Assembly (NCBI RefSeq): GCF_000786105.1
Contig: NZ_JTEV01000005.1
Location: forward strand, 1-60,290
Reading direction: 5' to 3'
From: Bdellovibrio sp. ArHS
GTDB lineage: Bacteria > Bdellovibrionota > Bdellovibrionia > Bdellovibrionales > Bdellovibrionaceae
DNA: 60,290 nucleotides
A program made the position numbers and the translations under genes. Shown piece after piece: positions 1 through 60,290 of the stretch. Position 1 is the first letter of the stretch, and every line of letters starts with the position of its first letter. Under the pieces are notes generated by a model that was not told the DNA's origin, did no database searches, and saw only the letters and a program-made list of their open reading frames with translations.

Positions 1-100
1 TAGAAAAAATAACACTGTAATTCGCCACAACCACCCACAGAAGAGCCATGACGATGACCAGACCCAACACAAATTTTGTAAACTTCCAAACTGTTGCCAT
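1..100 (-). CDS. N-terminus of a membrane protein (truncated by window edge)
   Basis: An ATG at 100 reads leftward with no stop to the window edge, giving 33 codons. After a short basic start (MATVWKFTK) comes a hydrophobic helix, FVLGLVIVMALLWVVV, so this is a membrane anchor or uncleaved signal at the start of an envelope protein. The family cannot be named from this much sequence. It is divergent to the MFS gene, with 25 bases between the starts, so both promoters must overlap the neighbouring coding ends. Confidence 0.45.
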   Translation of the reverse strand, partial: MATVWKFTKFVLGLVIVMALLWVVVANYSVIFS

Positions 101-125
101 AGAAATGAATTATCGGTTACTTTAG

Positions 126-1394
126 ATGGCGTCAACAAAAAGGACCCCCGCCGTGTTTTCTAAACAAGAAAAGATTCTCCTAGGCATTCTGGCTTCTATT
201 CAATTCAGCTCTATCGTCGACTTCATGATCATGATGCCGCTGGGGCCGCAACTGATGCGCATGTTCTCGATCAATCCGCATCAGTTCGGACTCCTTGTGT
301 CATCTTATACTTTCAGTGCGGGTTTGAGTGGCTTTTTCGCCTCTTTCTTCATGGACAAGTTCGATCGCAAACTGAGCCTGCTCTTTTTCTTTGTCGGATT
401 CTCTTTAGGCACGGTGGCTTGCGGACTTTCGCCGAATTATGAAACTTTGCTTTTCGCACGAGGATTGACGGGAATTTTCGGCGGCGTTTTAAGCTCTCTG
501 GTCCTTTCCATTGTCAGTGATGCGATTTCTTACGAACGTCGGGGTAGCGCCATGGGCGTGATCATGACTTCTTTTTCTATGGCCTCGGTCCTGGGTGTCC
601 CGTTCAGTCTTTTCTTAGCCAATCAGTTTTCCTGGCACGCCCCGTTTTTATTTCTGGGTGCCATTTCCTTAGCTCTTTGTGTAGTGATCTATCTTCGCGT
701 CCCACCTCTGCGATTGCATTTGATGGAGGCACGCCCGAAAGAGCCCATTCACCGAGTTATCACCCGCATTCTGCACAACAAAAATCAGCGGCGCGCCTTG
801 CTGTTCATGTCTGCGGTGATGTTTGGGCACTTCGCCATCATCCCTTTTTTATCGCCTTCCCTGGTCGCCAATGCCGGAATGACTGAAGCCGAGCTTCCCT
901 TTATGTACATGACCGGAGGTCTTTTTACGATCTTCAGTTCCCCTTACATCGGGCGTCTGGCAGACCGCTATGGTAAGCACAAGGTTTTCCTCTGGGGCGC
1001 CTTGATCACACTGCTGCCTTATTGGGTGATCACGCATCTTAGCACGACACCTTTATGGTTGATCCTTGCCATCTGCGCTTTCTTCTTCGTCTCGTCTGGG
1101 GGACGCATGATTCCGGCGACAGCTCTTGTTTCAGGGACGGCGCAGCCGCAAAACCGCGGAAGCTTCATGAGTATCGTCAGCTGTGTGCAGCAATTATCTT
1201 CGGCTGTTTCAAGTTATATCGCCGGTTGGATTGTGACGACAAACAGCGCCGGTCGTTTGGAAAATTACAACGTCGTCGGCTACGTAGCCGTGGCCTTTAC
1301 CTTCGTGGCGATTTATCTTTCTAAGAAAATTCAGGCGGTCGAAAGTGCGCCAAACAAATCTGCGGATGCGCATTTGGCCGAGCCGGTCGTCTAA
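126..1394 (+). CDS. MFS transporter, drug/sugar-efflux type (DHA1-like)
   Basis: A 422-residue protein with about twelve hydrophobic segments, the usual size for a 12-helix major facilitator. Helix 1 carries FMIMMPLGPQLM, typical of DHA1-type efflux permeases. The loop after helix 2 has the MFS signature DKFDRK (motif A), with a second, weaker copy in the second half (GRLADRYGKHK). It probably exports a small molecule by proton antiport at the inner membrane; the substrate cannot be read from sequence. No strong SD site precedes the ATG. Its stop overlaps the convergent arfB stop by 4 bases, so no terminator lies between them. Confidence 0.85.
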   Translation: MASTKRTPAVFSKQEKILLGILASIQFSSIVDFMIMMPLGPQLMRMFSINPHQFGLLVSSYTFSAGLSGFFASFFMDKFDRKLSLLFFFVGFSLGTVACGLSPNYETLLFARGLTGIFGGVLSSLVLSIVSDAISYERRGSAMGVIMTSFSMASVLGVPFSLFLANQFSWHAPFLFLGAISLALCVVIYLRVPPLRLHLMEARPKEPIHRVITRILHNKNQRRALLFMSAVMFGHFAIIPFLSPSLVANAGMTEAELPFMYMTGGLFTIFSSPYIGRLADRYGKHKVFLWGALITLLPYWVITHLSTTPLWLILAICAFFFVSSGGRMIPATALVSGTAQPQNRGSFMSIVSCVQQLSSAVSSYIAGWIVTTNSAGRLENYNVVGYVAVAFTFVAIYLSKKIQAVESAPNKSADAHLAEPVV

Positions 1395-1801
1395 GACTCC
1401 GAGCGCACTTTTTGGCGCAAAGACTTGATTTCAGAATGCTGTTTTTTGCTTTCCAGTCTTTTGCGCTGAGAACTTTTTGTCGGCTTCGTCGCCACTCTTT
1501 TTTTCGGCACAAATAAAGCCTTACGAAGGGTTTCGTGCAGGCGACGAATGCATTCCGAGCGATTCTGATCTTGATCGCGATGCACATCACTGCGAATGAT
1601 GAGATCGCCACTTTCTGTCAACTTGCCGTGCAATTTCAGACTCAGACGTTCCTTGAGCTCTGCATTCAAGGAGGTGGAGGCCCATAAATTCCACCGCAAA
1701 ATGGCGGCGGAATTGGTGCGATTCACATTCTGGCCTCCCGGCCCACGGGAACGGGCGTAAGTGAAATCCATTTCGGCGAATGGAATCTGAATAGAAATCA
1801 T
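1391..1801 (-). CDS. arfB: Peptidyl-tRNA hydrolase ArfB (YaeJ), ribosome rescue
   Basis: A 136-residue protein with the release-factor catalytic motif in RGPGGQNVNR (GGQ at residues 22-24), followed by a lysine/arginine-rich tail. This is the layout of ArfB, which inserts its basic tail in the mRNA channel of stalled ribosomes and hydrolyses peptidyl-tRNA. The length matches ArfB and rules out a full release factor, which would carry codon-recognition domains. The start overlaps the end of the upstream osmC-like gene by 4 bases (ATGA), so the two are translationally coupled. No tmRNA was seen in this window. Confidence 0.9.
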   Translation of the reverse strand: MISIQIPFAEMDFTYARSRGPGGQNVNRTNSAAILRWNLWASTSLNAELKERLSLKLHGKLTESGDLIIRSDVHRDQDQNRSECIRRLHETLRKALFVPKKRVATKPTKSSQRKRLESKKQHSEIKSLRQKVRSES

Positions 1802-2268
1802 TTTGTATCCGGCGGTGGCGTGAAATCCGCAAACGCCTCTCCGACTTTGACTGCGTTCACGAAAACTTCATAGTGAATGGGCGACGCCTTCGCGACCATG
1901 GCACTGACGCCGCAGTATTTCGTCATGGACAGGCGCACGGCTTTGAGTGCTTGTTCAGGTTTGATATCCGGGCCGACAATCTGATATTGGAGCTTCACTT
2001 CTTTAAAAATTTTCGGATGCGTCTCGGTGGTAGCGGTTTGCGCCAGAACATCACAAGACTGAAGATTCAGTCGCATTTTCTGCAGAATTGAGACAACGTC
2101 CATTCCCGAACAGGTGCAAATGGCCGTAAGCATGATTTCCTTGGGCGTGGCCGCCTGGTCCTGACCGCCATCTTCGGGCTTCCCGTCGATAAGAAATTTG
2201 TGATGCCGAACCCTGGCCTCAAAGCCCAGTTTGCCGATCCATTTTGTTTGACACTCCATAAGCCCCAT
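1798..2268 (-). CDS. OsmC/Ohr family protein
   Basis: A 156-residue OsmC-fold protein. Conserved cysteines sit in ICTCSGMDVV (C51/C53) and YCGVSAM (C119). In OsmC-type thiol peroxidases such a pair reduces organic hydroperoxides, and the spacing fits the YhfA/OsmC branch better than Ohr. The start at 2268 is chosen because GGAGG lies 4 bases upstream; the next ATG is 13 bases from it. It forms a two-gene operon with arfB. The exact substrate is not known. Confidence 0.85.
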   Translation of the reverse strand: MGLMECQTKWIGKLGFEARVRHHKFLIDGKPEDGGQDQAATPKEIMLTAICTCSGMDVVSILQKMRLNLQSCDVLAQTATTETHPKIFKEVKLQYQIVGPDIKPEQALKAVRLSMTKYCGVSAMVAKASPIHYEVFVNAVKVGEAFADFTPPPDTK

Positions 2269-2344
2269 TCTTCCTCCGGACTCTTTAAAAAAGGCTACAA
2301 TTCATAACGCCAGAAGTAAAGCAATGCTCACATGAGGGGATCAT

Positions 2345-2373
2345 TTGCGTTGGAACATAAGGGACGGTAGACT
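2345..2373 (+). promoter_or_regulatory. Possible sigma70-type promoter for rny
   Basis: TTGCGT (2345-2350) and TAGACT (2368-2373) are separated by 17 bases, just ahead of the rny SD site (TTAGGAG). Both boxes are only partial matches to consensus. Confidence 0.3.
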
Positions 2374-2394
2374 AAGAGGGTTAGGAGTACCTTT

Positions 2395-3978
2395 ATGATT
2401 GCAATGATTGCTACAGCTCTATTTGCTTTGATCGCCGGTGGTGGCGCAGGCTGGGCCTTGCACAAAATCTTGAACGCACGCACTTTGCGTCATGCGCGCG
2501 AAGAAGCCGCTGATATCGTGGGCGAAGCCAAAGAAGTTGCGGAACTAAAAGCTCTGGAAGAAAAAGAGCGCGTTCAAGAAATTGAAATGGAAATGTGGAC
2601 CAAAGTTGAACCGGATATGCTGAAGGTTGAAGGTCGCATCGAAGAACTGCAAGAGCTCGCCAACGAAAAAAAAGCCAAAGCCGATTCGATTGTTCAAGAA
2701 GAAAAAAAGAAACTGCAAGAGCGCGAGTCCGAGGTGAAGAGCCAGGAACAAGCCTTGCGTGGCCAGGAAGCTGAACTGAATAAACTGAAAGAGACCCAAA
2801 AAGGTCTCAATAAAGATCTTGTTCTAAAGCTTACGGAAAGACTGGGAACCTCGGCAGAAGAATTCAAAAATCAGTTGAAGACCCAAATGGAAGAAGATTC
2901 CCGCCGTCGCGCCGCCCGCTTCATTCAGGAATCCGAAGAGGACTTGAAAGAACACGCCGAACAACGCGCGAAAAAAATCCTGAGCCTAGTCATCGACCGT
3001 TTTGCCCGTCCTTACTGTGCAGAACGCGGGATCGGTGCCGTGAATTTCCCCGACAATCACATCCGTAAACTTTTCTGCGACCCCAATGGCAATAATATTA
3101 AAGCCGTTCAGGATGCTTGCGGTTGCGACATCATTGTTGAAGAAGGCATGGACATGGTCGGCGTGGCCGGGTTCGATCCTGTTCGTCGTGAACTGACTCG
3201 CCGAACTTTAGAGCGTATTTTTAAAGAGAAGAAAAATATCAATCCTGATTTCATTAAAAAAATTGCCGAAAATCAGAAGAAAGAACTTTTCAAAAACATC
3301 AAACACGATGGTGATGCTTTGGCGAAGGAACTCAAACTAGACGGTTTGAATGCGGAAGTTCGTCAAATGATGGGTTCCTTGCGTTACCGCTACTCGTTTA
3401 CACAGAACCAATATTTCCACTGTGGCGAAGTTGGCTGGCTGGCGGGCTTGATGGCCGCAGAGCTGGGCCTGGATATCAAAAAAGCGCGCCGAGTGGGCAT
3501 GCTGCACGATATCGGTAAATCCATGGATCACGTCATGGAAGGCGGCCATGCCGTCATCGGCGCTGACTTTATCGCAGCCCGTGGCGAGGCGCCGGATGTG
3601 GTTCATGCCGTGAAGGCCCATCACTTTGACGAGCAACCTTCGACAGATCATGCCTTTTTAGTAATTGCCGCCGATGCGGTTTCCGGAGCGCGCCCCGGAG
3701 CGCGCCGCTCAACGATTGAATCCTACAATCAAAAGGTGTCGGAACTTCAAGACATCGCGCGTTCTTTCCCTGGCGTTACGGACTGCTTCGTCCTGAGCGG
3801 TGGACGCGAGTGTCGCGTTCTTGTGAATGGAAAGAAAGTGGATGATTCTCAAGCGTTGGATCTTTCTAAAAAGATTGCCGCGCGCATCGAAGAGGAATGC
3901 AACTACCCTGGACAAATCAAGGTGGTGGTTGTTCGCGAAACCGTTGTGACAGAACAAACAAGGAAAGAACTCGCATAA
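2395..3978 (+). CDS. rny: Ribonuclease Y
   Basis: A 527-residue endoribonuclease that starts mRNA decay, anchored at the inner membrane. The domain order is classic: an N-terminal membrane helix (about 3-23), a long charged coiled coil (about 30-190, rich in E/K/Q), a KH RNA-binding region (about 215-275) and an HD domain with MLHDIGKSMDH (H371-D372 metal ligands), ending in the RNase Y C-terminal region. AGGAG lies 8 bases before the ATG. It is monocistronic, with a terminator overlapping the stop. RNase Y usually implies a degradosome unlike the RNase E type. Confidence 0.95.
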   Translation: MIAMIATALFALIAGGGAGWALHKILNARTLRHAREEAADIVGEAKEVAELKALEEKERVQEIEMEMWTKVEPDMLKVEGRIEELQELANEKKAKADSIVQEEKKKLQERESEVKSQEQALRGQEAELNKLKETQKGLNKDLVLKLTERLGTSAEEFKNQLKTQMEEDSRRRAARFIQESEEDLKEHAEQRAKKILSLVIDRFARPYCAERGIGAVNFPDNHIRKLFCDPNGNNIKAVQDACGCDIIVEEGMDMVGVAGFDPVRRELTRRTLERIFKEKKNINPDFIKKIAENQKKELFKNIKHDGDALAKELKLDGLNAEVRQMMGSLRYRYSFTQNQYFHCGEVGWLAGLMAAELGLDIKKARRVGMLHDIGKSMDHVMEGGHAVIGADFIAARGEAPDVVHAVKAHHFDEQPSTDHAFLVIAADAVSGARPGARRSTIESYNQKVSELQDIARSFPGVTDCFVLSGGRECRVLVNGKKVDDSQALDLSKKIAARIEEECNYPGQIKVVVVRETVVTEQTRKELA

Positions 3979-3993
3979 AACGCGAGTTCTTTT
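3964..3993 (+). terminator. Rho-independent terminator of rny
   Basis: An 11-bp perfect stem, AAAGAACTCGC (3964-3974) with GCGAGTTCTTT (3982-3992), a 7-base loop and a following TTTTGTTT tract. The left arm overlaps the last rny codons and its stop. Confidence 0.85.
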
Positions 3994-4097
3994 TGTTTAA
4001 CAACAGACCTTTTATTAAAACCCTATCATCTTTCTCGTTTTAGAAGATTCTCCGACCCACTTTAGGTTCAAATAAAGGGGTAGCAAGGGAGAATTTC

Positions 4098-4523
4098 ATG
4101 GTGATCGAAACATCCTTAGAAAAGCAGCACGCTCAACGCGTGTTGGTCATAGATGATAGCTTAGACTCTGTAAAACTCATGTCACACATCTTGGATCACT
4201 ACAAATGCGATGTGACGATGGCGTTTGACGGACAAGATGCCATTCCTCTTCTTGTGAACAGACATTTTGATTTGGTGGTTTTAGACTGGCAAATGCCACA
4301 AATGGGAGGCCGCGATACGCTTCTTCTGATGGACCGACTTTTGACGGAAAGAAAGGTCCACAAGTTGCGTAAACCCATTCCTGTCGTCATTTACACAGGT
4401 CATAGCGAGGAAGAACTGGAGCTTCCCTTAGTACGTAACTTCACGTACATGGGCTTCATTAACAAGCGTCAGGCCTTCAGCTCGATGATGCGTTCATTTA
4501 ATTTTATTTTACGTTCGGTTTAG
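4098..4523 (+). CDS. Single-domain response regulator
   Basis: A 141-residue receiver domain with no output domain. All key residues are present: the acidic pair D19-D20 (VLVIDDS), phospho-acceptor D63 (VVLDWQMP), T100 and K123 (INKRQ). It therefore acts like CheY or as a phosphotransfer intermediate, signalling by protein contact. The SD site AAGGGAGA precedes the ATG. No kinase is adjacent, so its partner lies elsewhere, possibly the histidine kinase at 51117-53396. Confidence 0.9.
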   Translation: MVIETSLEKQHAQRVLVIDDSLDSVKLMSHILDHYKCDVTMAFDGQDAIPLLVNRHFDLVVLDWQMPQMGGRDTLLLMDRLLTERKVHKLRKPIPVVIYTGHSEEELELPLVRNFTYMGFINKRQAFSSMMRSFNFILRSV

Positions 4524-4545
4524 GGAAACCTATTGAACGACGAGA

Positions 4546-4575
4546 GGTGCCCTTTGCTTCATTGTGGAGGGCACC
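4546..4575. terminator. Hairpin between convergent genes, weak terminator
   Basis: GGTGCCC (4546-4552) pairs with GGGCACC (4569-4575) around a 16-base loop, between the response regulator and the convergent secreted-protein gene. There is no uridine tract on either strand, so termination is uncertain. Confidence 0.3.
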
Positions 4576-4593
4576 CACATCCATATCTTCAGA

Positions 4594-5163
4594 TTAGGGA
4601 CGGGCGCATTCTTTACGATTCTGACAGCGAATCATTTCGTAACGATAGTTGCGCATTTCTGTAAGTGTGTAAGGCAACTCTTGATCATATCCGGCTTCGA
4701 TAGTCCCCTTCTGTCCCATCGAGAAGAACTCCTTCACGAACTTAAACTGCTCCGCTGAAAAGTTTTCTTTTGTCGACGTCGAAAAGAACCGCAGACTTGC
4801 ACTGGAGCGAATCGCCTTCATGAAACGAGCACGTTGCTCCTGAGCCTTTTCTAGGCCGCCACGCATGTCTTTCCAGCACTTCACCTCACCGATCTTCACG
4901 ACTTTATTTAAATTGTTGTCGAAGATGACAATGTCCAACTCGCCGATCACACGGGACTCACTGCCGTAAGCGATGCCGACAAGAACTTCATATTGAGGTT
5001 TTGCATACTCGCGTTGCATTTCAATGCGCGCCACTTCTTCGCAAATAGAACCGGAATCCTCATAACTGCGCGGGACATCCTTAAGCTGTGCGAAGTCCTC
5101 AGACCAAGCTGCGAAAGTGGAAGAAGAAAGAAATAGACCTAAAACAAACATCAGGATTTTCAT
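4594..5163 (-). CDS. Secreted PD-(D/E)xK nuclease-like protein
   Basis: A 189-residue protein with a Sec signal peptide ending near SSSTFAA (residue 19). The mature part shows the layout of the restriction-endonuclease-like fold: acidic residues in an early helix (E42/E43), then GELD (D77), then IGEVKCW (E93-x-K95), then a helix with Q108/Q110. D77, E93 and K95 would bind the metal ions. The longest frame opens at a TTG (5175), but ATG 5163 is preceded by GAGGGG at normal distance and gives a clean signal peptide, so it is preferred. The family assignment is a motif inference. If right, it would cut nucleic acid in the periplasm or outside the cell. Confidence 0.6.
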   Translation of the reverse strand: MKILMFVLGLFLSSSTFAAWSEDFAQLKDVPRSYEDSGSICEEVARIEMQREYAKPQYEVLVGIAYGSESRVIGELDIVIFDNNLNKVVKIGEVKCWKDMRGGLEKAQEQRARFMKAIRSSASLRFFSTSTKENFSAEQFKFVKEFFSMGQKGTIEAGYDQELPYTLTEMRNYRYEMIRCQNRKECARP

Positions 5164-5387
5164 GGGCCCCCTCAAGTCATTAGAATCTTTGATTGCTGTG
5201 CCGCTTCTTCTGCCCAGAGGACATCAAAAAATCAAACAGAATGTCCACATTTTGGTGACGCATTGCAATTCAAATAGGTAGACACCCCGCCTCTTTGATA
5301 TCTTAAAAAACAATCTATGGATCCTGACCCTTATCCGACCTATTCAAATTCAAAGCTTTCTATTTATTTTATTCCGGAGATCTCCAC

Positions 5388-6449
5388 ATGATCGAACTTA
5401 TAGTGGTGCTAGTCTGTCTAGCGCTGAACGCTCTATTTTCTGCTGTGGAGATGGCCTTCGTCAGCGTCAACCGCGTGGAATTACGCAAGCTTGCCGATAA
5501 AGGCGACTCTAATGCCAGTCTGCTTTTGCGACTGCGCCTGACGCCAGAACGAACGCTTTCTGTTCTGCAAATTGGTATCACACTGGTGGGAGCTATTTCT
5601 GCGGCGGTCGGTGGTGCGGGGGCTGAAGAATCCTTATCGCCGATCTTTGAACAGCGTTTTGGTATCAGTGAAGATCTGGCTGAAGCTCTATCTATTTTAA
5701 TAGTGGTTATTCCCATCACCGTGGCCAGCGTCGTGATTGGCGAGTTGGTTCCAAAAAGTCTGGCCTTAAAAAATTCCAAAAAGATTGCCCTTCTGGCGGC
5801 TAAAGGTTTGTTCACTTTCGACAAAGTTCTTTCACCTGTCGTGAATCTTTTAGAAGACATGACCCATGCGATTGTGCGCGTCTTTCAAAAGAAAGCCACA
5901 CGAGGAGCGCTTCATGATCCCGGAGCTGCGGAAGAAACCTCGATCAGTATTGACTCGCTTTCCAAGACACATAGACAGTTTGTCTTAAACCTTGTGAATA
6001 TCGAAGCCAAACAGGCGGAAGATATGATGGTGGACTGGGAAAACACGGTGAAGGTTTCCGTGGATCTTCCTGTCTCTGACGTCTTAAACCTTGCCGTCGG
6101 TTCGGGCCACACCCGGTTGCCAGTTGTGAATGAAGCCGGCATCCCCCTGGGGCTGCTGCACACGAAAGAGTTCATCACTTATATCGGCAGCGGCGACACC
6201 AACTGGCCCTCGATTGTCAGACCGATTCTAAAAGTCAACGAAGGCGATGACGCCTTAAAAGCCCTCAAACTGATGCAGGAAAAAAAGAGCCACATGGCCT
6301 TGGTTTACGATAAAGACACTGTTGTGGGCATCATCACCATGGAAGATATTCTGGAAGAAATCATCGGTGAAATTGCCGATGAGGATGACGACGGACTGAT
6401 CAAGCGTTTGTTAACAACGAAATCCCGCAGACCTTTCGGTCGACGCTAA
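5388..6449 (+). CDS. CNNM/CorC-type membrane protein (DUF21 plus CBS pair)
   Basis: A 353-residue member of the 'hemolysin-like' CNNM family. Residues 1 to about 190 form the DUF21 membrane domain (FSAVEMAFVSVNRVE near the start, VIGELVPKSLALKN in the middle, both family hallmarks). A pair of CBS domains follows (about 200-340), ending in the acidic EIIGEIADEDDDG. The C-terminal CorC_HlyC transporter domain of longer members is absent. Relatives take part in Mg2+ or Co2+ efflux at the inner membrane. The SD is GGAG within GGAGATCTCC. Confidence 0.88.
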   Translation: MIELIVVLVCLALNALFSAVEMAFVSVNRVELRKLADKGDSNASLLLRLRLTPERTLSVLQIGITLVGAISAAVGGAGAEESLSPIFEQRFGISEDLAEALSILIVVIPITVASVVIGELVPKSLALKNSKKIALLAAKGLFTFDKVLSPVVNLLEDMTHAIVRVFQKKATRGALHDPGAAEETSISIDSLSKTHRQFVLNLVNIEAKQAEDMMVDWENTVKVSVDLPVSDVLNLAVGSGHTRLPVVNEAGIPLGLLHTKEFITYIGSGDTNWPSIVRPILKVNEGDDALKALKLMQEKKSHMALVYDKDTVVGIITMEDILEEIIGEIADEDDDGLIKRLLTTKSRRPFGRR

Positions 6450-6453
6450 AAAA

Positions 6454-6482
6454 AAAGCCCCGTACCTTGCGGCCGGGGCTTT
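6454..6482. terminator. Bidirectional terminator (CNNM gene and fadE)
   Basis: AAAGCCCCG (6454-6462) pairs with CGGGGCTTT (6474-6482). Reading leftward, the stem is followed by a run of nine or more T, making it a strong terminator for fadE. Rightward it also serves the CNNM gene but with a poorer T tract. Confidence 0.85.
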
Positions 6483-6505
6483 CGTCTTCTATTCAAGCAT
6501 TCAAA

Positions 6506-8959
6506 TTAAAGAACTTTATTAGCGTGGTATTGCTCTTCAGAGAAATCATCCACCAAGATAGCATCGTAACGAACTGGTTCTGCTTCTTGCATCAGTTTGT
6601 ATTCAGCCTCGTTGATAACATTTTTATTCTTGGCTTCGTCCAACAACAAGTGCGCTTTCTTCTTAGGAAGAACGCCGTCACGGATCGCTTTTTTGATTTT
6701 CTTTTCAACCGCTTCAGATTGCAAAGTTACTGACATCGCATATTCCAAACGGCCCAACGCTTCGCCGCGCTCTTTTGGCAAGTAAATGCCGTCTGTCAGA
6801 CGATCGCGGATACCGCCTTCTTTCATCATAGAAGAGGCAATTGCATGTGACCAACCGTCAGAGGCTTGCGAACCGATAGAGTTGATACGTGACCAAGCAC
6901 CGATCCAGCCTTTAAAGAACCAACGCAAACCGGGGATCTTCAAATTATCAAAGATACCATCGAAACCTTTTTGGATTTCAGCCATGTTTTGTTTCAAGTT
7001 GTAATGCACAAAAGCTAGATCTTCTTCACGACGACCTTCGGCTTCGAAACGACGAAGGATACAAGTCGCGATGTACATATTCGCCAAGATATCGGCGAAA
7101 CGACCGGTGATTTTTTCTCTCATTTTCAAAGAGCCACCCAAAACGCCCATCGCGATATCAGCAAGCAACGCGTAGGTCGCTGAAGTCCACGAAAGACGAC
7201 GGAAATAGATCTTCATTTGCGGATGACAATCCGGCGCGGATGCCAAGTATCCACGTGACAAGGAAAGAAGAATGGCACGGCAAGTATTGCGCACGATGTG
7301 CCCGATATGGCCGAAGAACGCTCTATCAAATCCTTTCAAGTCGTTGGCCTCATAGGCTTTCACTTCCGCATACGCAAAAGGATGTGAACGAAGAGCCCCT
7401 TGACCGAAGATGATCAAAGTGCGCGTCATGATATTCGCACCTTCCACCGTGATACCGATTGGCGTCGCGATATAAATTTCCGCCAAGACGTTGCGAGGTC
7501 CCATCGAGATACCCGCTCCACCCATGATGTCCATAGCGTCGTTGATCGACTTACGGCCCATTTCAGTAGAATAGTATTTCTGCATCGCTGTGATCACACC
7601 GGGCTTAATCCCTTTATCCAAGGCCCCCAATGTGAAAATACGCATAGCTTCCAGAGCGTAAGTATTCGCTCCGATGCGCGCCAAAGGTTCTTCAACACCT
7701 TCGAATTTACCAATCGAAACCCCAAATTGACGACGAACAACCGCATGTGCTGAAGTCACGCGAGTCGCCAATTTTGCTCCACCTGTTGCTTGCGCCGGCA
7801 AAGAGATACCGCGACCTGCCGCCAAACATTCCATCAACATCATCCAGCCACGACCGGCGCCGCCGATACCACCAACGATGGCGTCTTCCGCATCAACGAT
7901 GACGTCTTTACCTTGTGTCGGACAGTTGTAGAAAGGTGTATTCAATGGATCATGACGACGGCCTAAAACCACGCCCGGTGTGCTTGCCGGAATCAACGCA
8001 CAAGTGATGCCCAGATCTTCACCTTTACCCAAAAGATTTTCAGGGTCACGAAGACGGAAAGCCAAACCGATCACTGACGAAATCGCCGCCAACGTGATCC
8101 AACGTTTGTTCCAGTTCAATTTGATTTTAATTTTACCATCAGAATCTTTAAACAAGATACCAGAGGAAGTGATCGCACCGGCATCAGAACCCGCCGTAGG
8201 CTCGGTCAAACCGAAGCAAGGAATCTCGCGACCATCGGCCAAACGAGGCAACCAGTAGGTCTTCTGTTTTTCAGTCCCGTAGTGTGCCAGAAGCTCTGCA
8301 GGTCCCAAGGAATTTGGCACCATCACTTGAATCGCGACGGAAATAGATCGCGAAGAAAGTTTCATGATCACTTCGGAATGGCAAAGAGCGGAAAATCCTA
8401 AACCACCGTACTCTTTCGGTACGATCATGCCCAAGAATTTTTCTTTACGAATGTAGTCCCAGATATCTTGAGGAATTTCTTTCGTCTTATAAATCTGCCA
8501 GTGATCGATCATCTTACACAGAGTGTTCACTGGTCCGTCCATGAAAGCCTTTTCTTCCGCCGTCAAGCTAGGGTAAGGCTCTTGCATCATCGTACCGAAA
8601 TCAGGTTTTCCCGAGAACAGATCTTTTTCGATCCACACGACCCCGGCATCCAACGCGGCTTTTTCAGTGTCAGAAATCTTCGGCAAGAATTCAAACTTCT
8701 TGAAGATTCCGAATACGCCCGAAGTCACCAGCGCTGTACGAATTGGTGGGATATTGAAGATCACTGCCAAAACAGCGAAAACAATCCACAACCAGGTGGG
8801 AGCTCCGAAACCGAACAAAATCGCAGCTAAGGCGATTGTCCAAACGATGAGTGGGCTGCCAAAGAACCCGACGAACAACAAAAGAGCGACGGAGCCTAAA
8901 ACCCAGGCCCACGTGAAGCTCTCTAAGAAAAACCCATAAAGAGAGTTGATAGAATCCAC
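6506..8959 (-). CDS. fadE: Acyl-CoA dehydrogenase FadE, membrane-linked
   Basis: An 817-residue protein, close to the length of E. coli FadE and far longer than soluble acyl-CoA dehydrogenases. Hydrophobic segments fill residues 13 to about 75. The catalytic region holds FGLTEPTAGSDAGAI (flavin and substrate binding) and IMGGAGISMGPRN. The C-terminal extension is typical of FadE. It catalyses the first, FAD-dependent step of fatty-acid beta-oxidation. The start is GTG at 8959 with AAAGGAG 7 bases upstream. It stands alone; the other beta-oxidation genes are not adjacent. Confidence 0.92.
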   Translation of the reverse strand: MDSINSLYGFFLESFTWAWVLGSVALLLFVGFFGSPLIVWTIALAAILFGFGAPTWLWIVFAVLAVIFNIPPIRTALVTSGVFGIFKKFEFLPKISDTEKAALDAGVVWIEKDLFSGKPDFGTMMQEPYPSLTAEEKAFMDGPVNTLCKMIDHWQIYKTKEIPQDIWDYIRKEKFLGMIVPKEYGGLGFSALCHSEVIMKLSSRSISVAIQVMVPNSLGPAELLAHYGTEKQKTYWLPRLADGREIPCFGLTEPTAGSDAGAITSSGILFKDSDGKIKIKLNWNKRWITLAAISSVIGLAFRLRDPENLLGKGEDLGITCALIPASTPGVVLGRRHDPLNTPFYNCPTQGKDVIVDAEDAIVGGIGGAGRGWMMLMECLAAGRGISLPAQATGGAKLATRVTSAHAVVRRQFGVSIGKFEGVEEPLARIGANTYALEAMRIFTLGALDKGIKPGVITAMQKYYSTEMGRKSINDAMDIMGGAGISMGPRNVLAEIYIATPIGITVEGANIMTRTLIIFGQGALRSHPFAYAEVKAYEANDLKGFDRAFFGHIGHIVRNTCRAILLSLSRGYLASAPDCHPQMKIYFRRLSWTSATYALLADIAMGVLGGSLKMREKITGRFADILANMYIATCILRRFEAEGRREEDLAFVHYNLKQNMAEIQKGFDGIFDNLKIPGLRWFFKGWIGAWSRINSIGSQASDGWSHAIASSMMKEGGIRDRLTDGIYLPKERGEALGRLEYAMSVTLQSEAVEKKIKKAIRDGVLPKKKAHLLLDEAKNKNVINEAEYKLMQEAEPVRYDAILVDDFSEEQYHANKVL

Positions 8960-9093
8960 GATGTATCTCCTTTAATCCTTTAAATTGATACACAGTAATT
9001 AGACTCTGGAATGTGAGGATGTGCAAGGAGTTCGGACGCTTGTCTATATAGATCCGAGATGGAAAAAACATGAGGAAGACTGAGAAAAAACAA

Positions 9094-9113
9094 AAGCCCT
9101 CTTGCGAGGGCTT
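9094..9113 (-). terminator. Terminator of the repeat-rich envelope protein gene
   Basis: AAGCCCTC (9094-9101) and GAGGGCTT (9106-9113) form a tight 8-bp stem with a 4-base loop. On the minus strand it is followed by TTGTTTTTT. Confidence 0.85.
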
Positions 9114-9152
9114 CGTTCGTAGCTCTAAGCTATTCTCGCCGTAAGGCTTAAA

Positions 9153-9365
9153 TTACTTAGTTTCGCCAGCAGGAGCTGCAGGAGCAGTCTCTGTAGCCGC
9201 AGGAGCTGTTTCAGTAGCTGCAGGTGTACCTTCAGCTGGAGCTGCTTCTGTAGTAGCAGGAGCTGTTTCAGTTGCAGGTGCTTGCTCAGCAGGTTGATTT
9301 TTAGAGCAAGTGAAACCAGTTGTGAAAGAAAGTGCTAGCAAAGCAGCGATAACGATTGCTTTCAT
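9153..9365 (-). CDS. Small Ala/Pro/Thr/Glu-repeat envelope protein
   Basis: A 70-residue protein: a signal-like segment (MKAIVIAALLALSFTTGF) followed by T-C and then about 50 residues made almost only of A, T, E and P, with the repeated unit ATETAPA. The cysteine at residue 20 might be lipidated, but the context GFTC is a poor lipobox. ATG 9365 is chosen over the frame start 33 bases upstream because GAAGGGA precedes it. The repeat tract looks like a flexible wall-spanning or surface linker. Its own terminator suggests a separately transcribed, possibly abundant product. Confidence 0.75.
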   Translation of the reverse strand: MKAIVIAALLALSFTTGFTCSKNQPAEQAPATETAPATTEAAPAEGTPAATETAPAATETAPAAPAGETK

Positions 9366-9512
9366 TGTTGTTGTCCCTTCGTTTATTAATTTGTGCATTC
9401 CACTCGAGCACGTTCATTGACGTTTCGAGAAAGTCCGCATTTTTGTTTTAAAACTCGACTAAGGACCAAATTACACAAAAGAGGCGCCTGATAGCAAACG
9501 AATTTTTAAAAA

Positions 9513-10325
9513 TTATTTTTGGCAGCGTGAACACCAGAAGGTGTTTCGCCCACCCAGAACTTTCGACTTCACCTGTTGCCCACAAGTCACACAAGGCATT
9601 TTTGCGCGATCGTAGACTCGAAAACTCCTCTGAAAGTAGCCACTTTCTCCACTGGTTTGAGCGAAGTCGCTGATCGAGGAACCACCGAGTTCGATCGAGC
9701 GAGATAAAATTTTTTTAATCTCGTTTGCCAGAACCTCGGCTCGATCGCGAGAAAGTTTTTGCGCTGGCAGCGTCGGCCTGATTCCCGCGGCAAATAAGGC
9801 TTCACTGGCATAGATGTTCCCAACGCCGACCACGATTTTCTGATCCATAATCGCCACTTTGATCGCCACATCTTTACCACGCAGACTTTCCCAAAGCTGT
9901 TTTCCAGTAAAACTTTTCGTCAATGGCTCTGGCCCCAAACCCTTTAGTTTCGGGTGTTCCAGGGGATTTTGCACAAAATCAAAGTAGCCAAATCGACGTG
10001 GATCGCGGTACGCCAGACGAAGATTTCCGGAAAAATGAAGATAGATATGATCATGCAGACGCTCGTCACCGGGAGGAGCCACCCGCCACGTGCCGGTCAT
10101 ACCCAAATGCGAAAGCATCGCGCCTTTTTTAGTCCAAAGAAGAAGGTATTTGGCTCGTCTTTCAACAGATAAAAGCTTTTCCCCCACCAAGATGCTTAAT
10201 TTTTTAGCAGGAATGGGCTCCCGCAGATCCGCCCTTTTTAGCTCGATCTTCTGCAAAACGGGCTCATCCTTCAGGATCTTTTCCAAACCTCGGCGCACAA
10301 CTTCGACTTCGGGCAACTCGGGCAT
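9513..10325 (-). CDS. mutM: Formamidopyrimidine-DNA glycosylase
   Basis: A 270-residue base-excision repair enzyme removing 8-oxoguanine and formamidopyrimidines and nicking the abasic site. The mature N-terminus PELPEVE supplies the catalytic proline and glutamate. Further hallmarks are RAKYLL, SHLGMTG, VGVGNIYASEALF and a C-terminal zinc finger with paired cysteines in PCVTCG and FWCSRC. Length is standard. It is monocistronic, reading away from the 10.3-11 kb intergenic region. Confidence 0.95.
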   Translation of the reverse strand: MPELPEVEVVRRGLEKILKDEPVLQKIELKRADLREPIPAKKLSILVGEKLLSVERRAKYLLLWTKKGAMLSHLGMTGTWRVAPPGDERLHDHIYLHFSGNLRLAYRDPRRFGYFDFVQNPLEHPKLKGLGPEPLTKSFTGKQLWESLRGKDVAIKVAIMDQKIVVGVGNIYASEALFAAGIRPTLPAQKLSRDRAEVLANEIKKILSRSIELGGSSISDFAQTSGESGYFQRSFRVYDRAKMPCVTCGQQVKSKVLGGRNTFWCSRCQK

Positions 10326-10642
10326 CTCAACCTAACCTATTGCTTTTATTGATTTTCTTTATCATAGCGAAAACCAGTGGAACTTCTCACCACCCTTTTA
10401 TTCCATAACATCTTCCGAAGCAAATCCCTACCAGGAACCGTCACCGTCCGCAGTCTTGGTTCTAGATCCAGCTTTTACAGGGCAGAGCCCAGGTTGAAGG
10501 CCTTTCGGCGGATTTAAGAACCTCGAGCGAGGCCTCAATAAAGATTTTGTTAAGGGGAAAGAAAGAACTCTCTCTTTGTGCCAAGTTATAGCAACCTGCA
10601 CAATATGGACAAGAAAAGCGAGTCAACTTTGTCGAAGCCTGA
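10326..10642. other. Non-coding stretch upstream of mutM, no gene seen
   Basis: These 317 bases hold the mutM promoter region and short palindromes such as CCTCGAGCGAGG. No reading frame here has both an SD site and a plausible product, and no tRNA-like fold was found. Confidence 0.5.
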
Positions 10643-10790
10643 GATTTGGTGTGGAGGAAATACTTTATTGGTCGGAGTTCAGCCTCCACCGGCGCCTGGA
10701 TGGCGCGAACCGGGCGACAGCCCGGCGGTGGCTGAGGCAGGAGGCCGTGCTGAACGGAGCACCGATAAAGTATTTCCTCCACACCAAATC
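10643..10790. repeat. 148-bp inverted-repeat element (REP/MITE-like)
   Basis: The ends are perfect 26-bp inverted repeats (10643-10668 and 10765-10790; the left arm begins GATTTGGTGTGGAGG). Inside, further nested pairs extend the fold: GTTCAGC (10677-10683) with GCTGAAC (10749-10755), CCACCG (10686-10691) with CGGTGG (10726-10731), and a tip hairpin CCGGGC-GACA-GCCCGG (10710-10725). The whole element can form one long cruciform or RNA hairpin. No clear target-site duplication flanks it, and it has no coding capacity of its own. It may be a dispersed repeat, a MITE remnant or a structured RNA. Confidence 0.75.
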
Positions 10791-10901
10791 CCTCGCGCTT
10801 ACAACCAGACTACTGGATCAGTTTCAAAACGGAATAAACTACAGAATAGAACAAGGGCTCATTTGGCAATCCCACTTTGCAGAGGCAGGGCCTTCGAAAG
10901 A

Positions 10902-10927
10902 AAAAAGGAGTCTTACGACTCCTTTTT
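10902..10927. terminator. Terminator of the nuo operon
   Basis: AAAAAGGAGTC (10902-10912) and GACTCCTTTTT (10917-10927) form an 11-bp stem with a 4-base loop and T-rich ends on both strands. It lies 40 bases beyond the nuoI stop. Confidence 0.88.
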
Positions 10928-10966
10928 GCTTCAATTTCGATATAAAGACGGTTACGCCGTTAAATC

Positions 10967-11491
10967 TTAGATACCAGATTTCAAACGTTCTTCATCATCA
11001 ACGTGTGTTTGGATTCCGCCTTTAAGATTTGGACGATAAGCCAAGTGGTTGATGTCGTAAATGAAGTTTGCACCGTTCACGCCTGGAGTTTGCCACTCAG
11101 GTCCCAAACGGATGGCATCTACTGGACACGCTTCTTCACAGTAGCCGCAGAAAACGCAGCGAAGAATGTCGATTTCGTAGCTGATCGGGAATTTTTCGAC
11201 ATGAGGGTCGTTATGTTCCGCCGCTACGATTTTAATACATTCTGCAGGACAGTTCGTCGCGCACAACATACACGCCGTACAACGAAGAGATCCGTCTTTT
11301 TTCACTGTCAAAACGTGATTCCCTTTGAAACGAGGAGAATATTCATACTTTTCCTCGGGGTAATTCAACGTCATCATTTTCTTGCGGTTGAAAAGATTCA
11401 CCAGCAAGTGCTTCATGGTGATGCCCAGGCCACCCAGGACCCCTGGCAGGTACCACTTTGCTTTTTCGGAGTTATTTTGCATTACGCTCAT
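10967..11491 (-). CDS. nuoI: NADH-quinone oxidoreductase subunit I
   Basis: A 174-residue ferredoxin-like subunit of complex I. Two 4Fe-4S motifs are complete: CTACMLCATNCP (C71, 74, 77, 81) and CVFCGYCEEACP (C112, 115, 118, 122), the N6a and N6b clusters that pass electrons toward NuoB. It is the last gene of the operon and its start overlaps the nuoG stop by 4 bases. In most nuo operons nuoH lies between G and I; here it is missing. Confidence 0.95.
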   Translation of the reverse strand: MSVMQNNSEKAKWYLPGVLGGLGITMKHLLVNLFNRKKMMTLNYPEEKYEYSPRFKGNHVLTVKKDGSLRCTACMLCATNCPAECIKIVAAEHNDPHVEKFPISYEIDILRCVFCGYCEEACPVDAIRLGPEWQTPGVNGANFIYDINHLAYRPNLKGGIQTHVDDEERLKSGI

Positions 11492-13071
11492 AAGCTGCCT
11501 CTTCTAAATACGAATTCATTCTTCTTGCGAGCTTCCAAGGTAACTTGATCTTCACGCTGATTCATCGGCATGAACGGTTGCGCGGTCGCTGTTGGAATCG
11601 TCAGATTTTTACCAGCAAGCAACAAAGCCGCTTCTGTCAAAGTTAGAGCTTCGGATACAACTGTCGTTACTTTTTTAAACTTTTGTTCAAGCCCCGCGTG
11701 GTTGATGAACGTGCCATCTTTTTCCACGAAAGTTTTTGTCGGGATCAACCACACATTGCCAGTCAAAGCCATCAACGCGTCGTTTTTACCCGCTTGCAAC
11801 CAGATCAAATTCTGAGCTTTGGAAAGCTCTTTCACGCGTTCTTGGAGGTCAGGGAAAACCGCTTGGTTTTCAGGACCGGCAACAACCACAGTTTTGATTG
11901 AACCGTTACCAAGTCCTTGAGTCAAATCAGCCCAAGTTGCCGTGATACCGTGTTTTTCCAAAACTTTAAGAAGACCTTTAGTATTCGGGTTTTTATCACC
12001 ACGAAGAAGAAGGCCGTCGAAGCTGTCGAAAGTTTCTTTGTTGTTAATCCAGAAGAAGATCTTCTTCGTTTTAAATTCGTTCACGAATGTCGAAACAATC
12101 GCGTCGAATTCTTCCACGGTGTATTGCGCAGTCAGAACCAAAGCCAAAGAATCGCCGGAAGTGTTTTTCAATACTTCGTGGGCATTCTTCGCCGCCGCTC
12201 CGCCAGCCATTTCTGTCCAGCCCGAAGCATTGCGTACTTGCGCTTTCAACAAGCGAGTCTCTTTGTTCACGAACTTATAAACGTCACGACCTTCATCGCA
12301 CATCCAGTAACCGTTCACTTTTTCATTGTAAACAGGCTTCACGCGGAAGAAACCTTCCTTGTTGAAGTACACTTTGACGTTACAGCCGTTAGAGCAACCG
12401 TTACAGACAGTTTCTGCATCTTTGAGATACCACACGCGCTGACGGAAACGGAAATCTTTCGACGTCAATGCACCCACTGGGCAGATATCAACAGTATTCA
12501 AAGAATATTTATTGTTAAGCTCAACACCTTCGTGAGTTCCGATTTCAGAACGATCGCCACGATTGAAGATACCCAATTCGTTTGTTTTAGACACTTCTTC
12601 AGTGAAACGAACACAACGAGAACACAAAATACATCTTTCTGAATCCAAAACCACTGTCGGACCTAGATCGACCACTTTGTGCTTCTTTACTTTAGCTTCA
12701 GCCATTTCTGGGTCGTACTTGCCGTATTCCATATACTGGTCTTGAAGACCACACTCACCGGCCTGGTCACAGATCGGACAATCCAAAGGATGGTTGATCA
12801 AGTGGAAGTCCAGACCCCACTTCACGGCATCACGTACTTTTTCAGACGTGTTATTGATCTTCATGCCTTCCGTAACCATGGTGTTACAGGCGATTTGTAC
12901 ACGTGGATTTCCTTCGATCTCCACCATACAAAGACGACAAACACCGGCAACACTCAAGCCCGGGTGCCAGCAGTAGTGAGCGATACGATCGCCAGACTGT
13001 TGCATGGCTTCGATGATCGACGTGCCTTCTTTTACTTCGACTTCTTTGCCATTAATGGTGCATTTCGGCAT
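11488..13071 (-). CDS. nuoG: NADH-quinone oxidoreductase subunit G (short form)
   Basis: A 527-residue iron-sulfur subunit, shorter than the roughly 700-900 residues of many NuoG. All clusters of the N-terminal half are visible: 2Fe-2S (C34, 45, 48, 62), 4Fe-4S with H94, C98, C101, C107, 4Fe-4S with C147, 150, 153 and C197, and an extra 4Fe-4S set CNGCSNGC (C223, 226, 230) plus C258, equivalent to the N7 cluster. The molybdopterin-like C-terminal domain is reduced to about 260 residues. Its start overlaps nuoF by 20 bases. Confidence 0.93.
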   Translation of the reverse strand: MPKCTINGKEVEVKEGTSIIEAMQQSGDRIAHYCWHPGLSVAGVCRLCMVEIEGNPRVQIACNTMVTEGMKINNTSEKVRDAVKWGLDFHLINHPLDCPICDQAGECGLQDQYMEYGKYDPEMAEAKVKKHKVVDLGPTVVLDSERCILCSRCVRFTEEVSKTNELGIFNRGDRSEIGTHEGVELNNKYSLNTVDICPVGALTSKDFRFRQRVWYLKDAETVCNGCSNGCNVKVYFNKEGFFRVKPVYNEKVNGYWMCDEGRDVYKFVNKETRLLKAQVRNASGWTEMAGGAAAKNAHEVLKNTSGDSLALVLTAQYTVEEFDAIVSTFVNEFKTKKIFFWINNKETFDSFDGLLLRGDKNPNTKGLLKVLEKHGITATWADLTQGLGNGSIKTVVVAGPENQAVFPDLQERVKELSKAQNLIWLQAGKNDALMALTGNVWLIPTKTFVEKDGTFINHAGLEQKFKKVTTVVSEALTLTEAALLLAGKNLTIPTATAQPFMPMNQREDQVTLEARKKNEFVFRRGSL

Positions 13072-14344
13072 ATGTCGTTCCTTTTACTTTCGAACGTCCT
13101 TCGCGGACATAGAATTCAAATTCATCTCTAAACTTAGTCACAAAGCTCAACACAGGAAGAGCGGCGGCATCAGAAAGGGCACAGATTGTTTTCCCTTTCA
13201 TGTTGTCAGCCACTTTGATCAACAAGTCGATGTCTTGCAAACGACCGCGACCTTCCAAAATCGAATGAAGAATCTTGTTCAACCAACCTGTGCCTTCACG
13301 GCAAGGTGTACACTGACCGCAAGATTCGTGGGCATAGAAGTGAGTCAAAACACCCAACATATCCACCATACATTGAGAATCGTCGATCACAATCACCGCA
13401 CCAGAACCCAACATGGTTCCCAGACCTGCAAGTGATTCATAATCCAGATTGGCTTTCGCCACTTCATCGGCTGTTAAAACAGGAGCGGAGGAACCACCAG
13501 GAATAACCGCTTTGAGCTTGCGGCCTGGCTTCATGCCTCCCCCTTCTTTCATGATCAGATCCATCAAAGGATAGCCCAATGGAACTTCGAAATTCCCGGG
13601 TGTCATCACGTTTCCAGAAAGAGAGAACAGCTTCGTTCCCGCGGATTTTTCTGTTCCATTTTTACGATAAGCCTGGGCGCCATCACGAATGATGTACGTC
13701 ACAGCCGCCAAAGTTTCCACGTTGTTCACAATCGTCGGCTTGCGCAAGTAACCTTGAACCGCCGGGAATGGTGGCTTCAATTTTGGCTGGCCTTTTAAGC
13801 CTTCCAACGAAGAGATCATACCGGTTTCTTCGCCACAGATGTAAGCACCCGCGCCACGATAAACATCTAGGTCAAAGTCAAAACCAGAACCCAAGATGTT
13901 TTTACCTAAAAGGCCCGCAGCATAGGCTTCTTTAATTGCCTTATTCAAACATTCAATCGGGTAAACATATTCACCACGAACGTAAATATAACCTTTATTA
14001 GAACCGATCGCGAAAGCCGAGATGATCATACCTTCGATCAATTGGTGCGGAGCACGCTCCATCATCATACGATCTTTGAATGTTCCTGGCTCCCCTTCAT
14101 CGGCATTGCAAAGAAGGTAACGAGGTTCTCCGTTTTTAGGAAGGAAACCCCACTTCATGCCCGTTGGGAAACCCGCACCGCCACGTCCGCGAAGACCTGA
14201 AGCCTTCACTTCGTCGATGATTTGCTGAGGTTGTAACTTCAAAGCTTTCGGCAAAGTTTCGTATCCGCCTTTAGCTTTGTATCCAGCCAAAGTTTGAAAC
14301 TCTGGCAAGTGATAGAATTCTGTCAGTAGTTTTGTTTCAGCCAT
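13052..14344 (-). CDS. nuoF: NADH-quinone oxidoreductase subunit F
   Basis: A 430-residue flavoprotein that binds NADH and FMN and takes the hydride. The glycine-rich motif GRGGAGFPTG (53-62) binds nucleotide. Cysteines of the N3 4Fe-4S cluster lie in ESCGQCTPCREG (C342, 345, 348) and at C388 (KTICAL). The length is standard. It is coupled to nuoE through a TAATG stop-start overlap. Confidence 0.96.
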   Translation of the reverse strand: MAETKLLTEFYHLPEFQTLAGYKAKGGYETLPKALKLQPQQIIDEVKASGLRGRGGAGFPTGMKWGFLPKNGEPRYLLCNADEGEPGTFKDRMMMERAPHQLIEGMIISAFAIGSNKGYIYVRGEYVYPIECLNKAIKEAYAAGLLGKNILGSGFDFDLDVYRGAGAYICGEETGMISSLEGLKGQPKLKPPFPAVQGYLRKPTIVNNVETLAAVTYIIRDGAQAYRKNGTEKSAGTKLFSLSGNVMTPGNFEVPLGYPLMDLIMKEGGGMKPGRKLKAVIPGGSSAPVLTADEVAKANLDYESLAGLGTMLGSGAVIVIDDSQCMVDMLGVLTHFYAHESCGQCTPCREGTGWLNKILHSILEGRGRLQDIDLLIKVADNMKGKTICALSDAAALPVLSFVTKFRDEFEFYVREGRSKVKGTTYAEMHH

Positions 14345-14817
14345 TATTTCATTCCTCGTAACAGATTCATTGCTGATTCCGGAGTGAGTTTCTCATGGTA
14401 GGTATCATTCACTTGCATCATTGGCGCAGTTCCGCAGGAACCCAGGCACTCTACTTTACTGACTGTAAAACGACCGTCTGAAGTGACTTCTCCGTATTTC
14501 ACACCCAGTTCGTGACAGATGTGGCTGGCCATCTCGCGACCGCCTTCCAACGCGCAGGAAATATTTGTGCACACTTGCACATGATATTTACCCACAGGCT
14601 TTTGATTGAACATCGTATAAAACTTAAAAACTTCGTTAATACGTGCTTCAGGGATGTCCATCACCTTGGAAAGATACGTGATCATTTCCGGAGTGATGAA
14701 ACCGTTGTTTTCTTTTTGTGCGATGTAAAGGCTGGGGATGATTGCAGAATCTTTCGCTTCATAGCGAGCCAATTCTTTTTTTACCTCTGCCAAACCTTGT
14801 TCACTTAGTTGAAACAT
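14344..14817 (-). CDS. nuoE: NADH-quinone oxidoreductase subunit E
   Basis: A 157-residue thioredoxin-fold subunit carrying the N1a 2Fe-2S cluster. Ligands are C83 and C88 (CTNISC) and C124 and C128 (CLGSCG). The N-terminal helical part (residues 5-70) is typical. A 64-base gap separates it from nuoCD, the only appreciable spacer in the operon. Confidence 0.95.
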   Translation of the reverse strand: MFQLSEQGLAEVKKELARYEAKDSAIIPSLYIAQKENNGFITPEMITYLSKVMDIPEARINEVFKFYTMFNQKPVGKYHVQVCTNISCALEGGREMASHICHELGVKYGEVTSDGRFTVSKVECLGSCGTAPMMQVNDTYHEKLTPESAMNLLRGMK

Positions 14818-14881
14818 TCTTTGTCCTTTAAATTTTTCAAAACTCTAAGCTGCTTCACGTTGCGGGCTACCGCCCGGTCAA

Positions 14882-16564
14882 TTATCTATCCAATTCGCCG
14901 GCGATAAGATTCATCGAAGCGACTGTTGCGATAGCGTCCGCCAACATCGCGCCTTTAACCACCGTTGGATACGATTGGTAGATCGCAAAACAAGGTGGAC
15001 GAACTTTCAAACGGTAAGGATTTGCCGAGCCATCGCTGACCAGATAGAAACCCAGTTCTCCGTTAGCGGCTTCGGTCGCATCGTAAACTTCACCCACAGG
15101 CGGACGAAGACCCTTGATGATCAACATGAAGTGATTCATCAAACCTTCGATGTTACCGTAAACATCTTTCTTCTCGGGAAGAACGATGCCTTTATCGCGA
15201 ATAGTGTAATCGCCGCCAGGAACGTTTTTGCAGACCTGCTCGATGATGCGAACGGATTGGCGCATTTCTTCGAAACGAACCAAGTAACGGTCATAGATGT
15301 CACCGGATGTCCCTACTGGGATATCAAAGTCCAGGGCGTCGTAACCGTAGTAAGGTTTCGCTTTACGCAAATCCAAATTCACACCGGAAGCGCGCAGCAA
15401 AGGTCCGGTGTAACCCCACTGAATCGCATCCTGAGCGGATACGGGGCAGACACCTTTTGTACGTTGGATAAAGATTTTATTATCCACCACCATGCTGGCC
15501 ATTTCGTCTGTGCCTTTGCGGATCTCTTTACAAAGAGCCAATACTTCGTCGAACCAGCCTTCAGGCGCATCTTGAGCCATACCGCCGACGCGAGTCATAG
15601 ACACGGTCAAACGCGCTCCACACAGTTTTTCAAACAAGCCGTACACCTGCTCACGCAGACCGAACATATAGAAGAAAGACGTCAAAGCACCCAAGTCCAT
15701 CGCCCCAGTACCGATCGCAATTGTATGGTCGATGATACGGGAAAGCTCTGCCAGGATCACGCGCATCGCTTGCGCTTTGGGTGGGATTTCCACACCCAAC
15801 AAACGCTCTACGGCTTTACAGTAACCAATGTTGTTCATTGGTGCCGAGCAGTAGTTCAAACGGTCGGTGTAAGGAATGACTTGGTTGTACGGATGAGTCT
15901 CGGCCATTTTTTCAAAGCAGCGGTGCAGATAGCCGATTTCATTGTTACAACGAACGATCGTCTCGCCGTCCATTTCCGCCATCACACGAAGAGTTCCGTG
16001 CATCGCTGTATGTGCAGGACCGATGTTCAAAGGAACATATTTATCATTCAGCACGTCACCCGGAGAACCCGGTTCGTTGTTGAAGTGAATCGGCAAAGAA
16101 CTGGTACAAGGTTGCTGCAAGTTCGCATCGTAGTCTTTGCGAAGTGGATGACCCACAAATTGGTGATGAGTCAAAATACGGCGCAAGTTCGGGTGACCCT
16201 CGAACTTGATACCGAACATATCGTAAGCTTCACGCTCGAACCAGTCCGCACCTTTCCATGCCGGCAAAACCGTGCCGATGGATTCGTTCTCGCCCACTTG
16301 CGCTTTCACGCGCAAACGCGAAGAGTCCTTCGAAGAGAATAAGTGATAGACAACATCAAAACGTTTTTCACGGTTTGGATAATCCACGCCGCAAATATCC
16401 ATAAGGAAATCAAACTGACCGCTTTCACGAAGATGTAAAAGCAACGCCGGAACGTCTTCCTTAGGAACTTCAAGAACATCATCACCCACAGCGTGAGTGA
16501 ACTTGTAGTTCTCGATTTTGAATTTACCTGCAAGGTTTTGTTTTAAATTCTCAAGCTTGTTCAT
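14882..16564 (-). CDS. nuoCD: NADH-quinone oxidoreductase fused subunit C/D
   Basis: A 560-residue natural fusion. The NuoC part (about 1-170) shows the [19 protein letters not shown] signature; the NuoD part holds [26 protein letters not shown] and the C-terminal quinone-site region. The longest frame starts at 16612 inside nuoB, but ATG 16564 (MNKLENL) with GGA upstream gives the expected NuoC start and a 14-base overlap with nuoB. Fused NuoCD is known from enterobacteria. Confidence 0.93.
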
Positions 16565-17114
16565 AAGGATTTTTCCAGTTGTCTTTCCAAGGACGTGGTT
16601 GACGAGTCGCAATCATACGTTGCAAAGCCATGATTCCATCCATCACCGCTTCCGGTGTTGGCGGGCAACCTGGGATGTAAACATCGACAGGGATGACTTT
16701 GTCGACACCTTGAAGAACGTGATAAGCGCGGTAGAAACCACCTGAGCTTGCACACGCTCCCATTGAGATCACGTATTTAGGCTCAAGCATCTGTTGATAA
16801 ATACGCGTGATCACGGGCGCCATTTTTTCTGTGATAGTTCCAGCAACGACAAGCAAGTCCGCTTGACGAGGAGAGAAACGAGCCACCTCAGCTCCGAAAC
16901 GAGCTAAGTCATATTTTGGTCCCATCACGGACATGAATTCGATACCGCAACAAGCAGTACCGTAAGGCATTGGCCACAAAGAATTTTTTTGCCCCCACGC
17001 CACCAAAGCATCGAGCCTTGATGTGAAAGCAACATCTCGTGACATATCATCTATGGCTTGAGTTCCGCTTGCGCCTGAGACAGACACAGAACCCTGCACT
17101 TGATCTTTGTGCAT
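16551..17114 (-). CDS. nuoB: NADH-quinone oxidoreductase subunit B
   Basis: A 187-residue subunit with the N2 4Fe-4S cluster that reduces quinone. Ligands are the tandem C55-C56 (TACCGIEF), C121 (GACASS) and C150 (PGCPP). It is the first gene of the operon here; nuoA, which normally precedes it, is absent. The SD site GAGGTG lies 6 bases before the ATG, and a strong promoter lies about 70 bases upstream. Confidence 0.96.
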
Positions 17115-17190
17115 AAATACACCTCTGCAATTTCATTTAGCTATCATTAAGTAGTTACTGAAAATCCGTAATCCTGACAACTAGATAAGT

Positions 17191-17219
17191 ATTATAGGGG
17201 CTGCGTCTGATTTCTTCAA
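17191..17219 (-). promoter_or_regulatory. sigma70-type promoter of the nuo operon
   Basis: On the minus strand TTGAAG (17219-17214) and a perfect TATAAT (17196-17191) are separated by exactly 17 bases. Transcription would begin near 17184 and leave a leader of about 70 bases before nuoB. Confidence 0.75.
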
Positions 17220-17306
17220 CGCACCATTCCGAAATGGGGTAATTGAAATTGATTCTCTAGTCGTCTCATTTCAAACTTTAATTTCCACCTAACATCATTC
17301 GAGGAG

Positions 17307-17346
17307 AAGTCCAGTTGTTGACCGGCAGGACTTCGAGGGGACCTCG
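17307..17346 (+). promoter_or_regulatory. Two hairpins in the protease mRNA leader
   Basis: AAGTCC (17307-17312) pairs with GGACTT (17328-17333), and immediately after it CGAGG (17334-17338) pairs with CCTCG (17342-17346). The second hairpin ends just before the SD GAAGGGA. It may protect the message or tune translation; this is inference only. Confidence 0.35.
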
Positions 17347-17361
17347 AGAAGGGAAAACAGC

Positions 17362-18780
17362 ATGAAGAGAATGGCTCTGTACGTGAGTTCTGCCATGCTT
17401 GCGATCAGCTTAGGGGCGCAAGCTAATTCAAAAAGACAAGATTTGCTCATTAAACTAGCACCGGGCTTCGTCGAGTTCGAAATGCAGGGGGCGAAAGTCG
17501 AAAAATTGAGCGAATCCTGGGTTCGCGTTCAAGCTCCTCGCAATATGAGCATTCAATCTCTGGAGAAAAATCCAGCTGTTGAATACATTCAGCCCAACTA
17601 CAAAGTGACCTTGCTTGAGGACTACCGTATCGAAGACCCATTGCGCCGTGCTGCTTTGGCAAAAATGCTTTCAAGAAATCCACAACTTCGCGCTGCTGCT
17701 CGCCAGGACAATCCGGAAATTCCTGACGCTCCGCAAACCACGACAGGCACAGATCCGCTGTTTGCGAAACAATGGGGCATGATCGACAACGGTGTCGCAG
17801 ATGCATGGAAGGTAACCAAAGGCCATCCTGATATGATCGTCGCGGTGATTGATACGGGTGTTGATTATACTCACGAAGATTTGCTGCCAAATCTGTGGAG
17901 AAATACGAATGAAATTCCTAACAACGGCATTGATGACGACGGCAATGGTTACGTCGATGACGTGATCGGTTGGGACTTTGTTGGCAACGACAACAAGCCT
18001 TACGACCTGGCCGTGGATACTTTGGACGGCTTGTTCAAAGGTGGCAACCCTGGACACGGAACTCACTGTGCAGGCAACGTGGCGGCCCGTGGGGATAATG
18101 GTAAAGGTATTGCCGGCGTAGCTCCCAACGTAAAAATCATGTCTTTGCGTTTCATCGGGATGACTGGTGGCGGAACCACAGCGGATGCGATCAAAGCGAT
18201 TCGTTATGCCGTTGATAATGGCGCTAAAGTTCTGAACAACTCTTGGGGTTCTGAAGGCGAAGAGCCCGGCGCTCCGGAAAATCAGGCTTTGCGTGATGCT
18301 GTTCAATACGCACAAGACAAAGGCGTCTTGTTCATCGCGGCTGCGGGGAACGGCCACAAAGGCGTCGGCTATGACAACGACAACGATCCAAATCCGGCTT
18401 ACCCAGCTTCCTATCCTCACGACAACATCATCGCGGTAGCAGCTTTGGACTCTAACAATCGTTTGGGTTCATTCTCTAATTGGGGTTATAAATCTGTCGA
18501 CATTGGCGCCCCTGGCGTGAAAGTGTTCTCGACGGTTGTCGCCCAAGGCTACTCAGATACAGTCATTGATAAGTTCGGCTTCAAGGCCACTTGGGACGGA
18601 ACCTCGATGGCGGCCCCTCACGTTGCTGGTGCTGCGGCTTTGTATTGGTCGGCGCACCCGGAAAAATCTTGGCAAGATGTGAAAGCGGCGATTCTGGGAT
18701 CGGCTCGCAAAATCCAAGCGCTGGACGGCAAATCTGTGTCGAACGGCAAATTGGACGTGAAAGCTTTAATGAATTACTAA
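17362..18780 (+). CDS. Secreted subtilisin-like serine protease (S8)
   Basis: A 472-residue secreted peptidase. It has a signal peptide (to about residue 21), a propeptide of the inhibitor-I9 type (about 26-85, with SWVRVQAP and VEYIQPNYKV), then the S8 catalytic domain. The triad is D164 (VIDTGVD), H232 (GHGTH) and S415 (GTSMAAPH), with oxyanion N330. Acidic loops such as GIDDDGNGYVDD suggest calcium binding. The predicted product ends with the catalytic domain, so it is probably released rather than surface-anchored. In a predator such an enzyme could digest prey protein. Confidence 0.93.
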   Translation: MKRMALYVSSAMLAISLGAQANSKRQDLLIKLAPGFVEFEMQGAKVEKLSESWVRVQAPRNMSIQSLEKNPAVEYIQPNYKVTLLEDYRIEDPLRRAALAKMLSRNPQLRAAARQDNPEIPDAPQTTTGTDPLFAKQWGMIDNGVADAWKVTKGHPDMIVAVIDTGVDYTHEDLLPNLWRNTNEIPNNGIDDDGNGYVDDVIGWDFVGNDNKPYDLAVDTLDGLFKGGNPGHGTHCAGNVAARGDNGKGIAGVAPNVKIMSLRFIGMTGGGTTADAIKAIRYAVDNGAKVLNNSWGSEGEEPGAPENQALRDAVQYAQDKGVLFIAAAGNGHKGVGYDNDNDPNPAYPASYPHDNIIAVAALDSNNRLGSFSNWGYKSVDIGAPGVKVFSTVVAQGYSDTVIDKFGFKATWDGTSMAAPHVAGAAALYWSAHPEKSWQDVKAAILGSARKIQALDGKSVSNGKLDVKALMNY

Positions 18781-18789
18781 AGCTTTCAC
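18757..18789 (+). terminator. Stem-loop at the protease stop codon
   Basis: GTGAAAGCTTT (18757-18767) and AAAGCTTTCAC (18779-18789) form an 11-bp perfect stem spanning the stop codon. No T tract follows, so it may be a stabilising 3' hairpin rather than a true terminator. Confidence 0.4.
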
Positions 18790-18858
18790 CAACTTAATTT
18801 GTAAAAGTTAAGCGCCTCTCAAAAAGTAGAACGAGCACTTACCGAAAGGATTTCAAAG

Positions 18859-19464
18859 ATGCGCGTTCTACTTTTTTTATTTCTGACGACTGGTCTCTTT
18901 TCCTCGACTGCTTTTGCTGAAAAATTCGAGCTGGACAAAGCTCACACGGATGTCAGCTTCAAAGCTCCGCACCTGATGGTCTCGAAAGTCAAAGGTCGCT
19001 TTGAAAAGTTTGAAGGTACTTTTGATTTCGACGAAAAAACCCAGAAGCTTGAAAACGTCTTCGTCAAAGTTTACACCAATTCGTTGAACACCAACGAAAA
19101 GGACCGTGACAAACATCTGCGCTCTGCGGATTTCTTCGATGTTAATAAATTCCCGGAAATGACTTTCAAAGGCACCAAGGTGGATTATGACAACGGTAAG
19201 CCCGACAAAATCCATGGCGACCTGACCATTCGTGGTATCACGAAGCCCGCCGTTTTTGATATCGACTACAATGGCGCCGTCAACGACCCCATGGGCAACC
19301 GCGTTCTTTCATTCGAAGCGGAAACGAAAGTGAATCGCAAAGACTTCGGCCTGAACTGGAACAAGGCACTGGATAAAGGTGGCTGGGTCGTCGGTGACGA
19401 AATTGAAATCGAACTTGATGGTGAAGCCAAGGCCGCAAAGTCGGCAGCTCCAGCGAAAAAATAG
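18859..19464 (+). CDS. YceI-family periplasmic protein
   Basis: A 201-residue protein with a signal peptide (to about residue 20, STAFA) and a YceI lipocalin-like barrel: ELDKAHTDVSFKAPHLMVSKVKG at the start of the mature part and RSADFFDVNKFPEMTFKG in the middle are family hallmarks. YceI proteins bind polyisoprenoid lipids in the periplasm. An Ala/Lys tail (AKAAKSAAPAKK) ends it, and there is no cysteine. It is followed after 8 bases by the DUF692 gene, so the three genes here form one operon. Confidence 0.9.
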   Translation: MRVLLFLFLTTGLFSSTAFAEKFELDKAHTDVSFKAPHLMVSKVKGRFEKFEGTFDFDEKTQKLENVFVKVYTNSLNTNEKDRDKHLRSADFFDVNKFPEMTFKGTKVDYDNGKPDKIHGDLTIRGITKPAVFDIDYNGAVNDPMGNRVLSFEAETKVNRKDFGLNWNKALDKGGWVVGDEIEIELDGEAKAAKSAAPAKK

Positions 19465-19472
19465 GAGCGGCC

Positions 19473-20327
19473 ATGCATCCCTCTTCACGAACACACAAAG
19501 TGGGCCTCGGCCTTCGCCAGCCCCATTATTCCTATTTGGAAACGCGGCCGCCAACCGAAGCTGCCTGGTTCGAAGCCATTTCCGAAACTTACATGAATTC
19601 GCGCGGTCGCCCTTTAGAAGTGCTAAAGTTCATTCGCCAAGACTATCCGGTCGCATTGCATGGTCTTTCCATGAATATCGGCTGCCCCGAAGGTTTGCGC
19701 TTGGATTATCTGCAAAAATTGCGAGAGTTGATCGAACACGTCGAACCCTTTATTGTGTCAGACCATCTTTGCTGGACCGGTTCTCCGGAGCAGAACCTTC
19801 ATGACCTATTGCCCCTCCCCTTTACCGAAGACAGCATCGAAACATTGGTAAATAATATTGATTTCGTGCAAAACTTTTTACGTCGCCCCCTGGTGCTTGA
19901 AAATGTTTCCACGTACATCAGCTATCGCAACAACGAAATGAGCGAATGGGATTTTGTCGCCGAAGTCAGTCGCCGCTCTGGCTGCGCCTTGCTGTTAGAT
20001 ATGAATAATGTCTATGTGAATTCTTATAATCACGGCTTCGATCCGCACTATTTCTTGAATCACATTCCCCTGGATCGGGTGGCCCAGGTGCATATGTCAG
20101 GTCCCAGCAAATTCGAAGACATCCTTTTCGACAATCATTCGCAGGACATTCCCCAGCCAGTGTGGGATCTGTTCAAATTAATGGCGCCGCACATTCGCCA
20201 TCTGCCGATTCTTATTGAACGCGACGAAGATATTCCCGATTTCAAGGAACTTGAAGTCGAAGTGATGAAAGCAGTTTACATCCTGGAGGGCTCTCATGAA
20301 TCTGAACGAAGCACAGAACCTGTTTAA
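19473..20327 (+). CDS. DUF692/MNIO family iron oxygenase (MbnB-like)
   Basis: A 284-residue TIM-barrel protein of the UPF0276/DUF692 family, now known as multinuclear non-heme iron oxidative enzymes (MNIOs). Candidate metal ligands are H63 (ALHGLSMNIG), H98 (VSDHLCW), E143 (LENVSTY), D176/N179 (LLDMNNVY), H207 (VHMSG) and E249 (LIERDED). Known members modify cysteine-containing peptides to make RiPPs such as methanobactin and bufferins. The SD overlaps the YceI stop (TAGGAG). The gene overlaps the next by 32 bases. Confidence 0.9.
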   Translation: MHPSSRTHKVGLGLRQPHYSYLETRPPTEAAWFEAISETYMNSRGRPLEVLKFIRQDYPVALHGLSMNIGCPEGLRLDYLQKLRELIEHVEPFIVSDHLCWTGSPEQNLHDLLPLPFTEDSIETLVNNIDFVQNFLRRPLVLENVSTYISYRNNEMSEWDFVAEVSRRSGCALLLDMNNVYVNSYNHGFDPHYFLNHIPLDRVAQVHMSGPSKFEDILFDNHSQDIPQPVWDLFKLMAPHIRHLPILIERDEDIPDFKELEVEVMKAVYILEGSHESERSTEPV

Positions 20328-21066
20328 AAAAGGCCTTATGGGCGAAAACGACCAGGCTTTTCAAAAGACTCTGAAGGCCGTGGGGCAAATGTCACTAGAG
20401 CGCGCCTTCAAAGTTTACAACCACAGCTATATTCGACGACTGACCGAAAGTTTGAAAGAAACCTATCCATCCATCTTCTGGGTTTTGGGCGCAGATTCAT
20501 TTCAACAAGTGGCGGCGGACTACATCAATGCCCAACCCTCCCTGTCCTACGATCTTGCGGCCCACGGCGCCGAGTTCCCGGCGTTTTTGCAAACCTCATC
20601 GGCGGGGGCAAGCATACCATTTCTGCACGAACTGGCGCGCTTTGAGTGGATCATTAAAGATATTTATCACACGCCCACGCCGCAGCCTTTGGCGGAAGAG
20701 CATATTGAAGAGCTGCTACAAGGCGAGGATTTTAAAGTCCACTTCATCGAAGCGATGACCGTTTTTGCCAGTCCTTATTCGATTTACGAGGTGTGGAGGC
20801 AGCGCAATGAACGCTCCTATCACTTTGAAGACATTCACTGGAGTCAGCCGGAGCATCTTCTTCTTTATAAAAAGCAAAGAAAGATCTATGTGCAAAGAAT
20901 TGAAGCCATCGAAGCGCAAATATTGTTGGACTTGAAAGAAGGAAAATCGATCACAACGGCTTTAGCGGATTTTTCGCATGCCCTGAATACGGAAAAAATA
21001 TCCCAGCTCTTAGAGATGATCACTCGAGCTGGGATTATCGAAGATGTTTTAGTACTGGAGACTTAA
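20296..21066 (+). CDS. DUF2063 partner protein of the MNIO enzyme (MbnC-like)
   Basis: A 256-residue protein. Residues 1 to about 95 match the DUF2063 'putative DNA-binding' domain that accompanies DUF692 ([30 protein letters not shown] region). In studied systems this partner recruits the precursor peptide to the MNIO. The remaining 160 residues are an alpha-rich domain. GGAGGG precedes the start within the end of the previous gene, giving tight coupling. Its stop overlaps the convergent chemoreceptor stop by 4 bases. Confidence 0.85.
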
Positions 21067-22520
21067 GCGACGTTTTTACCAATCACTTCCGTGGCCATGC
21101 TGTTCACCATGCCCTGAAGTGTGTGAGCTTGCGCAGACATTTCTTCCGAGGTCGCGGCGGTTTCTTCTGCCGCAGCCGAGAAGGCTTGTGTCTGCCGCTC
21201 TAGTGAACCCATTGCATCATGAATCGCTTTGATCCCTTCGGATTGATGTGTAGAGGTCTCTGCGATTTCTTGATTAAGCACCGTCACTTTTTGCACCGAA
21301 TGCACAATTCCATCCAGCACCTTATCGCTTTTCTCGGCAAGTTCTAAAGAAACCCGCGTCTGTTCGACACTGCTGGTGATGACCGTCTTGACTTCTTTCG
21401 CGGCTGAAGCGGACTTCAGCGCCAGGCCCCGCACCGCTTCGGCGACAACCGCAAAACCTTTTCCTTGCTCGCCCGCTCGCGCCGCTTCCACGGCCGCGTT
21501 TAGCGCCAACAAGTTTGTCTGAAAAGCAATATCATCGATAATGTCCATGGCGGCGGTGATTTCTCCAGAGATTTTCGACATCACCGTAATAGCTTCAATC
21601 AGACGCTTCACTTCCGTCGCCCCTTTCGAGGCGCCTTCTTCAGACGTTTTCGCTAGCTCGGCCGCGGCTTTGGCGCGATCCTGATTGGCTTTAACAATTT
21701 CATTCAAATCAGTCACTGAACGAAGCGTTTCTTCGATGCGAGCCGCAGACTCAACCGCGCCTTGGGCCACGCTCTGGCCCGCGTTGGATAGCATATTCGA
21801 AGCTTCTAGCACCTGCTGACTGGCGGCATTTGTATCAGTCACAGTGCGCGCCAGGAACTTCATCAGATGGCTTGAAAAAACAAAGAAGACCGCAAATGCC
21901 AAAAGGAATGCCAGTGAAAACCCCAAAAGAACCTTATTGCGGAAAGTGCCAACAGCCTTTTCCACGTCGTCGACGTAAACACCACTGCCCAAAATCCACT
22001 GCCAGGGCTTGAACTGACGAACGAAACTGATTTTAGGTTCTGGATTGGGCGACCCCGGCTTGGGCCACATGTAATTTACAAAACCTTCACCCTCGGCCGT
22101 CTGCCCGACGCGCGCAAACTCGACGAAGAGCTTTAGGCCGTTGGGATCTTTCATATCGGAAAGATCTTTTCCTTCCAGCTCCGGCTTCATCGGATGCATC
22201 ATCATTCGTGGATGAAGATCGTTGATCCAAAAGTATTCGTTGCCGTTATAGCGAAGAGCGCGAATGGCGGCCAGCGAACGCTCTTTGGCCTCGTCTTCGG
22301 TGATGAGCTTCTTTTGAAAGAGGTCGTAATTGTGCTCGATTAATTTGGTGGCGGTATCAACAGCCCCATGGACGGCGATCTTGCGATCCTGAAACATATT
22401 TTCACGCACCAAAGGAAGTACGTAAAAGGCCACAATCGCCCAAAGGGGTGTGACGGCGATAATCAACAAGGCCAAGGTTTTATACCGATAGCTGCGCGAC
22501 TTCCATATACGATCCAACAT
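21063..22520 (-). CDS. Methyl-accepting chemotaxis protein with Cache sensor
   Basis: A 485-residue chemoreceptor. It has a membrane helix at about 14-34, a periplasmic single Cache (sCache_2) sensor at about 40-190 ([41 protein letters not shown]), a second helix at about 197-217, then a cytoplasmic signalling hairpin with [18 protein letters not shown]. The HAMP region is short or absent. Such Cache domains bind small organic acids. The SD GGGAG is 5 bases from the ATG and lies inside a predicted hairpin (22523-22563). Confidence 0.92.
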
Positions 22521-22522
22521 TC

Positions 22523-22563
22523 ATACTCCCAGGGTTATAAGACCCAGTCTATTTCGGGAGTAT
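22523..22563 (-). promoter_or_regulatory. SD-sequestering hairpin in the chemoreceptor mRNA
   Basis: In the mRNA, ATACTCCC (22563-22556) pairs perfectly with GGGAGTAT (22530-22523), which contains the SD site and ends 2 bases before the ATG. A nested GGGT/ACCC stem shortens the loop. In this fold the ribosome site is closed, as in thermosensors, riboswitch-like leaders or translational repressor sites. Confidence 0.5.
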
Positions 22564-22723
22564 CCTTCGGTTACTAAAGCGTTCTCGAAAAATTACGAAC
22601 TGCTTTTTGCTTTTCGAGCCGAACTGATACGAGCCCTCGTGACCAGCATCACCCTCGGGGGAAGATTCATTGCAAAAGTATCATGATAAAATATTTTTTC
22701 TTCTGATGAATGCGAGAATATTC

Positions 22724-23455
22724 TTAAATCCCGAGTACAGGAATGTAAGGGACATCCTGGCACACGATAGGCAGAGCTTCGGCTTGCAGCGGCGCCGCCA
22801 GATTATCGATCTCTCCGGACTCGTTAAGTAGAGTGATATGGGATCGCAATATAAGGTTGGCCATGAATAAAGAAGAGTCACCCAATCGTTCCTGAGCGAG
22901 CCTCTCGTGATGCGGAATGACCAAAGCGATACGGCGGATCGATTCCAGAATGTGGCGAACCATGCAGTTATAACGGGGCTCTCGCTCAAGCTCGATCACC
23001 AGATCGTCCGCGTATTGCGCTAGGTCCCCATAGGCCCGCTGCTTATAGAGTTTTAAAAGATATTTTTTGATCACGTCCACGTTGGCAGCACGAAAATTTT
23101 TAAGAGAATCCGGGCCCGCAGGATTCACCGCGCGGAATTTAGGAGTGTGGTTCATGGAAATAAAATAATCGCAGGTCATCGGAATGCCAGCTCTCTGAAA
23201 TTTCGCAACCATAAAGTCCGCTACGGGAGCCACCAGACGCAAGCGTCTTTCCATCGCGATCAGCTTCTTCGTGACGATTTTGCTTTTACCACTAGAGAGC
23301 TTTTCGTAAAAGGGAGCTCGTTTTGAATTCAAGTCGATAGCTTCGTCGATATGCTCTGTCAAACAGGCCCGGGCGCGCCCCGACGTTGCCGCAAAACCAA
23401 GGCTTCCACAAAGAGCTATCGCTAAACTGATAAGCAAAGTGTGCTTGAATTTCAT
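22724..23455 (-). CDS. Secreted protein of unknown function
   Basis: A 243-residue protein with a clear signal peptide (LLISLAIALCGSLGFAA). The mature part is rich in Arg and Lys and mostly helical, with five cysteines, in ACLTEH, MTCDYF, NCMVRH and IVCQD plus one in the signal; disulfides are possible. The upstream frame start is TTG; ATG 23455 begins the signal peptide and is preferred, although its SD is weak. It lies downstream of the XRE regulator gene in the same direction. I do not recognise the family. Confidence 0.7.
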   Translation of the reverse strand: MKFKHTLLISLAIALCGSLGFAATSGRARACLTEHIDEAIDLNSKRAPFYEKLSSGKSKIVTKKLIAMERRLRLVAPVADFMVAKFQRAGIPMTCDYFISMNHTPKFRAVNPAGPDSLKNFRAANVDVIKKYLLKLYKQRAYGDLAQYADDLVIELEREPRYNCMVRHILESIRRIALVIPHHERLAQERLGDSSLFMANLILRSHITLLNESGEIDNLAAPLQAEALPIVCQDVPYIPVLGI

Positions 23456-23472
23456 ACGAAGGTTATAGCACA

Positions 23473-23493
23473 AGGGGCGTAAATCCCGCCCCT
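23473..23493 (-). promoter_or_regulatory. GC-rich hairpin upstream of the secreted protein
   Basis: AGGGGCG (23473-23479) and CGCCCCT (23487-23493) form a 7-bp stem with a 7-base loop, 18 bases before the start of the gene at 22724-23455. It could be a leader structure or attenuator. Confidence 0.3.
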
Positions 23494-23521
23494 AACACAA
23501 GAACTTAATGTAAATAGGGAT

Positions 23522-23546
23522 GGATCGTCTAAATATTAGACAATCC
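23522..23546. promoter_or_regulatory. Palindrome between regulator and secreted protein
   Basis: GGAT-C-GTCTAA (23522-23532) mirrors TTAGAC-A-ATCC (23536-23546) with a 3-base centre and one mismatch. No T tract follows on the minus strand. It may be an operator in front of the secreted-protein gene or a weak terminator for the regulator. Confidence 0.4.
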
Positions 23547-23576
23547 CGAGCCAATTCGGACCTGAGGACTACGCCA

Positions 23577-24323
23577 TTACTCCTCTTTCCCCTCTTTCTT
23601 TTTAATCGCGCCCATATAGGAATACTGCCACGGACGGAACGCCAAAAGCACACCGGTGTCCTGCACCGGCACGTGGTGTTCGCCTTCAAAGCGCGCTTCC
23701 TCCTGCATCTCTAAAAGAATGCGTTCCAGCTTGGCTTTGTATTTCGCTAAAGCCGGCGGACTGATCTTAAAGAAAGAAAAACGGATGTAGTCCTCGTTCT
23801 TGAAATCATAACTGAGATAGCTGCTCTTTGTCTGATCGAATAAGGCCTTCCCTACGGGCCCATCCCGACGGAAACGCAGGAATCCCTGGCGCTTGAATTT
23901 CACTTTATCGCGAGGATGAAGCTCGATAAGATTCAGGCGGTCCAAATGAAACAGATACTTTTTGGATTCCGAACTAGGAATGTGATAGTCCCGCTCGATT
24001 TTTTGCGGCGTCTTCCCTTCTTGCAGCATCATAAAATAATGCAGCAATCGTGCATTTTCAGCTAAAGCTTTTTCTTGCTCATCTGAAAGGGTCACCGCTT
24101 GATTGGCCTCTTCGAGATTGGCGGCTTTCACCACCTCTGAAAAGCTGATGTCAGCAACACGACAGATCTCTTCCAGACGCTCCAGACTTAGACTTTTATT
24201 GGAAAGAATCCGCTTTACACTGGATTCACTCAAACCCAATGGCTTAGCCAGATCACGATATAGAACATTCTTCGCTTTTAAGGCGCGCTTGAGTGAGTTT
24301 AAAAACTGGTCAATCTGTGACAT
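23577..24323 (-). CDS. XRE-type HTH transcriptional regulator with long C-terminal domain
   Basis: A 248-residue protein. Residues 5 to about 62 are a lambda-repressor-like helix-turn-helix (LYRDLAKPLGLSESSVKRILSNKSLSLERLEEICRVADIS region). The C-terminal 180 residues form a separate domain (DEQEKALAENARLLHYFMML; LAFRPWQYSYMG near the end) that may sense a ligand or another protein. The longest frame starts at TTG 24335; ATG 24323 is preferred. It is divergent to the small protein and ABC exporter, so it probably controls them. A dyad overlaps the promoter region (24340-24364). Confidence 0.8.
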   Translation of the reverse strand: MSQIDQFLNSLKRALKAKNVLYRDLAKPLGLSESSVKRILSNKSLSLERLEEICRVADISFSEVVKAANLEEANQAVTLSDEQEKALAENARLLHYFMMLQEGKTPQKIERDYHIPSSESKKYLFHLDRLNLIELHPRDKVKFKRQGFLRFRRDGPVGKALFDQTKSSYLSYDFKNEDYIRFSFFKISPPALAKYKAKLERILLEMQEEARFEGEHHVPVQDTGVLLAFRPWQYSYMGAIKKKEGKEE

Positions 24324-24339
24324 CTCAACCCCCAAAACT

Positions 24340-24364
24340 AAGAGTAGCGTATATTAATACTCTT
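24340..24364. promoter_or_regulatory. Candidate operator in the divergent regulator/exporter region
   Basis: AAGAGTA (24340-24346) mirrors TACTCTT (24358-24364) across 11 AT-rich bases, about 17 bases from the regulator start. Centre spacing of 18 bases fits a dimeric HTH protein binding one helix face. Confidence 0.45.
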
Positions 24365-24428
24365 ATCAAGGGTATTGAATAATAGGACCACTTTGCCGAT
24401 TCTAAAAACAGCAATGCAAGGAGGTTTT

Positions 24429-24569
24429 ATGGCCATCTTCAAATTCTTCATAGACCGTTTATTCAACTCCCGTCCGTTCTTTTATGGCTGGGAACAAAGA
24501 GCCTTCGAACGACGCCAAGAGCAATATCGAGGACACTCCCAAAACTCTTGCCGAGCTCCGTGGGATTAA
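24429..24569 (+). CDS. 46-residue small protein before an ABC exporter
   Basis: An ATG with a perfect AGGAGG four bases upstream opens a 46-residue frame. The N-terminal third is hydrophobic and amphipathic (MAIFKFFIDRLFNSRPFFYG), the rest is polar and Arg/Gln-rich (FERRQEQYRG) with one cysteine near the end (C41). It has no normal signal peptide. It ends 14 bases before the exporter start, suggesting an operon. It may be a membrane-associated regulator or an exported peptide; there is no family match I can name. Confidence 0.6.
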   Translation: MAIFKFFIDRLFNSRPFFYGWEQRAFERRQEQYRGHSQNSCRAPWD

Positions 24570-24583
24570 CTAAAGTCCCCTCG

Positions 24584-26341
24584 ATGTCGTCGACTACAGA
24601 GAACTCCTCTTTATTAAATCGTCCTCTTTGGTTTTATATTAAAAACAATCCCCGGGCTTTTAGCTTGGGGATGATTTTTTTAATTATCACAAACGCGCTG
24701 GATGGGATTTATCCCCTCATCATGAAAACCGCGATTGATCAGATTGAAACCAAAGTCCCGCTGGACGATATTGCGAAAACATGTCTGATGTTTCTTGCTG
24801 TCATGGCCGGGCTGGCGGTCAGTCGTTATGGTTGGCGCGCGCATTTCGGTAAGTTCCACACCTTCGCGGCGGAACACATCCGTCAAAAACTTTTCCGTCA
24901 TGTCACCTCGCTCGGTCCCAATTTCTTTCACAAGAATCAGGTCGGAGAGCTAATGAGCCTTCTGACCAACGATGTGCAATCGTTTCGTCAGGCCATCGGC
25001 CCCGGCCTGTTGATCCTTGCCGACGGCATCATCATTATCGCTGTGGTCCTGCCGATCATGATTTCTTTAAACTGGGAATGGACCTGGAAAACCTTGGTCT
25101 TTTTACCCATCGTTCCGTTTTTGATCTGGCGGGTGATGCGTTTGATTCATGCCAACTACAAAGTGCAACAGGACCGCTTTTCCGAACTGACCGGTGTCGC
25201 ACAAGAAACTGTCGGCGGCATCCGCGTTATCAAAAGTTTTGCGCAAGAAGACAATCGCACCCGTCTTTTCAATGGCGTCAGCTCGGCCTTCGAGAAAGCC
25301 TGCAACAAAGTGGCGCGAGTCGATGCCTTCTTTATTCCCGTCATGGAATTTGGCGTGACTTCGGGAAGCGTGATTCTGCTTTTTGTTGCCCGCGATGATA
25401 TTTACTCTGGCGCCGTGACCCTTGGAACTTTTGTGGCCTTTCACCGTTACATTCAAAAAATGGTGTGGCCGATGACAGCGCTGGGAATGGGGTTTTCATA
25501 TTTTCAAAAAGGTTATGCTTCGTTCGACCGAATTAAAGACGTTCTGCAAACGGAAACCGACATTCCCGATAACGGAAAGCACGAACTAACGACATTTAAA
25601 TCTTTGGAATTTAAAAATGTTTCTTATAAACACAAAGGCGGCTCTGTCTACGTTCTAAAAAACGTTTCCTTCACTTTGCGCGCCGGGGAATCGCTGGGCA
25701 TCATGGGCCCCGTCGGCGCCGGCAAGACGACCTTGCTAAATTTATTAGCCCGCATGCACCCTTTGGCAGAGGGACAGATTCTGATCAACGATATCCCCAT
25801 CGAGGACATCACCCAAGAATCCTTACGAAAAACTTTTCTTTTAGTGCCCCAAGAAGCCTTCCTCTTTAGCGAAAGCATCTCCGAAAACGTCAGTTTCGGG
25901 CTGCAAGCCCGAGCGGCTGACGAAGAAATTATGCGCATGACTGAAGTGGTGGACCTTACCACCGAGATCGAATCCCTGCCGCATAAATTCGAATCGCAGT
26001 TGGGAGAGCGCGGGGTGAACCTATCTGGCGGACAAAAACAACGCCTGACGATCGCTCGCGGACTGATTATGAAAACTCCGGTGCTTGTTCTGGACGACTC
26101 GCTGAGTGCTGTGGACACCCGCACCGAAAAGGCGATTGAAGAAGAGCTGAGCAAAAGTCACTCCACCATGAGCCGGATTATTGTGGCACACCGTCTTTCA
26201 TCACTGAAAGCCGTGAACAAACTTCTTATTTTAAAGGACGGGCAAGTCGAGGCCCTGGGCACTTATGACGAGGTTCTAGAGAAAAGCCCGACCTTCCAAA
26301 AAATTGTCCAGATTCAGGGCAAGGGGGATCATCATGAGTGA
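24584..26341 (+). CDS. ABC exporter half, degenerate catalytic site (BmrC/TM287-like)
   Basis: A 585-residue fusion of a six-helix ABC transmembrane domain (about 15-310) and an ATP-binding domain (about 330-585). Walker A is GPVGAGKTT, the signature NLSGGQKQR is intact and the H-loop is IIVAHRLSS. In Walker B, VLVLDDSLSAVD has Asp where the catalytic Glu should be, as in the inactive-site half of heterodimeric exporters. The frame opens earlier at a TTG (24548), but ATG 24584 (MSSTTENS) is preferred. Its stop overlaps the next ABC gene by 8 bases. Substrate unknown. Confidence 0.9.
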   Translation: MSSTTENSSLLNRPLWFYIKNNPRAFSLGMIFLIITNALDGIYPLIMKTAIDQIETKVPLDDIAKTCLMFLAVMAGLAVSRYGWRAHFGKFHTFAAEHIRQKLFRHVTSLGPNFFHKNQVGELMSLLTNDVQSFRQAIGPGLLILADGIIIIAVVLPIMISLNWEWTWKTLVFLPIVPFLIWRVMRLIHANYKVQQDRFSELTGVAQETVGGIRVIKSFAQEDNRTRLFNGVSSAFEKACNKVARVDAFFIPVMEFGVTSGSVILLFVARDDIYSGAVTLGTFVAFHRYIQKMVWPMTALGMGFSYFQKGYASFDRIKDVLQTETDIPDNGKHELTTFKSLEFKNVSYKHKGGSVYVLKNVSFTLRAGESLGIMGPVGAGKTTLLNLLARMHPLAEGQILINDIPIEDITQESLRKTFLLVPQEAFLFSESISENVSFGLQARAADEEIMRMTEVVDLTTEIESLPHKFESQLGERGVNLSGGQKQRLTIARGLIMKTPVLVLDDSLSAVDTRTEKAIEEELSKSHSTMSRIIVAHRLSSLKAVNKLLILKDGQVEALGTYDEVLEKSPTFQKIVQIQGKGDHHE

Positions 26342-28145
26342 AAACTTCATGCATGAGGACTTAGTTAAAACTAAAATCACTTATCCCGAGTTGTTCCGGC
26401 GTCTTTGGCCCTATGCCCGAAAAGAAAAACTTTTGCTCTTTTCCGCCATTGGCGCGGTCGCAGGAGGCGCGGCCGTGGCCCGCCTGATCCCCGCTCTGGT
26501 TGGCTACGCGATCGACCACGGTGTTAAAGAAAAAGACTATAGCGTGTTCATCAACGTCGCCTATGCCTACTTGGTCTTAGAGATTTGCCGCTCGGTATTT
26601 TCTTTTGGAAACGTCTATTTGTTTCAGCGCTTCGGCAACCGCATGCTTTTTCATTTGCGCGAAGACCTGATGTCTCACGTCCAACGCCTGCCTTTGCAGT
26701 TTTTCAATAAAACTCCGACCGGAAGGATTGTCACTCGTCTGACCAATGACGTGATGTCTTTAGGGGAACTTTTTTCGGAAGGGGTCATTGCTGTATTCAC
26801 GCAAAGTGTGGTGATTATTTCTGTGGTTATCGCTCTGTCTTTAATTTCATGGAAACTCACTCTGGTATCCCTGATTCTGGCGCCTCTTTTCATCGGGGCT
26901 TCGATATATCTTAGCAATCGCATTCGCGAGATTTTGCGCGAACAAAAGAAGAAACTTTCTTTGATCAATGCGTTTTTGGCTGAAAATCTGAATGGCATCA
27001 AAGTGGTGCAACTTTACAACCGTTTGACGCGCAATCGCGACCTTTTTGGCGCCCTCTCCATCGACTATCGTGATACGAACATGCGCTCCATTCATGCTTA
27101 TGCGCTGATGCAGCCGATTATGAATTTATTTAATGCGGCGACCATCACCTCGGCCCTTTATTTCGGCGGACTGCTAAGCGCGCAAAATTCCATTGCGATT
27201 GGGGCCCTGGTGGCGTTTCTTATGAATATTCAGGACTTCATTCCGCCTTTGCGTGAAATCCTGGAAAAGTATCAACAGTTCCAAAACTCACTGACCAGTG
27301 CAGAACGTATCTTCACCTTGATGGATGAAAAGAAAGAGTTCGAACTGGACAATTTACACAGTCCGAAAGTAGTGCAAGGTGAAATCGAAATTCGCGATCT
27401 GACCTTTCACTACGAGCCCGAACTTCCTGCCGTTTTGAAAAAGATCTCCTTGCACATCAAAGCCGGGGAATCCATCGCCTTGGTGGGCCGTACCGGCAGT
27501 GGGAAGTCGACATTTATCTCGTTGCTGCAACGGTTTTACGATGCACCAGAAAAATCCATTTATGTCGATGGCGTGGCCCTAGAGCGCATCGCCCGGCACG
27601 AGATCCGTCACCACGTCGGCGTCGTCCAACAGGACAATTTCATCTTCCGCGGCACCATTCGCGATAATATCGGCCTGGGGGACCCACGCGTCACAGAAGA
27701 ACAGATCCAAAAGGCGTGTGAAAAAACCGGCTATTTATCGCTCTTAGTGCGCACAGGCCGCGATCTTTACAGTCCCGTCGATGAACGTGGCGCCAATCTT
27801 TCCGTCGGCGAAAGACAGCTTATCGCCTTTGCGCGGATTTTGGCCTTCAATCCTGATATTCTTATTCTGGACGAAGCCACGGCAAATATTGATTCTGAAA
27901 GCGAACACATCATCCAGGAAGCCACCAAAGAGATCACCAAAGGCCGGACCAGCATTATTATCGCTCACCGGCTTTCGACAATTGAACAATGCGATCGCAT
28001 CATCGTTTTAAATCAGGGAGAAGTTGCAGAAGTGGGCTCGCATGCAGAATTGATGAAAGCCCGTGGTCTGTATTATCAGTTTGCTTCTTTAGGTTTGAAG
28101 TCCACCTTGATGGATGCATCAGCGGCAGGGACTGCGGAACCATAG
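26334..28145 (+). CDS. ABC exporter half, catalytically competent partner (BmrD/TM288-like)
   Basis: A 603-residue transmembrane and ATP-binding fusion. Walker A is GRTGSGKST and Walker B is ILILDEATANID, with the catalytic Glu present. The signature is altered to NLSVGERQL. In heterodimeric exporters the degenerate site is built from the partner's Walker motifs and this half's signature, so the two proteins complement each other exactly. ATG 26334 with AGGGGGAT upstream is the start. The last 70 bases overlap the convergent VWA gene. Confidence 0.92.
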   Translation: MSENFMHEDLVKTKITYPELFRRLWPYARKEKLLLFSAIGAVAGGAAVARLIPALVGYAIDHGVKEKDYSVFINVAYAYLVLEICRSVFSFGNVYLFQRFGNRMLFHLREDLMSHVQRLPLQFFNKTPTGRIVTRLTNDVMSLGELFSEGVIAVFTQSVVIISVVIALSLISWKLTLVSLILAPLFIGASIYLSNRIREILREQKKKLSLINAFLAENLNGIKVVQLYNRLTRNRDLFGALSIDYRDTNMRSIHAYALMQPIMNLFNAATITSALYFGGLLSAQNSIAIGALVAFLMNIQDFIPPLREILEKYQQFQNSLTSAERIFTLMDEKKEFELDNLHSPKVVQGEIEIRDLTFHYEPELPAVLKKISLHIKAGESIALVGRTGSGKSTFISLLQRFYDAPEKSIYVDGVALERIARHEIRHHVGVVQQDNFIFRGTIRDNIGLGDPRVTEEQIQKACEKTGYLSLLVRTGRDLYSPVDERGANLSVGERQLIAFARILAFNPDILILDEATANIDSESEHIIQEATKEITKGRTSIIIAHRLSTIEQCDRIIVLNQGEVAEVGSHAELMKARGLYYQFASLGLKSTLMDASAAGTAEP

Positions 28146-29056
28146 AAACGAATGGCATTCAGGGACTCAATATAGTCCCAGCCATTCACATTACTACGGG
28201 GAATAGAAACTCCGTTGATTTTGACCGTGATGGTCTCAACCAAGGGCTTCTTCGAAAGCTTAAAGTCGGTAAGAATCTGATAAATGCGTGAACGAATATT
28301 CGTCACGGCTGTCGTTAAACTGGAGCTGCAGATAGACTCAGTGACGCCGCCGGAATTTTTGGCGATATCAATGAAGGTCAAACCGGACTCGGAATAATCA
28401 TTGAAGGTTGAACAGTTAGTACTGGTTGGCAAAACACCGATGAAATTAAAAACCCAGGAACGACTGCCATCGACCCAGGGACGCTTTAAAGAATCCAGAA
28501 AGTTCACGTAGTAAGCAACCGGATTAGAAACAGGACTCTTGTCATTTTCATTGGAAAGCGCGATGACAACTAAAAGAGCGTCCTCACGAAAAAAACCCTG
28601 GCCTTCACCAGCCAGATAAGACGGCGATAAAGCAATCTCCATGGATTGCAGGCCTCGCTCATTAGAACTTCCCGCCTCGCCCACGATCATACGATTCTTC
28701 AGGCTGTTGACCAAATCCGGAGTGGACTTTGTGACGAATTTTGGTGACCCGATGAATTTGCCGCCATCAGGATTGGTGCCACCTACGCTCGTCGTCACTA
28801 CCGCCATGTGATAGTCCATTTTTAACGAGTTCAGCTTCGTCACTAAATCTGGAATCTGCGTAGAAAGATTCTGCTGATGTTTCAGCATCGAAGCCGAGTT
28901 GTCGACGATCCAAAGAATATCCACTTTATTATTGTAAGTAACGTTTTGATCGAAGTTGTTCGAATCCGCTGGTAAATCAAACTTCACATCCTGTGCGCAT
29001 GCCAGGAGCATCATTGCACTGACACCCACCAACAATACTGAAAATCCTTTTTTCAT
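28076..29056 (-). CDS. VWA-domain lipoprotein
   Basis: A 326-residue protein with a lipoprotein signal (MMLLAC, C20). A von Willebrand A domain follows, with the metal-site motif DNSAS (D52, S54, S56) in VDILWIVDNSASM. VWA domains bind protein ligands through a metal ion. The C-terminal 60 residues look like a beta-sandwich (VETITVKINGVSIPRS). It is anchored in the membrane facing the periplasm or surface. Its 3' end overlaps the convergent exporter gene by 70 bases. Confidence 0.85.
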   Translation of the reverse strand: MKKGFSVLLVGVSAMMLLACAQDVKFDLPADSNNFDQNVTYNNKVDILWIVDNSASMLKHQQNLSTQIPDLVTKLNSLKMDYHMAVVTTSVGGTNPDGGKFIGSPKFVTKSTPDLVNSLKNRMIVGEAGSSNERGLQSMEIALSPSYLAGEGQGFFREDALLVVIALSNENDKSPVSNPVAYYVNFLDSLKRPWVDGSRSWVFNFIGVLPTSTNCSTFNDYSESGLTFIDIAKNSGGVTESICSSSLTTAVTNIRSRIYQILTDFKLSKKPLVETITVKINGVSIPRSNVNGWDYIESLNAIRFYGSAVPAADASIKVDFKPKEAN

Positions 29057-29103
29057 AGTCCCTCTATACCTGATGAAGGGTTTGGCAGGCCCTTCCGAAA
29101 AAG

Positions 29104-29889
29104 TTAAGCTGCCTTCGTTGTAAAGTTCTTAATGCTTTCACGCACAGACTGACTGAGTGTCGTGAATTTTACGCCGTACTTCACAGGCTCGGCATCTGTG
29201 GGTGCATCCTTCACAAACTGCTTGCTGACGATCTGGCAAACAGCATTGAAAGGAGGGACTCCATCGCCGGGTTGAAAGTGCAAGAAGAGAGACTGACCTG
29301 GTTGTAAATTTGGAGTGTCGATAAGAACCCCGGCTCCACCGGCACTGATTTCCAATGCCTGACCGCGGAACACGGTTTTATTATTATGAACGATCAACGA
29401 AGCTCCGTAAGAAGCCCGCGCATGACGGCGACGGAAAAAGACTTCCGCAACGTCGGTGTCTTTCGAGTCTTTCATGCCGCGGATATTTTGCGCCGAAAAC
29501 TCTTCCACCTCGGCCACTCGCTTCCATGCCGGAAGTTTCGCATGCCAGATGTAGTCGTATTCAAACAAAGTTTTTTCTTGCAGCATTTGCACAAGCTCTA
29601 AACGACAAAACGGACCGTAGTTGTTTCCCTCTTTAAGGATAAACCACTCTTTGTCTTTAAAGTTTTTCGCTCCTGCAGAGGGCACAGGACCTGGACGAAC
29701 CGAGGGCTTTTGCGCCAACTTCGCTGCAAATTCCGGGTGTTCTAACAACATCATCCATTCGCCAACGTTTTCATCGTAAACGTAGTCTGTCCACTGATGC
29801 TCTTGGGCCTCGATCTTCTTCAAAACCGTCTCATGTGTGTACGGTCCGATGTGGGTCCCATTGTTAGATAAATAGTACTGTTTTGCCAT
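29104..29889 (-). CDS. Double GYF-like plus PilZ domain protein
   Basis: A 261-residue cytoplasmic protein. Two GYF_2-like modules occur (HIGPYTHETVLKKIE near residue 13 and NYGPFCRLELVQML near residue 90); GYF folds bind proline-rich peptides. The C-terminal PilZ domain (about 145-258) has an arginine cluster RRRHAR and EISAGGAG, close to the RxxxR and D/NxSxxG motifs that bind cyclic di-GMP. The Glu in place of D/N is unusual. AGGAG precedes the start. It probably links c-di-GMP to a protein complex, perhaps motility. Confidence 0.85.
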   Translation of the reverse strand: MAKQYYLSNNGTHIGPYTHETVLKKIEAQEHQWTDYVYDENVGEWMMLLEHPEFAAKLAQKPSVRPGPVPSAGAKNFKDKEWFILKEGNNYGPFCRLELVQMLQEKTLFEYDYIWHAKLPAWKRVAEVEEFSAQNIRGMKDSKDTDVAEVFFRRRHARASYGASLIVHNNKTVFRGQALEISAGGAGVLIDTPNLQPGQSLFLHFQPGDGVPPFNAVCQIVSKQFVKDAPTDAEPVKYGVKFTTLSQSVRESIKNFTTKAA

Positions 29890-30109
29890 GTGCGAATACT
29901 CCTTGGGAAGTCTATCGGCACAAACAAGACCTGACTTAACTGTAGGAAATTAGACAGTTTATTAAAGAAAATTCGTTATGTTTCGTCGAACTTTTCGACA
30001 ATAAATAGAGTTAAAGCCTTCCTCGGGAAAGCCCGATCAGATTACTAGCAGCTAAGGTTTCTAAATTTTAAACCGATGATAGTTTATGGTTTTTGTACAG
30101 AAGAAAGAA

Positions 30110-31024
30110 ATGAAGACTCGAAAAAATATCCTAATCGTGGACAACAACTGTGAATTAGAACAGCTCGTCAGAGAGCCGCTGTTTAAACAGCTGGAAAACT
30201 CAGCGGTGTCGCCTATTCTTGTTCGGGCTAAAGACGGCGCGGAAGCTGCGATCAAGTCTGAAAATCAAAAATTCGACATGGTGATTATCGATACGGAAGT
30301 GCCTCGTCTGATGGATGGCGGCTTCGTCTATGGTATTCACACTTACAAAAACACGCAGGACGCCGACATTATCGTGATCTCACAAAAAGAAGCCACAGAC
30401 CTTCCCGATTCCTTGCGAGACTCGAAGTTTTTTAAGAAACCAGTTTCTCCTGGTGCCTTGATTGACGCTATGATTTCAATTCTCAACATTCAGCACCATG
30501 GAGCTGCCAAAGACGTCGTCCCTCCCGCAGCCGCAGCAAAATATGCTGTCGATGTGCGAGTTATCAATGCCGTGATCAAAGCAACCACGAATGTGCTTGC
30601 GCAATTTGGTGTGACTTCCGTCGAGATGGGAAAAGCGGGTCCGAAATCACCGCACGAACCATTGATGGGCGAAGTCTCTTCAGTCATCGATATTAAGAGT
30701 CAGTCGTTCCAAGGGCATCTGATCATCTCTTTCGACAAAGGCAGCTATCTTGAAGTCGTTTCGACAATGCTGATGGAAGAGCAAACGGAGCTTACCAAAG
30801 ATAATCAAGATGCTGTCGGTGAGATCAATAATATTATTTTCGGTAATGCCAAAGCAGAGATCACAAATTATGGTGTGCAAATGACAGTTCCCAAAGTGTT
30901 ATTAGGCGCTGGACAAACAGTCCATTCCGCACCGGGTTCTGCGGGTATGATGATTCCCTTCACGACCGGCAAAGGGCACTTTTACTTGACGGTCGTCGCA
31001 TCGCCTCTTGTTAAAGTCGCTTAA
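30110..31024 (+). CDS. Receiver plus CheX-like phosphatase protein
   Basis: A 304-residue protein (an ATG at 30086 would add 8 residues). Residues 6 to about 125 are a receiver domain with phospho-acceptor D61 (VIIDTEVP), S91 and K110 (FFKKP), but the second acidic residue of the pair is Asn (IVDNN: D11, N12), which may change metal binding. Residues 145-304 resemble the CheX/CheC phosphatase fold, with VGEINNIIFGNAK carrying the E-x-x-N catalytic pair. It may dephosphorylate CheY in the chemotaxis pathway. Confidence 0.82.
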   Translation: MKTRKNILIVDNNCELEQLVREPLFKQLENSAVSPILVRAKDGAEAAIKSENQKFDMVIIDTEVPRLMDGGFVYGIHTYKNTQDADIIVISQKEATDLPDSLRDSKFFKKPVSPGALIDAMISILNIQHHGAAKDVVPPAAAAKYAVDVRVINAVIKATTNVLAQFGVTSVEMGKAGPKSPHEPLMGEVSSVIDIKSQSFQGHLIISFDKGSYLEVVSTMLMEEQTELTKDNQDAVGEINNIIFGNAKAEITNYGVQMTVPKVLLGAGQTVHSAPGSAGMMIPFTTGKGHFYLTVVASPLVKVA

Positions 31025-31194
31025 TTCCTCGCGTTTTAAATGTCAGTTTTCTGTTGTGGCGCAGTACGCATTTTATTAAGTACTTGCTTCGCTGCCTAAT
31101 TTCATATTTAAACTTCATACGTTCCGTATATGCTGTGAATAGGGCACAGCGTTTCTACAAGGCACCAAAAATGTCTGTCTATGGAGGGGTTTAT

Positions 31195-32055
31195 ATGACA
31201 GCAAGTTTTCTGTCGGTTCTGTTCGTTCTTTTTTCTGGGTCGTCTTTTGCAGCGACATATTCTCAACAAATTCCATACTACGGCGAAGATTTTTATAATG
31301 ATCTTTCTTCGGGTGTTCAAAACGAAGAGCTGGTCGCGCGCTTACAAACAGTGTTGCGCAGCCAGCATCGTGTGATTCCTGGGCAGATGGATGAAATCAC
31401 CGATAACTGTAATGGCACGAAGGGTTGTTACCAACATATCTCGTTGGGATATGACCGTGCCCGTATCTTCCTTCTGGGCGTTTACTATCTTGTCGACGAA
31501 GGAAATGGCAACTACGGTCTTCCTGATGTCTACTGTGCGAACATCCGATATAGCAATGAGTTCCGCGGAACACCTCCGGGCCCTCGCACGATTCCTGATA
31601 GCACGACTTTAAATACAGAGCACACCTGGCCTCAAAGCCGCTTCACTGGCAAATTTGATAAAGGTATGCAAAAATCCGATCTTCACCACTTATACCCTGC
31701 CGACTCTGAAATGAACTCTGTTCGCGGCAACAACGAATTTGGTGAAGTTTCCCGGGACTCAAAAGTTCTTAAATGCCGAGTTTCCCGCACGGGTAAGGGT
31801 ACAGGCGGCGGTGCTGAAATCTTCGAACCACCGACGGGTCACAAAGGAAATGTCGCCCGCGCTTTATTCTACTTCTCTGTCCGCTACAGCACACCAATCA
31901 GCCCGAACCAAGAAAAAGTCCTTCGCAAATGGCATCTAGAAGATCCTGTTGACGAAGAAGAGATGCACCGAAACAACGAAATTCAGAAAACTCAGGGAAA
32001 CCGCAATCCATTTATCGATTTCCCTGAATTAGTCGATTACATCCATAATTTTTAA
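31195..32055 (+). CDS. Secreted endonuclease I (EndA/NucM family)
   Basis: A 286-residue nuclease. After the signal peptide (to about residue 20, SSFAAT) come the family motifs NTEHTWPQSRF (catalytic H143), SDLHHLYPADSEMNSVRGN and FGEV, then GNVARALFYFSVRY and the ending WHLEDPVDEEEMHRNNEIQ. The His-Me fold uses one metal ion and cuts DNA and RNA non-specifically. The longest frame starts 141 bases earlier, but ATG 31195 has GGAGGGG and starts the signal peptide. In a predator it may digest prey nucleic acid. Confidence 0.93.
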   Translation: MTASFLSVLFVLFSGSSFAATYSQQIPYYGEDFYNDLSSGVQNEELVARLQTVLRSQHRVIPGQMDEITDNCNGTKGCYQHISLGYDRARIFLLGVYYLVDEGNGNYGLPDVYCANIRYSNEFRGTPPGPRTIPDSTTLNTEHTWPQSRFTGKFDKGMQKSDLHHLYPADSEMNSVRGNNEFGEVSRDSKVLKCRVSRTGKGTGGGAEIFEPPTGHKGNVARALFYFSVRYSTPISPNQEKVLRKWHLEDPVDEEEMHRNNEIQKTQGNRNPFIDFPELVDYIHNF

Positions 32056-32060
32056 TAACG

Positions 32061-32186
32061 GCACCACTTGCTGGTGCTGCCCATCACGCCAAGTCTGATC
32101 TTCAGATCAGCACTTGGTAGCGGTGGCTTTCCGTTATGCCTTAACTCTGGATTCTCTTTGCTGAGACAGCGATCTATATGTCTCAG
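32061..32186 (+). other. Three tandem hairpins after the endonuclease gene
   Basis: Hairpins in order: GCACCA/TGGTGC (32061-32077), CCAAGT-C-TGATCT with AGATCA-GC-ACTTGG (32089-32117) and CTGAGA/TCTCAG (32161-32186). None has a T tract. The 209-base gap to the convergent thioesterase gene has no supported reading frame. It may be a 3' untranslated region with structure or a small RNA. Confidence 0.45.
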
Positions 32187-32264
32187 CTCTCTATCGAAAT
32201 ATTTTATTGTGAAGAAAAGAACTCCTGCAAAAGAGGACGCCTTCACTGGCGCCTGGATTAAGCT

Positions 32265-32669
32265 CTAATCAATCCCCAAAGCCGCTTTCCATTCCGCGGT
32301 GGGCTCAATTAAACGGCGCTCTTTCATATCGAAAAGACCGAAAACAAAAGTCGCCTCGTTCGCAACACTGCCATCTTCTTTGACCATTTGCTGAAGCATC
32401 GTTGCGATCTTGCCTTTATAGCTGACAACTTTCGAAACAATCGTGATGGTTTCGCGAAGACGAATCTCTTTTAGAAACTTGATGTTCACTTCAAGAATCA
32501 CCGGCCCCATTTTCTTCTGATGAATCTCGTTAAAACCGAAGCCACGCGGTGTAATGATTTCCCAGCGAGCCTCTTCGTAAATTTGCAGATAAGTTGCGTT
32601 GTTGATGTGGCCGTATGAGTCCACATGGTGTTCTTTGATCGTGATTTTAAATGGACTTAACTCCGACAT
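32265..32669 (-). CDS. Acyl-CoA thioesterase, 4HBT hot-dog fold (YbgC-like)
   Basis: A 134-residue hot-dog protein. HVDSYGHINNATYLQIYEEARWE carries the catalytic Asp and the helix motif of the 4-hydroxybenzoyl-CoA thioesterase family. It hydrolyses acyl-CoA; substrate range cannot be read. ATG 32669 has AGAGG 7 bases upstream, while the longer frame starts with TTG. It follows the phn transporter genes by only 9 bases, so it may share their transcript. Confidence 0.88.
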   Translation of the reverse strand: MSELSPFKITIKEHHVDSYGHINNATYLQIYEEARWEIITPRGFGFNEIHQKKMGPVILEVNIKFLKEIRLRETITIVSKVVSYKGKIATMLQQMVKEDGSVANEATFVFGLFDMKERRLIEPTAEWKAALGID

Positions 32670-32678
32670 ATACAACCT

Positions 32679-33692
32679 CTACTTAAGAGCCTCGCGAATA
32701 TGCGCAGAGGCCAAATCCAACGCCCATACTACAACGGCAATCACCGCGATAATACAACCAACTTCCCGCCACATCGCTTGCCCCTGGTACTGAACCAGCA
32801 TGGTGCCGATGCCACCGCCGCCCACCAAGCCTATGATGGTCGCCATACGCACATTGATATCCCAGCGATAGACGGTAAAAGAAATATACGGCAGAAGCAC
32901 TTGAGGAACAATCGCATACCAAATGGTCTGCAGTTTATTGGCCCCCGTCGACTCGATGGCCTCAATCGGCCCTTCTTCGACGGCCTCCACCATCTCTGAA
33001 TATTGTTTGGCGAGCGAAGCAATGGAGTGAATCATCAAGGCCAACATTCCCGCAAAGGGGCCAATGCCGACCCACACGGAAAAGATGATGGCCCAGATCA
33101 GAGCTTCCACCGAACGTGTGACATTCAAAAACGTTCGAAGCAGCAAATAGATCGTTTTGGCGAAAGGCCCCTGCATGATGTTCTTAGCACAAAGAAAACT
33201 GAGAACAAAGGCGGCGGGGATCGCCAGCGTCGTTGCCAAAAAAGCCATGAAGATGGTTTCAATGATATTTAAAACCGCCCGCGGAAGAATATTCCAATTC
33301 GGATCTAACAGACCTTTAAAAAGCCGCATAGCACCCGAGAATCCATTCTCATCTAAAATTTCAATGAGCGAAAACTCGGTTTTATAAATGGCGACAACAA
33401 GGGCCACAGCGAAAGAGACCAACAACTGCCAACCCCAAAAACGACGGAACCAGGGACGATCCTGCAACGTCTGTGACGAGGTCTTAAACAGCACATCCCC
33501 CAAAGTCACGACGTGCCTCATTTTCAGGAAAACACTCAAACCGCAACCGACAGCGAAAAACGCCAAGGCCCAACCGGTCACCAGCGGAAGGTTCAGAAGA
33601 GATTCTTCCGAAGATACAAAGAAGACAATCGCCAAAACTGAAAACAAAAAGCCAAACAGAACACCATCGAAAACTATTTTACGAAATATCAT
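32679..33692 (-). CDS. phnE: Phosphonate-type ABC transporter permease PhnE
   Basis: A 337-residue inner-membrane permease with several hydrophobic helices. The cytoplasmic loop AVEEGPIEAIESTGANKLQTIWYAIVPQV is the EAA motif that contacts the ATPase, in the PhnE form. ATG 33692 has GGAGAGGA upstream and a 14-base overlap with phnC; the frame opens earlier at 33761. The N-terminal 100 residues are longer than in many PhnE. It works with PhnC and PhnD. Confidence 0.9.
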   Translation of the reverse strand: MIFRKIVFDGVLFGFLFSVLAIVFFVSSEESLLNLPLVTGWALAFFAVGCGLSVFLKMRHVVTLGDVLFKTSSQTLQDRPWFRRFWGWQLLVSFAVALVVAIYKTEFSLIEILDENGFSGAMRLFKGLLDPNWNILPRAVLNIIETIFMAFLATTLAIPAAFVLSFLCAKNIMQGPFAKTIYLLLRTFLNVTRSVEALIWAIIFSVWVGIGPFAGMLALMIHSIASLAKQYSEMVEAVEEGPIEAIESTGANKLQTIWYAIVPQVLLPYISFTVYRWDINVRMATIIGLVGGGGIGTMLVQYQGQAMWREVGCIIAVIAVVVWALDLASAHIREALK

Positions 33693-34458
33693 GGGCGTCC
33701 TCTCCGTAGATCCTGTGAAACCATTCTTCGGTGATCTCTTCAGGCTTTCCAGTAAACACAATCTGGCCGTCTTTAAGAGCCACGACCCGCGAAGCGTATT
33801 TGCGAACCAGGGAAAGAAAGTGCAGATTGGCGATCACTGTGATCCCGAACTCTTGATTGATTTTTTTCAAATAGTCCATCACCGCATGCGACGTCGCGGG
33901 GTCCAGAGCGGAAACGGGTTCATCGGCCAGGATGAGTTTAGGATTTTGCGTCAGTGCGCGTGCTATTGCTACCCGCTGCTTCTGCCCGCCGGATAAATGA
34001 TCCGCGCGCTGTAGCGCTTTATCGGCGATCCCCACAAGTTTCAGATTTTGCAATGCCTCTTGCTTATCCTGTTCAGAAAAAAGCCCCCACAGACTTTGCC
34101 AGGTGGATTTTCCCGCCAAACGGGCCATCAGGACATTCTTCAAAACACTTTGCCGCGGGATCAGATTGAAGTGTTGAAAGATCATGCCAATATTTTTGCG
34201 CAGTCGACGAATGCTTTCACTTTTTTGGATTGATCCCACCTCTTCGCCCTCAAAAAAGATTTGCCCCGATGTGGGCTCATGCAATCTATTCAAACAGCGA
34301 AGCAAAGTCGATTTTCCTGAACCACTCAGACCGATAATCACCAGGAATTCTCCGGGCATGACTTCCAGATCCACCCCTTTCAAAGCGCGCACACCGTTGG
34401 GATAGGTCTTCGTCAGATTTCGCACACTCAATAAGGGAGTCTTCACTTTATTTTCCAT
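33679..34458 (-). CDS. phnC: Phosphonate-type ABC transporter ATPase PhnC
   Basis: A 259-residue ABC ATPase. Walker A GLSGSGKST, signature LSGGQKQRVAIARAL, Walker B LILADEPVSALDP and the H-loop NLHFLSLVRKYA are all present. Length and the MIFQHFNLIPRQSVLKNVL Q-loop region match PhnC. It overlaps phnD by 11 bases. No regulator or C-P lyase gene is adjacent. Confidence 0.93.
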   Translation of the reverse strand: MENKVKTPLLSVRNLTKTYPNGVRALKGVDLEVMPGEFLVIIGLSGSGKSTLLRCLNRLHEPTSGQIFFEGEEVGSIQKSESIRRLRKNIGMIFQHFNLIPRQSVLKNVLMARLAGKSTWQSLWGLFSEQDKQEALQNLKLVGIADKALQRADHLSGGQKQRVAIARALTQNPKLILADEPVSALDPATSHAVMDYLKKINQEFGITVIANLHFLSLVRKYASRVVALKDGQIVFTGKPEEITEEWFHRIYGEDAHDIS

Positions 34459-35341
34459 CGGGCGGCGCCAAAGTTTTTAGCATTTCGCGAACGGTGTCAT
34501 AATCCCCGTCTGTGGACTTTTTAAAATTTGTCGCCCCCAGCATCAGATCAATAGCTTTAAGCCCTTCGGGTGTAGCTGCGAACTGCAGAAGCGTATCGAC
34601 AATTTTTTCTTTCATTTCTTCCGGCATATCTTTTCTAAAGACAATGGGATCATTCGGAATAGGCTCGGAAAGTTCGATTATTTTAACTTTCTGTTCGACG
34701 TCGGGATACTGAGTTTTCACCAATCGTCGGGCATCTTCGATGTGACCATTTTGAGGTGGGCTGTAGTAGGTGGCACCGGCGTCGACTTGTCTTTGATAAA
34801 TCATGGTCACGACCGAGTCATGCTTCATCGCAAAGACTGTATCCTTGGGTTCGATCTTCAGATCCTGCAAAGTTTTTAAAGGCAGAAGATATCCGGAGGT
34901 AGAAGCGGGATCGACAAAGGCCACTTTCTTCCCCGCCAGATCCTTCAAAGATTTGATCTTGCTATCAGCGCGGGCCAGAAACTGCGACTGGTAAGTGGCC
35001 ACGCCATAACGAATCACTGTTAGACGCGCTTCCACGCCGTACTGTTTGTGGGCCAGATAATATCCGTAGGTATTAATAGCCGCCACATCCGCGCGCTTCG
35101 TGCCGAAGGCTTCAACCACAGCAACAAAGGACTGTGGGATTGTGATTGCAAATTTATAAGGTGTGTTTTTTTCCAAATATTCTTCCAGAACTTTTGCATT
35201 GTCTGCGAGAACCTTCGCATCAACCGCTGGCACAAGATGAAATTTGATAGGATTTTTTTCGGTGCCTAAGGCGTCTTTTTTCAAATGGCATCCGGAAGTG
35301 AATAACGAAATTATCAGGACTATCGTAAGAAGTCTTGTCAT
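34448..35341 (-). CDS. phnD: Phosphonate-type substrate-binding lipoprotein PhnD
   Basis: A 297-residue binding protein with a lipobox (LFTSGC, C18). The PhnD family pattern is clear: KFAITIPQSFVAVVEAFGTKRADVAAINTYGYY, then LAGKKVAFVDPASTSGYLLP with the ligand-binding Ser/Thr/Ser. It would bind phosphonate, phosphite or phosphate esters in the periplasm. GGAGG lies 9 bases before the ATG. It is the first gene of the D-C-E operon. Confidence 0.92.
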   Translation of the reverse strand: MTRLLTIVLIISLFTSGCHLKKDALGTEKNPIKFHLVPAVDAKVLADNAKVLEEYLEKNTPYKFAITIPQSFVAVVEAFGTKRADVAAINTYGYYLAHKQYGVEARLTVIRYGVATYQSQFLARADSKIKSLKDLAGKKVAFVDPASTSGYLLPLKTLQDLKIEPKDTVFAMKHDSVVTMIYQRQVDAGATYYSPPQNGHIEDARRLVKTQYPDVEQKVKIIELSEPIPNDPIVFRKDMPEEMKEKIVDTLLQFAATPEGLKAIDLMLGATNFKKSTDGDYDTVREMLKTLAPPDGK

Positions 35342-35425
35342 GGCTGGCAGCCTCCACAGCCATTATAGAAAATCGCTCTGCGAGGGCAAGAAAAGTCTTT
35401 GATTTCACTGGACTTGTATGGCTAG

Positions 35426-36160
35426 ATGGCCCTTATGTTAGAGCAGATTCTTGATAATATTCGAGCGATCACTCAACAAGGTGAAAAAAGCCTGGTTGTT
35501 TTTGATTTGGATTCCACCCTTTTCGATGTGAGCCCTCGGGTGGAGAGAATTCTTCTGGATTTTGCCGCCTCCCCTTTCAATCAAAAAAAATTTCCCGAAC
35601 AAGTCCGTTTGCTTAAGAACATTAAAACTTTACGTACGGACTGGGGTATTAGTGGTGCTCTTCAGCGCGCGGGCTTGGATGGAGCTCATCCTGAATTTCA
35701 AGAAGCCGTGCGCGCTTATTGGCAAAAGCATTTTTTTTCCAATCACTATCTTCAGTTCGACAGCCTTTACGAAGGCGCTTTAGAATTTGTTTTAGAAGTT
35801 GAAAAAGCCGGAGCACACATCGCTTATCTTACCGGCCGAGACGTCGAACGTATGGGCGTCGGCTCTACCGAGATCATGCACCAATGGGGATTCCCTTTGA
35901 ACGAGCGTGCGCATTTGGTGCTCAAACCTCATCGCAGTATGGATGATGCGCAATTTAAAACCGACTGGCTTATCGAAAATGATAAGAGCTTTAAAAAAAT
36001 ATATTTCTTTGAAAATGAACCAGTGAATCTGGTTCACCTTGAGCAGTTCTGTCCTCATGTGGAGATGATCTTTTTTGAAAGCACTCACTCTGGAAAGGCG
36101 GAAGCGCCATCTAAATTGCCGCGCATAATGAATTACCTGCTTCACCAGAAGGGTTCGTAG
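35426..36160 (+). CDS. HAD-superfamily hydrolase
   Basis: A 244-residue HAD protein. Motif I is VFDLDSTLF (nucleophile D27 and acid D29), motif II is YLTGRDV, a Lys-containing motif III is LVLKPHRSM, and motif IV is FENEPVNL with Glu in place of one Asp. The large insert between motifs I and II is helical. It is probably a phosphatase with an unknown small substrate. Its stop is followed by 1 base and the RsmI-like gene, so the three genes to 39364 form an operon. Confidence 0.85.
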   Translation: MALMLEQILDNIRAITQQGEKSLVVFDLDSTLFDVSPRVERILLDFAASPFNQKKFPEQVRLLKNIKTLRTDWGISGALQRAGLDGAHPEFQEAVRAYWQKHFFSNHYLQFDSLYEGALEFVLEVEKAGAHIAYLTGRDVERMGVGSTEIMHQWGFPLNERAHLVLKPHRSMDDAQFKTDWLIENDKSFKKIYFFENEPVNLVHLEQFCPHVEMIFFESTHSGKAEAPSKLPRIMNYLLHQKGS

Positions 36161-36161
36161 T

Positions 36162-36815
36162 ATGTTGTACCTTGTCGCCACTCCGATCGGTGATACCTCC
36201 GAAATCACTTTGCGCGCTTTGGAAATCCTGAAGTCCTGCGACATCGTTATCTGCGAAAGCACCAAAGAAGCTTCGAAATTATTGCGCATGCATGGCATTA
36301 CCGGGAAAACCTATGAAGTTTTGGATGAACACTCTACCCCCGAAGACAAAGCGGCGTTGGTGCCTTTGTGCGCAGAAAAAAATGTGGCCCTAGTGACGGA
36401 TTGTGGAACGCCTGGCTTCTGTGACCCCGGCGCTGATCTGGTGCGCCTCTGCCGACAAAAGAACATCGCTGTGAAATCGGCCCTGGGTGCTTCTGCCTTG
36501 ATGGGACTCTTGTCATTAAGCGGACAAAGAATTGATGAGTTCGTTTTTCGTGGCTTCCTGCCAGCCGAAACAGAAAGTCGCCAGCGGGCTTTAAAAGAAC
36601 TTACCAAAGAAAAGCGCGCTATCATCGTGATGGATACGCCTTACCGTCTTAAAAAGACCTTGAACGACATGAAAGACTATTTTGCCAATCGTAAGATTCT
36701 TCTGACTTTGAATCTTTCCCAAGATGATGAAAAAGTTTTGGAAGGCCCTATCGACAAAGTCATTTCCGCCGTGCCTTTTGAAAAGGCCGAATTTATGCTT
36801 TTGATTTATCCGTGA
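36162..36815 (+). CDS. RsmI-like SAM methyltransferase (short)
   Basis: A 217-residue tetrapyrrole-methylase-fold protein. LYLVATPIGDTSEITLRALE and VTDCGTPGFCDPGA match RsmI, the 16S rRNA C1402 2'-O-methyltransferase. It is about 70 residues shorter than usual RsmI, ends soon after LTLNLSQDDEKVLEGP, and has ESTKEASKLL where RsmI normally has an EDTR motif. It may be a divergent paralogue with another RNA or small-molecule target. Its TGA overlaps the hrpB ATG (TGATG). Confidence 0.75.
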   Translation: MLYLVATPIGDTSEITLRALEILKSCDIVICESTKEASKLLRMHGITGKTYEVLDEHSTPEDKAALVPLCAEKNVALVTDCGTPGFCDPGADLVRLCRQKNIAVKSALGASALMGLLSLSGQRIDEFVFRGFLPAETESRQRALKELTKEKRAIIVMDTPYRLKKTLNDMKDYFANRKILLTLNLSQDDEKVLEGPIDKVISAVPFEKAEFMLLIYP

Positions 36816-39364
36816 TGGCTCAACTGTTTTCACTTCCGATCGATTCGTTCGTCCCCGCCATTCAGGAAAAACTGAAGTCTGAAAACAATCTTGTTATTAC
36901 CGCAGCCCCGGGGGCCGGTAAAACAACGCGTTTACCGCCCGCCTTATTGAACGTGGTTACAAAAAAAGTTATCGTCCTAGAGCCACGAAGAATGGCGGCG
37001 ATTGCCGCCGCTCACCGCATCGCCGAAGAACAAGGCTGGCAAATCGGTCGCGAAGTCGGCTATCAGGTGCGTTTTGCCAACAAAACCTCTAAAGACACCC
37101 GATTGATTTTTATGACCGAGGCCCTCTTGGCTCGCCAGATGATTCAGGACCCTGAGTTGCAGGACGTCGACCTAGTCATTCTGGACGAATTCCATGAAAG
37201 ATCCATGCACGTCGATCTGGCTTTGGGGCTTTTACGCGAGCTTCAGGAACTGGGCCGCGATATCAAAATTTTAGTGATGTCAGCAACCCTAGAGGCCGAT
37301 AAAATCTCGTCTTATCTGGGAGACTGTCCCATCTTCAGCGTTCCCGGCAAGCTGTTTGAACTAGAGGTTCGTTACCAGAAATCTTCGCAACATCTGCAAA
37401 CGTTTCCAAATTTTTACGACACGCTTCTGCAAACTGTGAAAGAGGCCCAAACCCAGACGGACAAAGATATTTTGGTATTCCTCCCCGGCGTCGGAGAAAT
37501 AGACCGCGCACAAAACACTCTGCAAGCTTGGGCGGATACAAAAAACATCGAACTTGTCCCCCTGCATGGCTCTTTAAACATTGAGGATCAAAGAAGAGCT
37601 TTGCAGAAGTCTTCTCGCCAGCGGGTCGTCCTTTCGACCAACATTGCCGAATCCTCGGTCACTATTGACGGTGTGAATACCGTGATCGACTCTGGCTTGG
37701 CCAAAAATATGAAGCAGGATCACCGCACCGGCTTTTCTCGATTGGAATTAGGACGCATCAGTCTTTCCAGTGCGATTCAACGAGCCGGACGGGCCGCCCG
37801 TCAATTTCCCGGCGTTTGTTATCGGCTTTGGAATAAGCACGATGAACTATCTTTTAGTAAAAGTGAGATCGCCGAGATTCAGCGCGTAGACTTGACCGAA
37901 AGTTTGTTATTCTTAAGCGCCCAGGGAGTGACGGACTTTGAAGCTTTTAGCTGGTTTGAAAAACCGGCCACTGTCGCTATCCAAAATGCGACCAGGTTTT
38001 TAAAAATTTCAGGCGCTTTGGGCGAGAACGGCAAAATCACCGACCTCGGAAAACGCATCCTGCACTTCCCCCTTCCCGTTCGTCTGGCAAAACTGATGTT
38101 GGTCGGAATGGATTTGCATGCGACCGAGCTGGCTTCGGAAATGGCCGCCCTTCTTCAAGAGCGTGACATCTTAAAGAAAGAATCCACGAATTCTTTTTTG
38201 GGAGACAACTTAGAATGCGATCTTTCCGCCCGCCTGGAAGTTCTTCACCAATTTAGAAAAAACAAGCGGGCACCGAAAGAAGCGGCATTCTTCGCTTTAC
38301 AAACCGTCGACCAGTCCGCCCGGCAGACAGAAGAGCTGGCGAAGCGTCTGGCAAGCAAAGGCGAAAATGCCGCCATCAGTGCCGCAGGACGAAGCACACC
38401 AGGCGATGGCACCACCGTTAGAAATATTCTTTTAAGAGCCTATGCGGACCGCCTTTGCCGCCGTCGTGGAAAATCCGAACGAGCTTTGATGGTCGGCGGA
38501 CGAGGGGTGAAGCTTCAAGCAGAAAGTTTGGTTAAAACTTCCGAATTTTTCGTGGCCCTGAATGGCGTGGAAGGAAGTTCCGATGCGGAAACCGTCGTCA
38601 GTCTGGCCTGCGGTTTTGATAAGGACTTCATTCTGCAAAACTTTAAGGACAGCATAACGAAAGTCAAAGATGTGACTTTCATCGAAGATAAAGGTCAGTT
38701 CTTCACGCGCGAGTATCGTTCTGTGTTCGGTTTGGCATTGGATGAGCCGACCTTAACACCGGCCTCCGCCGACGATATCGCAGACAAACTTCCGCAGATC
38801 TTGGCGGAAAAGATGGATTTGGTTTTAAAAACCAATGAAAAACTTTCTGATTGGTGGCAGCGACTTCAGTTTTTGGAAAATCAAGAGGCCCAAAATCTGG
38901 ATCTTGAAAATTTGCAGATAGAAGCTTTTACCCAGGCCAGCCTGGGCGAAAGCAAAATGCAGACCGTAATGGAAAAAGACTTGGTCTTCTTTTTTGAAAA
39001 TGTTTTTCCGGAAAAAGTTGTTCAGACTTTAAGAAAAGAGCTTCCCGATAAAATCCAGGTTCCCAGCGGCAGCCACATCAAAGTTCATTATCCTTTGGAC
39101 AAAGCTCCTTATCTGGAAGTGCGTATTCAAGAGGTCTTCGGCATGATGGAAACACCTAAAGTGTATTTTGGCAAGATCCCGCTGACATTCCATCTATTAG
39201 GGCCGAATTACCGTCCCGTCCAGGTCACTGCGAATCTGGAAAGCTTCTGGAAAAACGGCTACCCTGAAGTTAGAAAAGAATTGCGCATTAAATATCCCAA
39301 ACATCAATGGCCCGAAGATCCCGCGGATGGCACCCCCGAAGCCAAAGGTCGACGGCGTTTTTAG
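36815..39364 (+). CDS. hrpB: ATP-dependent helicase HrpB
   Basis: An 849-residue DEAH-type RNA helicase. Motif I is APGAGKTTRLPPALL, motif II DEFHERSMH, motif III MSATLE, and motif VI IQRAGRAARQFPG. The C-terminal HrpB-specific region follows (last about 130 residues, with PSGSHIKVHYPLDKAPYLEVR). The role of HrpB is poorly known. It overlaps the RsmI-like gene by 1 base and its end overlaps the convergent small gene by 4 bases. Confidence 0.93.
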   Translation: MAQLFSLPIDSFVPAIQEKLKSENNLVITAAPGAGKTTRLPPALLNVVTKKVIVLEPRRMAAIAAAHRIAEEQGWQIGREVGYQVRFANKTSKDTRLIFMTEALLARQMIQDPELQDVDLVILDEFHERSMHVDLALGLLRELQELGRDIKILVMSATLEADKISSYLGDCPIFSVPGKLFELEVRYQKSSQHLQTFPNFYDTLLQTVKEAQTQTDKDILVFLPGVGEIDRAQNTLQAWADTKNIELVPLHGSLNIEDQRRALQKSSRQRVVLSTNIAESSVTIDGVNTVIDSGLAKNMKQDHRTGFSRLELGRISLSSAIQRAGRAARQFPGVCYRLWNKHDELSFSKSEIAEIQRVDLTESLLFLSAQGVTDFEAFSWFEKPATVAIQNATRFLKISGALGENGKITDLGKRILHFPLPVRLAKLMLVGMDLHATELASEMAALLQERDILKKESTNSFLGDNLECDLSARLEVLHQFRKNKRAPKEAAFFALQTVDQSARQTEELAKRLASKGENAAISAAGRSTPGDGTTVRNILLRAYADRLCRRRGKSERALMVGGRGVKLQAESLVKTSEFFVALNGVEGSSDAETVVSLACGFDKDFILQNFKDSITKVKDVTFIEDKGQFFTREYRSVFGLALDEPTLTPASADDIADKLPQILAEKMDLVLKTNEKLSDWWQRLQFLENQEAQNLDLENLQIEAFTQASLGESKMQTVMEKDLVFFFENVFPEKVVQTLRKELPDKIQVPSGSHIKVHYPLDKAPYLEVRIQEVFGMMETPKVYFGKIPLTFHLLGPNYRPVQVTANLESFWKNGYPEVRKELRIKYPKHQWPEDPADGTPEAKGRRRF

Positions 39365-39588
39365 TGCACCTGCTTACAGGCACACTCAGGCGATTTTTCA
39401 ACCTTTGCTTCGACCGTATCTGCCCGCTCTTCCAGGTGAGTTAAAAATGCGGCCGCACGAAAAGTCAGATCGTACAAAGTATCCATGTCGATCACGAACT
39501 TTTCGTCGCCGAATTTTATAGCTGCATAGGAATCAGAAACTTCTTCGAAAGCAATTTGTTCTGCTTTTACGAATTTTGCTTTTTTCAT
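39361..39588 (-). CDS. 75-residue conserved-looking small protein after rpsD
   Basis: A 75-residue protein starting with the TAATG overlap of the S4-like gene stop, with GAGGGG upstream. The N-terminus is basic (MKKAKFVKAEQ), the middle looks like an alpha/beta unit (YAAIKFGDEKFVIDMDTLYDL), and the C-terminus has ECACKQVH with two cysteines. No family is recognised. Coupling to the S4 paralogue suggests a translation-linked role. Confidence 0.6.
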   Translation of the reverse strand: MKKAKFVKAEQIAFEEVSDSYAAIKFGDEKFVIDMDTLYDLTFRAAAFLTHLEERADTVEAKVEKSPECACKQVH

Positions 39589-40214
39589 TAACCCCTCATC
39601 GAGTAATAACCGATGACCAAACCCGGTTCGAAGGCAAAGGGAACTGCTTCTAAATTCGGTTCATCCGTCAGACGCCCTTCCTCTTTACCGGCCACTTCTT
39701 CTTTTACCATGAACGTCGGAAGCGGCAGACGCGGGGCTTGTTTCGCCTGCAAGTAAACTTGGTTTTCGTAGGCTTCGTCTTTCAGACGGATTTTGTCGCC
39801 AACACGAATGATCGCGGAAGCAATATTCACTTTTTTACCATTCACCAAAACTTTACCATGCGAAATCAACTGCTTCGCTGCTGGAATACTTGCAGCAAAT
39901 CCCAAGCGGAAGACCACATTGTCCAAACGCTTTTCCAATAGATTGACAAGGGCCTCTACCCAGTTTGTAGAAGCGGACTTTTGAGCCTTGTTGATGATGC
40001 GACGGAATTGTTCTTCACGCAATCCGTAATGAAAACGGATTTTTTGTTTTTCCTCGAGTTGCAAGGCAAACTCGGAATACTTACGACGTTGTAAGCCATG
40101 CTGCCCTGGTGGATAAGGACGTCTTTCCAAAGCGCCCGCCTTCCCCATACCGGGAAGTTCCGTCAGTAAACGTCTTTGTCTTTTAAATCGTGGAGTTTTA
40201 CCAGTTCTTTTCAT
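39588..40214 (-). CDS. rpsD: Ribosomal protein S4 paralogue
   Basis: A 208-residue S4. The hallmark AGALERRPYPPGQHGLQRRKYSEFALQLEEKQKIRFHYG region is followed by an S4 RNA-binding domain (RLDNVVFRLGFAASIPAAKQLISHGKVLVNGKKV). The N-terminus starts MKRTGKTPRFKRQRRL and lacks both the MARY start and the zinc cysteines. It lies alone with a small gene, not in a ribosomal operon, so it may be a second S4 used under some condition. SD AAGGA precedes the ATG. Confidence 0.85.
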   Translation of the reverse strand: MKRTGKTPRFKRQRRLLTELPGMGKAGALERRPYPPGQHGLQRRKYSEFALQLEEKQKIRFHYGLREEQFRRIINKAQKSASTNWVEALVNLLEKRLDNVVFRLGFAASIPAAKQLISHGKVLVNGKKVNIASAIIRVGDKIRLKDEAYENQVYLQAKQAPRLPLPTFMVKEEVAGKEEGRLTDEPNLEAVPFAFEPGLVIGYYSMRG

Positions 40215-40397
40215 TTATTTGTCCTTCACAATGTCGTCAGAAGATTTAAAAGCCTCTGTAAAGAAAGAACAGAACTTCCTGAAAATTCCTGATCAATGAA
40301 AATAGGAAGAAAACGGATTGAAAGCGTGTTGAGACTGAAAACAAGTTGAATCCCTGAGCCGCCTTTGTTAGAACCCGAGCCACAAAAAGGTGGCCTT

Positions 40398-40754
40398 ATG
40401 AAATCAGTGGTAGCGCTTGCACTTGGAATGTTCGGATTCAATACTTTGGCGTCAGCCGAAGTCCTTTTAAACTGCACTTACATCGACCAACCAGATATCA
40501 GCTCTGCGGTGGTCCAAACATATGCCAATCCTGCAAAGAAATATACTTTGGAGCTTGTTCTGACGTCTCCATCCGGCGAAACAGTATCACTTCCTATCGA
40601 CTCCGAAGACTACAATGAGGGCTGGATTGTTCTGCCTTCAGATGAGGCGGCGGAACGCTATTTGACTCGCCAACAAGAGGGCTGGGAGATTTTCGGCGCT
40701 GTCGGCCAGAAAACATACTTTGCAACTGCGATCTGTGAAGAGAAACCGGAATAA
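40398..40754 (+). CDS. Small secreted protein of unknown function
   Basis: A 118-residue protein with a signal peptide (MKSVVALALGMFGFNTLASA). The mature part is acidic and beta-rich, with two cysteines (LNCTYIDQ and AICEEKPE) that may form a disulfide. The frame opens earlier at 40365, but ATG 40398 has AAAAGGTGG upstream and starts the signal peptide. No family is recognised. Confidence 0.75.
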   Translation: MKSVVALALGMFGFNTLASAEVLLNCTYIDQPDISSAVVQTYANPAKKYTLELVLTSPSGETVSLPIDSEDYNEGWIVLPSDEAAERYLTRQQEGWEIFGAVGQKTYFATAICEEKPE

Positions 40755-40768
40755 ATTGAAATTTAGTA

Positions 40769-40810
40769 AGATGGGAAAAAGGTCGTTCTTATAAAACCTT
40801 TTTCCCATCT
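40769..40810. terminator. Bidirectional 15-bp terminator
   Basis: AGATGGGAAAAAGGT (40769-40783) pairs with ACCTTTTTCCCATCT (40796-40810). It serves the secreted protein on the plus strand and the 38-residue gene on the minus strand. The poly-T part is inside the stem. Confidence 0.7.
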
Positions 40811-40823
40811 CACTTCGCTTTGA

Positions 40824-40940
40824 CTACCAACCAGTCAGGCGACGACGGCGATTTCTTTTGCGCGCGGGAACTGTGGTTCCGTTGCCCTCTTGATGAGTTG
40901 TCGAAGTTGGCACCGTCTGGATTGTTTCTGTCTGCTTCAT
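40824..40940 (-). CDS. 38-residue arginine-rich small protein
   Basis: An ATG at 40940 follows AAAGGAG with 7 bases spacing, opening a 38-codon frame ended by TAG. The first 25 residues are Thr/Gln/Ser-rich (TETIQTVPTSTTHQ), then a strongly basic end, RKRNRRRRLTGW. Such a tail would bind nucleic acid or acidic proteins, as in small ribosome- or DNA-associated proteins. It is followed by a terminator. No family is known to me; the SD and terminator argue that it is real. Confidence 0.6.
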   Translation of the reverse strand: MKQTETIQTVPTSTTHQEGNGTTVPARKRNRRRRLTGW

Positions 40941-41051
40941 AGCCGAACTCCTTTCGTCTAGATTAAGAACTTCCTTTATTCTCTCAGAGAAGCAGAGCAT
41001 CAAGCGATGGATTTAATATTAGTCTTGGGTCATGAAAACCGTTTGAGAATG

Positions 41052-41486
41052 CTAACCCTTCCAAAAGAAAGATTTCACAACCCATAAAGGGCCGATCAAT
41101 AAAAATTGTAAGTCTTTGAAAAATGAAGGTTTTTTCCCTTCAATCTGATGACCCTTGAATTGTCCGAGCCACGCCAGAACGAATATAGCCGACAAGATGA
41201 AGACAGGATTTCCTAGACGACTCACTGCATAAGTTAGTGCGTAACTGAGAACCACTTGCACTACCATCACTAAAAAAGGCAAAGCCCCCAGGGTCATATA
41301 CCATCCCAACGCCACAGCAATGAGCACTTCCCCCAAGCGAGTGGGGCCCAAGGCAAAGGGGATCTGGATCAGCAGGCCAATAATGGAAAAGAAAATCAAA
41401 GGAACGCAGATTTTGTGAATCACCTGATTCGTTGGATTCTGATGACTTTCACCGTATTCAGAAAACCATTGCTTCAGGGATTTCAT
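41052..41486 (-). CDS. Mpo1/DUF962-like membrane protein
   Basis: A 144-residue protein with four hydrophobic stretches. YGESHQNPTNQVIHKICVPLI at the start and GQFKGHQIEGKKPSFFKDLQFLLIGPLW at the end are the two conserved blocks of DUF962 (yeast Mpo1/YGL010w), whose His and Asp residues bind iron in a 2-hydroxy-fatty-acid dioxygenase. AGGAG precedes the ATG. It follows cysE by 7 bases as the last gene of the long leftward operon. Activity in bacteria is unproven. Confidence 0.85.
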   Translation of the reverse strand: MKSLKQWFSEYGESHQNPTNQVIHKICVPLIFFSIIGLLIQIPFALGPTRLGEVLIAVALGWYMTLGALPFLVMVVQVVLSYALTYAVSRLGNPVFILSAIFVLAWLGQFKGHQIEGKKPSFFKDLQFLLIGPLWVVKSFFWKG

Positions 41487-41493
41487 GCGGCTC

Positions 41494-42000
41494 CTACTTT
41501 TGAGTTGAGAGAGGTCCTACCATCGTGGCTCCTGGCGGAACATCTTTCGTGACGACGGCATTCGCGCCAATCAAAGCGCCCTCACCGACATTAATGGGTC
41601 CCAGAACTTTGGCTCCGGTGCCAATCAAAACTTTATTGCCCACAGTGGGGTGACGTTTCACGGGATCAAACTTCAGACCTCCTAAAGTCACACCATGAAA
41701 GATGATGCAATCGTCGCCGATCACGGCAGTTTCGCCGATGACGACCCCCATACCATGATCGATCACCAGGCGTTTTCCGATCGTGGCGCCGGGATGAATC
41801 TCGATTCCCGTAAGCAATCTTGAAATCTCTGCCACCAAACGTCCCAAAAAAAACAATTCAACCTTATAGCAGGCATGGGCAATGCGATGGAAGAATAAGG
41901 CTTTGGGGCCCGGGTAAAGCAGCGCAATTTCCCAAAGAGATTTTGCCGCGGGATCATAGTTTTTATACGTGCGCAGGAACTCTAGAATACCATTAACCAT
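41494..42000 (-). CDS. cysE: Serine O-acetyltransferase, short form
   Basis: A 168-residue enzyme making O-acetylserine for cysteine synthesis. It has a short N-terminal helical part and a left-handed beta-helix of hexapeptide repeats ([30 protein letters not shown]), with catalytic His in IDHG and IIFHG. The length resembles the EpsC/SrpH short type rather than the 270-residue enterobacterial CysE. It overlaps the YhaM-like gene by 8 bases. Confidence 0.9.
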
Positions 42001-42961
42001 TTAATTTCTCGTTCATATCATCCAGCAAGAAGTAGCGATCAAAGAGCTCGTTGTAGCGAGACCACTTTTCGCCAGAACCTCTTTCCGCATCCACCAAAGT
42101 TTTTAGTGTCGCCACTTTGCTGTCAAAATCGTCCACCATAGCAATCACCATGGCCTCCAAAAACTTAGGTCGCTTCGGGGAACCGTATTCCAGCTTGCCG
42201 TGGTGACTGAGAATAATATGTTTACAGATGTCCCGTAGCTCTTCATTAAAACCCAAAATGCGAGAGGCCTTTTTATCGACCAACTCACATGCAATCTGCA
42301 TGTGCCCGATCAGGCGACCACGATCCGTGTAGGAAATCCCGTTATCATAGGACAGCTCCCACAGTTTCCCGATGTCATGATAAATAGCCCCGAACAAAAG
42401 GAGATCCCGATTCAAGAAGGGATAGTGCGATCCCATAAAATCCATGATCTTGCAGATCGAAAGAACATGTTCAAGCAGTCCCCCCGTCCACGCATGATGA
42501 ATGGATTTTGCCGCCGGAGCTTTTAAAATCTTCGGACGAATCTCAGGGTCTTCCAAGGTATCGAGAATCAGTTGCCGAAGGTGATCGTTCTTCATGGTGC
42601 GTACCATGTTCAACAACTCCACCAACATATCTTCCGTATTTCGCGAAGACTTTGGGATAAATTCTTCAAAATTCACGGTGGACGAGTCCACCCTTTCCAA
42701 ACGATGCACCACAAGCTGTTTGCGGTTTTGAAAAATCTGGATAAGCCCTTTGATTTTAACAATGTCACCGACTTCGAATTCTTTTGCCAGCTCGTCCACG
42801 CGGTCCCACAAGCGTGCATCCAGACTGCCCGAGGCGTCGCCTAATTGCAGCCCCATAAATGGCCGTCCATTTTTACCTACACCGACATGCTTTTCCTTCA
42901 CCAAGAAGGTCATGTCCACGCCATCTTTATCCTGAAGACTTTGAATAGATTTTCTTTCCAT
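41993..42961 (-). CDS. yhaM: 3'-5' exoribonuclease, YhaM/CBF1-like
   Basis: A 322-residue protein with an N-terminal OB fold (about 15-105, [27 protein letters not shown]) and an HD domain with [15 protein letters not shown] and [13 protein letters not shown] metal-binding residues. This is the layout of YhaM, a 3'-5' exonuclease on RNA and single-stranded DNA. The start overlaps the lipoprotein stop (TGATG). It lies in a mixed operon with envelope genes. Confidence 0.88.
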
Positions 42962-43659
42962 CAGGGGGCCTCACAGAAAAGTGGTGAATATTGAGGATGC
43001 ATGAAAGTGACCTGAGCCAAGTGGACGTCGTTGTCTTTTTGCGCCGCAAAGAAAAAGGTTCCGCCCAACACACTCAAATAACGCTCTTGAGTCGTGTTGA
43101 CCTTAATACCCTCTCCCGCCACTTCTTTCAAGAAACGATCTGTGATATCAAAGAATTGATTGCAGCCACCCCCAAAAACCTGAGAGCCGATGCGTCTTTT
43201 ACGAGCCTTGCTGACGAAAATAACTTTTTTTGCGGTCGCGCCCTCAAACTGAGGAAAATCAAAACCAACGTAGAAGGAACCCTGATTGCCGGTTACATAA
43301 CGGGACAAATCCACGGTGCCCCCGCCTTTCGGCAGTAAAATCTTAACCGCCTCATTGCGAATGATCTGATCGTTTTTTTGCACCAGGAATACAGTCACTT
43401 CGGAAAAAACCAGATTCTTGCCAATGGCAGAGGCCGCCGCCGGTGCGCCATGTTCACCGCCACCTTCTGCATGCGCTGCTTCTGTGGCTTTGAACTCGAG
43501 CAAATTCCACACTTGATTCGGGACTTTGATATCCTCGGGAAGATCCTCAAATTTAACTTCATGATATTCAGAAACGTGATAACCCGCAGGATCTGAAGTG
43601 CAACCCGCAAGAACTACTGACATCCAGAAGATGGATACCTGGACGAATTTGGTCATCAT
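42961..43659 (-). CDS. Lipoprotein of unknown function
   Basis: A 232-residue protein with a lipoprotein signal (SVVLAGC, C20). The mature part has a stretch rich in A, E, G and H (AAHAEGGGEHGAPAAAS) and then a beta-rich domain with GFDFPQFEGATAKKVIFVSK. It overlaps the GYF-TPR gene by 4 bases (ATGA) and may act with it in the envelope. The family is not recognised. Confidence 0.75.
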   Translation of the reverse strand: MMTKFVQVSIFWMSVVLAGCTSDPAGYHVSEYHEVKFEDLPEDIKVPNQVWNLLEFKATEAAHAEGGGEHGAPAAASAIGKNLVFSEVTVFLVQKNDQIIRNEAVKILLPKGGGTVDLSRYVTGNQGSFYVGFDFPQFEGATAKKVIFVSKARKRRIGSQVFGGGCNQFFDITDRFLKEVAGEGIKVNTTQERYLSVLGGTFFFAAQKDNDVHLAQVTFMHPQYSPLFCEAP

Positions 43660-45434
43660 TCGTACTCCAGTTGATCCCTCAACTCCAGCAACGGCAGAAA
43701 ATTAGGTTCAGATTGAAGACCTGCTCGAACATAATCGTAGGCCGAAGAGCGGTCATTATTTCTCATCATAACCCAAGCTAAACCATAAAGTGCGGAAGCA
43801 CTTTGTTTGTCTTTATTGTAAGCCTCGGTATAGGCCTTTTGCGCGCACGCGACGTCACCGGTATTAATACAAATGTCACCGCTCAGCAGATCTTTGACCG
43901 ACAGTGAAGCCAACTCAGGCATTTTTAAAATAGCCGTGGCTTCAGGCAATCGGCCGATTTTGGCCATATAACTAGCCTGAGTGGAAAGCACATAAGCGTC
44001 CTTGGGCGCTTCCGCCATCGCCTCGTGCAGAAGTTTGGCAGCATCGCTATCACGATTGATTTCCATCAAACACACCGCACGTAGAGCTTTCAACTCTGGA
44101 TTCGGCGGTTGCTTTTGATAAATTTCGTCACAGTACTTTTCCAGGTAATCCCATTGGGTAAAGCGCCACTCTACATGCAAAGGATGCGTGTAGTTGCGGG
44201 CCTGACCAGGCATTTGACTTAAGAATTGGACAACGGCTTGATTGACGCCGTCGACATCGCCCAAAAGATTTTGCGCATAGACATTAAAAAGCAGAAGTTC
44301 CTGGCGTAAATAACCCGTCTTCTGAATATTGTTTTTGATGTCACGAATCAGATTTTGCAAAGCACCCGCATCCGAATTGGCTTTGGCGTATTCGACCGTC
44401 GCCATCGCTCGGCCAAAAAGGGCTAAAACCGACTGCGGATTTTTACGATGAATCGTATCGAAATCACGCATCGCCTCGGCGTAGTTGCCTTTTTTCTGTT
44501 GGATGATAGCTAAGTTCAAAAGAGCAGAAATATTAAATGGCTCATGACCGATGGCTTTTTGAAGGGTGTCCTCGGCTTGCTTAAGATCCCCGTCCATCAT
44601 GTAAGAAACCGCGATCCCCAGATAGGCATCCACGATCTCGGCCCGACTGCGGCCTTCTTTCACGAGGGCTCTTTCTAAAATACGCCGTCCCAGCAAACTT
44701 TGGCGGTCTTCAGAAATCAATACAGCTGCCATCTGCACCTGAGATTCCGCATCAGGTTCTTTAATCTGCGTCGCCTTCAGATAAGTCTGTAAAGACTTTT
44801 CATAAAGACCCAGCGTTTTATAGCGAACAGCTTGCGCCATCAGTTCTTCGTAACCCAGACTTTTCTTTTTGCCTTTTTGCGAAAGCGCAACAACGACAAC
44901 CCCGGCAATGGCCAGGGAGGCCGCGATTAAAACCCAACGAAGGACATTGGATTTCTGACGAAGTTTACCCTGCAAACGCGAATCACCAGAAGCGCCATAA
45001 CTTCTTGCCGCCGAAGGGGCTGCGGTCGCGCGAGGCACCGGGGTTTCACGTACCGGAGTGACATCTTTGAAACCGGCTTCGCGTACTGGAGGCGGCGTCA
45101 AATCCAAATTCGGTGGCACTGGTGTCGGCGTCAAATCGTCCGTCACGGGAATGACATCCGTACGGGTCATTGTATGGTGCGCGATGGACTGAGTCATCGT
45201 CTGTTCGGAGGCCGAGTCTTGCTCTTCCCGGATGTTTTTTACGATATCCATGAAGATTTTGTTTTCCCGAATATAACTCCAACGTCCTTCAGGTTGGCGG
45301 ACTTCGTCGATGATAGAAACTTGCTTGGTACGAAGCTGCTCCGTGACTTCAGACAGCGTAAAAGGTCCCAGAATCCGAGTTGAGGATTTAATGAGCCAAT
45401 TCTTTTCGCTGTCGTTCACGTTGTCTGTACTCAT
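43656..45434 (-). CDS. GYF-like, membrane-anchored TPR protein
   Basis: A 592-residue protein. A GYF_2-like module sits at residues 12-60 (LIKSSTRILGPFTLSEVTEQL), then a proline/threonine-rich linker (PTPVPPNLDLTPPPV, a possible GYF ligand), a single membrane helix (about residues 166-184, WVLIAASLAIAGVVVVAL) and about ten TPR units (about 195-590). The TPR part would face the periplasm and act as a scaffold. It follows the MCE gene by 6 bases. Confidence 0.85.
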   Translation of the reverse strand: MSTDNVNDSEKNWLIKSSTRILGPFTLSEVTEQLRTKQVSIIDEVRQPEGRWSYIRENKIFMDIVKNIREEQDSASEQTMTQSIAHHTMTRTDVIPVTDDLTPTPVPPNLDLTPPPVREAGFKDVTPVRETPVPRATAAPSAARSYGASGDSRLQGKLRQKSNVLRWVLIAASLAIAGVVVVALSQKGKKKSLGYEELMAQAVRYKTLGLYEKSLQTYLKATQIKEPDAESQVQMAAVLISEDRQSLLGRRILERALVKEGRSRAEIVDAYLGIAVSYMMDGDLKQAEDTLQKAIGHEPFNISALLNLAIIQQKKGNYAEAMRDFDTIHRKNPQSVLALFGRAMATVEYAKANSDAGALQNLIRDIKNNIQKTGYLRQELLLFNVYAQNLLGDVDGVNQAVVQFLSQMPGQARNYTHPLHVEWRFTQWDYLEKYCDEIYQKQPPNPELKALRAVCLMEINRDSDAAKLLHEAMAEAPKDAYVLSTQASYMAKIGRLPEATAILKMPELASLSVKDLLSGDICINTGDVACAQKAYTEAYNKDKQSASALYGLAWVMMRNNDRSSAYDYVRAGLQSEPNFLPLLELRDQLEYE

Positions 45435-45440
45435 ATCAAA

Positions 45441-46811
45441 TTAGAATGGTGCTTTCGTTAAAAGAAGTTTTAAGTCGTCGTTCGTCAGGAAAAGACCGGC
45501 TCCTAGATAGCTGGATCTTCTTTCGCTCTGATTGAAGGCATCGTTGACACCGGCCGTCAGATAAATACCGCGATACAAAGTATAGTTCAAAGAACTGCGA
45601 ACGTTGGTGTTTTCAAAATCAAACGCTTCCAATGTGAACTTCAATTTGCGGCGGAAGAAGAAGTAATCGATACCGAAGCCGCCGGAATTTTCGATCAAAC
45701 CACCCTTCAAAGTCAGGTCCCAAAAGTTCTTCGCGAAAAGAGCCGTGAACTTGATCTGATTATGATAGGTTTTCCGTTCTGTGTAATCCGCCGGAGACTC
45801 TGGACCAGTGCCGGTTCTTTTGTAATCCGTTGTTTCAACGACGCCCGCGGGATCATCGACCACAGCAATATAGTAATAACGATCTAGACCTGGTTGGATT
45901 TGCACACCGATATAAGACTTCGTTGCGCCCACTTCGTTCAAGTATTCACCACGGAAATCAAACGCCGTTTGGATGCGATTGGCAGAATCCATCAAACCGC
46001 TCAGGCCATCGATCGCCGACGAAACACTTTCCGCCGTTTGTTCGTCGCTGACCAATTTACCAATGGCGCCTTCACCCTTGTTGATCTTGGAGGTGATCTC
46101 GTCCAGATTTTTCACCGAATTTGACAGGCGTTTCCAAGTCTCTTTCAGACCGGTTTCGCTTTTGTCGTTCATAACTTCCTTCAAAGAAGAGGTCACGTCG
46201 TGGATGTCATCCACAATGTCGCCGATCTTGTCTTTGTTTTCGGTTGTCATTTGCGCCAAGTCACCCGTCAGGGTCTCGATGTTTTTTACGATACGACCTA
46301 AAACGTGTTTGCGAGTGCCATCTTCGGATGTCGCTTCTTGTAGATTCTTCGCAACTTCTTTTAACGATGTCGTCACTTCCGAAACTTGCGTCATCAGATT
46401 GTCCAAGGACCCGCCATCACGCACGATAAGAATTTGCGCGTTGTCTTCCAAAGGGGGATCTGTCGGCGAACCCGGATAAACTTCCACGTGCTTATCACCC
46501 AAAATACCTTGAGCCTTCACTTCGATCGACGCTGACGTCGTTAAAGGGACGTCCGATTTCACGGTGATATCAATGCGGGCTTTGCCATCCTGTAAAGAAA
46601 TGTTTTTAATGACACCGACTGGAATCCCCGCAGAACGAACCGCCGAATTTTTAACCAATCCGCCGGCATTGGGTAACAAGAACCAGGCTTTTTTTGAACG
46701 ACCAAGATAGGAAGGATCATCACTGACCTGCATCGACATGACGGCGATCAAAGATCCCACCACGACAACTAATAAACCTACTTTAAACTCTGCAGCGCGA
46801 AGCCAATTCAT
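45441..46811 (-). CDS. mlaD: MCE (MlaD) family protein with barrel-like C-terminus
   Basis: A 456-residue protein. A membrane helix (about 11-28) is followed by an MCE domain (about 38-115, NAGGLVKNSAVRSAGIPVG; GDKHVEVYPG), a long helical region with many Asp/Lys (about 130-280), and a last 150 residues rich in alternating aromatic beta strands ending in ...TKAPF. MlaD hexamers carry phospholipid between membranes; MlaD of E. coli is only 183 residues. The C-terminal strands suggest contact with, or insertion in, the outer membrane. Symbol given by context. Confidence 0.85.
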   Translation of the reverse strand: MNWLRAAEFKVGLLVVVVGSLIAVMSMQVSDDPSYLGRSKKAWFLLPNAGGLVKNSAVRSAGIPVGVIKNISLQDGKARIDITVKSDVPLTTSASIEVKAQGILGDKHVEVYPGSPTDPPLEDNAQILIVRDGGSLDNLMTQVSEVTTSLKEVAKNLQEATSEDGTRKHVLGRIVKNIETLTGDLAQMTTENKDKIGDIVDDIHDVTSSLKEVMNDKSETGLKETWKRLSNSVKNLDEITSKINKGEGAIGKLVSDEQTAESVSSAIDGLSGLMDSANRIQTAFDFRGEYLNEVGATKSYIGVQIQPGLDRYYYIAVVDDPAGVVETTDYKRTGTGPESPADYTERKTYHNQIKFTALFAKNFWDLTLKGGLIENSGGFGIDYFFFRRKLKFTLEAFDFENTNVRSSLNYTLYRGIYLTAGVNDAFNQSERRSSYLGAGLFLTNDDLKLLLTKAPF

Positions 46812-47575
46812 TGATGTTTCATCCCTTTAGTCACGAACCTCTTCACGAGCTCGATATCAGTGTTGAAGAAATCCTCTGGAGTACCAAATAATAGAACTCG
46901 GCCACTATCTAACATCGCAATATAGTCGGCAATCCTGAATGCGGCGGACAAATCGTGGGACACCATGATAGACGTCGTCGCACCAGCCCTCAACTTATGA
47001 GTACTCAGAATCAAATTATCCACCATTTCAGTCAGAATGGGATCTAAACCCGTGGTCGGCTCATCATAGATCAAGATTTCTGGATCTAGGGCGAGAGCCC
47101 GAGCTAGACCCGTTCTTTTTTGCATACCGCCACTGATTTGGCTGGGAAGCTTGTGATAATGTTTGGACTCCAAACCGACTTGTTGCAACTTTTCTTCGGC
47201 AATACGAAGGACCTGGGCTTCTTTCAAGTCGCGACGATGTTCAAACAAAGGAAAACAAACATTCTCTAAAACCGTCATATCGTCAAAAAGTGCGGCGGAC
47301 TGAAACAACACACCGAACTTACAGCGAAACTTTGTCAGCTCGTCCTGCGAAAGAGTGCTAATGTCAGTTCCCAAAATTTCAATGGTGCCAGAGGTGGGTT
47401 TAAACAATCCCAAAAGATGCTTCAGCATCACACTTTTTCCGGTCCCCGAAAAACCGATGACCGCCGTCAAACTGCCCTTCGGGATTTCCAAATTAATTCC
47501 TTTAAGAACAAACTCTTTACCACCATCAAAGGATTTTTTGACGTCCCTTAAGGACACTGCCGATTCTGGTTTCAT
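46808..47575 (-). CDS. mlaF: Mla-type ABC ATPase MlaF
   Basis: A 255-residue ABC ATPase with Walker A GFSGTGKSVM, signature QISGGMQKRTGLARAL, Walker B ILIYDEPTTGLDP and the switch His (VSHDL). SGGMQKR is typical of the MlaF family. It overlaps the MCE gene by 4 bases and adjoins mlaE. It drives lipid movement with MlaE and the MCE protein. Confidence 0.93.
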   Translation of the reverse strand: MKPESAVSLRDVKKSFDGGKEFVLKGINLEIPKGSLTAVIGFSGTGKSVMLKHLLGLFKPTSGTIEILGTDISTLSQDELTKFRCKFGVLFQSAALFDDMTVLENVCFPLFEHRRDLKEAQVLRIAEEKLQQVGLESKHYHKLPSQISGGMQKRTGLARALALDPEILIYDEPTTGLDPILTEMVDNLILSTHKLRAGATTSIMVSHDLSAAFRIADYIAMLDSGRVLLFGTPEDFFNTDIELVKRFVTKGMKHQ

Positions 47576-48427
47576 TTATGAAATCCCCATGACGTTGTAG
47601 TAAAAGCGAATCAGGTTCGTGGCAAAATAATCCAGGATGATGATACCGACCATGCTTTGGACGACACCTTGATTGGTGGCATCACCGACCCCTTTGGCGC
47701 CGCCCTTGGTGTTAAAGCCGCGGAATGTGCAGATCACAGCAAAGTACACACCGAAGATCATTCCCTTGAACAGACCTTCATTGATATGTTTCACTTCGAT
47801 AAAGTCCGCAATTTTTTGCCAGAAAACAGCCTCGTCAAGAGCAACCAGTTTCACACATAGAAAGTAACTTCCCAACATCGCCACGAAGTCAAAAACAGCC
47901 ACTAATAAAGGCATGCAGATCACGGCTGCGACTAAGCGTGGGGCAATCAAGTATTGCTTCGTATTTACACCCATCACATCAAGGGCGTCGATCTGCTCAT
48001 TCACGCGCATGGTTCCCAAACGTGCCGCCATGGCTCCTCCGGCACGCGCCGCGACGATCAACCCTGTCAAAACAGGTCCCAACTCTCGCGTGATTCCTAA
48101 GGCCACTGTCGGACCGACCATATTCACAGCATTGAACAGCTTAAAACCCAAATAAAGTTGAAATGAAAGTGCCAGCCCTGTGAACACACCCGTTAAACAA
48201 ATGATCCCCACTGACTGATTGCCGATAAACTCCATGTGGCGAATGATCTCGGGAAAACGCGAAGGCTTTGCAAAAATCAGACGGACGCTTTCGCTGAAGA
48301 ACATCGCGATTTCACCGGTCTCGGCGATAGCATCGCGAACCTTCTTTAAAGTGAAGGCGCCAATGCCCGAGATGATGATATAAAATCTGTCCGCTAAGGT
48401 CACGTTACTCTCCCCCAACTTCGTCAT
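47576..48427 (-). CDS. mlaE: Mla-type permease MlaE
   Basis: A 283-residue permease of the MlaE family with about five to six helices. RELGPVLTGLIVAARAGGAMAARLGTM and MRVNEQIDALDVMGVNTKQYLIAPR are conserved signatures that contact MlaF. It sits in the inner membrane. Its start overlaps the alr end by 23 bases, so lipid transport is co-expressed with wall-precursor synthesis. Confidence 0.94.
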   Translation of the reverse strand: MTKLGESNVTLADRFYIIISGIGAFTLKKVRDAIAETGEIAMFFSESVRLIFAKPSRFPEIIRHMEFIGNQSVGIICLTGVFTGLALSFQLYLGFKLFNAVNMVGPTVALGITRELGPVLTGLIVAARAGGAMAARLGTMRVNEQIDALDVMGVNTKQYLIAPRLVAAVICMPLLVAVFDFVAMLGSYFLCVKLVALDEAVFWQKIADFIEVKHINEGLFKGMIFGVYFAVICTFRGFNTKGGAKGVGDATNQGVVQSMVGIIILDYFATNLIRFYYNVMGIS

Positions 48428-49607
48428 GGATGAAACGGGCGTCTACACCAGTGTATACGCGCGGCACGCGCTCGCCCACGCTGGTTAACATTTCCCAAGT
48501 GATACTTTGGGCCAAGGTGCCAATTTCATCAGCAGAAAGAAAACTTCCTCCCGCTCCGTATCCGAACATGATCACTTCCTGATCTTTGAATTTTTTTAAA
48601 TCCTGCGTGCCCACCACGTCCGTCACATCCAGCATCAGATAATCCATGCAGATGGTACCGGCAATAGGAACTCTGTGGCCCGCAAAAAGCAAAGAAGCTT
48701 TGTTGGACAAAATACGATGAAATCCATCGGCGTAGCCCACGGGCACCACGGCAATCACGGAATCCCGCTGCGCCTTCCATGTGGCTCCATAAGAAACTGT
48801 CTCGCCCGCTTTCACCCGACGATACGTAGCCACTTGGGACTTAAAAGTCATGACAGGTTTCAATTGGCAAACAGATTTGTCCTCTAAAGGATTGTAGCCA
48901 TAAATCATCAAGCCGGGGCGTAAACCCCAGTTTTGCAAAAGCAGAGGATGGTTTTCAGGCAATGGCTTTTGCTTCAGTGATAACAAATTCAAAATGCCAG
49001 CGCTGTTCAAAGCATGACAAAAAATATTAAAAGGTTTGAAAATCTGACTGACGGCATGCAGTTGGCGTAATTGTTCCGCACTTTGACCTTGGGTGTCCAA
49101 AGCATCATCACCGTTATAAAGATGTGTGACCAAAGCCTTCAGGCGAATCTTTTTATTCTGCCAAAGTCGATCGAAAATTTTTTGCGCCTCTTCCGGGCGA
49201 AAACCCAAACGATTCATCCCCGTATCAAACTTAAGATGAATATTCACAGGTTGGTCGGCCGCAGCTTCCAGATGTTCGATATGTTCCCAGGTACTCACGA
49301 CAGGGGTCATCTGATATTGAAGAATTTTTTCTGCACCTTCCCGGTCGAAACCGCGAAAGACCAGAATTTCGGCTTTGACTCCGAAATTTCTAAGCAACAG
49401 ACCTTCTTCGATCAAACACACACCCAGATGTTTTACCCCTAAGGACTCTAAAAAACGTGCCAATTGCACATCACCATGGCCGTAAGCATTGGCCTTCACC
49501 ATGGGACAAAGAAAAGGAGTCTGCGGAAATGACGACTGCAACAACCGAATGTTGTGCGCCAGATGATCCAAGTTGATTTCCGCAAAGGTGTGTCGATACA
49601 TTTCCAT
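48405..49607 (-). CDS. alr: Alanine racemase
   Basis: A 400-residue PLP enzyme producing D-alanine for peptidoglycan. MVKANAYGHG holds the PLP lysine (K38) and VSYGATWKAQ the catalytic Tyr; MNRLGF and GTICMDYLMLDV are further family blocks. The frame opens at TTG 49610; ATG 49607 is preferred. It is the first gene of the mla operon in this window and has no obvious strong SD. Confidence 0.93.
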   Translation of the reverse strand: MEMYRHTFAEINLDHLAHNIRLLQSSFPQTPFLCPMVKANAYGHGDVQLARFLESLGVKHLGVCLIEEGLLLRNFGVKAEILVFRGFDREGAEKILQYQMTPVVSTWEHIEHLEAAADQPVNIHLKFDTGMNRLGFRPEEAQKIFDRLWQNKKIRLKALVTHLYNGDDALDTQGQSAEQLRQLHAVSQIFKPFNIFCHALNSAGILNLLSLKQKPLPENHPLLLQNWGLRPGLMIYGYNPLEDKSVCQLKPVMTFKSQVATYRRVKAGETVSYGATWKAQRDSVIAVVPVGYADGFHRILSNKASLLFAGHRVPIAGTICMDYLMLDVTDVVGTQDLKKFKDQEVIMFGYGAGGSFLSADEIGTLAQSITWEMLTSVGERVPRVYTGVDARFIHDEVGGE

Positions 49608-49628
49608 CAAACTTATTTTTCCATTCGT

Positions 49629-51116
49629 CTAATCGGGTGCCACTTCAAACTCGGGACGATGTGATTCCGGAGCCTTATACAGACAAATTTTATTTCCGCC
49701 CTTGTCCGTGATGTGTAAAAGAGCCTTGGTCGATGTCTCATCCAGAGTTTTGGCAGAATCACACAATGAGGGATACTCACTCACTCCCAGACTGATAGAC
49801 ACTTTCATCCCATTGTCCATGAAAGAGGTCCCCTCGATAATGCGGCGAAGTCTTTCTGAACGCAGAGCCGCTCCCTTTTTTGAACAATGCGGTAATATCA
49901 TAGCTATTTCGTTAGCAGAAGTCCTGCACGTCAAATCATTGGTACGACTGGTCTTAGTGATGATGGTTGCAACGGATTTAAGCAACTCGTCTCTCACCGC
50001 TTCACCCAAAGATGATTCAATCTCATAAAAATCATCCATCGCAATTTTAACGACGGAAATCGGCTGTTTTAAACGCCGCGCCCGCGACACTTCGTCGCTC
50101 AAAGCTTTTTGATAAAAATTACGGTTATACAGTTCCGTGATAAAATCTTGGACCTCTAAGGAGTCTACTTTCTTTTCCAGAGTGAACGCCGAATAGCAGA
50201 TCGAAAGCAGACTGAACTCTTCGGCCAATTGCGCAGATTCGGCCGCACTGATGCTTCCCGAATAGACAAACACGCCTTCCAAGGCATGATGGGCATACAG
50301 CGGCAAAGCTTTCGGGGGACTTAAATGAAATGCCTCAACCAGCATCTCATTAAACCGCGCTGGCAAAAGTCCCATCGCCATTTGTGTGGTCAGGTCCTTC
50401 ACATCGGAGGACTCCAGTTGCACGCCGACACCCTGAATATCGGAGGCCGGAATACCCTGCGCATGGGTCGCAACAAACGAACGAACGGAGGGCAGAAATT
50501 TAAAGAAAATGCACAAAGAGTTCGGCAGATGATTCAGGTATTTCTGAATCAAATCCTCTTTGCTTTGCGCGGATCGATAGTCGGTGATTCGCATCGAGAC
50601 TTTGGGTGTTGAAATTTCCGTTTCCGCCTTTTTCAAGCTGTTTACGGCCGCTTCGTGCACTTCTTCCACTTTGGCTTTGGTGGATTGTAAATCATCAAAA
50701 AGCTGTTCATTCTGAAAAGTCAGATACATTTTTTCACACGCGCGATCGACCGCCCAGACAATACGGGATTCCAGGGCTGCGGATTCATCGGAAATCACAT
50801 CGACAAATCCAAAACCGTTGTACTGCGCTAAAATGTCAAACTGGGAAATGGCGGACACCGCAATGAACTTGATTTCATCGTTGATGTCCTGAACGATCTT
50901 GACGAAGTCACTCAAAGAGCCCGCCAAAGCCGCCGTAGAAAAAACTAGAATATGCGGCGGACTTTCTTTTAATCTTTGCTCCAAGGTTTCTGGATCTTGA
51001 AAATAATAAGCATCATAGCCCGCCTGCGAAAGATACACTTTCGCAGAGGCGCCCGCATCCACATCCGTGGTGAAAACAAAGATCGTAAACTGAGAACTAT
51101 AATCGCGAATATTCAA
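49629..51116 (-). CDS. Degenerate GGDEF protein with pseudo-receiver
   Basis: A 495-residue protein. The N-terminal 130 residues resemble a receiver fold, but the phospho-acceptor site reads ILVFSTAAL with no Asp. A central region (about 190-330) looks like a GAF-type or unknown sensor. Residues about 335-475 are a GGDEF fold (LYNRNFYQKALSDEVSRARRLKQP start; VSISLGVSEYP end), where the signature is SANEI instead of GGDEF. It cannot be an active diguanylate cyclase and may bind c-di-GMP or a protein. It directly follows the histidine kinase gene with no gap. Confidence 0.82.
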   Translation of the reverse strand: MNIRDYSSQFTIFVFTTDVDAGASAKVYLSQAGYDAYYFQDPETLEQRLKESPPHILVFSTAALAGSLSDFVKIVQDINDEIKFIAVSAISQFDILAQYNGFGFVDVISDESAALESRIVWAVDRACEKMYLTFQNEQLFDDLQSTKAKVEEVHEAAVNSLKKAETEISTPKVSMRITDYRSAQSKEDLIQKYLNHLPNSLCIFFKFLPSVRSFVATHAQGIPASDIQGVGVQLESSDVKDLTTQMAMGLLPARFNEMLVEAFHLSPPKALPLYAHHALEGVFVYSGSISAAESAQLAEEFSLLSICYSAFTLEKKVDSLEVQDFITELYNRNFYQKALSDEVSRARRLKQPISVVKIAMDDFYEIESSLGEAVRDELLKSVATIITKTSRTNDLTCRTSANEIAMILPHCSKKGAALRSERLRRIIEGTSFMDNGMKVSISLGVSEYPSLCDSAKTLDETSTKALLHITDKGGNKICLYKAPESHRPEFEVAPD

Positions 51117-53396
51117 CTAAAGCCTCTTTCCAGGTCGACGAATTTCTACGTGATAAGTATCCAGCTTTGAAGTTTTGGGTTTAGCCGTCATTTTCGGTGG
51201 CATCACCAGATTGACCGGCGTCAGTTCATCATTCAGTGTGGCCAGCTCTTCGGCCGTAGGCGCGGCTGCCGGTTCGCTGATCGGTGCGGAATCAATGGTG
51301 GTCGCCACTTCATCGGCCGTCACTTCTACAGCAACAGTGTTGCTAGGCTCACTCGCGACAACCTCGGTCTTGGCTGGGGCTTTGGGCTCGTCACCCAAAA
51401 ATCCATCAATGAAACTGAACTCGTCACTGCCCAACGTGGACGCTGGGGACGACGTGCTTTTCACTGTCGAAGTTGAAACCATCGGTGTAGAGATTTTCGG
51501 TTTTGCCGAATCCGTCGTCAGGGCTGCATCCGGAGCTGTCGCCGGGACGGCCTCGGCCACTTCGGGCAGTTCCAACAAGGTGTCAATGTTGATATCCAAA
51601 GGTGAAGCCGCTGGTGCGCTGGCTTTGACCTCGTCGAAGTGAGCTTTGGCTTCTTCGTGGTGAACAGATTCTTCGGTTAACTTCGGCAATTCCGGTGAAA
51701 TCACGAGTGGCTCTTCCTTTGCTGCAAGAACTTCCGTCGGCGCTTTCAAAACAGACGCCGCCGTTGTTTTTTTAAACAGGATACGAACCTTGGCACCCTG
51801 GCCCCGTTGTGACTCGACCCGTACTTCTGCGTTGTGCTCTTTCAAAATTCCGAAAGCCACCGAAAGCCCCAGGCCCATGTGATTGTGGAAAGAGCGTGTG
51901 GTGAAAAACGGATCGAAGATCTTATCGACATTACCAGCTTCAATGCCTTCACCCGTGTCCGCGATATCCAAATGAACGCCTTCGGCGTCCTCAAACAGAT
52001 CCACGATGATTTCTTTTTTCGGCATGCGCTCCATAGCTTCCACAGAGTTATGAAGAATATTGGTAAAAGCGCGCATGACCGCATCAACATGCAAATCCAA
52101 AACCGATGTCTCTTGAAAGTTCTTGGTCAGCTTCACACCTTTTTGCGCAAACAAAGGTTCGAGATCCTTCAAGGCTTTCACGAGCGGACCTTCCACCTTC
52201 ATCGAGTTCTTTTCCTGAACCTCTTCCCCGGCGTAACCTAAAAGCTTATCCAAAACACTGCGAGCCGCGCGAGTTTCACGCAAGATGGATTCCGTATTTT
52301 GCACGATCTCACTTTCTGGCGCCTTGGCCAGAATCATTTGCGAATAACCGAGGATCGAAGCCAAAGGACCGCGCATTTCGTGCGCCAACGCCGAGGCCAC
52401 TTTCATCGACGCCTGCACTTTTTCTTTTTGCACGACTTCAGGATCTTGCGCGATCACTTTTTCCGAAACTGGTGGTACCAGAGGACGAGCCTTGGCCGTT
52501 TGCAATTCCTCTTCAAGATTCGCAATTTGTTTTTCCGTTGATGACGACAACCACAAAAGGGCCGCCGCGGCGACTGTCATCAAGCCCGCCCCCATCAACA
52601 AAAATTGCCACCAAAGACCCGTGCGGCCTTTCATCGTTTCCTTCAACGGCGCGGAACTTAAAACCAGCAAGTTACTTTGCGGAATCATCTCGTACATGCC
52701 GTAAAGATCACCCGACTTCAGCTGGAAAGTGTTGCTGCCATGAGAGGACCCACTTTTTTGCGCCTCTTTGAAAACCGGATCGTCACGCATCACGGTTCCA
52801 AGATATTCGGGCACAGAATGCCCCACCGTCAGTCCCGCCGAGGTCACGACGGAAAAAGAACTCAAAGCGCCGCGCTGAGCATCGATCACTGATTGAAAAA
52901 TTTCACCTGAACCAAAAAGAGCGTAGGCTTTATTGCCTTCTAAAAACACCAGAGCCACATAACGACCGCGCTGTGAATCCTGAAAAGGCTTCACATAAAA
53001 ACGCAGATCCGAAGTTCTGTTCGCGATATCACCCACTGCTGACTTAACGAACTCGGGCGTCCAACTGGCCGCCTTCGAATTTTCTTTGGCCACGATTACT
53101 TGCGGCTCAAGTTGACCGCCGTTGACAGCGAAAGACGCCACCGCATAGTAAGGCGCCAGAACATTCCAGTTCAATTTACCTTTTTGGAAGTTTTCCGCAT
53201 TGAAGGTCGCAACTACGCGTTGCAGAGTTTTCAACTCGGTCGCCAAGGAGTGATTGATCGCGCCGACTTGGGTGCGCGTTTGGGCTTCCACCCAGCTCAT
53301 TCTGTCACCGTAGACGAAACTGTCCGTTCGCCACAAGACAGCGCCAATAAAAATCGCGGCAACAGCAACGAGGACGGCGATGAGTTTTACTTTCAT
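51117..53396 (-). CDS. Sensor histidine kinase with long disordered tail
   Basis: A 759-residue kinase. Membrane helices at about 4-22 and 263-285 flank a periplasmic sensor of about 240 residues. The DHp domain has ALAHEMRGPLASILGYSQ (H339), and the ATPase has the N box (FTNILHNSVEAM) and DTGEGI. After about residue 545 comes a 215-residue tail rich in A, P, S, T and E, ending in a basic YHVEIRRPGKRL. ATG 53396 follows GGAAGGA; a longer frame opens at 53444. No cognate regulator is adjacent. Confidence 0.9.
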   Translation of the reverse strand: MKVKLIAVLVAVAAIFIGAVLWRTDSFVYGDRMSWVEAQTRTQVGAINHSLATELKTLQRVVATFNAENFQKGKLNWNVLAPYYAVASFAVNGGQLEPQVIVAKENSKAASWTPEFVKSAVGDIANRTSDLRFYVKPFQDSQRGRYVALVFLEGNKAYALFGSGEIFQSVIDAQRGALSSFSVVTSAGLTVGHSVPEYLGTVMRDDPVFKEAQKSGSSHGSNTFQLKSGDLYGMYEMIPQSNLLVLSSAPLKETMKGRTGLWWQFLLMGAGLMTVAAAALLWLSSSTEKQIANLEEELQTAKARPLVPPVSEKVIAQDPEVVQKEKVQASMKVASALAHEMRGPLASILGYSQMILAKAPESEIVQNTESILRETRAARSVLDKLLGYAGEEVQEKNSMKVEGPLVKALKDLEPLFAQKGVKLTKNFQETSVLDLHVDAVMRAFTNILHNSVEAMERMPKKEIIVDLFEDAEGVHLDIADTGEGIEAGNVDKIFDPFFTTRSFHNHMGLGLSVAFGILKEHNAEVRVESQRGQGAKVRILFKKTTAASVLKAPTEVLAAKEEPLVISPELPKLTEESVHHEEAKAHFDEVKASAPAASPLDINIDTLLELPEVAEAVPATAPDAALTTDSAKPKISTPMVSTSTVKSTSSPASTLGSDEFSFIDGFLGDEPKAPAKTEVVASEPSNTVAVEVTADEVATTIDSAPISEPAAAPTAEELATLNDELTPVNLVMPPKMTAKPKTSKLDTYHVEIRRPGKRL

Positions 53397-53480
53397 TGAG
53401 ACGGTTCCTTCCCTGTAACAGTCCTCCGGCGGGGCCCAAAGCATCTTGCCTTGTCACTTCCGCTCGACGTCTTTGATTTT

Positions 53481-53510
53481 ATTGTAGTTTTAGAAACTGG
53501 TAAGAATCAA
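53481..53510 (-). promoter_or_regulatory. sigma70-type promoter of the kinase-GGDEF operon
   Basis: On the minus strand TTGATT (53510-53505) and TACAAT (53486-53481) are 18 bases apart, ahead of a leader of about 78 bases. Confidence 0.55.
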
Positions 53511-53558
53511 GCAAGAGTCCTTTGCAAATGCCAACAAAAGCGGTAAGAAGATGCCACT

Positions 53559-55172
53559 ATGAGTACTCATCGCCCCGATGTTTTGATTATTGGTTCTGGC
53601 TCTGCAGGATTAGCACTGGCTTTAAAGCTTTCTTCATTGGGGAAAGTGATTGTTCTTGCCAAAGAAACAGCGGGGGGTACGAACTCTGCCATGGCTCAAG
53701 GGGGCATCTCGGCTGTGATGTCGGAAGAGGACAGCTTTGAATCCCACATTCATGACACCTTGACCGCGGGCGCCGGTCTTTGCAAAGAAACTGTTGTTCG
53801 TAATTATGTTGAACAAGCCCCTGAACGTATTCATGATTTACTAAACTGGGGCGTACAGTTTGACGTTAAAAAAAGAGGCTCCGAAGAAACCACTGAAATC
53901 GATTTGACGCGCGAGGGCGGGCATAGCTTTCGACGCATTTTGCACTTCGAAGACCAAACCGGTTTAGAAATTCACCGCACTCTTTTGGCGCGTGTCCGTG
54001 AAAATCCCAACATCACTCTTCTTGAACGCTTCTATGCCATCGACCTCATTGTGAATAAAGAAGTCGATCCCGACGACATGACACCCGTTCGCTGTGTCGG
54101 TGCCTACGCTTTAAACAAAAATGATGGCGAGGTGCATACATTTCTTGCGAAGAACACCATTCTCGCCACGGGGGGCGCTGGAAAAGTTTATCTGTACACC
54201 TCGAACTGGAGTGGCGCGACTGGCGACGGCATCGCGATGGCTTATCGCGTGGGCGCGCGCATTGCCAATCTTGAGTTCATGCAATTCCACCCCACATGTT
54301 TGTATCATCGCGAATCCCGCAACTTCTTGATCTCGGAAGCTTTGCGCGGCGAAGGCGGCGAACTTATCGATAGCGCGGGCCAACCTTTCATGCAGAAGTA
54401 TCACAAGTTGGGTTCACTCGCGCCTCGCGACGTCGTCGCTCGCTCCATTGACAAAGAGATGAAAAGAACCGGCGCTGAATGTGTCTATCTGGACATGACG
54501 AAGTTGGATCGTGATTTCCTGAAAAGCCGTTTTCCCACGATCTTCAACAAGTGTCTTGAGTTCGGTATTGATATGAGCCAAGACCCCATTCCCGTCGTAC
54601 CCGCAGCACACTATCTGTGCGGGGGTGTGCTAACAGACTTAAACGGTCGCACCGACATTCCGGGACTCTGGGCTGTTGGCGAAACAGCTTGCACAGGTCT
54701 TCATGGCGCCAATCGCCTGGCCTCAAATTCTCTTCTAGAATGTCTGACTATGGCCCACAACTGCTCGGAACAGATTCGCCAGCAGTGGGACACGGATCAA
54801 TTTTTTCCTCTAGACCCTAAACCTTGGACACACCCCGAGGAAGCAAACGACGACGAGATGATCGTCATCAACCACATGTGGGACGAAATCCGCCGCCTGA
54901 TGTGGAACTACATGGGGATTGTTCGCTCTAACAAACGTCTGGAACGCGCCCAGCATCGCCTAAAAAATATTTTGGCCGAGACGAAAGAATATTATTCGCA
55001 CATGAAAATCCATTCGGACATCTTAGAACTTCGCAACATCGCGATCGTTGCGGATCTCTCTGTCGAGTGTGCGCTTCGTCGCCATGAATCCCGGGGCATT
55101 CACTTCAATATCGATTATCGTGAATCCAGTCCGGAACCGCACGATACAATCGTGGTCCGGGGCCTGATTTGA
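53559..55172 (+). CDS. nadB: L-aspartate oxidase
   Basis: A 537-residue flavoenzyme that makes iminoaspartate, the first step of NAD synthesis. GSGSAGLALAL binds FAD; TNSAMAQGGISAV, GGHSFRRILHFED and the C-terminal RRHESRGIHFNIDYRE are NadB hallmarks (the last carries a catalytic Arg). It is divergent to the kinase operon. nadA and nadC are not in the window. The SD is weak. Confidence 0.94.
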   Translation: MSTHRPDVLIIGSGSAGLALALKLSSLGKVIVLAKETAGGTNSAMAQGGISAVMSEEDSFESHIHDTLTAGAGLCKETVVRNYVEQAPERIHDLLNWGVQFDVKKRGSEETTEIDLTREGGHSFRRILHFEDQTGLEIHRTLLARVRENPNITLLERFYAIDLIVNKEVDPDDMTPVRCVGAYALNKNDGEVHTFLAKNTILATGGAGKVYLYTSNWSGATGDGIAMAYRVGARIANLEFMQFHPTCLYHRESRNFLISEALRGEGGELIDSAGQPFMQKYHKLGSLAPRDVVARSIDKEMKRTGAECVYLDMTKLDRDFLKSRFPTIFNKCLEFGIDMSQDPIPVVPAAHYLCGGVLTDLNGRTDIPGLWAVGETACTGLHGANRLASNSLLECLTMAHNCSEQIRQQWDTDQFFPLDPKPWTHPEEANDDEMIVINHMWDEIRRLMWNYMGIVRSNKRLERAQHRLKNILAETKEYYSHMKIHSDILELRNIAIVADLSVECALRRHESRGIHFNIDYRESSPEPHDTIVVRGLI

Positions 55173-55209
55173 CTTGCTCCCTGATTGCTCTCGCGGCAAT
55201 CTAGAGGAT

Positions 55210-56061
55210 ATGTACAAAAGATCTGAAGGCTTTTTTAAAGGTTATCAGGATATCAACCTGTTCTTTCAAATTTGGGACAATCCCAACGCCCGTGGCACTG
55301 TGATCATCAATCATGGTCAGGGAGAACACTCTGAGTCTTACCATCGCTTGATTAAAGCATTTGAAAATGATCAGTGGAGTTTTTACGGTTGGGATTTACG
55401 CGGTCATGGTCGTTCAGAGGGTCGTCGCGGTTATGTCGCGCAATTTGATGACTACTGCAAAGACTATAAAATATTTTTGGACATGGTTCTAAAAGAGGAC
55501 AAAGTAAAAAAAGGGCCTGTGATTCTTTTCTGTCACTCGATGGGCGCTTTGATCGAATTAAAAACCTTGCTTCGCAATCCCGATCTTCGCTGTGACGGCA
55601 TCGTCGTCAGTTCCCCCCTTTTGGGGGTGTCCGTTCCTGTTCCCACTTACAAATCAAAGGGTGCCGTTCTTCTGAACACTCTGTTGCCGACGATCACGAT
55701 GGGTAATGAACTGACAAACGATATGCTGACGCGTGATCCGGATGTGATTCGTGAATTCGAACAGGATGCACTTCGCCACAATCGAATTTCACCGGGCGCG
55801 TTTTTGGGTTTCCTGGAATCCTTCGAATATGTGCGCCCTCGCGCGAATGAAATTAAAAAGCCGGCTCTTTTTGTGATTGCCGAAAATGACCCTGTGGTCA
55901 GCAGCCTGGAAGCCAAGAAGTTCTATGATAAATTAGGCAGCCAGAAAAAGGACATTTACATTTATCCCGAGGCGAAGCACGAAGTCGTGAACGATATTAT
56001 GCGCACGACTGTTTTTGCCGATATCAAAAAATTCTTGGATGGTTTCTTGGAGTCAAAATAA
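55210..56061 (+). CDS. Alpha/beta hydrolase, monoacylglycerol-lipase-like
   Basis: A 283-residue hydrolase. INHGQGEHSESYHRLIKAF and YGWDLRGHGRSEGRRGYV match the MAGL/lysophospholipase family. The nucleophile elbow is CHSMG, with Ser in FCHSMGALIE; a late Asp (IAENDPVV) and His (EAKHEVVN) complete the triad. No signal peptide, so cytoplasmic. The frame opens at a TTG, but ATG 55210 is the natural start. It overlaps the lipoprotein gene by 1 base. Confidence 0.88.
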   Translation: MYKRSEGFFKGYQDINLFFQIWDNPNARGTVIINHGQGEHSESYHRLIKAFENDQWSFYGWDLRGHGRSEGRRGYVAQFDDYCKDYKIFLDMVLKEDKVKKGPVILFCHSMGALIELKTLLRNPDLRCDGIVVSSPLLGVSVPVPTYKSKGAVLLNTLLPTITMGNELTNDMLTRDPDVIREFEQDALRHNRISPGAFLGFLESFEYVRPRANEIKKPALFVIAENDPVVSSLEAKKFYDKLGSQKKDIYIYPEAKHEVVNDIMRTTVFADIKKFLDGFLESK

Positions 56062-56645
56062 TGAAGTATCTTTTAAGCCTTTGTCTTTTTCTATCCGCTT
56101 GCGCCAGCACTTATGAGGTCACGCCCGCAGGACATACTATCAAAACCAAAGACGACTACATGGAAGTCATTGAGAAGCATTCGGATCAAGTGCGCAAGTA
56201 CACCGGCTTTTACAACACTTTGGATTTTCAGGCGACAGTCATAACTTCAGCGGTGGCAAAAGCTCAGCTTGAACAAAGCAACATGCTTTACCAGTGGGAT
56301 GAAACACGCTTCGCAGAGGAAAAAAACAAATTTGAAAACCGTCTTAGTAAAGAAGCTGAAGTTTTCCTGAGTTTTTATACTCCGGAAAGAAAGAACGACG
56401 ATCTTTCCAAAACGTCCACGATCTGGAAAATCTTCCTGGATGTCGATGGTCGACGCTATGAAGGCAAGGCGAAGAAAATTAAATTGCAGTTAGTTGAAGT
56501 CGAGGGTCTATACCCTTATCACAACCGCTTTTATACGCCTTATTCCGTGATCTTCCCGGTGCCAATGCGCTCGATCGAAGGCAAGCCCATGAAAATGACT
56601 GTGACCGGCGCAGTGGGCTCGGGCGTTCTTAATTTCAATCCTTAA
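56061..56645 (+). CDS. Lipoprotein of unknown function
   Basis: A 194-residue protein with a lipobox (LFLSAC, C15). The mature part is a helical stretch rich in E and K, then a beta-rich domain (YSVIFPVPMRSIEGK near the end). It is coupled to the hydrolase by TAATG, so the two may work together on lipids. The family is not recognised. Confidence 0.8.
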   Translation: MKYLLSLCLFLSACASTYEVTPAGHTIKTKDDYMEVIEKHSDQVRKYTGFYNTLDFQATVITSAVAKAQLEQSNMLYQWDETRFAEEKNKFENRLSKEAEVFLSFYTPERKNDDLSKTSTIWKIFLDVDGRRYEGKAKKIKLQLVEVEGLYPYHNRFYTPYSVIFPVPMRSIEGKPMKMTVTGAVGSGVLNFNP

Positions 56646-56654
56646 ATTTTTTAG

Positions 56655-56685
56655 AAAAAAGTCCGTCCGATGACGGACTTTTTTT
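56655..56685. terminator. Bidirectional terminator, hydrolase operon and SDR
   Basis: AAAAAAGTCCGTC (56655-56667) and GACGGACTTTTTT (56672-56684) form a 13-bp stem with a 4-base loop and a T run on both strands. Confidence 0.9.
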
Positions 56686-56687
56686 AC

Positions 56688-57464
56688 TTAGGACCGTTTA
56701 AAACGGCGACCCACTTCGATATCAAAAAGCGGTTTTACAAACTTCGCGATTTTCAAACCAACCCCCGTCAGACCGCTTGGCTCCAGCACTTCAATATCAT
56801 GCAAAATAGCTTCACGAATCATCTGTGCGTACTTCGCCGGCGAAATGCTTTCTGTCGGAATAGCAAAATTTTTCGAATACAAAGTCTCGATTTCATCAAA
56901 CATGCGCGTCTTGATTCCTGGTGTGACTAACAACAAGGTCGTCACGCCGGTTTCTTTCAGCTCCATACGAATGCAGTCCGTAAAAGCCATGACGGCCGCT
57001 TTTGATGCCGCATAAGTGGAAGCACAAGGAAAATGCATGTACGCTGAAACGCTGGAGTTATTGATGATTTTACCCCGCTTCCGTTGCAACATTCCGGGAA
57101 GCAAGCCGTGGGTCAAATGAACCAGGGCATTCACATTCACCTGAAACATTTTGTAGATGTCATCCAAAGGTTGCTCTTCAATCAATCCGCCCGTCAACAT
57201 TCCTGCATTGTTAAAAAGAATGTCAATCGGTGTGCCCTCTAAGCTTTTCAGTAAATGCTCGACGCCCTGACGGGTGGAAAGGTCTGCTTCCCATACCGTG
57301 ACTGATTTTGCGCCAGCTTCTTGAAGCTCTTTGGCCAGATTGGAATCAGGTTGTCGTACGACGACGTGAAGATGAGCTTTGTCTTCCGCGCACATTTTCG
57401 CAAAGGCTTTGCCGATTCCACGACTGGCGCCTGTGATAAGAATATGACGATTGGCGATTTCCAT
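56688..57464 (-). CDS. Short-chain dehydrogenase/reductase
   Basis: A 258-residue SDR. TGASRGIGKAF binds the cofactor, NNAG and the catalytic Ser-Tyr-Lys set (NNSSVSAYMHFP; YAASK) are present. An Arg after the glycine motif region favours NADP. The extra C-terminal helix (KIAKFVKPLFDIEVGRRFKRS) may touch a membrane. It follows the RNase H gene by 5 bases. Substrate unknown. Confidence 0.9.
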   Translation of the reverse strand: MEIANRHILITGASRGIGKAFAKMCAEDKAHLHVVVRQPDSNLAKELQEAGAKSVTVWEADLSTRQGVEHLLKSLEGTPIDILFNNAGMLTGGLIEEQPLDDIYKMFQVNVNALVHLTHGLLPGMLQRKRGKIINNSSVSAYMHFPCASTYAASKAAVMAFTDCIRMELKETGVTTLLLVTPGIKTRMFDEIETLYSKNFAIPTESISPAKYAQMIREAILHDIEVLEPSGLTGVGLKIAKFVKPLFDIEVGRRFKRS

Positions 57465-57469
57465 AATGC

Positions 57470-58222
57470 TTATCCTTCTTTGATTTCCGTCTGAGGATTC
57501 AATCCCCAGGATTTCAAAATTTCGATTTCATCGGCAGCCGAGGACGCCTTTTTAAACTTCGCTCCTGACTTGCCGCTCACGCGATTCTGACAGGAAGGCC
57601 AGTTTCGATGGCGGTAGACCAACCCACCAATGTTGCTTAAGTAACTGAAAGCCTCTTTCTTTTCTGTCGGAGACCGCATTTCAGGCAACGAAGTATCCGC
57701 CGGGACCTCCAGCAAATTAATGGCATAAGAGCTTAAAGGGCCTTGATATAAAGATATGTAATCATTTTTTGAGAAAGCGACCGCGATACGATCACAGCGT
57801 TCATTCCCAGGAGTGCCGACATGGCCGCGGGAATACTTCCACTCGATTTTATTTCCTGGTCCACGGGACTGGATGATTTGTGCGAGCTCTTCCCAAATAT
57901 CCCGATTGGAAACTTCGCCGCCTTCGGCCGTTTTCCAGCCGCGCTTCTTCCATCCCCAAATCCACTGCGTAATTCCACGAATCAAATAGGTAGAATCGGT
58001 GTAAAAATGCACAGGCCCGGGAACAGCAGAAATAAATTTTAATGCCTCCACCGCCGCAGTCATTTCCATGCGATTGTTGGTCGTCGATCGCTCTCCATCA
58101 CCAAGTTCCTGCACCTGATCGTTGGGTAAAAGAACCACACTGCCCCACCCACCGGGGCCAGGATTTCCTGAACATGCACCATCAGAGAATATCAAAATAT
58201 AATCACGTACTTTTATTGCCAC
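57470..58222 (-). CDS. rnhA: Ribonuclease HI with C-terminal hybrid-binding-like domain
   Basis: A 250-residue protein. Residues 8-155 are an RNase HI with D14 (FSDGACSGNPGPGG), E53, D76 and D144 as metal-binding acids. A linker follows, then residues 193-240 resemble the hybrid-binding (viroplasmin-like) domain, with NWPSCQNRVSGKSGAKFKK matching its conserved W..C...V.G..GA.FK pattern. In eukaryotic RNase H1 and some bacteria that domain is N-terminal, so the order is reversed here. The start is GTG 58222; SD unclear. Confidence 0.85.
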   Translation of the reverse strand: MAIKVRDYILIFSDGACSGNPGPGGWGSVVLLPNDQVQELGDGERSTTNNRMEMTAAVEALKFISAVPGPVHFYTDSTYLIRGITQWIWGWKKRGWKTAEGGEVSNRDIWEELAQIIQSRGPGNKIEWKYSRGHVGTPGNERCDRIAVAFSKNDYISLYQGPLSSYAINLLEVPADTSLPEMRSPTEKKEAFSYLSNIGGLVYRHRNWPSCQNRVSGKSGAKFKKASSAADEIEILKSWGLNPQTEIKEG

Positions 58223-58379
58223 AGCTCATGGTCATCGCCGTCATTTCCTATGTCAATGCGCTAGATGCCAGAGACTGGCCCCTGACCAATACTTAGACAG
58301 GTAAAGCTTATCAAGATGCAATTAAAGCCCTGCGGCTTCTGGCACCCTCCCTGCAAATTAAGCCCGAAGGAGAGTGTTT

Positions 58380-59228
58380 ATGTCTTTTGCTATGCGCCCC
58401 CTTATCGGATTTTTGACGACAGTTCTGCTGGCAAGCCAGGTCTTCGCCAACGCCTCTGTCACCTCTTCGACAACACTGGTGCAACAGCCGAAAAAACAAG
58501 GGCGTATGTGGAGTGGTTTTATCAATGCCAGTCGCTCAACGAGTCTGTATGATTTCCAAGACGGAACACGCCAAGATGCGATGGATTATATGATGCGTAT
58601 GAATTTGAAGTTTAACGACAAGTTCTCGATGCGCGTGCAAGGCGGATATTCTCAAGATTTGAAATACCCTGAAAACAATGATTTTTCCGATACGTCAGTC
58701 AGCCTGGGCCGTGCGCCATTTGCTTTGGGTAAGACTTTTATGATGGGCTATCGAGTGAGCACGGGCCTCCCCACCTCGAAGGACTCCCACACTCGCCAAA
58801 ATCTGATTGCTTCTCTTTCCACGACGGCGAACCTGATGATCAATCCAGACCGTCTTATTTCGGGACTGGAAATCGCCGGAGCCGTTTCTGCGGGCCGCAA
58901 CTTCCATCAATACGAAACCGCGTTGGACGGACGTGTGAATACACAATGGTCGTCGACGCAAATGTTTTCGATGGCTTACACTTTCACAACGGGAATTTCT
59001 GTTTCTGCGGAATTTAGTCACCGTAATACGTGGTCCTACCAAAACGTGATGCGTGATACTTTTGAAATGACTCAAGAGATCGGTTACGAAATCAATGAAA
59101 CCTTTTCGGTGGCAGCAGGTCATACGAACTCGGGCTCGTCCTTAAAGCCCAATGGCGACGACTCCAATGTGCAGCTTATCAACGAAAATACATCCCTCGT
59201 GTACGCATCGGCGACCGTTGTATTCTAA
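58380..59228 (+). CDS. Outer-membrane beta-barrel-like protein
   Basis: A 282-residue protein with a signal peptide (FLTTVLLASQVFANA). The mature part is made of alternating amphipathic strands with aromatic girdles (MRVQGGYSQDLKYP, MFSMAYTFTTGISVSAEF) and ends in ...ASATVVF, a C-terminal phenylalanine as required for BAM insertion. It is probably a porin-like or adhesin barrel of about 12 strands. ATG 58380 follows GAAGGAG at 7 bases. Confidence 0.8.
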   Translation: MSFAMRPLIGFLTTVLLASQVFANASVTSSTTLVQQPKKQGRMWSGFINASRSTSLYDFQDGTRQDAMDYMMRMNLKFNDKFSMRVQGGYSQDLKYPENNDFSDTSVSLGRAPFALGKTFMMGYRVSTGLPTSKDSHTRQNLIASLSTTANLMINPDRLISGLEIAGAVSAGRNFHQYETALDGRVNTQWSSTQMFSMAYTFTTGISVSAEFSHRNTWSYQNVMRDTFEMTQEIGYEINETFSVAAGHTNSGSSLKPNGDDSNVQLINENTSLVYASATVVF

Positions 59229-59234
59229 AGCTTC

Positions 59235-60023
59235 ATGAAAAACTGGTTGGTGGCCCTCATTCTGATTCTGAGCTTCCGACCGGCTGAGGCCCAGCAACCT
59301 ATCGATATCGTCTTTGATATTGACTGGACCACCTTTTATACCGTTCATCCTGAAAATAAAAACGAACTCAGCGCGAAGAATCTGGAAGTCGAAGGAAAGT
59401 TTTACCGTCCTACCGACTACCTGCCAGAAGTCATCGAGTTTCTTCTGAAAAATCATTCTGAAGTCCGTATCAGTTTTTTTAGTGGCGGCACCAAAGCCCG
59501 CAATATCGCTTTGTTAAATAAGGTGACTCTTTCCGATGGCCGAAGTCTGCTCGACATCAGTCATCGCATTCTTTCTTTTGAGGACCTCACACGGGTTTCT
59601 CATAACGAGACACTGAAATTTTCCGAGCAGTATAAAAAGGTTTTGTCTGAGGGTCTTCCCGACTGGAATCCGCAACGCACACTGCTTATTGATGACCAGC
59701 CCGAGTTCGCGCAAAAACCCTTGAAGTCGGTGTCCTCATTGGGACACTATAACTTTCAGGAAAGCTTTGATGCCGGTCGTTCCACCGAAAAGTTCTTCCC
59801 GGCCTCGTACGAACAATGGCAACAAGAGCGTCGCAAAGCTCTGGTGTGGTTGGCTATAATTGAAAATGCTCTTGCCGAATCTTCCCGCAGTGGAAAAGAC
59901 TTTGCCGGCACGGCCCAAGAAATGTGGCTTCACGCTACTGAAAATGCTTTACTACCCAAGCAAGGTGAACGCCTTATTAATCTCTTGTCGGCACCGGCTT
60001 GCCAAAAAGTTTTTGTACCTTAA
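59235..60023 (+). CDS. Periplasmic HAD-like phosphatase
   Basis: A 262-residue protein with a signal peptide (to about residue 19, PAEAQ). HAD motif I is VFDIDWTT (D28, D30), motif II ISFFSGGTK, and motif IV LLIDDQPEF. Exported HAD phosphatases such as AphA are non-specific acid phosphatases, but this one is not clearly of that family. It begins 6 bases after the barrel gene, so the two are co-transcribed. Confidence 0.82.
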   Translation: MKNWLVALILILSFRPAEAQQPIDIVFDIDWTTFYTVHPENKNELSAKNLEVEGKFYRPTDYLPEVIEFLLKNHSEVRISFFSGGTKARNIALLNKVTLSDGRSLLDISHRILSFEDLTRVSHNETLKFSEQYKKVLSEGLPDWNPQRTLLIDDQPEFAQKPLKSVSSLGHYNFQESFDAGRSTEKFFPASYEQWQQERRKALVWLAIIENALAESSRSGKDFAGTAQEMWLHATENALLPKQGERLINLLSAPACQKVFVP

Positions 60024-60290
60024 TCACTGCATGTCTTTTAAATGTTTTAAAGTAACGATATGCATACGTCGGGCTTTATCAAAATGAATCGAATACTTCT
60101 GCGGATAGTAACCTCTTTGCGTGAAGGTCTTAGGTAACATCAATTCTTGTTCAAACTTTCTTTTCTTCAGCAAGTAGTCCCGTGTGATCATCGGCTCGAT
60201 AAAAATCATATTGGCGTCGTAGTAGCCATAGATGAAGGTCGTCGTAAAGGGCTTCCCATTATACTCTGGCGATCTTAAATCGACCCAATG
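60024..60290 (-). CDS. C-terminal part of a protein cut by the window edge
   Basis: The frame is open from 60290 to the stop at 60024, giving 88 residues. It contains HWVDLRSPEYNGKPF, FIYGYYDANMIFIEPMIT and KKRKFEQELMLPK. These blocks resemble the TTHB210-like (DUF5602) C-terminus, but this is a memory-based guess. It is convergent to the HAD gene with no gap. Confidence 0.55.
   Translation of the reverse strand, partial: HWVDLRSPEYNGKPFTTTFIYGYYDANMIFIEPMITRDYLLKKRKFEQELMLPKTFTQRGYYPQKYSIHFDKARRMHIVTLKHLKDMQ

Follow-up and report, generated by a model that had tools for sequence, protein, structure and literature searches.

The palindrome between nuoI and mutM in a Bdellovibrio genome belongs to a multicopy repeat family whose members share a folded interior. 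The pairing of this interior is under constraint, since two-sided covariation exceeds that of both shuffled and slid controls. We give an even chance to the reading that the copy described here is an intact, non-autonomous mobile palindromic repeat, recognised through its folded core, with arms kept by concerted rewriting, and tolerated at gene ends. More tentatively, the family might represent a class of mobile element for which the fold of a conserved core, and not the ends, is the defining feature; template switching would rewrite its long arms jointly, and its insertion at stop codons would spare the gene. The window, that is, the whole stretch of 60,290 nucleotides that was analysed, corresponds to contig C5 of G000, a Bdellovibrio draft genome of 3.54 Mb in 47 contigs.

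The window copy and its conserved core

The copy lies between nuoI (stop at 10967, minus strand) and mutM (start at 10325, minus strand). This adjacency is not seen in relatives: other genomes of the genus match the nuoI and mutM parts separately. As the original prediction had it, the element stands between mutM and a terminator-like hairpin that follows nuoI. The gap was also thought to be the only long non-coding one, which is imprecise; a rough map of the ORFs has four ORF-poor gaps longer than 600 bp, the interval 10326–10966 (641 bp) among them. Elsewhere in the window, a purine riboswitch (RF00167, 56 bits) occupies 31104–31201 on the plus strand.

The predicted inverted arms are present, with 10643–10668 and 10765–10790 being perfect reverse complements over 26 bp; taken at 30 nt, the arms are 97% complementary. 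The RNA fold of 10630–10800 has an energy of −101.7 kcal/mol, compared with −60.1 ± 4.2 for 200 shuffled sequences (z −9.85), none of which equalled it. The nested internal stems, with the GACA tip, were likewise recovered, together with a fifth small stem (H3) that had escaped mention. The limits first assigned to the element, 10643 and 10790, are those of the palindrome but not of the repeat, which, judged from other copies, reaches about 10629 on the left and 10824 on the right, where it ends in GGATCAGTTT.

Table. Features of the window copy and its surroundings (window coordinates).
Feature	Positions	Strand	Remarks
Left tail TTGTCGAAGCCTGA	10629–10642	+	common to copies L002 and L007
Left arm	10643–10672	+	26 bp perfect; 29/30 paired with right arm
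Match to family covariance model R1 (core and inner arms)	10663–10777	+	93.1 bits, E 4.8e-26 in window; window copy itself among the 94 model sequences
Stem P2, 5' side, GTTCAGC	10677–10683	+	partner 10749–10755
Stem P3, 5' side	10686–10691	+	partner 10726–10731; 5/6 pairs covary in family
Hairpin H1, GCGCC-TGGAT-GGCGC	10692–10706	+	pentaloop NSGAN; stem 10692–10696/10702–10706
Conserved GAA directly after H1	10707–10709	+	
Hairpin H2, CCGGGC-GACA-GCCCGG	10710–10725	+	stem 10710–10715/10720–10725; most family members have a C-G closed GNA/AAA triloop
Hairpin H3, GGC-AGGAG-GCC	10736–10746	+	stem 10736–10738/10744–10746
Right arm	10761–10790	+	
Right tail	10791–10824	+	end is AAACTGATCC on minus strand; abuts gene stops in several copies
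Terminator-like hairpin after nuoI, outside repeat	10902–10927	−	
Empty site TAG	39362–39364	+	relatives G018/G001 carry an inverted element pair there

The shared interior, about 75 nt long, consists of a three-way junction (P3, H1 and H2) within P2, plus the small hairpin H3; a C(NSGAN)G loop is present in both H1 and H3. About 120 copies were fetched, and 94 of them were aligned and used to build the covariance model R1. In this alignment 94.6% of cells are paired, versus 77% after shuffling and roughly 30–57% in slid controls. Two-sided changes affect 20 of the 26 core pairs, and cells with double changes number 421, against 120 in the control.

Individual copies carry additions to this plan. 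In G008 an element with different arms occupies the corresponding nuoI end, 3' of the gene (L219:1230–1530), and its H3 holds an additional insert of about 60 nt with hairpins of its own. The H1 loop of another copy (L283) is expanded to a comparable degree.

Copies, arms and insertion sites

The recent spread that had been proposed is borne out within G000, where further complete and partial copies are 93–98% identical and have the same arms but unrelated flanks. The exact right boundary, AAACTGATCC as read on the minus strand, is shared by nine copies of this subfamily. Several of the copies terminate contigs, as expected for repeats in a draft assembly. The left part is missing from some assembled copies (L003, L004, L005 and L279), and L007 has an internal deletion. 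Each of the four left-truncated copies retains an exact right end, and their truncation points vary. Palindrome deletion, or else the way in which the elements insert, could account for the polarity of left truncation in this subfamily.

A second set of copies (L008, L010, L019) has the centre in common but not the arms. A search with the arm sequence had been proposed as the way to find copies with differing interiors; the family is built the other way round, with a common interior and differing arms, and only the recent G000 subfamily shares its arms. The centre motif GGCGCCNNGATGGCGCGAACCG occurs in 22 of 24 genomes of the genus (G000 included) and almost nowhere outside it. An exact-pattern scan of named records returned three contigs of Bdellovibrio MAGs and eight contigs of other bacteria, the latter probably chance matches. 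Model R1 detects 1–31 copies per genome in 23 of the 24 Bdellovibrio genomes. The complete-looking genus genome G004 has none and G003 has one, while close relatives have many. Elsewhere in the phylum, copies of the same design are sparse among other genera, families and classes, with seven to eight in G342 and G343. Copies L246, L248, L250 and L252 enclose the same kind of core in long, near-perfect arms.

Rfam covariance models, applied to the element region and to the window, gave nothing at the gathering score for the element, and the family was not matched in phage, plasmid or viral contigs. Its description was not found in the open-licence papers searched; as far as could be found, the family is apparently previously undescribed.

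The arms are matched and yet variable. Over 111 copies the longest perfect arm run has a median of 19 bp, and the likeness of arms between copies is barely above that of shuffled arms. Outside the G000 subfamily conserved terminal inverted repeats are absent, and only a loose outer motif, ATTTG...CAAATCC, is common. Orthologous copies differ mainly by paired changes: nine compensated doubles and two singles separate L070 from L090, whose flanks are 86% identical, and five doubles and one single separate L008 from L074 (flanks 88% identical). At a site behind groEL, identified by its C-terminal sequence, L075 and L091 have almost wholly different perfect arms, with flanks that are 97% identical and cores that are nearly so; a donor for the replaced arms of L091 was found in neither G001 nor G018. 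L068 and L082 have one arm identical and the other different, the footprint that would be expected of an arm rewrite by template switching caught half finished. Template switching creates and maintains perfect hairpins, as described for RNA genes (PMC8794818), and the arm patterns seen here resemble what such switching within a hairpin would leave. Over the 111 copies, left arms are poor in C (about 12%) and rich in G and T, and right arms are the mirror image; the only candidate accounts of this strand asymmetry are template switching and single-strand deamination.

The elements are placed unevenly with respect to genes. By a crude ORF rule, divergent promoters are avoided (8 of 109 copies) and the gene on the right side points toward the element in 78 of 109. 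In 50 of 95 copies a stop codon is found no more than about 40 nt from the right edge, whereas the left edge has one at this distance in 10 of 87 (p 2e-9); 46 of the 95 stand directly at a stop codon. That codon is TAG in 25 of the 46 (54%), as against 5 of 40 long ORFs in the window (about 12%; p 4e-5). A terminator-like site lies past the element in only four of these stop-adjacent copies; for 23 other copies a canonical terminator is found between the stop and the element. CTAG was considered as a general target and rejected, its enrichment at element edges being only mild.

Empty sites in relatives, as read by sequence comparison, indicate insertion. The window itself contains one: an uninterrupted TAG that ends a helicase-like gene and overlaps the stop of a convergent gene. 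At this position G018 has an insert of about 0.9 kb with an element at each end, the two being inverted relative to each other, and TAG at both junctions, and both convergent genes retain a stop. A 3-bp TAG target duplication is apparent at this one site, the only clean two-sided empty site read, where what was inserted is the element pair. At the L003 site the element of G000 corresponds to a plain terminator without element in G001 and G018; the terminator region has been replaced by the element, not merely split. Near pairs, 300–700 bp apart, are all in (−,+) order. Orthologous intergenic positions keep the element in up to four species even though the intergenic flanks no longer align, and such long persistence exceeds what a purely selfish repeat predicts.

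The folded strand and a published transcript

Intrinsic terminators from the same loci served as a control for the kind of molecule that folds, with G-U and A-C pairs scored by symmetric rules. The counts of G-U and A-C are 23 and 6 in 1287 pairs for the terminators, 12 and 2 in about 2109 for the core, and 16 and 7 in about 1785 for the arms, the last without a conserved A-C mismatch that lies beyond them. The G-U share of the core is 0.6%, versus 1.8% for the terminators (p 7e-4). H2 ends in a triloop in 76 of 94 copies, 74 of these being closed by C-G, compared with 14 triloops in 129 terminators; the triloop sequences of H2 include GAA (28), AAA (24) and GCA (13). C(GNA)G triloops form very stable mini-hairpins in DNA. 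Scarce G-U pairs together with C-G closed triloops favour single-stranded DNA of the core sense as the folded form, and we give this reading moderate weight. On the core strand G-U pairs nevertheless outnumber A-C pairs (28 versus 9), and one copy lies within a transcript, which leaves room for a role as RNA.

This transcript is from B. bacteriovorus HD100, whose genome has copies near 976, 1,033, 1,339, 1,481, 1,516, 2,308, 2,430 and 3,607 kb. The coordinates of G006 and HD100 agree, since the c-di-GMP riboswitch of G006 (1,073,868–1,073,951) falls within the published merRNA (1,073,741–1,074,185). The attack-phase transcript APsRNA6 extends from 1,338,787 to 1,339,441 on the plus strand (PMC3627812), and an element at 1,339,135–1,339,252 lies inside it, in the antisense-of-core direction and 3' of a 92-codon ORF. 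The published end of APsRNA6, estimated like the other ends from coverage, lies past the element; thus the HD100 copy is not a complete terminator. The ORF (APsRNA6 is L298:488–1142) encodes a small membrane-like protein and has the element in its 3' UTR; the mapped end lies in a second, internally deleted element. APsRNA6, although published as an "sRNA", may be an mRNA. The refuting case set out for the window copy, an isolated palindrome with a single copy, no covariation and no transcript, is contradicted for the family as regards copy number and covariation, and the HD100 copy lies within a published transcript.

Explanations and related systems

Three features, namely the loop type, the scarcity of wobble pairs and the absence of a linked transposase, are suggestive of a non-autonomous mobile element that is read as a folded single strand. 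Such an element would be mobilised in trans by an enzyme of the host or of another element, which would read the core stems and loops of the folded strand instead of terminal sequence. By inserting at a TAG stop, the element would restore that stop, and the gene would survive. The arms would need complementarity only, so that mutations in one arm could be copied to the other by replication template switching, which would keep the arms perfect while their sequence drifts fast. A copy in a 3' UTR may secondarily serve as an end structure of the mRNA. A mobilising enzyme for the family was not found, and no parent autonomous transposon was seen in the flanks of the copies.

The main rival, to which we assign a smaller but appreciable probability, is a selected RNA structure in the 3' UTR that takes over from an intrinsic terminator in ending or protecting the upstream mRNA and has spread by duplication because it is useful. 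It is compatible with a mobile repeat. It would account for the fixed orientation after stop codons, the rarity of terminator-like sites beyond stop-adjacent copies, the occupation of the relatives' terminator position at the L003 site, the long persistence at orthologous sites and the HD100 copy within APsRNA6. It fits poorly with G-U pairs being so much scarcer than they are in terminators, with triloops in place of RNA tetraloops, with the 23 copies preceded by a canonical terminator, and with a wobble bias that favours the strand opposite to the HD100 mRNA; furthermore, no U-tract follows the hairpin, and the published HD100 transcript crosses the element, with its end further on. The last two observations led us to reject a classical intrinsic terminator. 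If instead the mobile unit were a composite transposon with an inverted pair of palindromes as its ends, and single copies were solo ends, the uniform order of near pairs and the pair between two TAGs in G018 would follow directly. Most copies are single, however, and two convergent genes that had each gained an element of their own would be expected to give this order as well; we consider this explanation improbable.

Somewhat less probable still is an element of the REP/BIME type that depends on a RAYT (Y1 HUH) transposase for its movement, an origin that the original prediction entertained. Intergenic hairpin repeats in inverted pairs and Y1 transposases in 21 of 24 genomes would be in keeping with it, but the number of Y1 genes is uncorrelated with copy number (rho 0.26, p 0.23), G012, a complete genome with 19 copies, gave no Y1 match, and none of 30 Y1 genes has a core within 1.5 kb. 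Nor does the alignment contain a unit of 20–40 nt with a conserved 5' tetranucleotide and a short hairpin, and copies number 1–31 per genome, not hundreds. Neutral palindromes generated by replication template switching, with neither transposition nor function, would have perfect arms and one-arm rewriting, but could not yield a conserved core sequence, conserved loops or near-identical copies at unrelated sites. This last account is refuted as far as the core is concerned, and we regard it as very improbable.

A mobile repeat read through its core shares features with several known systems. Like REP/BIME repeats with RAYT, it is intergenic, palindromic, multicopy, often at gene 3' ends and a hairpin as single strand; it differs in the lack of a linked Y1 gene, the larger branched core, the long locus-specific arms and the low copy number. 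The earlier description as MITE-like holds in part: the element is small and free of coding sequence, with the apparent TAG duplication at one site, but a parent transposon was not found and conserved terminal repeats are absent. MITEs and Correia/NEMIS, RUP and ERIC repeats are likewise about 150–220 bp, palindromic and without ORF, with a target duplication likely at one site in the present family; in MITEs, however, the terminal inverted repeats are also those of a parent IS, whereas the Bdellovibrio copies share the centre and differ in the arms. Integron attC sites also conserve structure while stem sequence varies, and a folded single strand would likewise be the form that is recognised; a three-way junction core is not known from attC. 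Group IIC introns, which insert after terminators, show a similar fixed orientation at transcript ends, and some copies of the present repeat stand right behind a terminator T-tract; but it has no Rfam intron match and no recognised catalytic domain, and half of its copies follow a stop codon. Hairpins maintained by template switching have the same multi-base compensatory changes, perfect stems and asymmetric base pairs (here, the C-poor left arm), but were described as products of a mutation mechanism in RNA genes and not as a mobile repeat family (PMC8794818).

It is usually by ends common to all copies that small palindromic repeats are recognised; in the Bdellovibrio family the ends vary and only their pairing is kept. 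The family thereby provides dozens of natural replicas, and comparison of close species allows replication template switching to be followed in them. A preference for stop codons would explain how such a repeat can spread in a compact genome and leave the genes intact, and in the model predator Bdellovibrio its copies give many transcripts additional structure at the 3' end.
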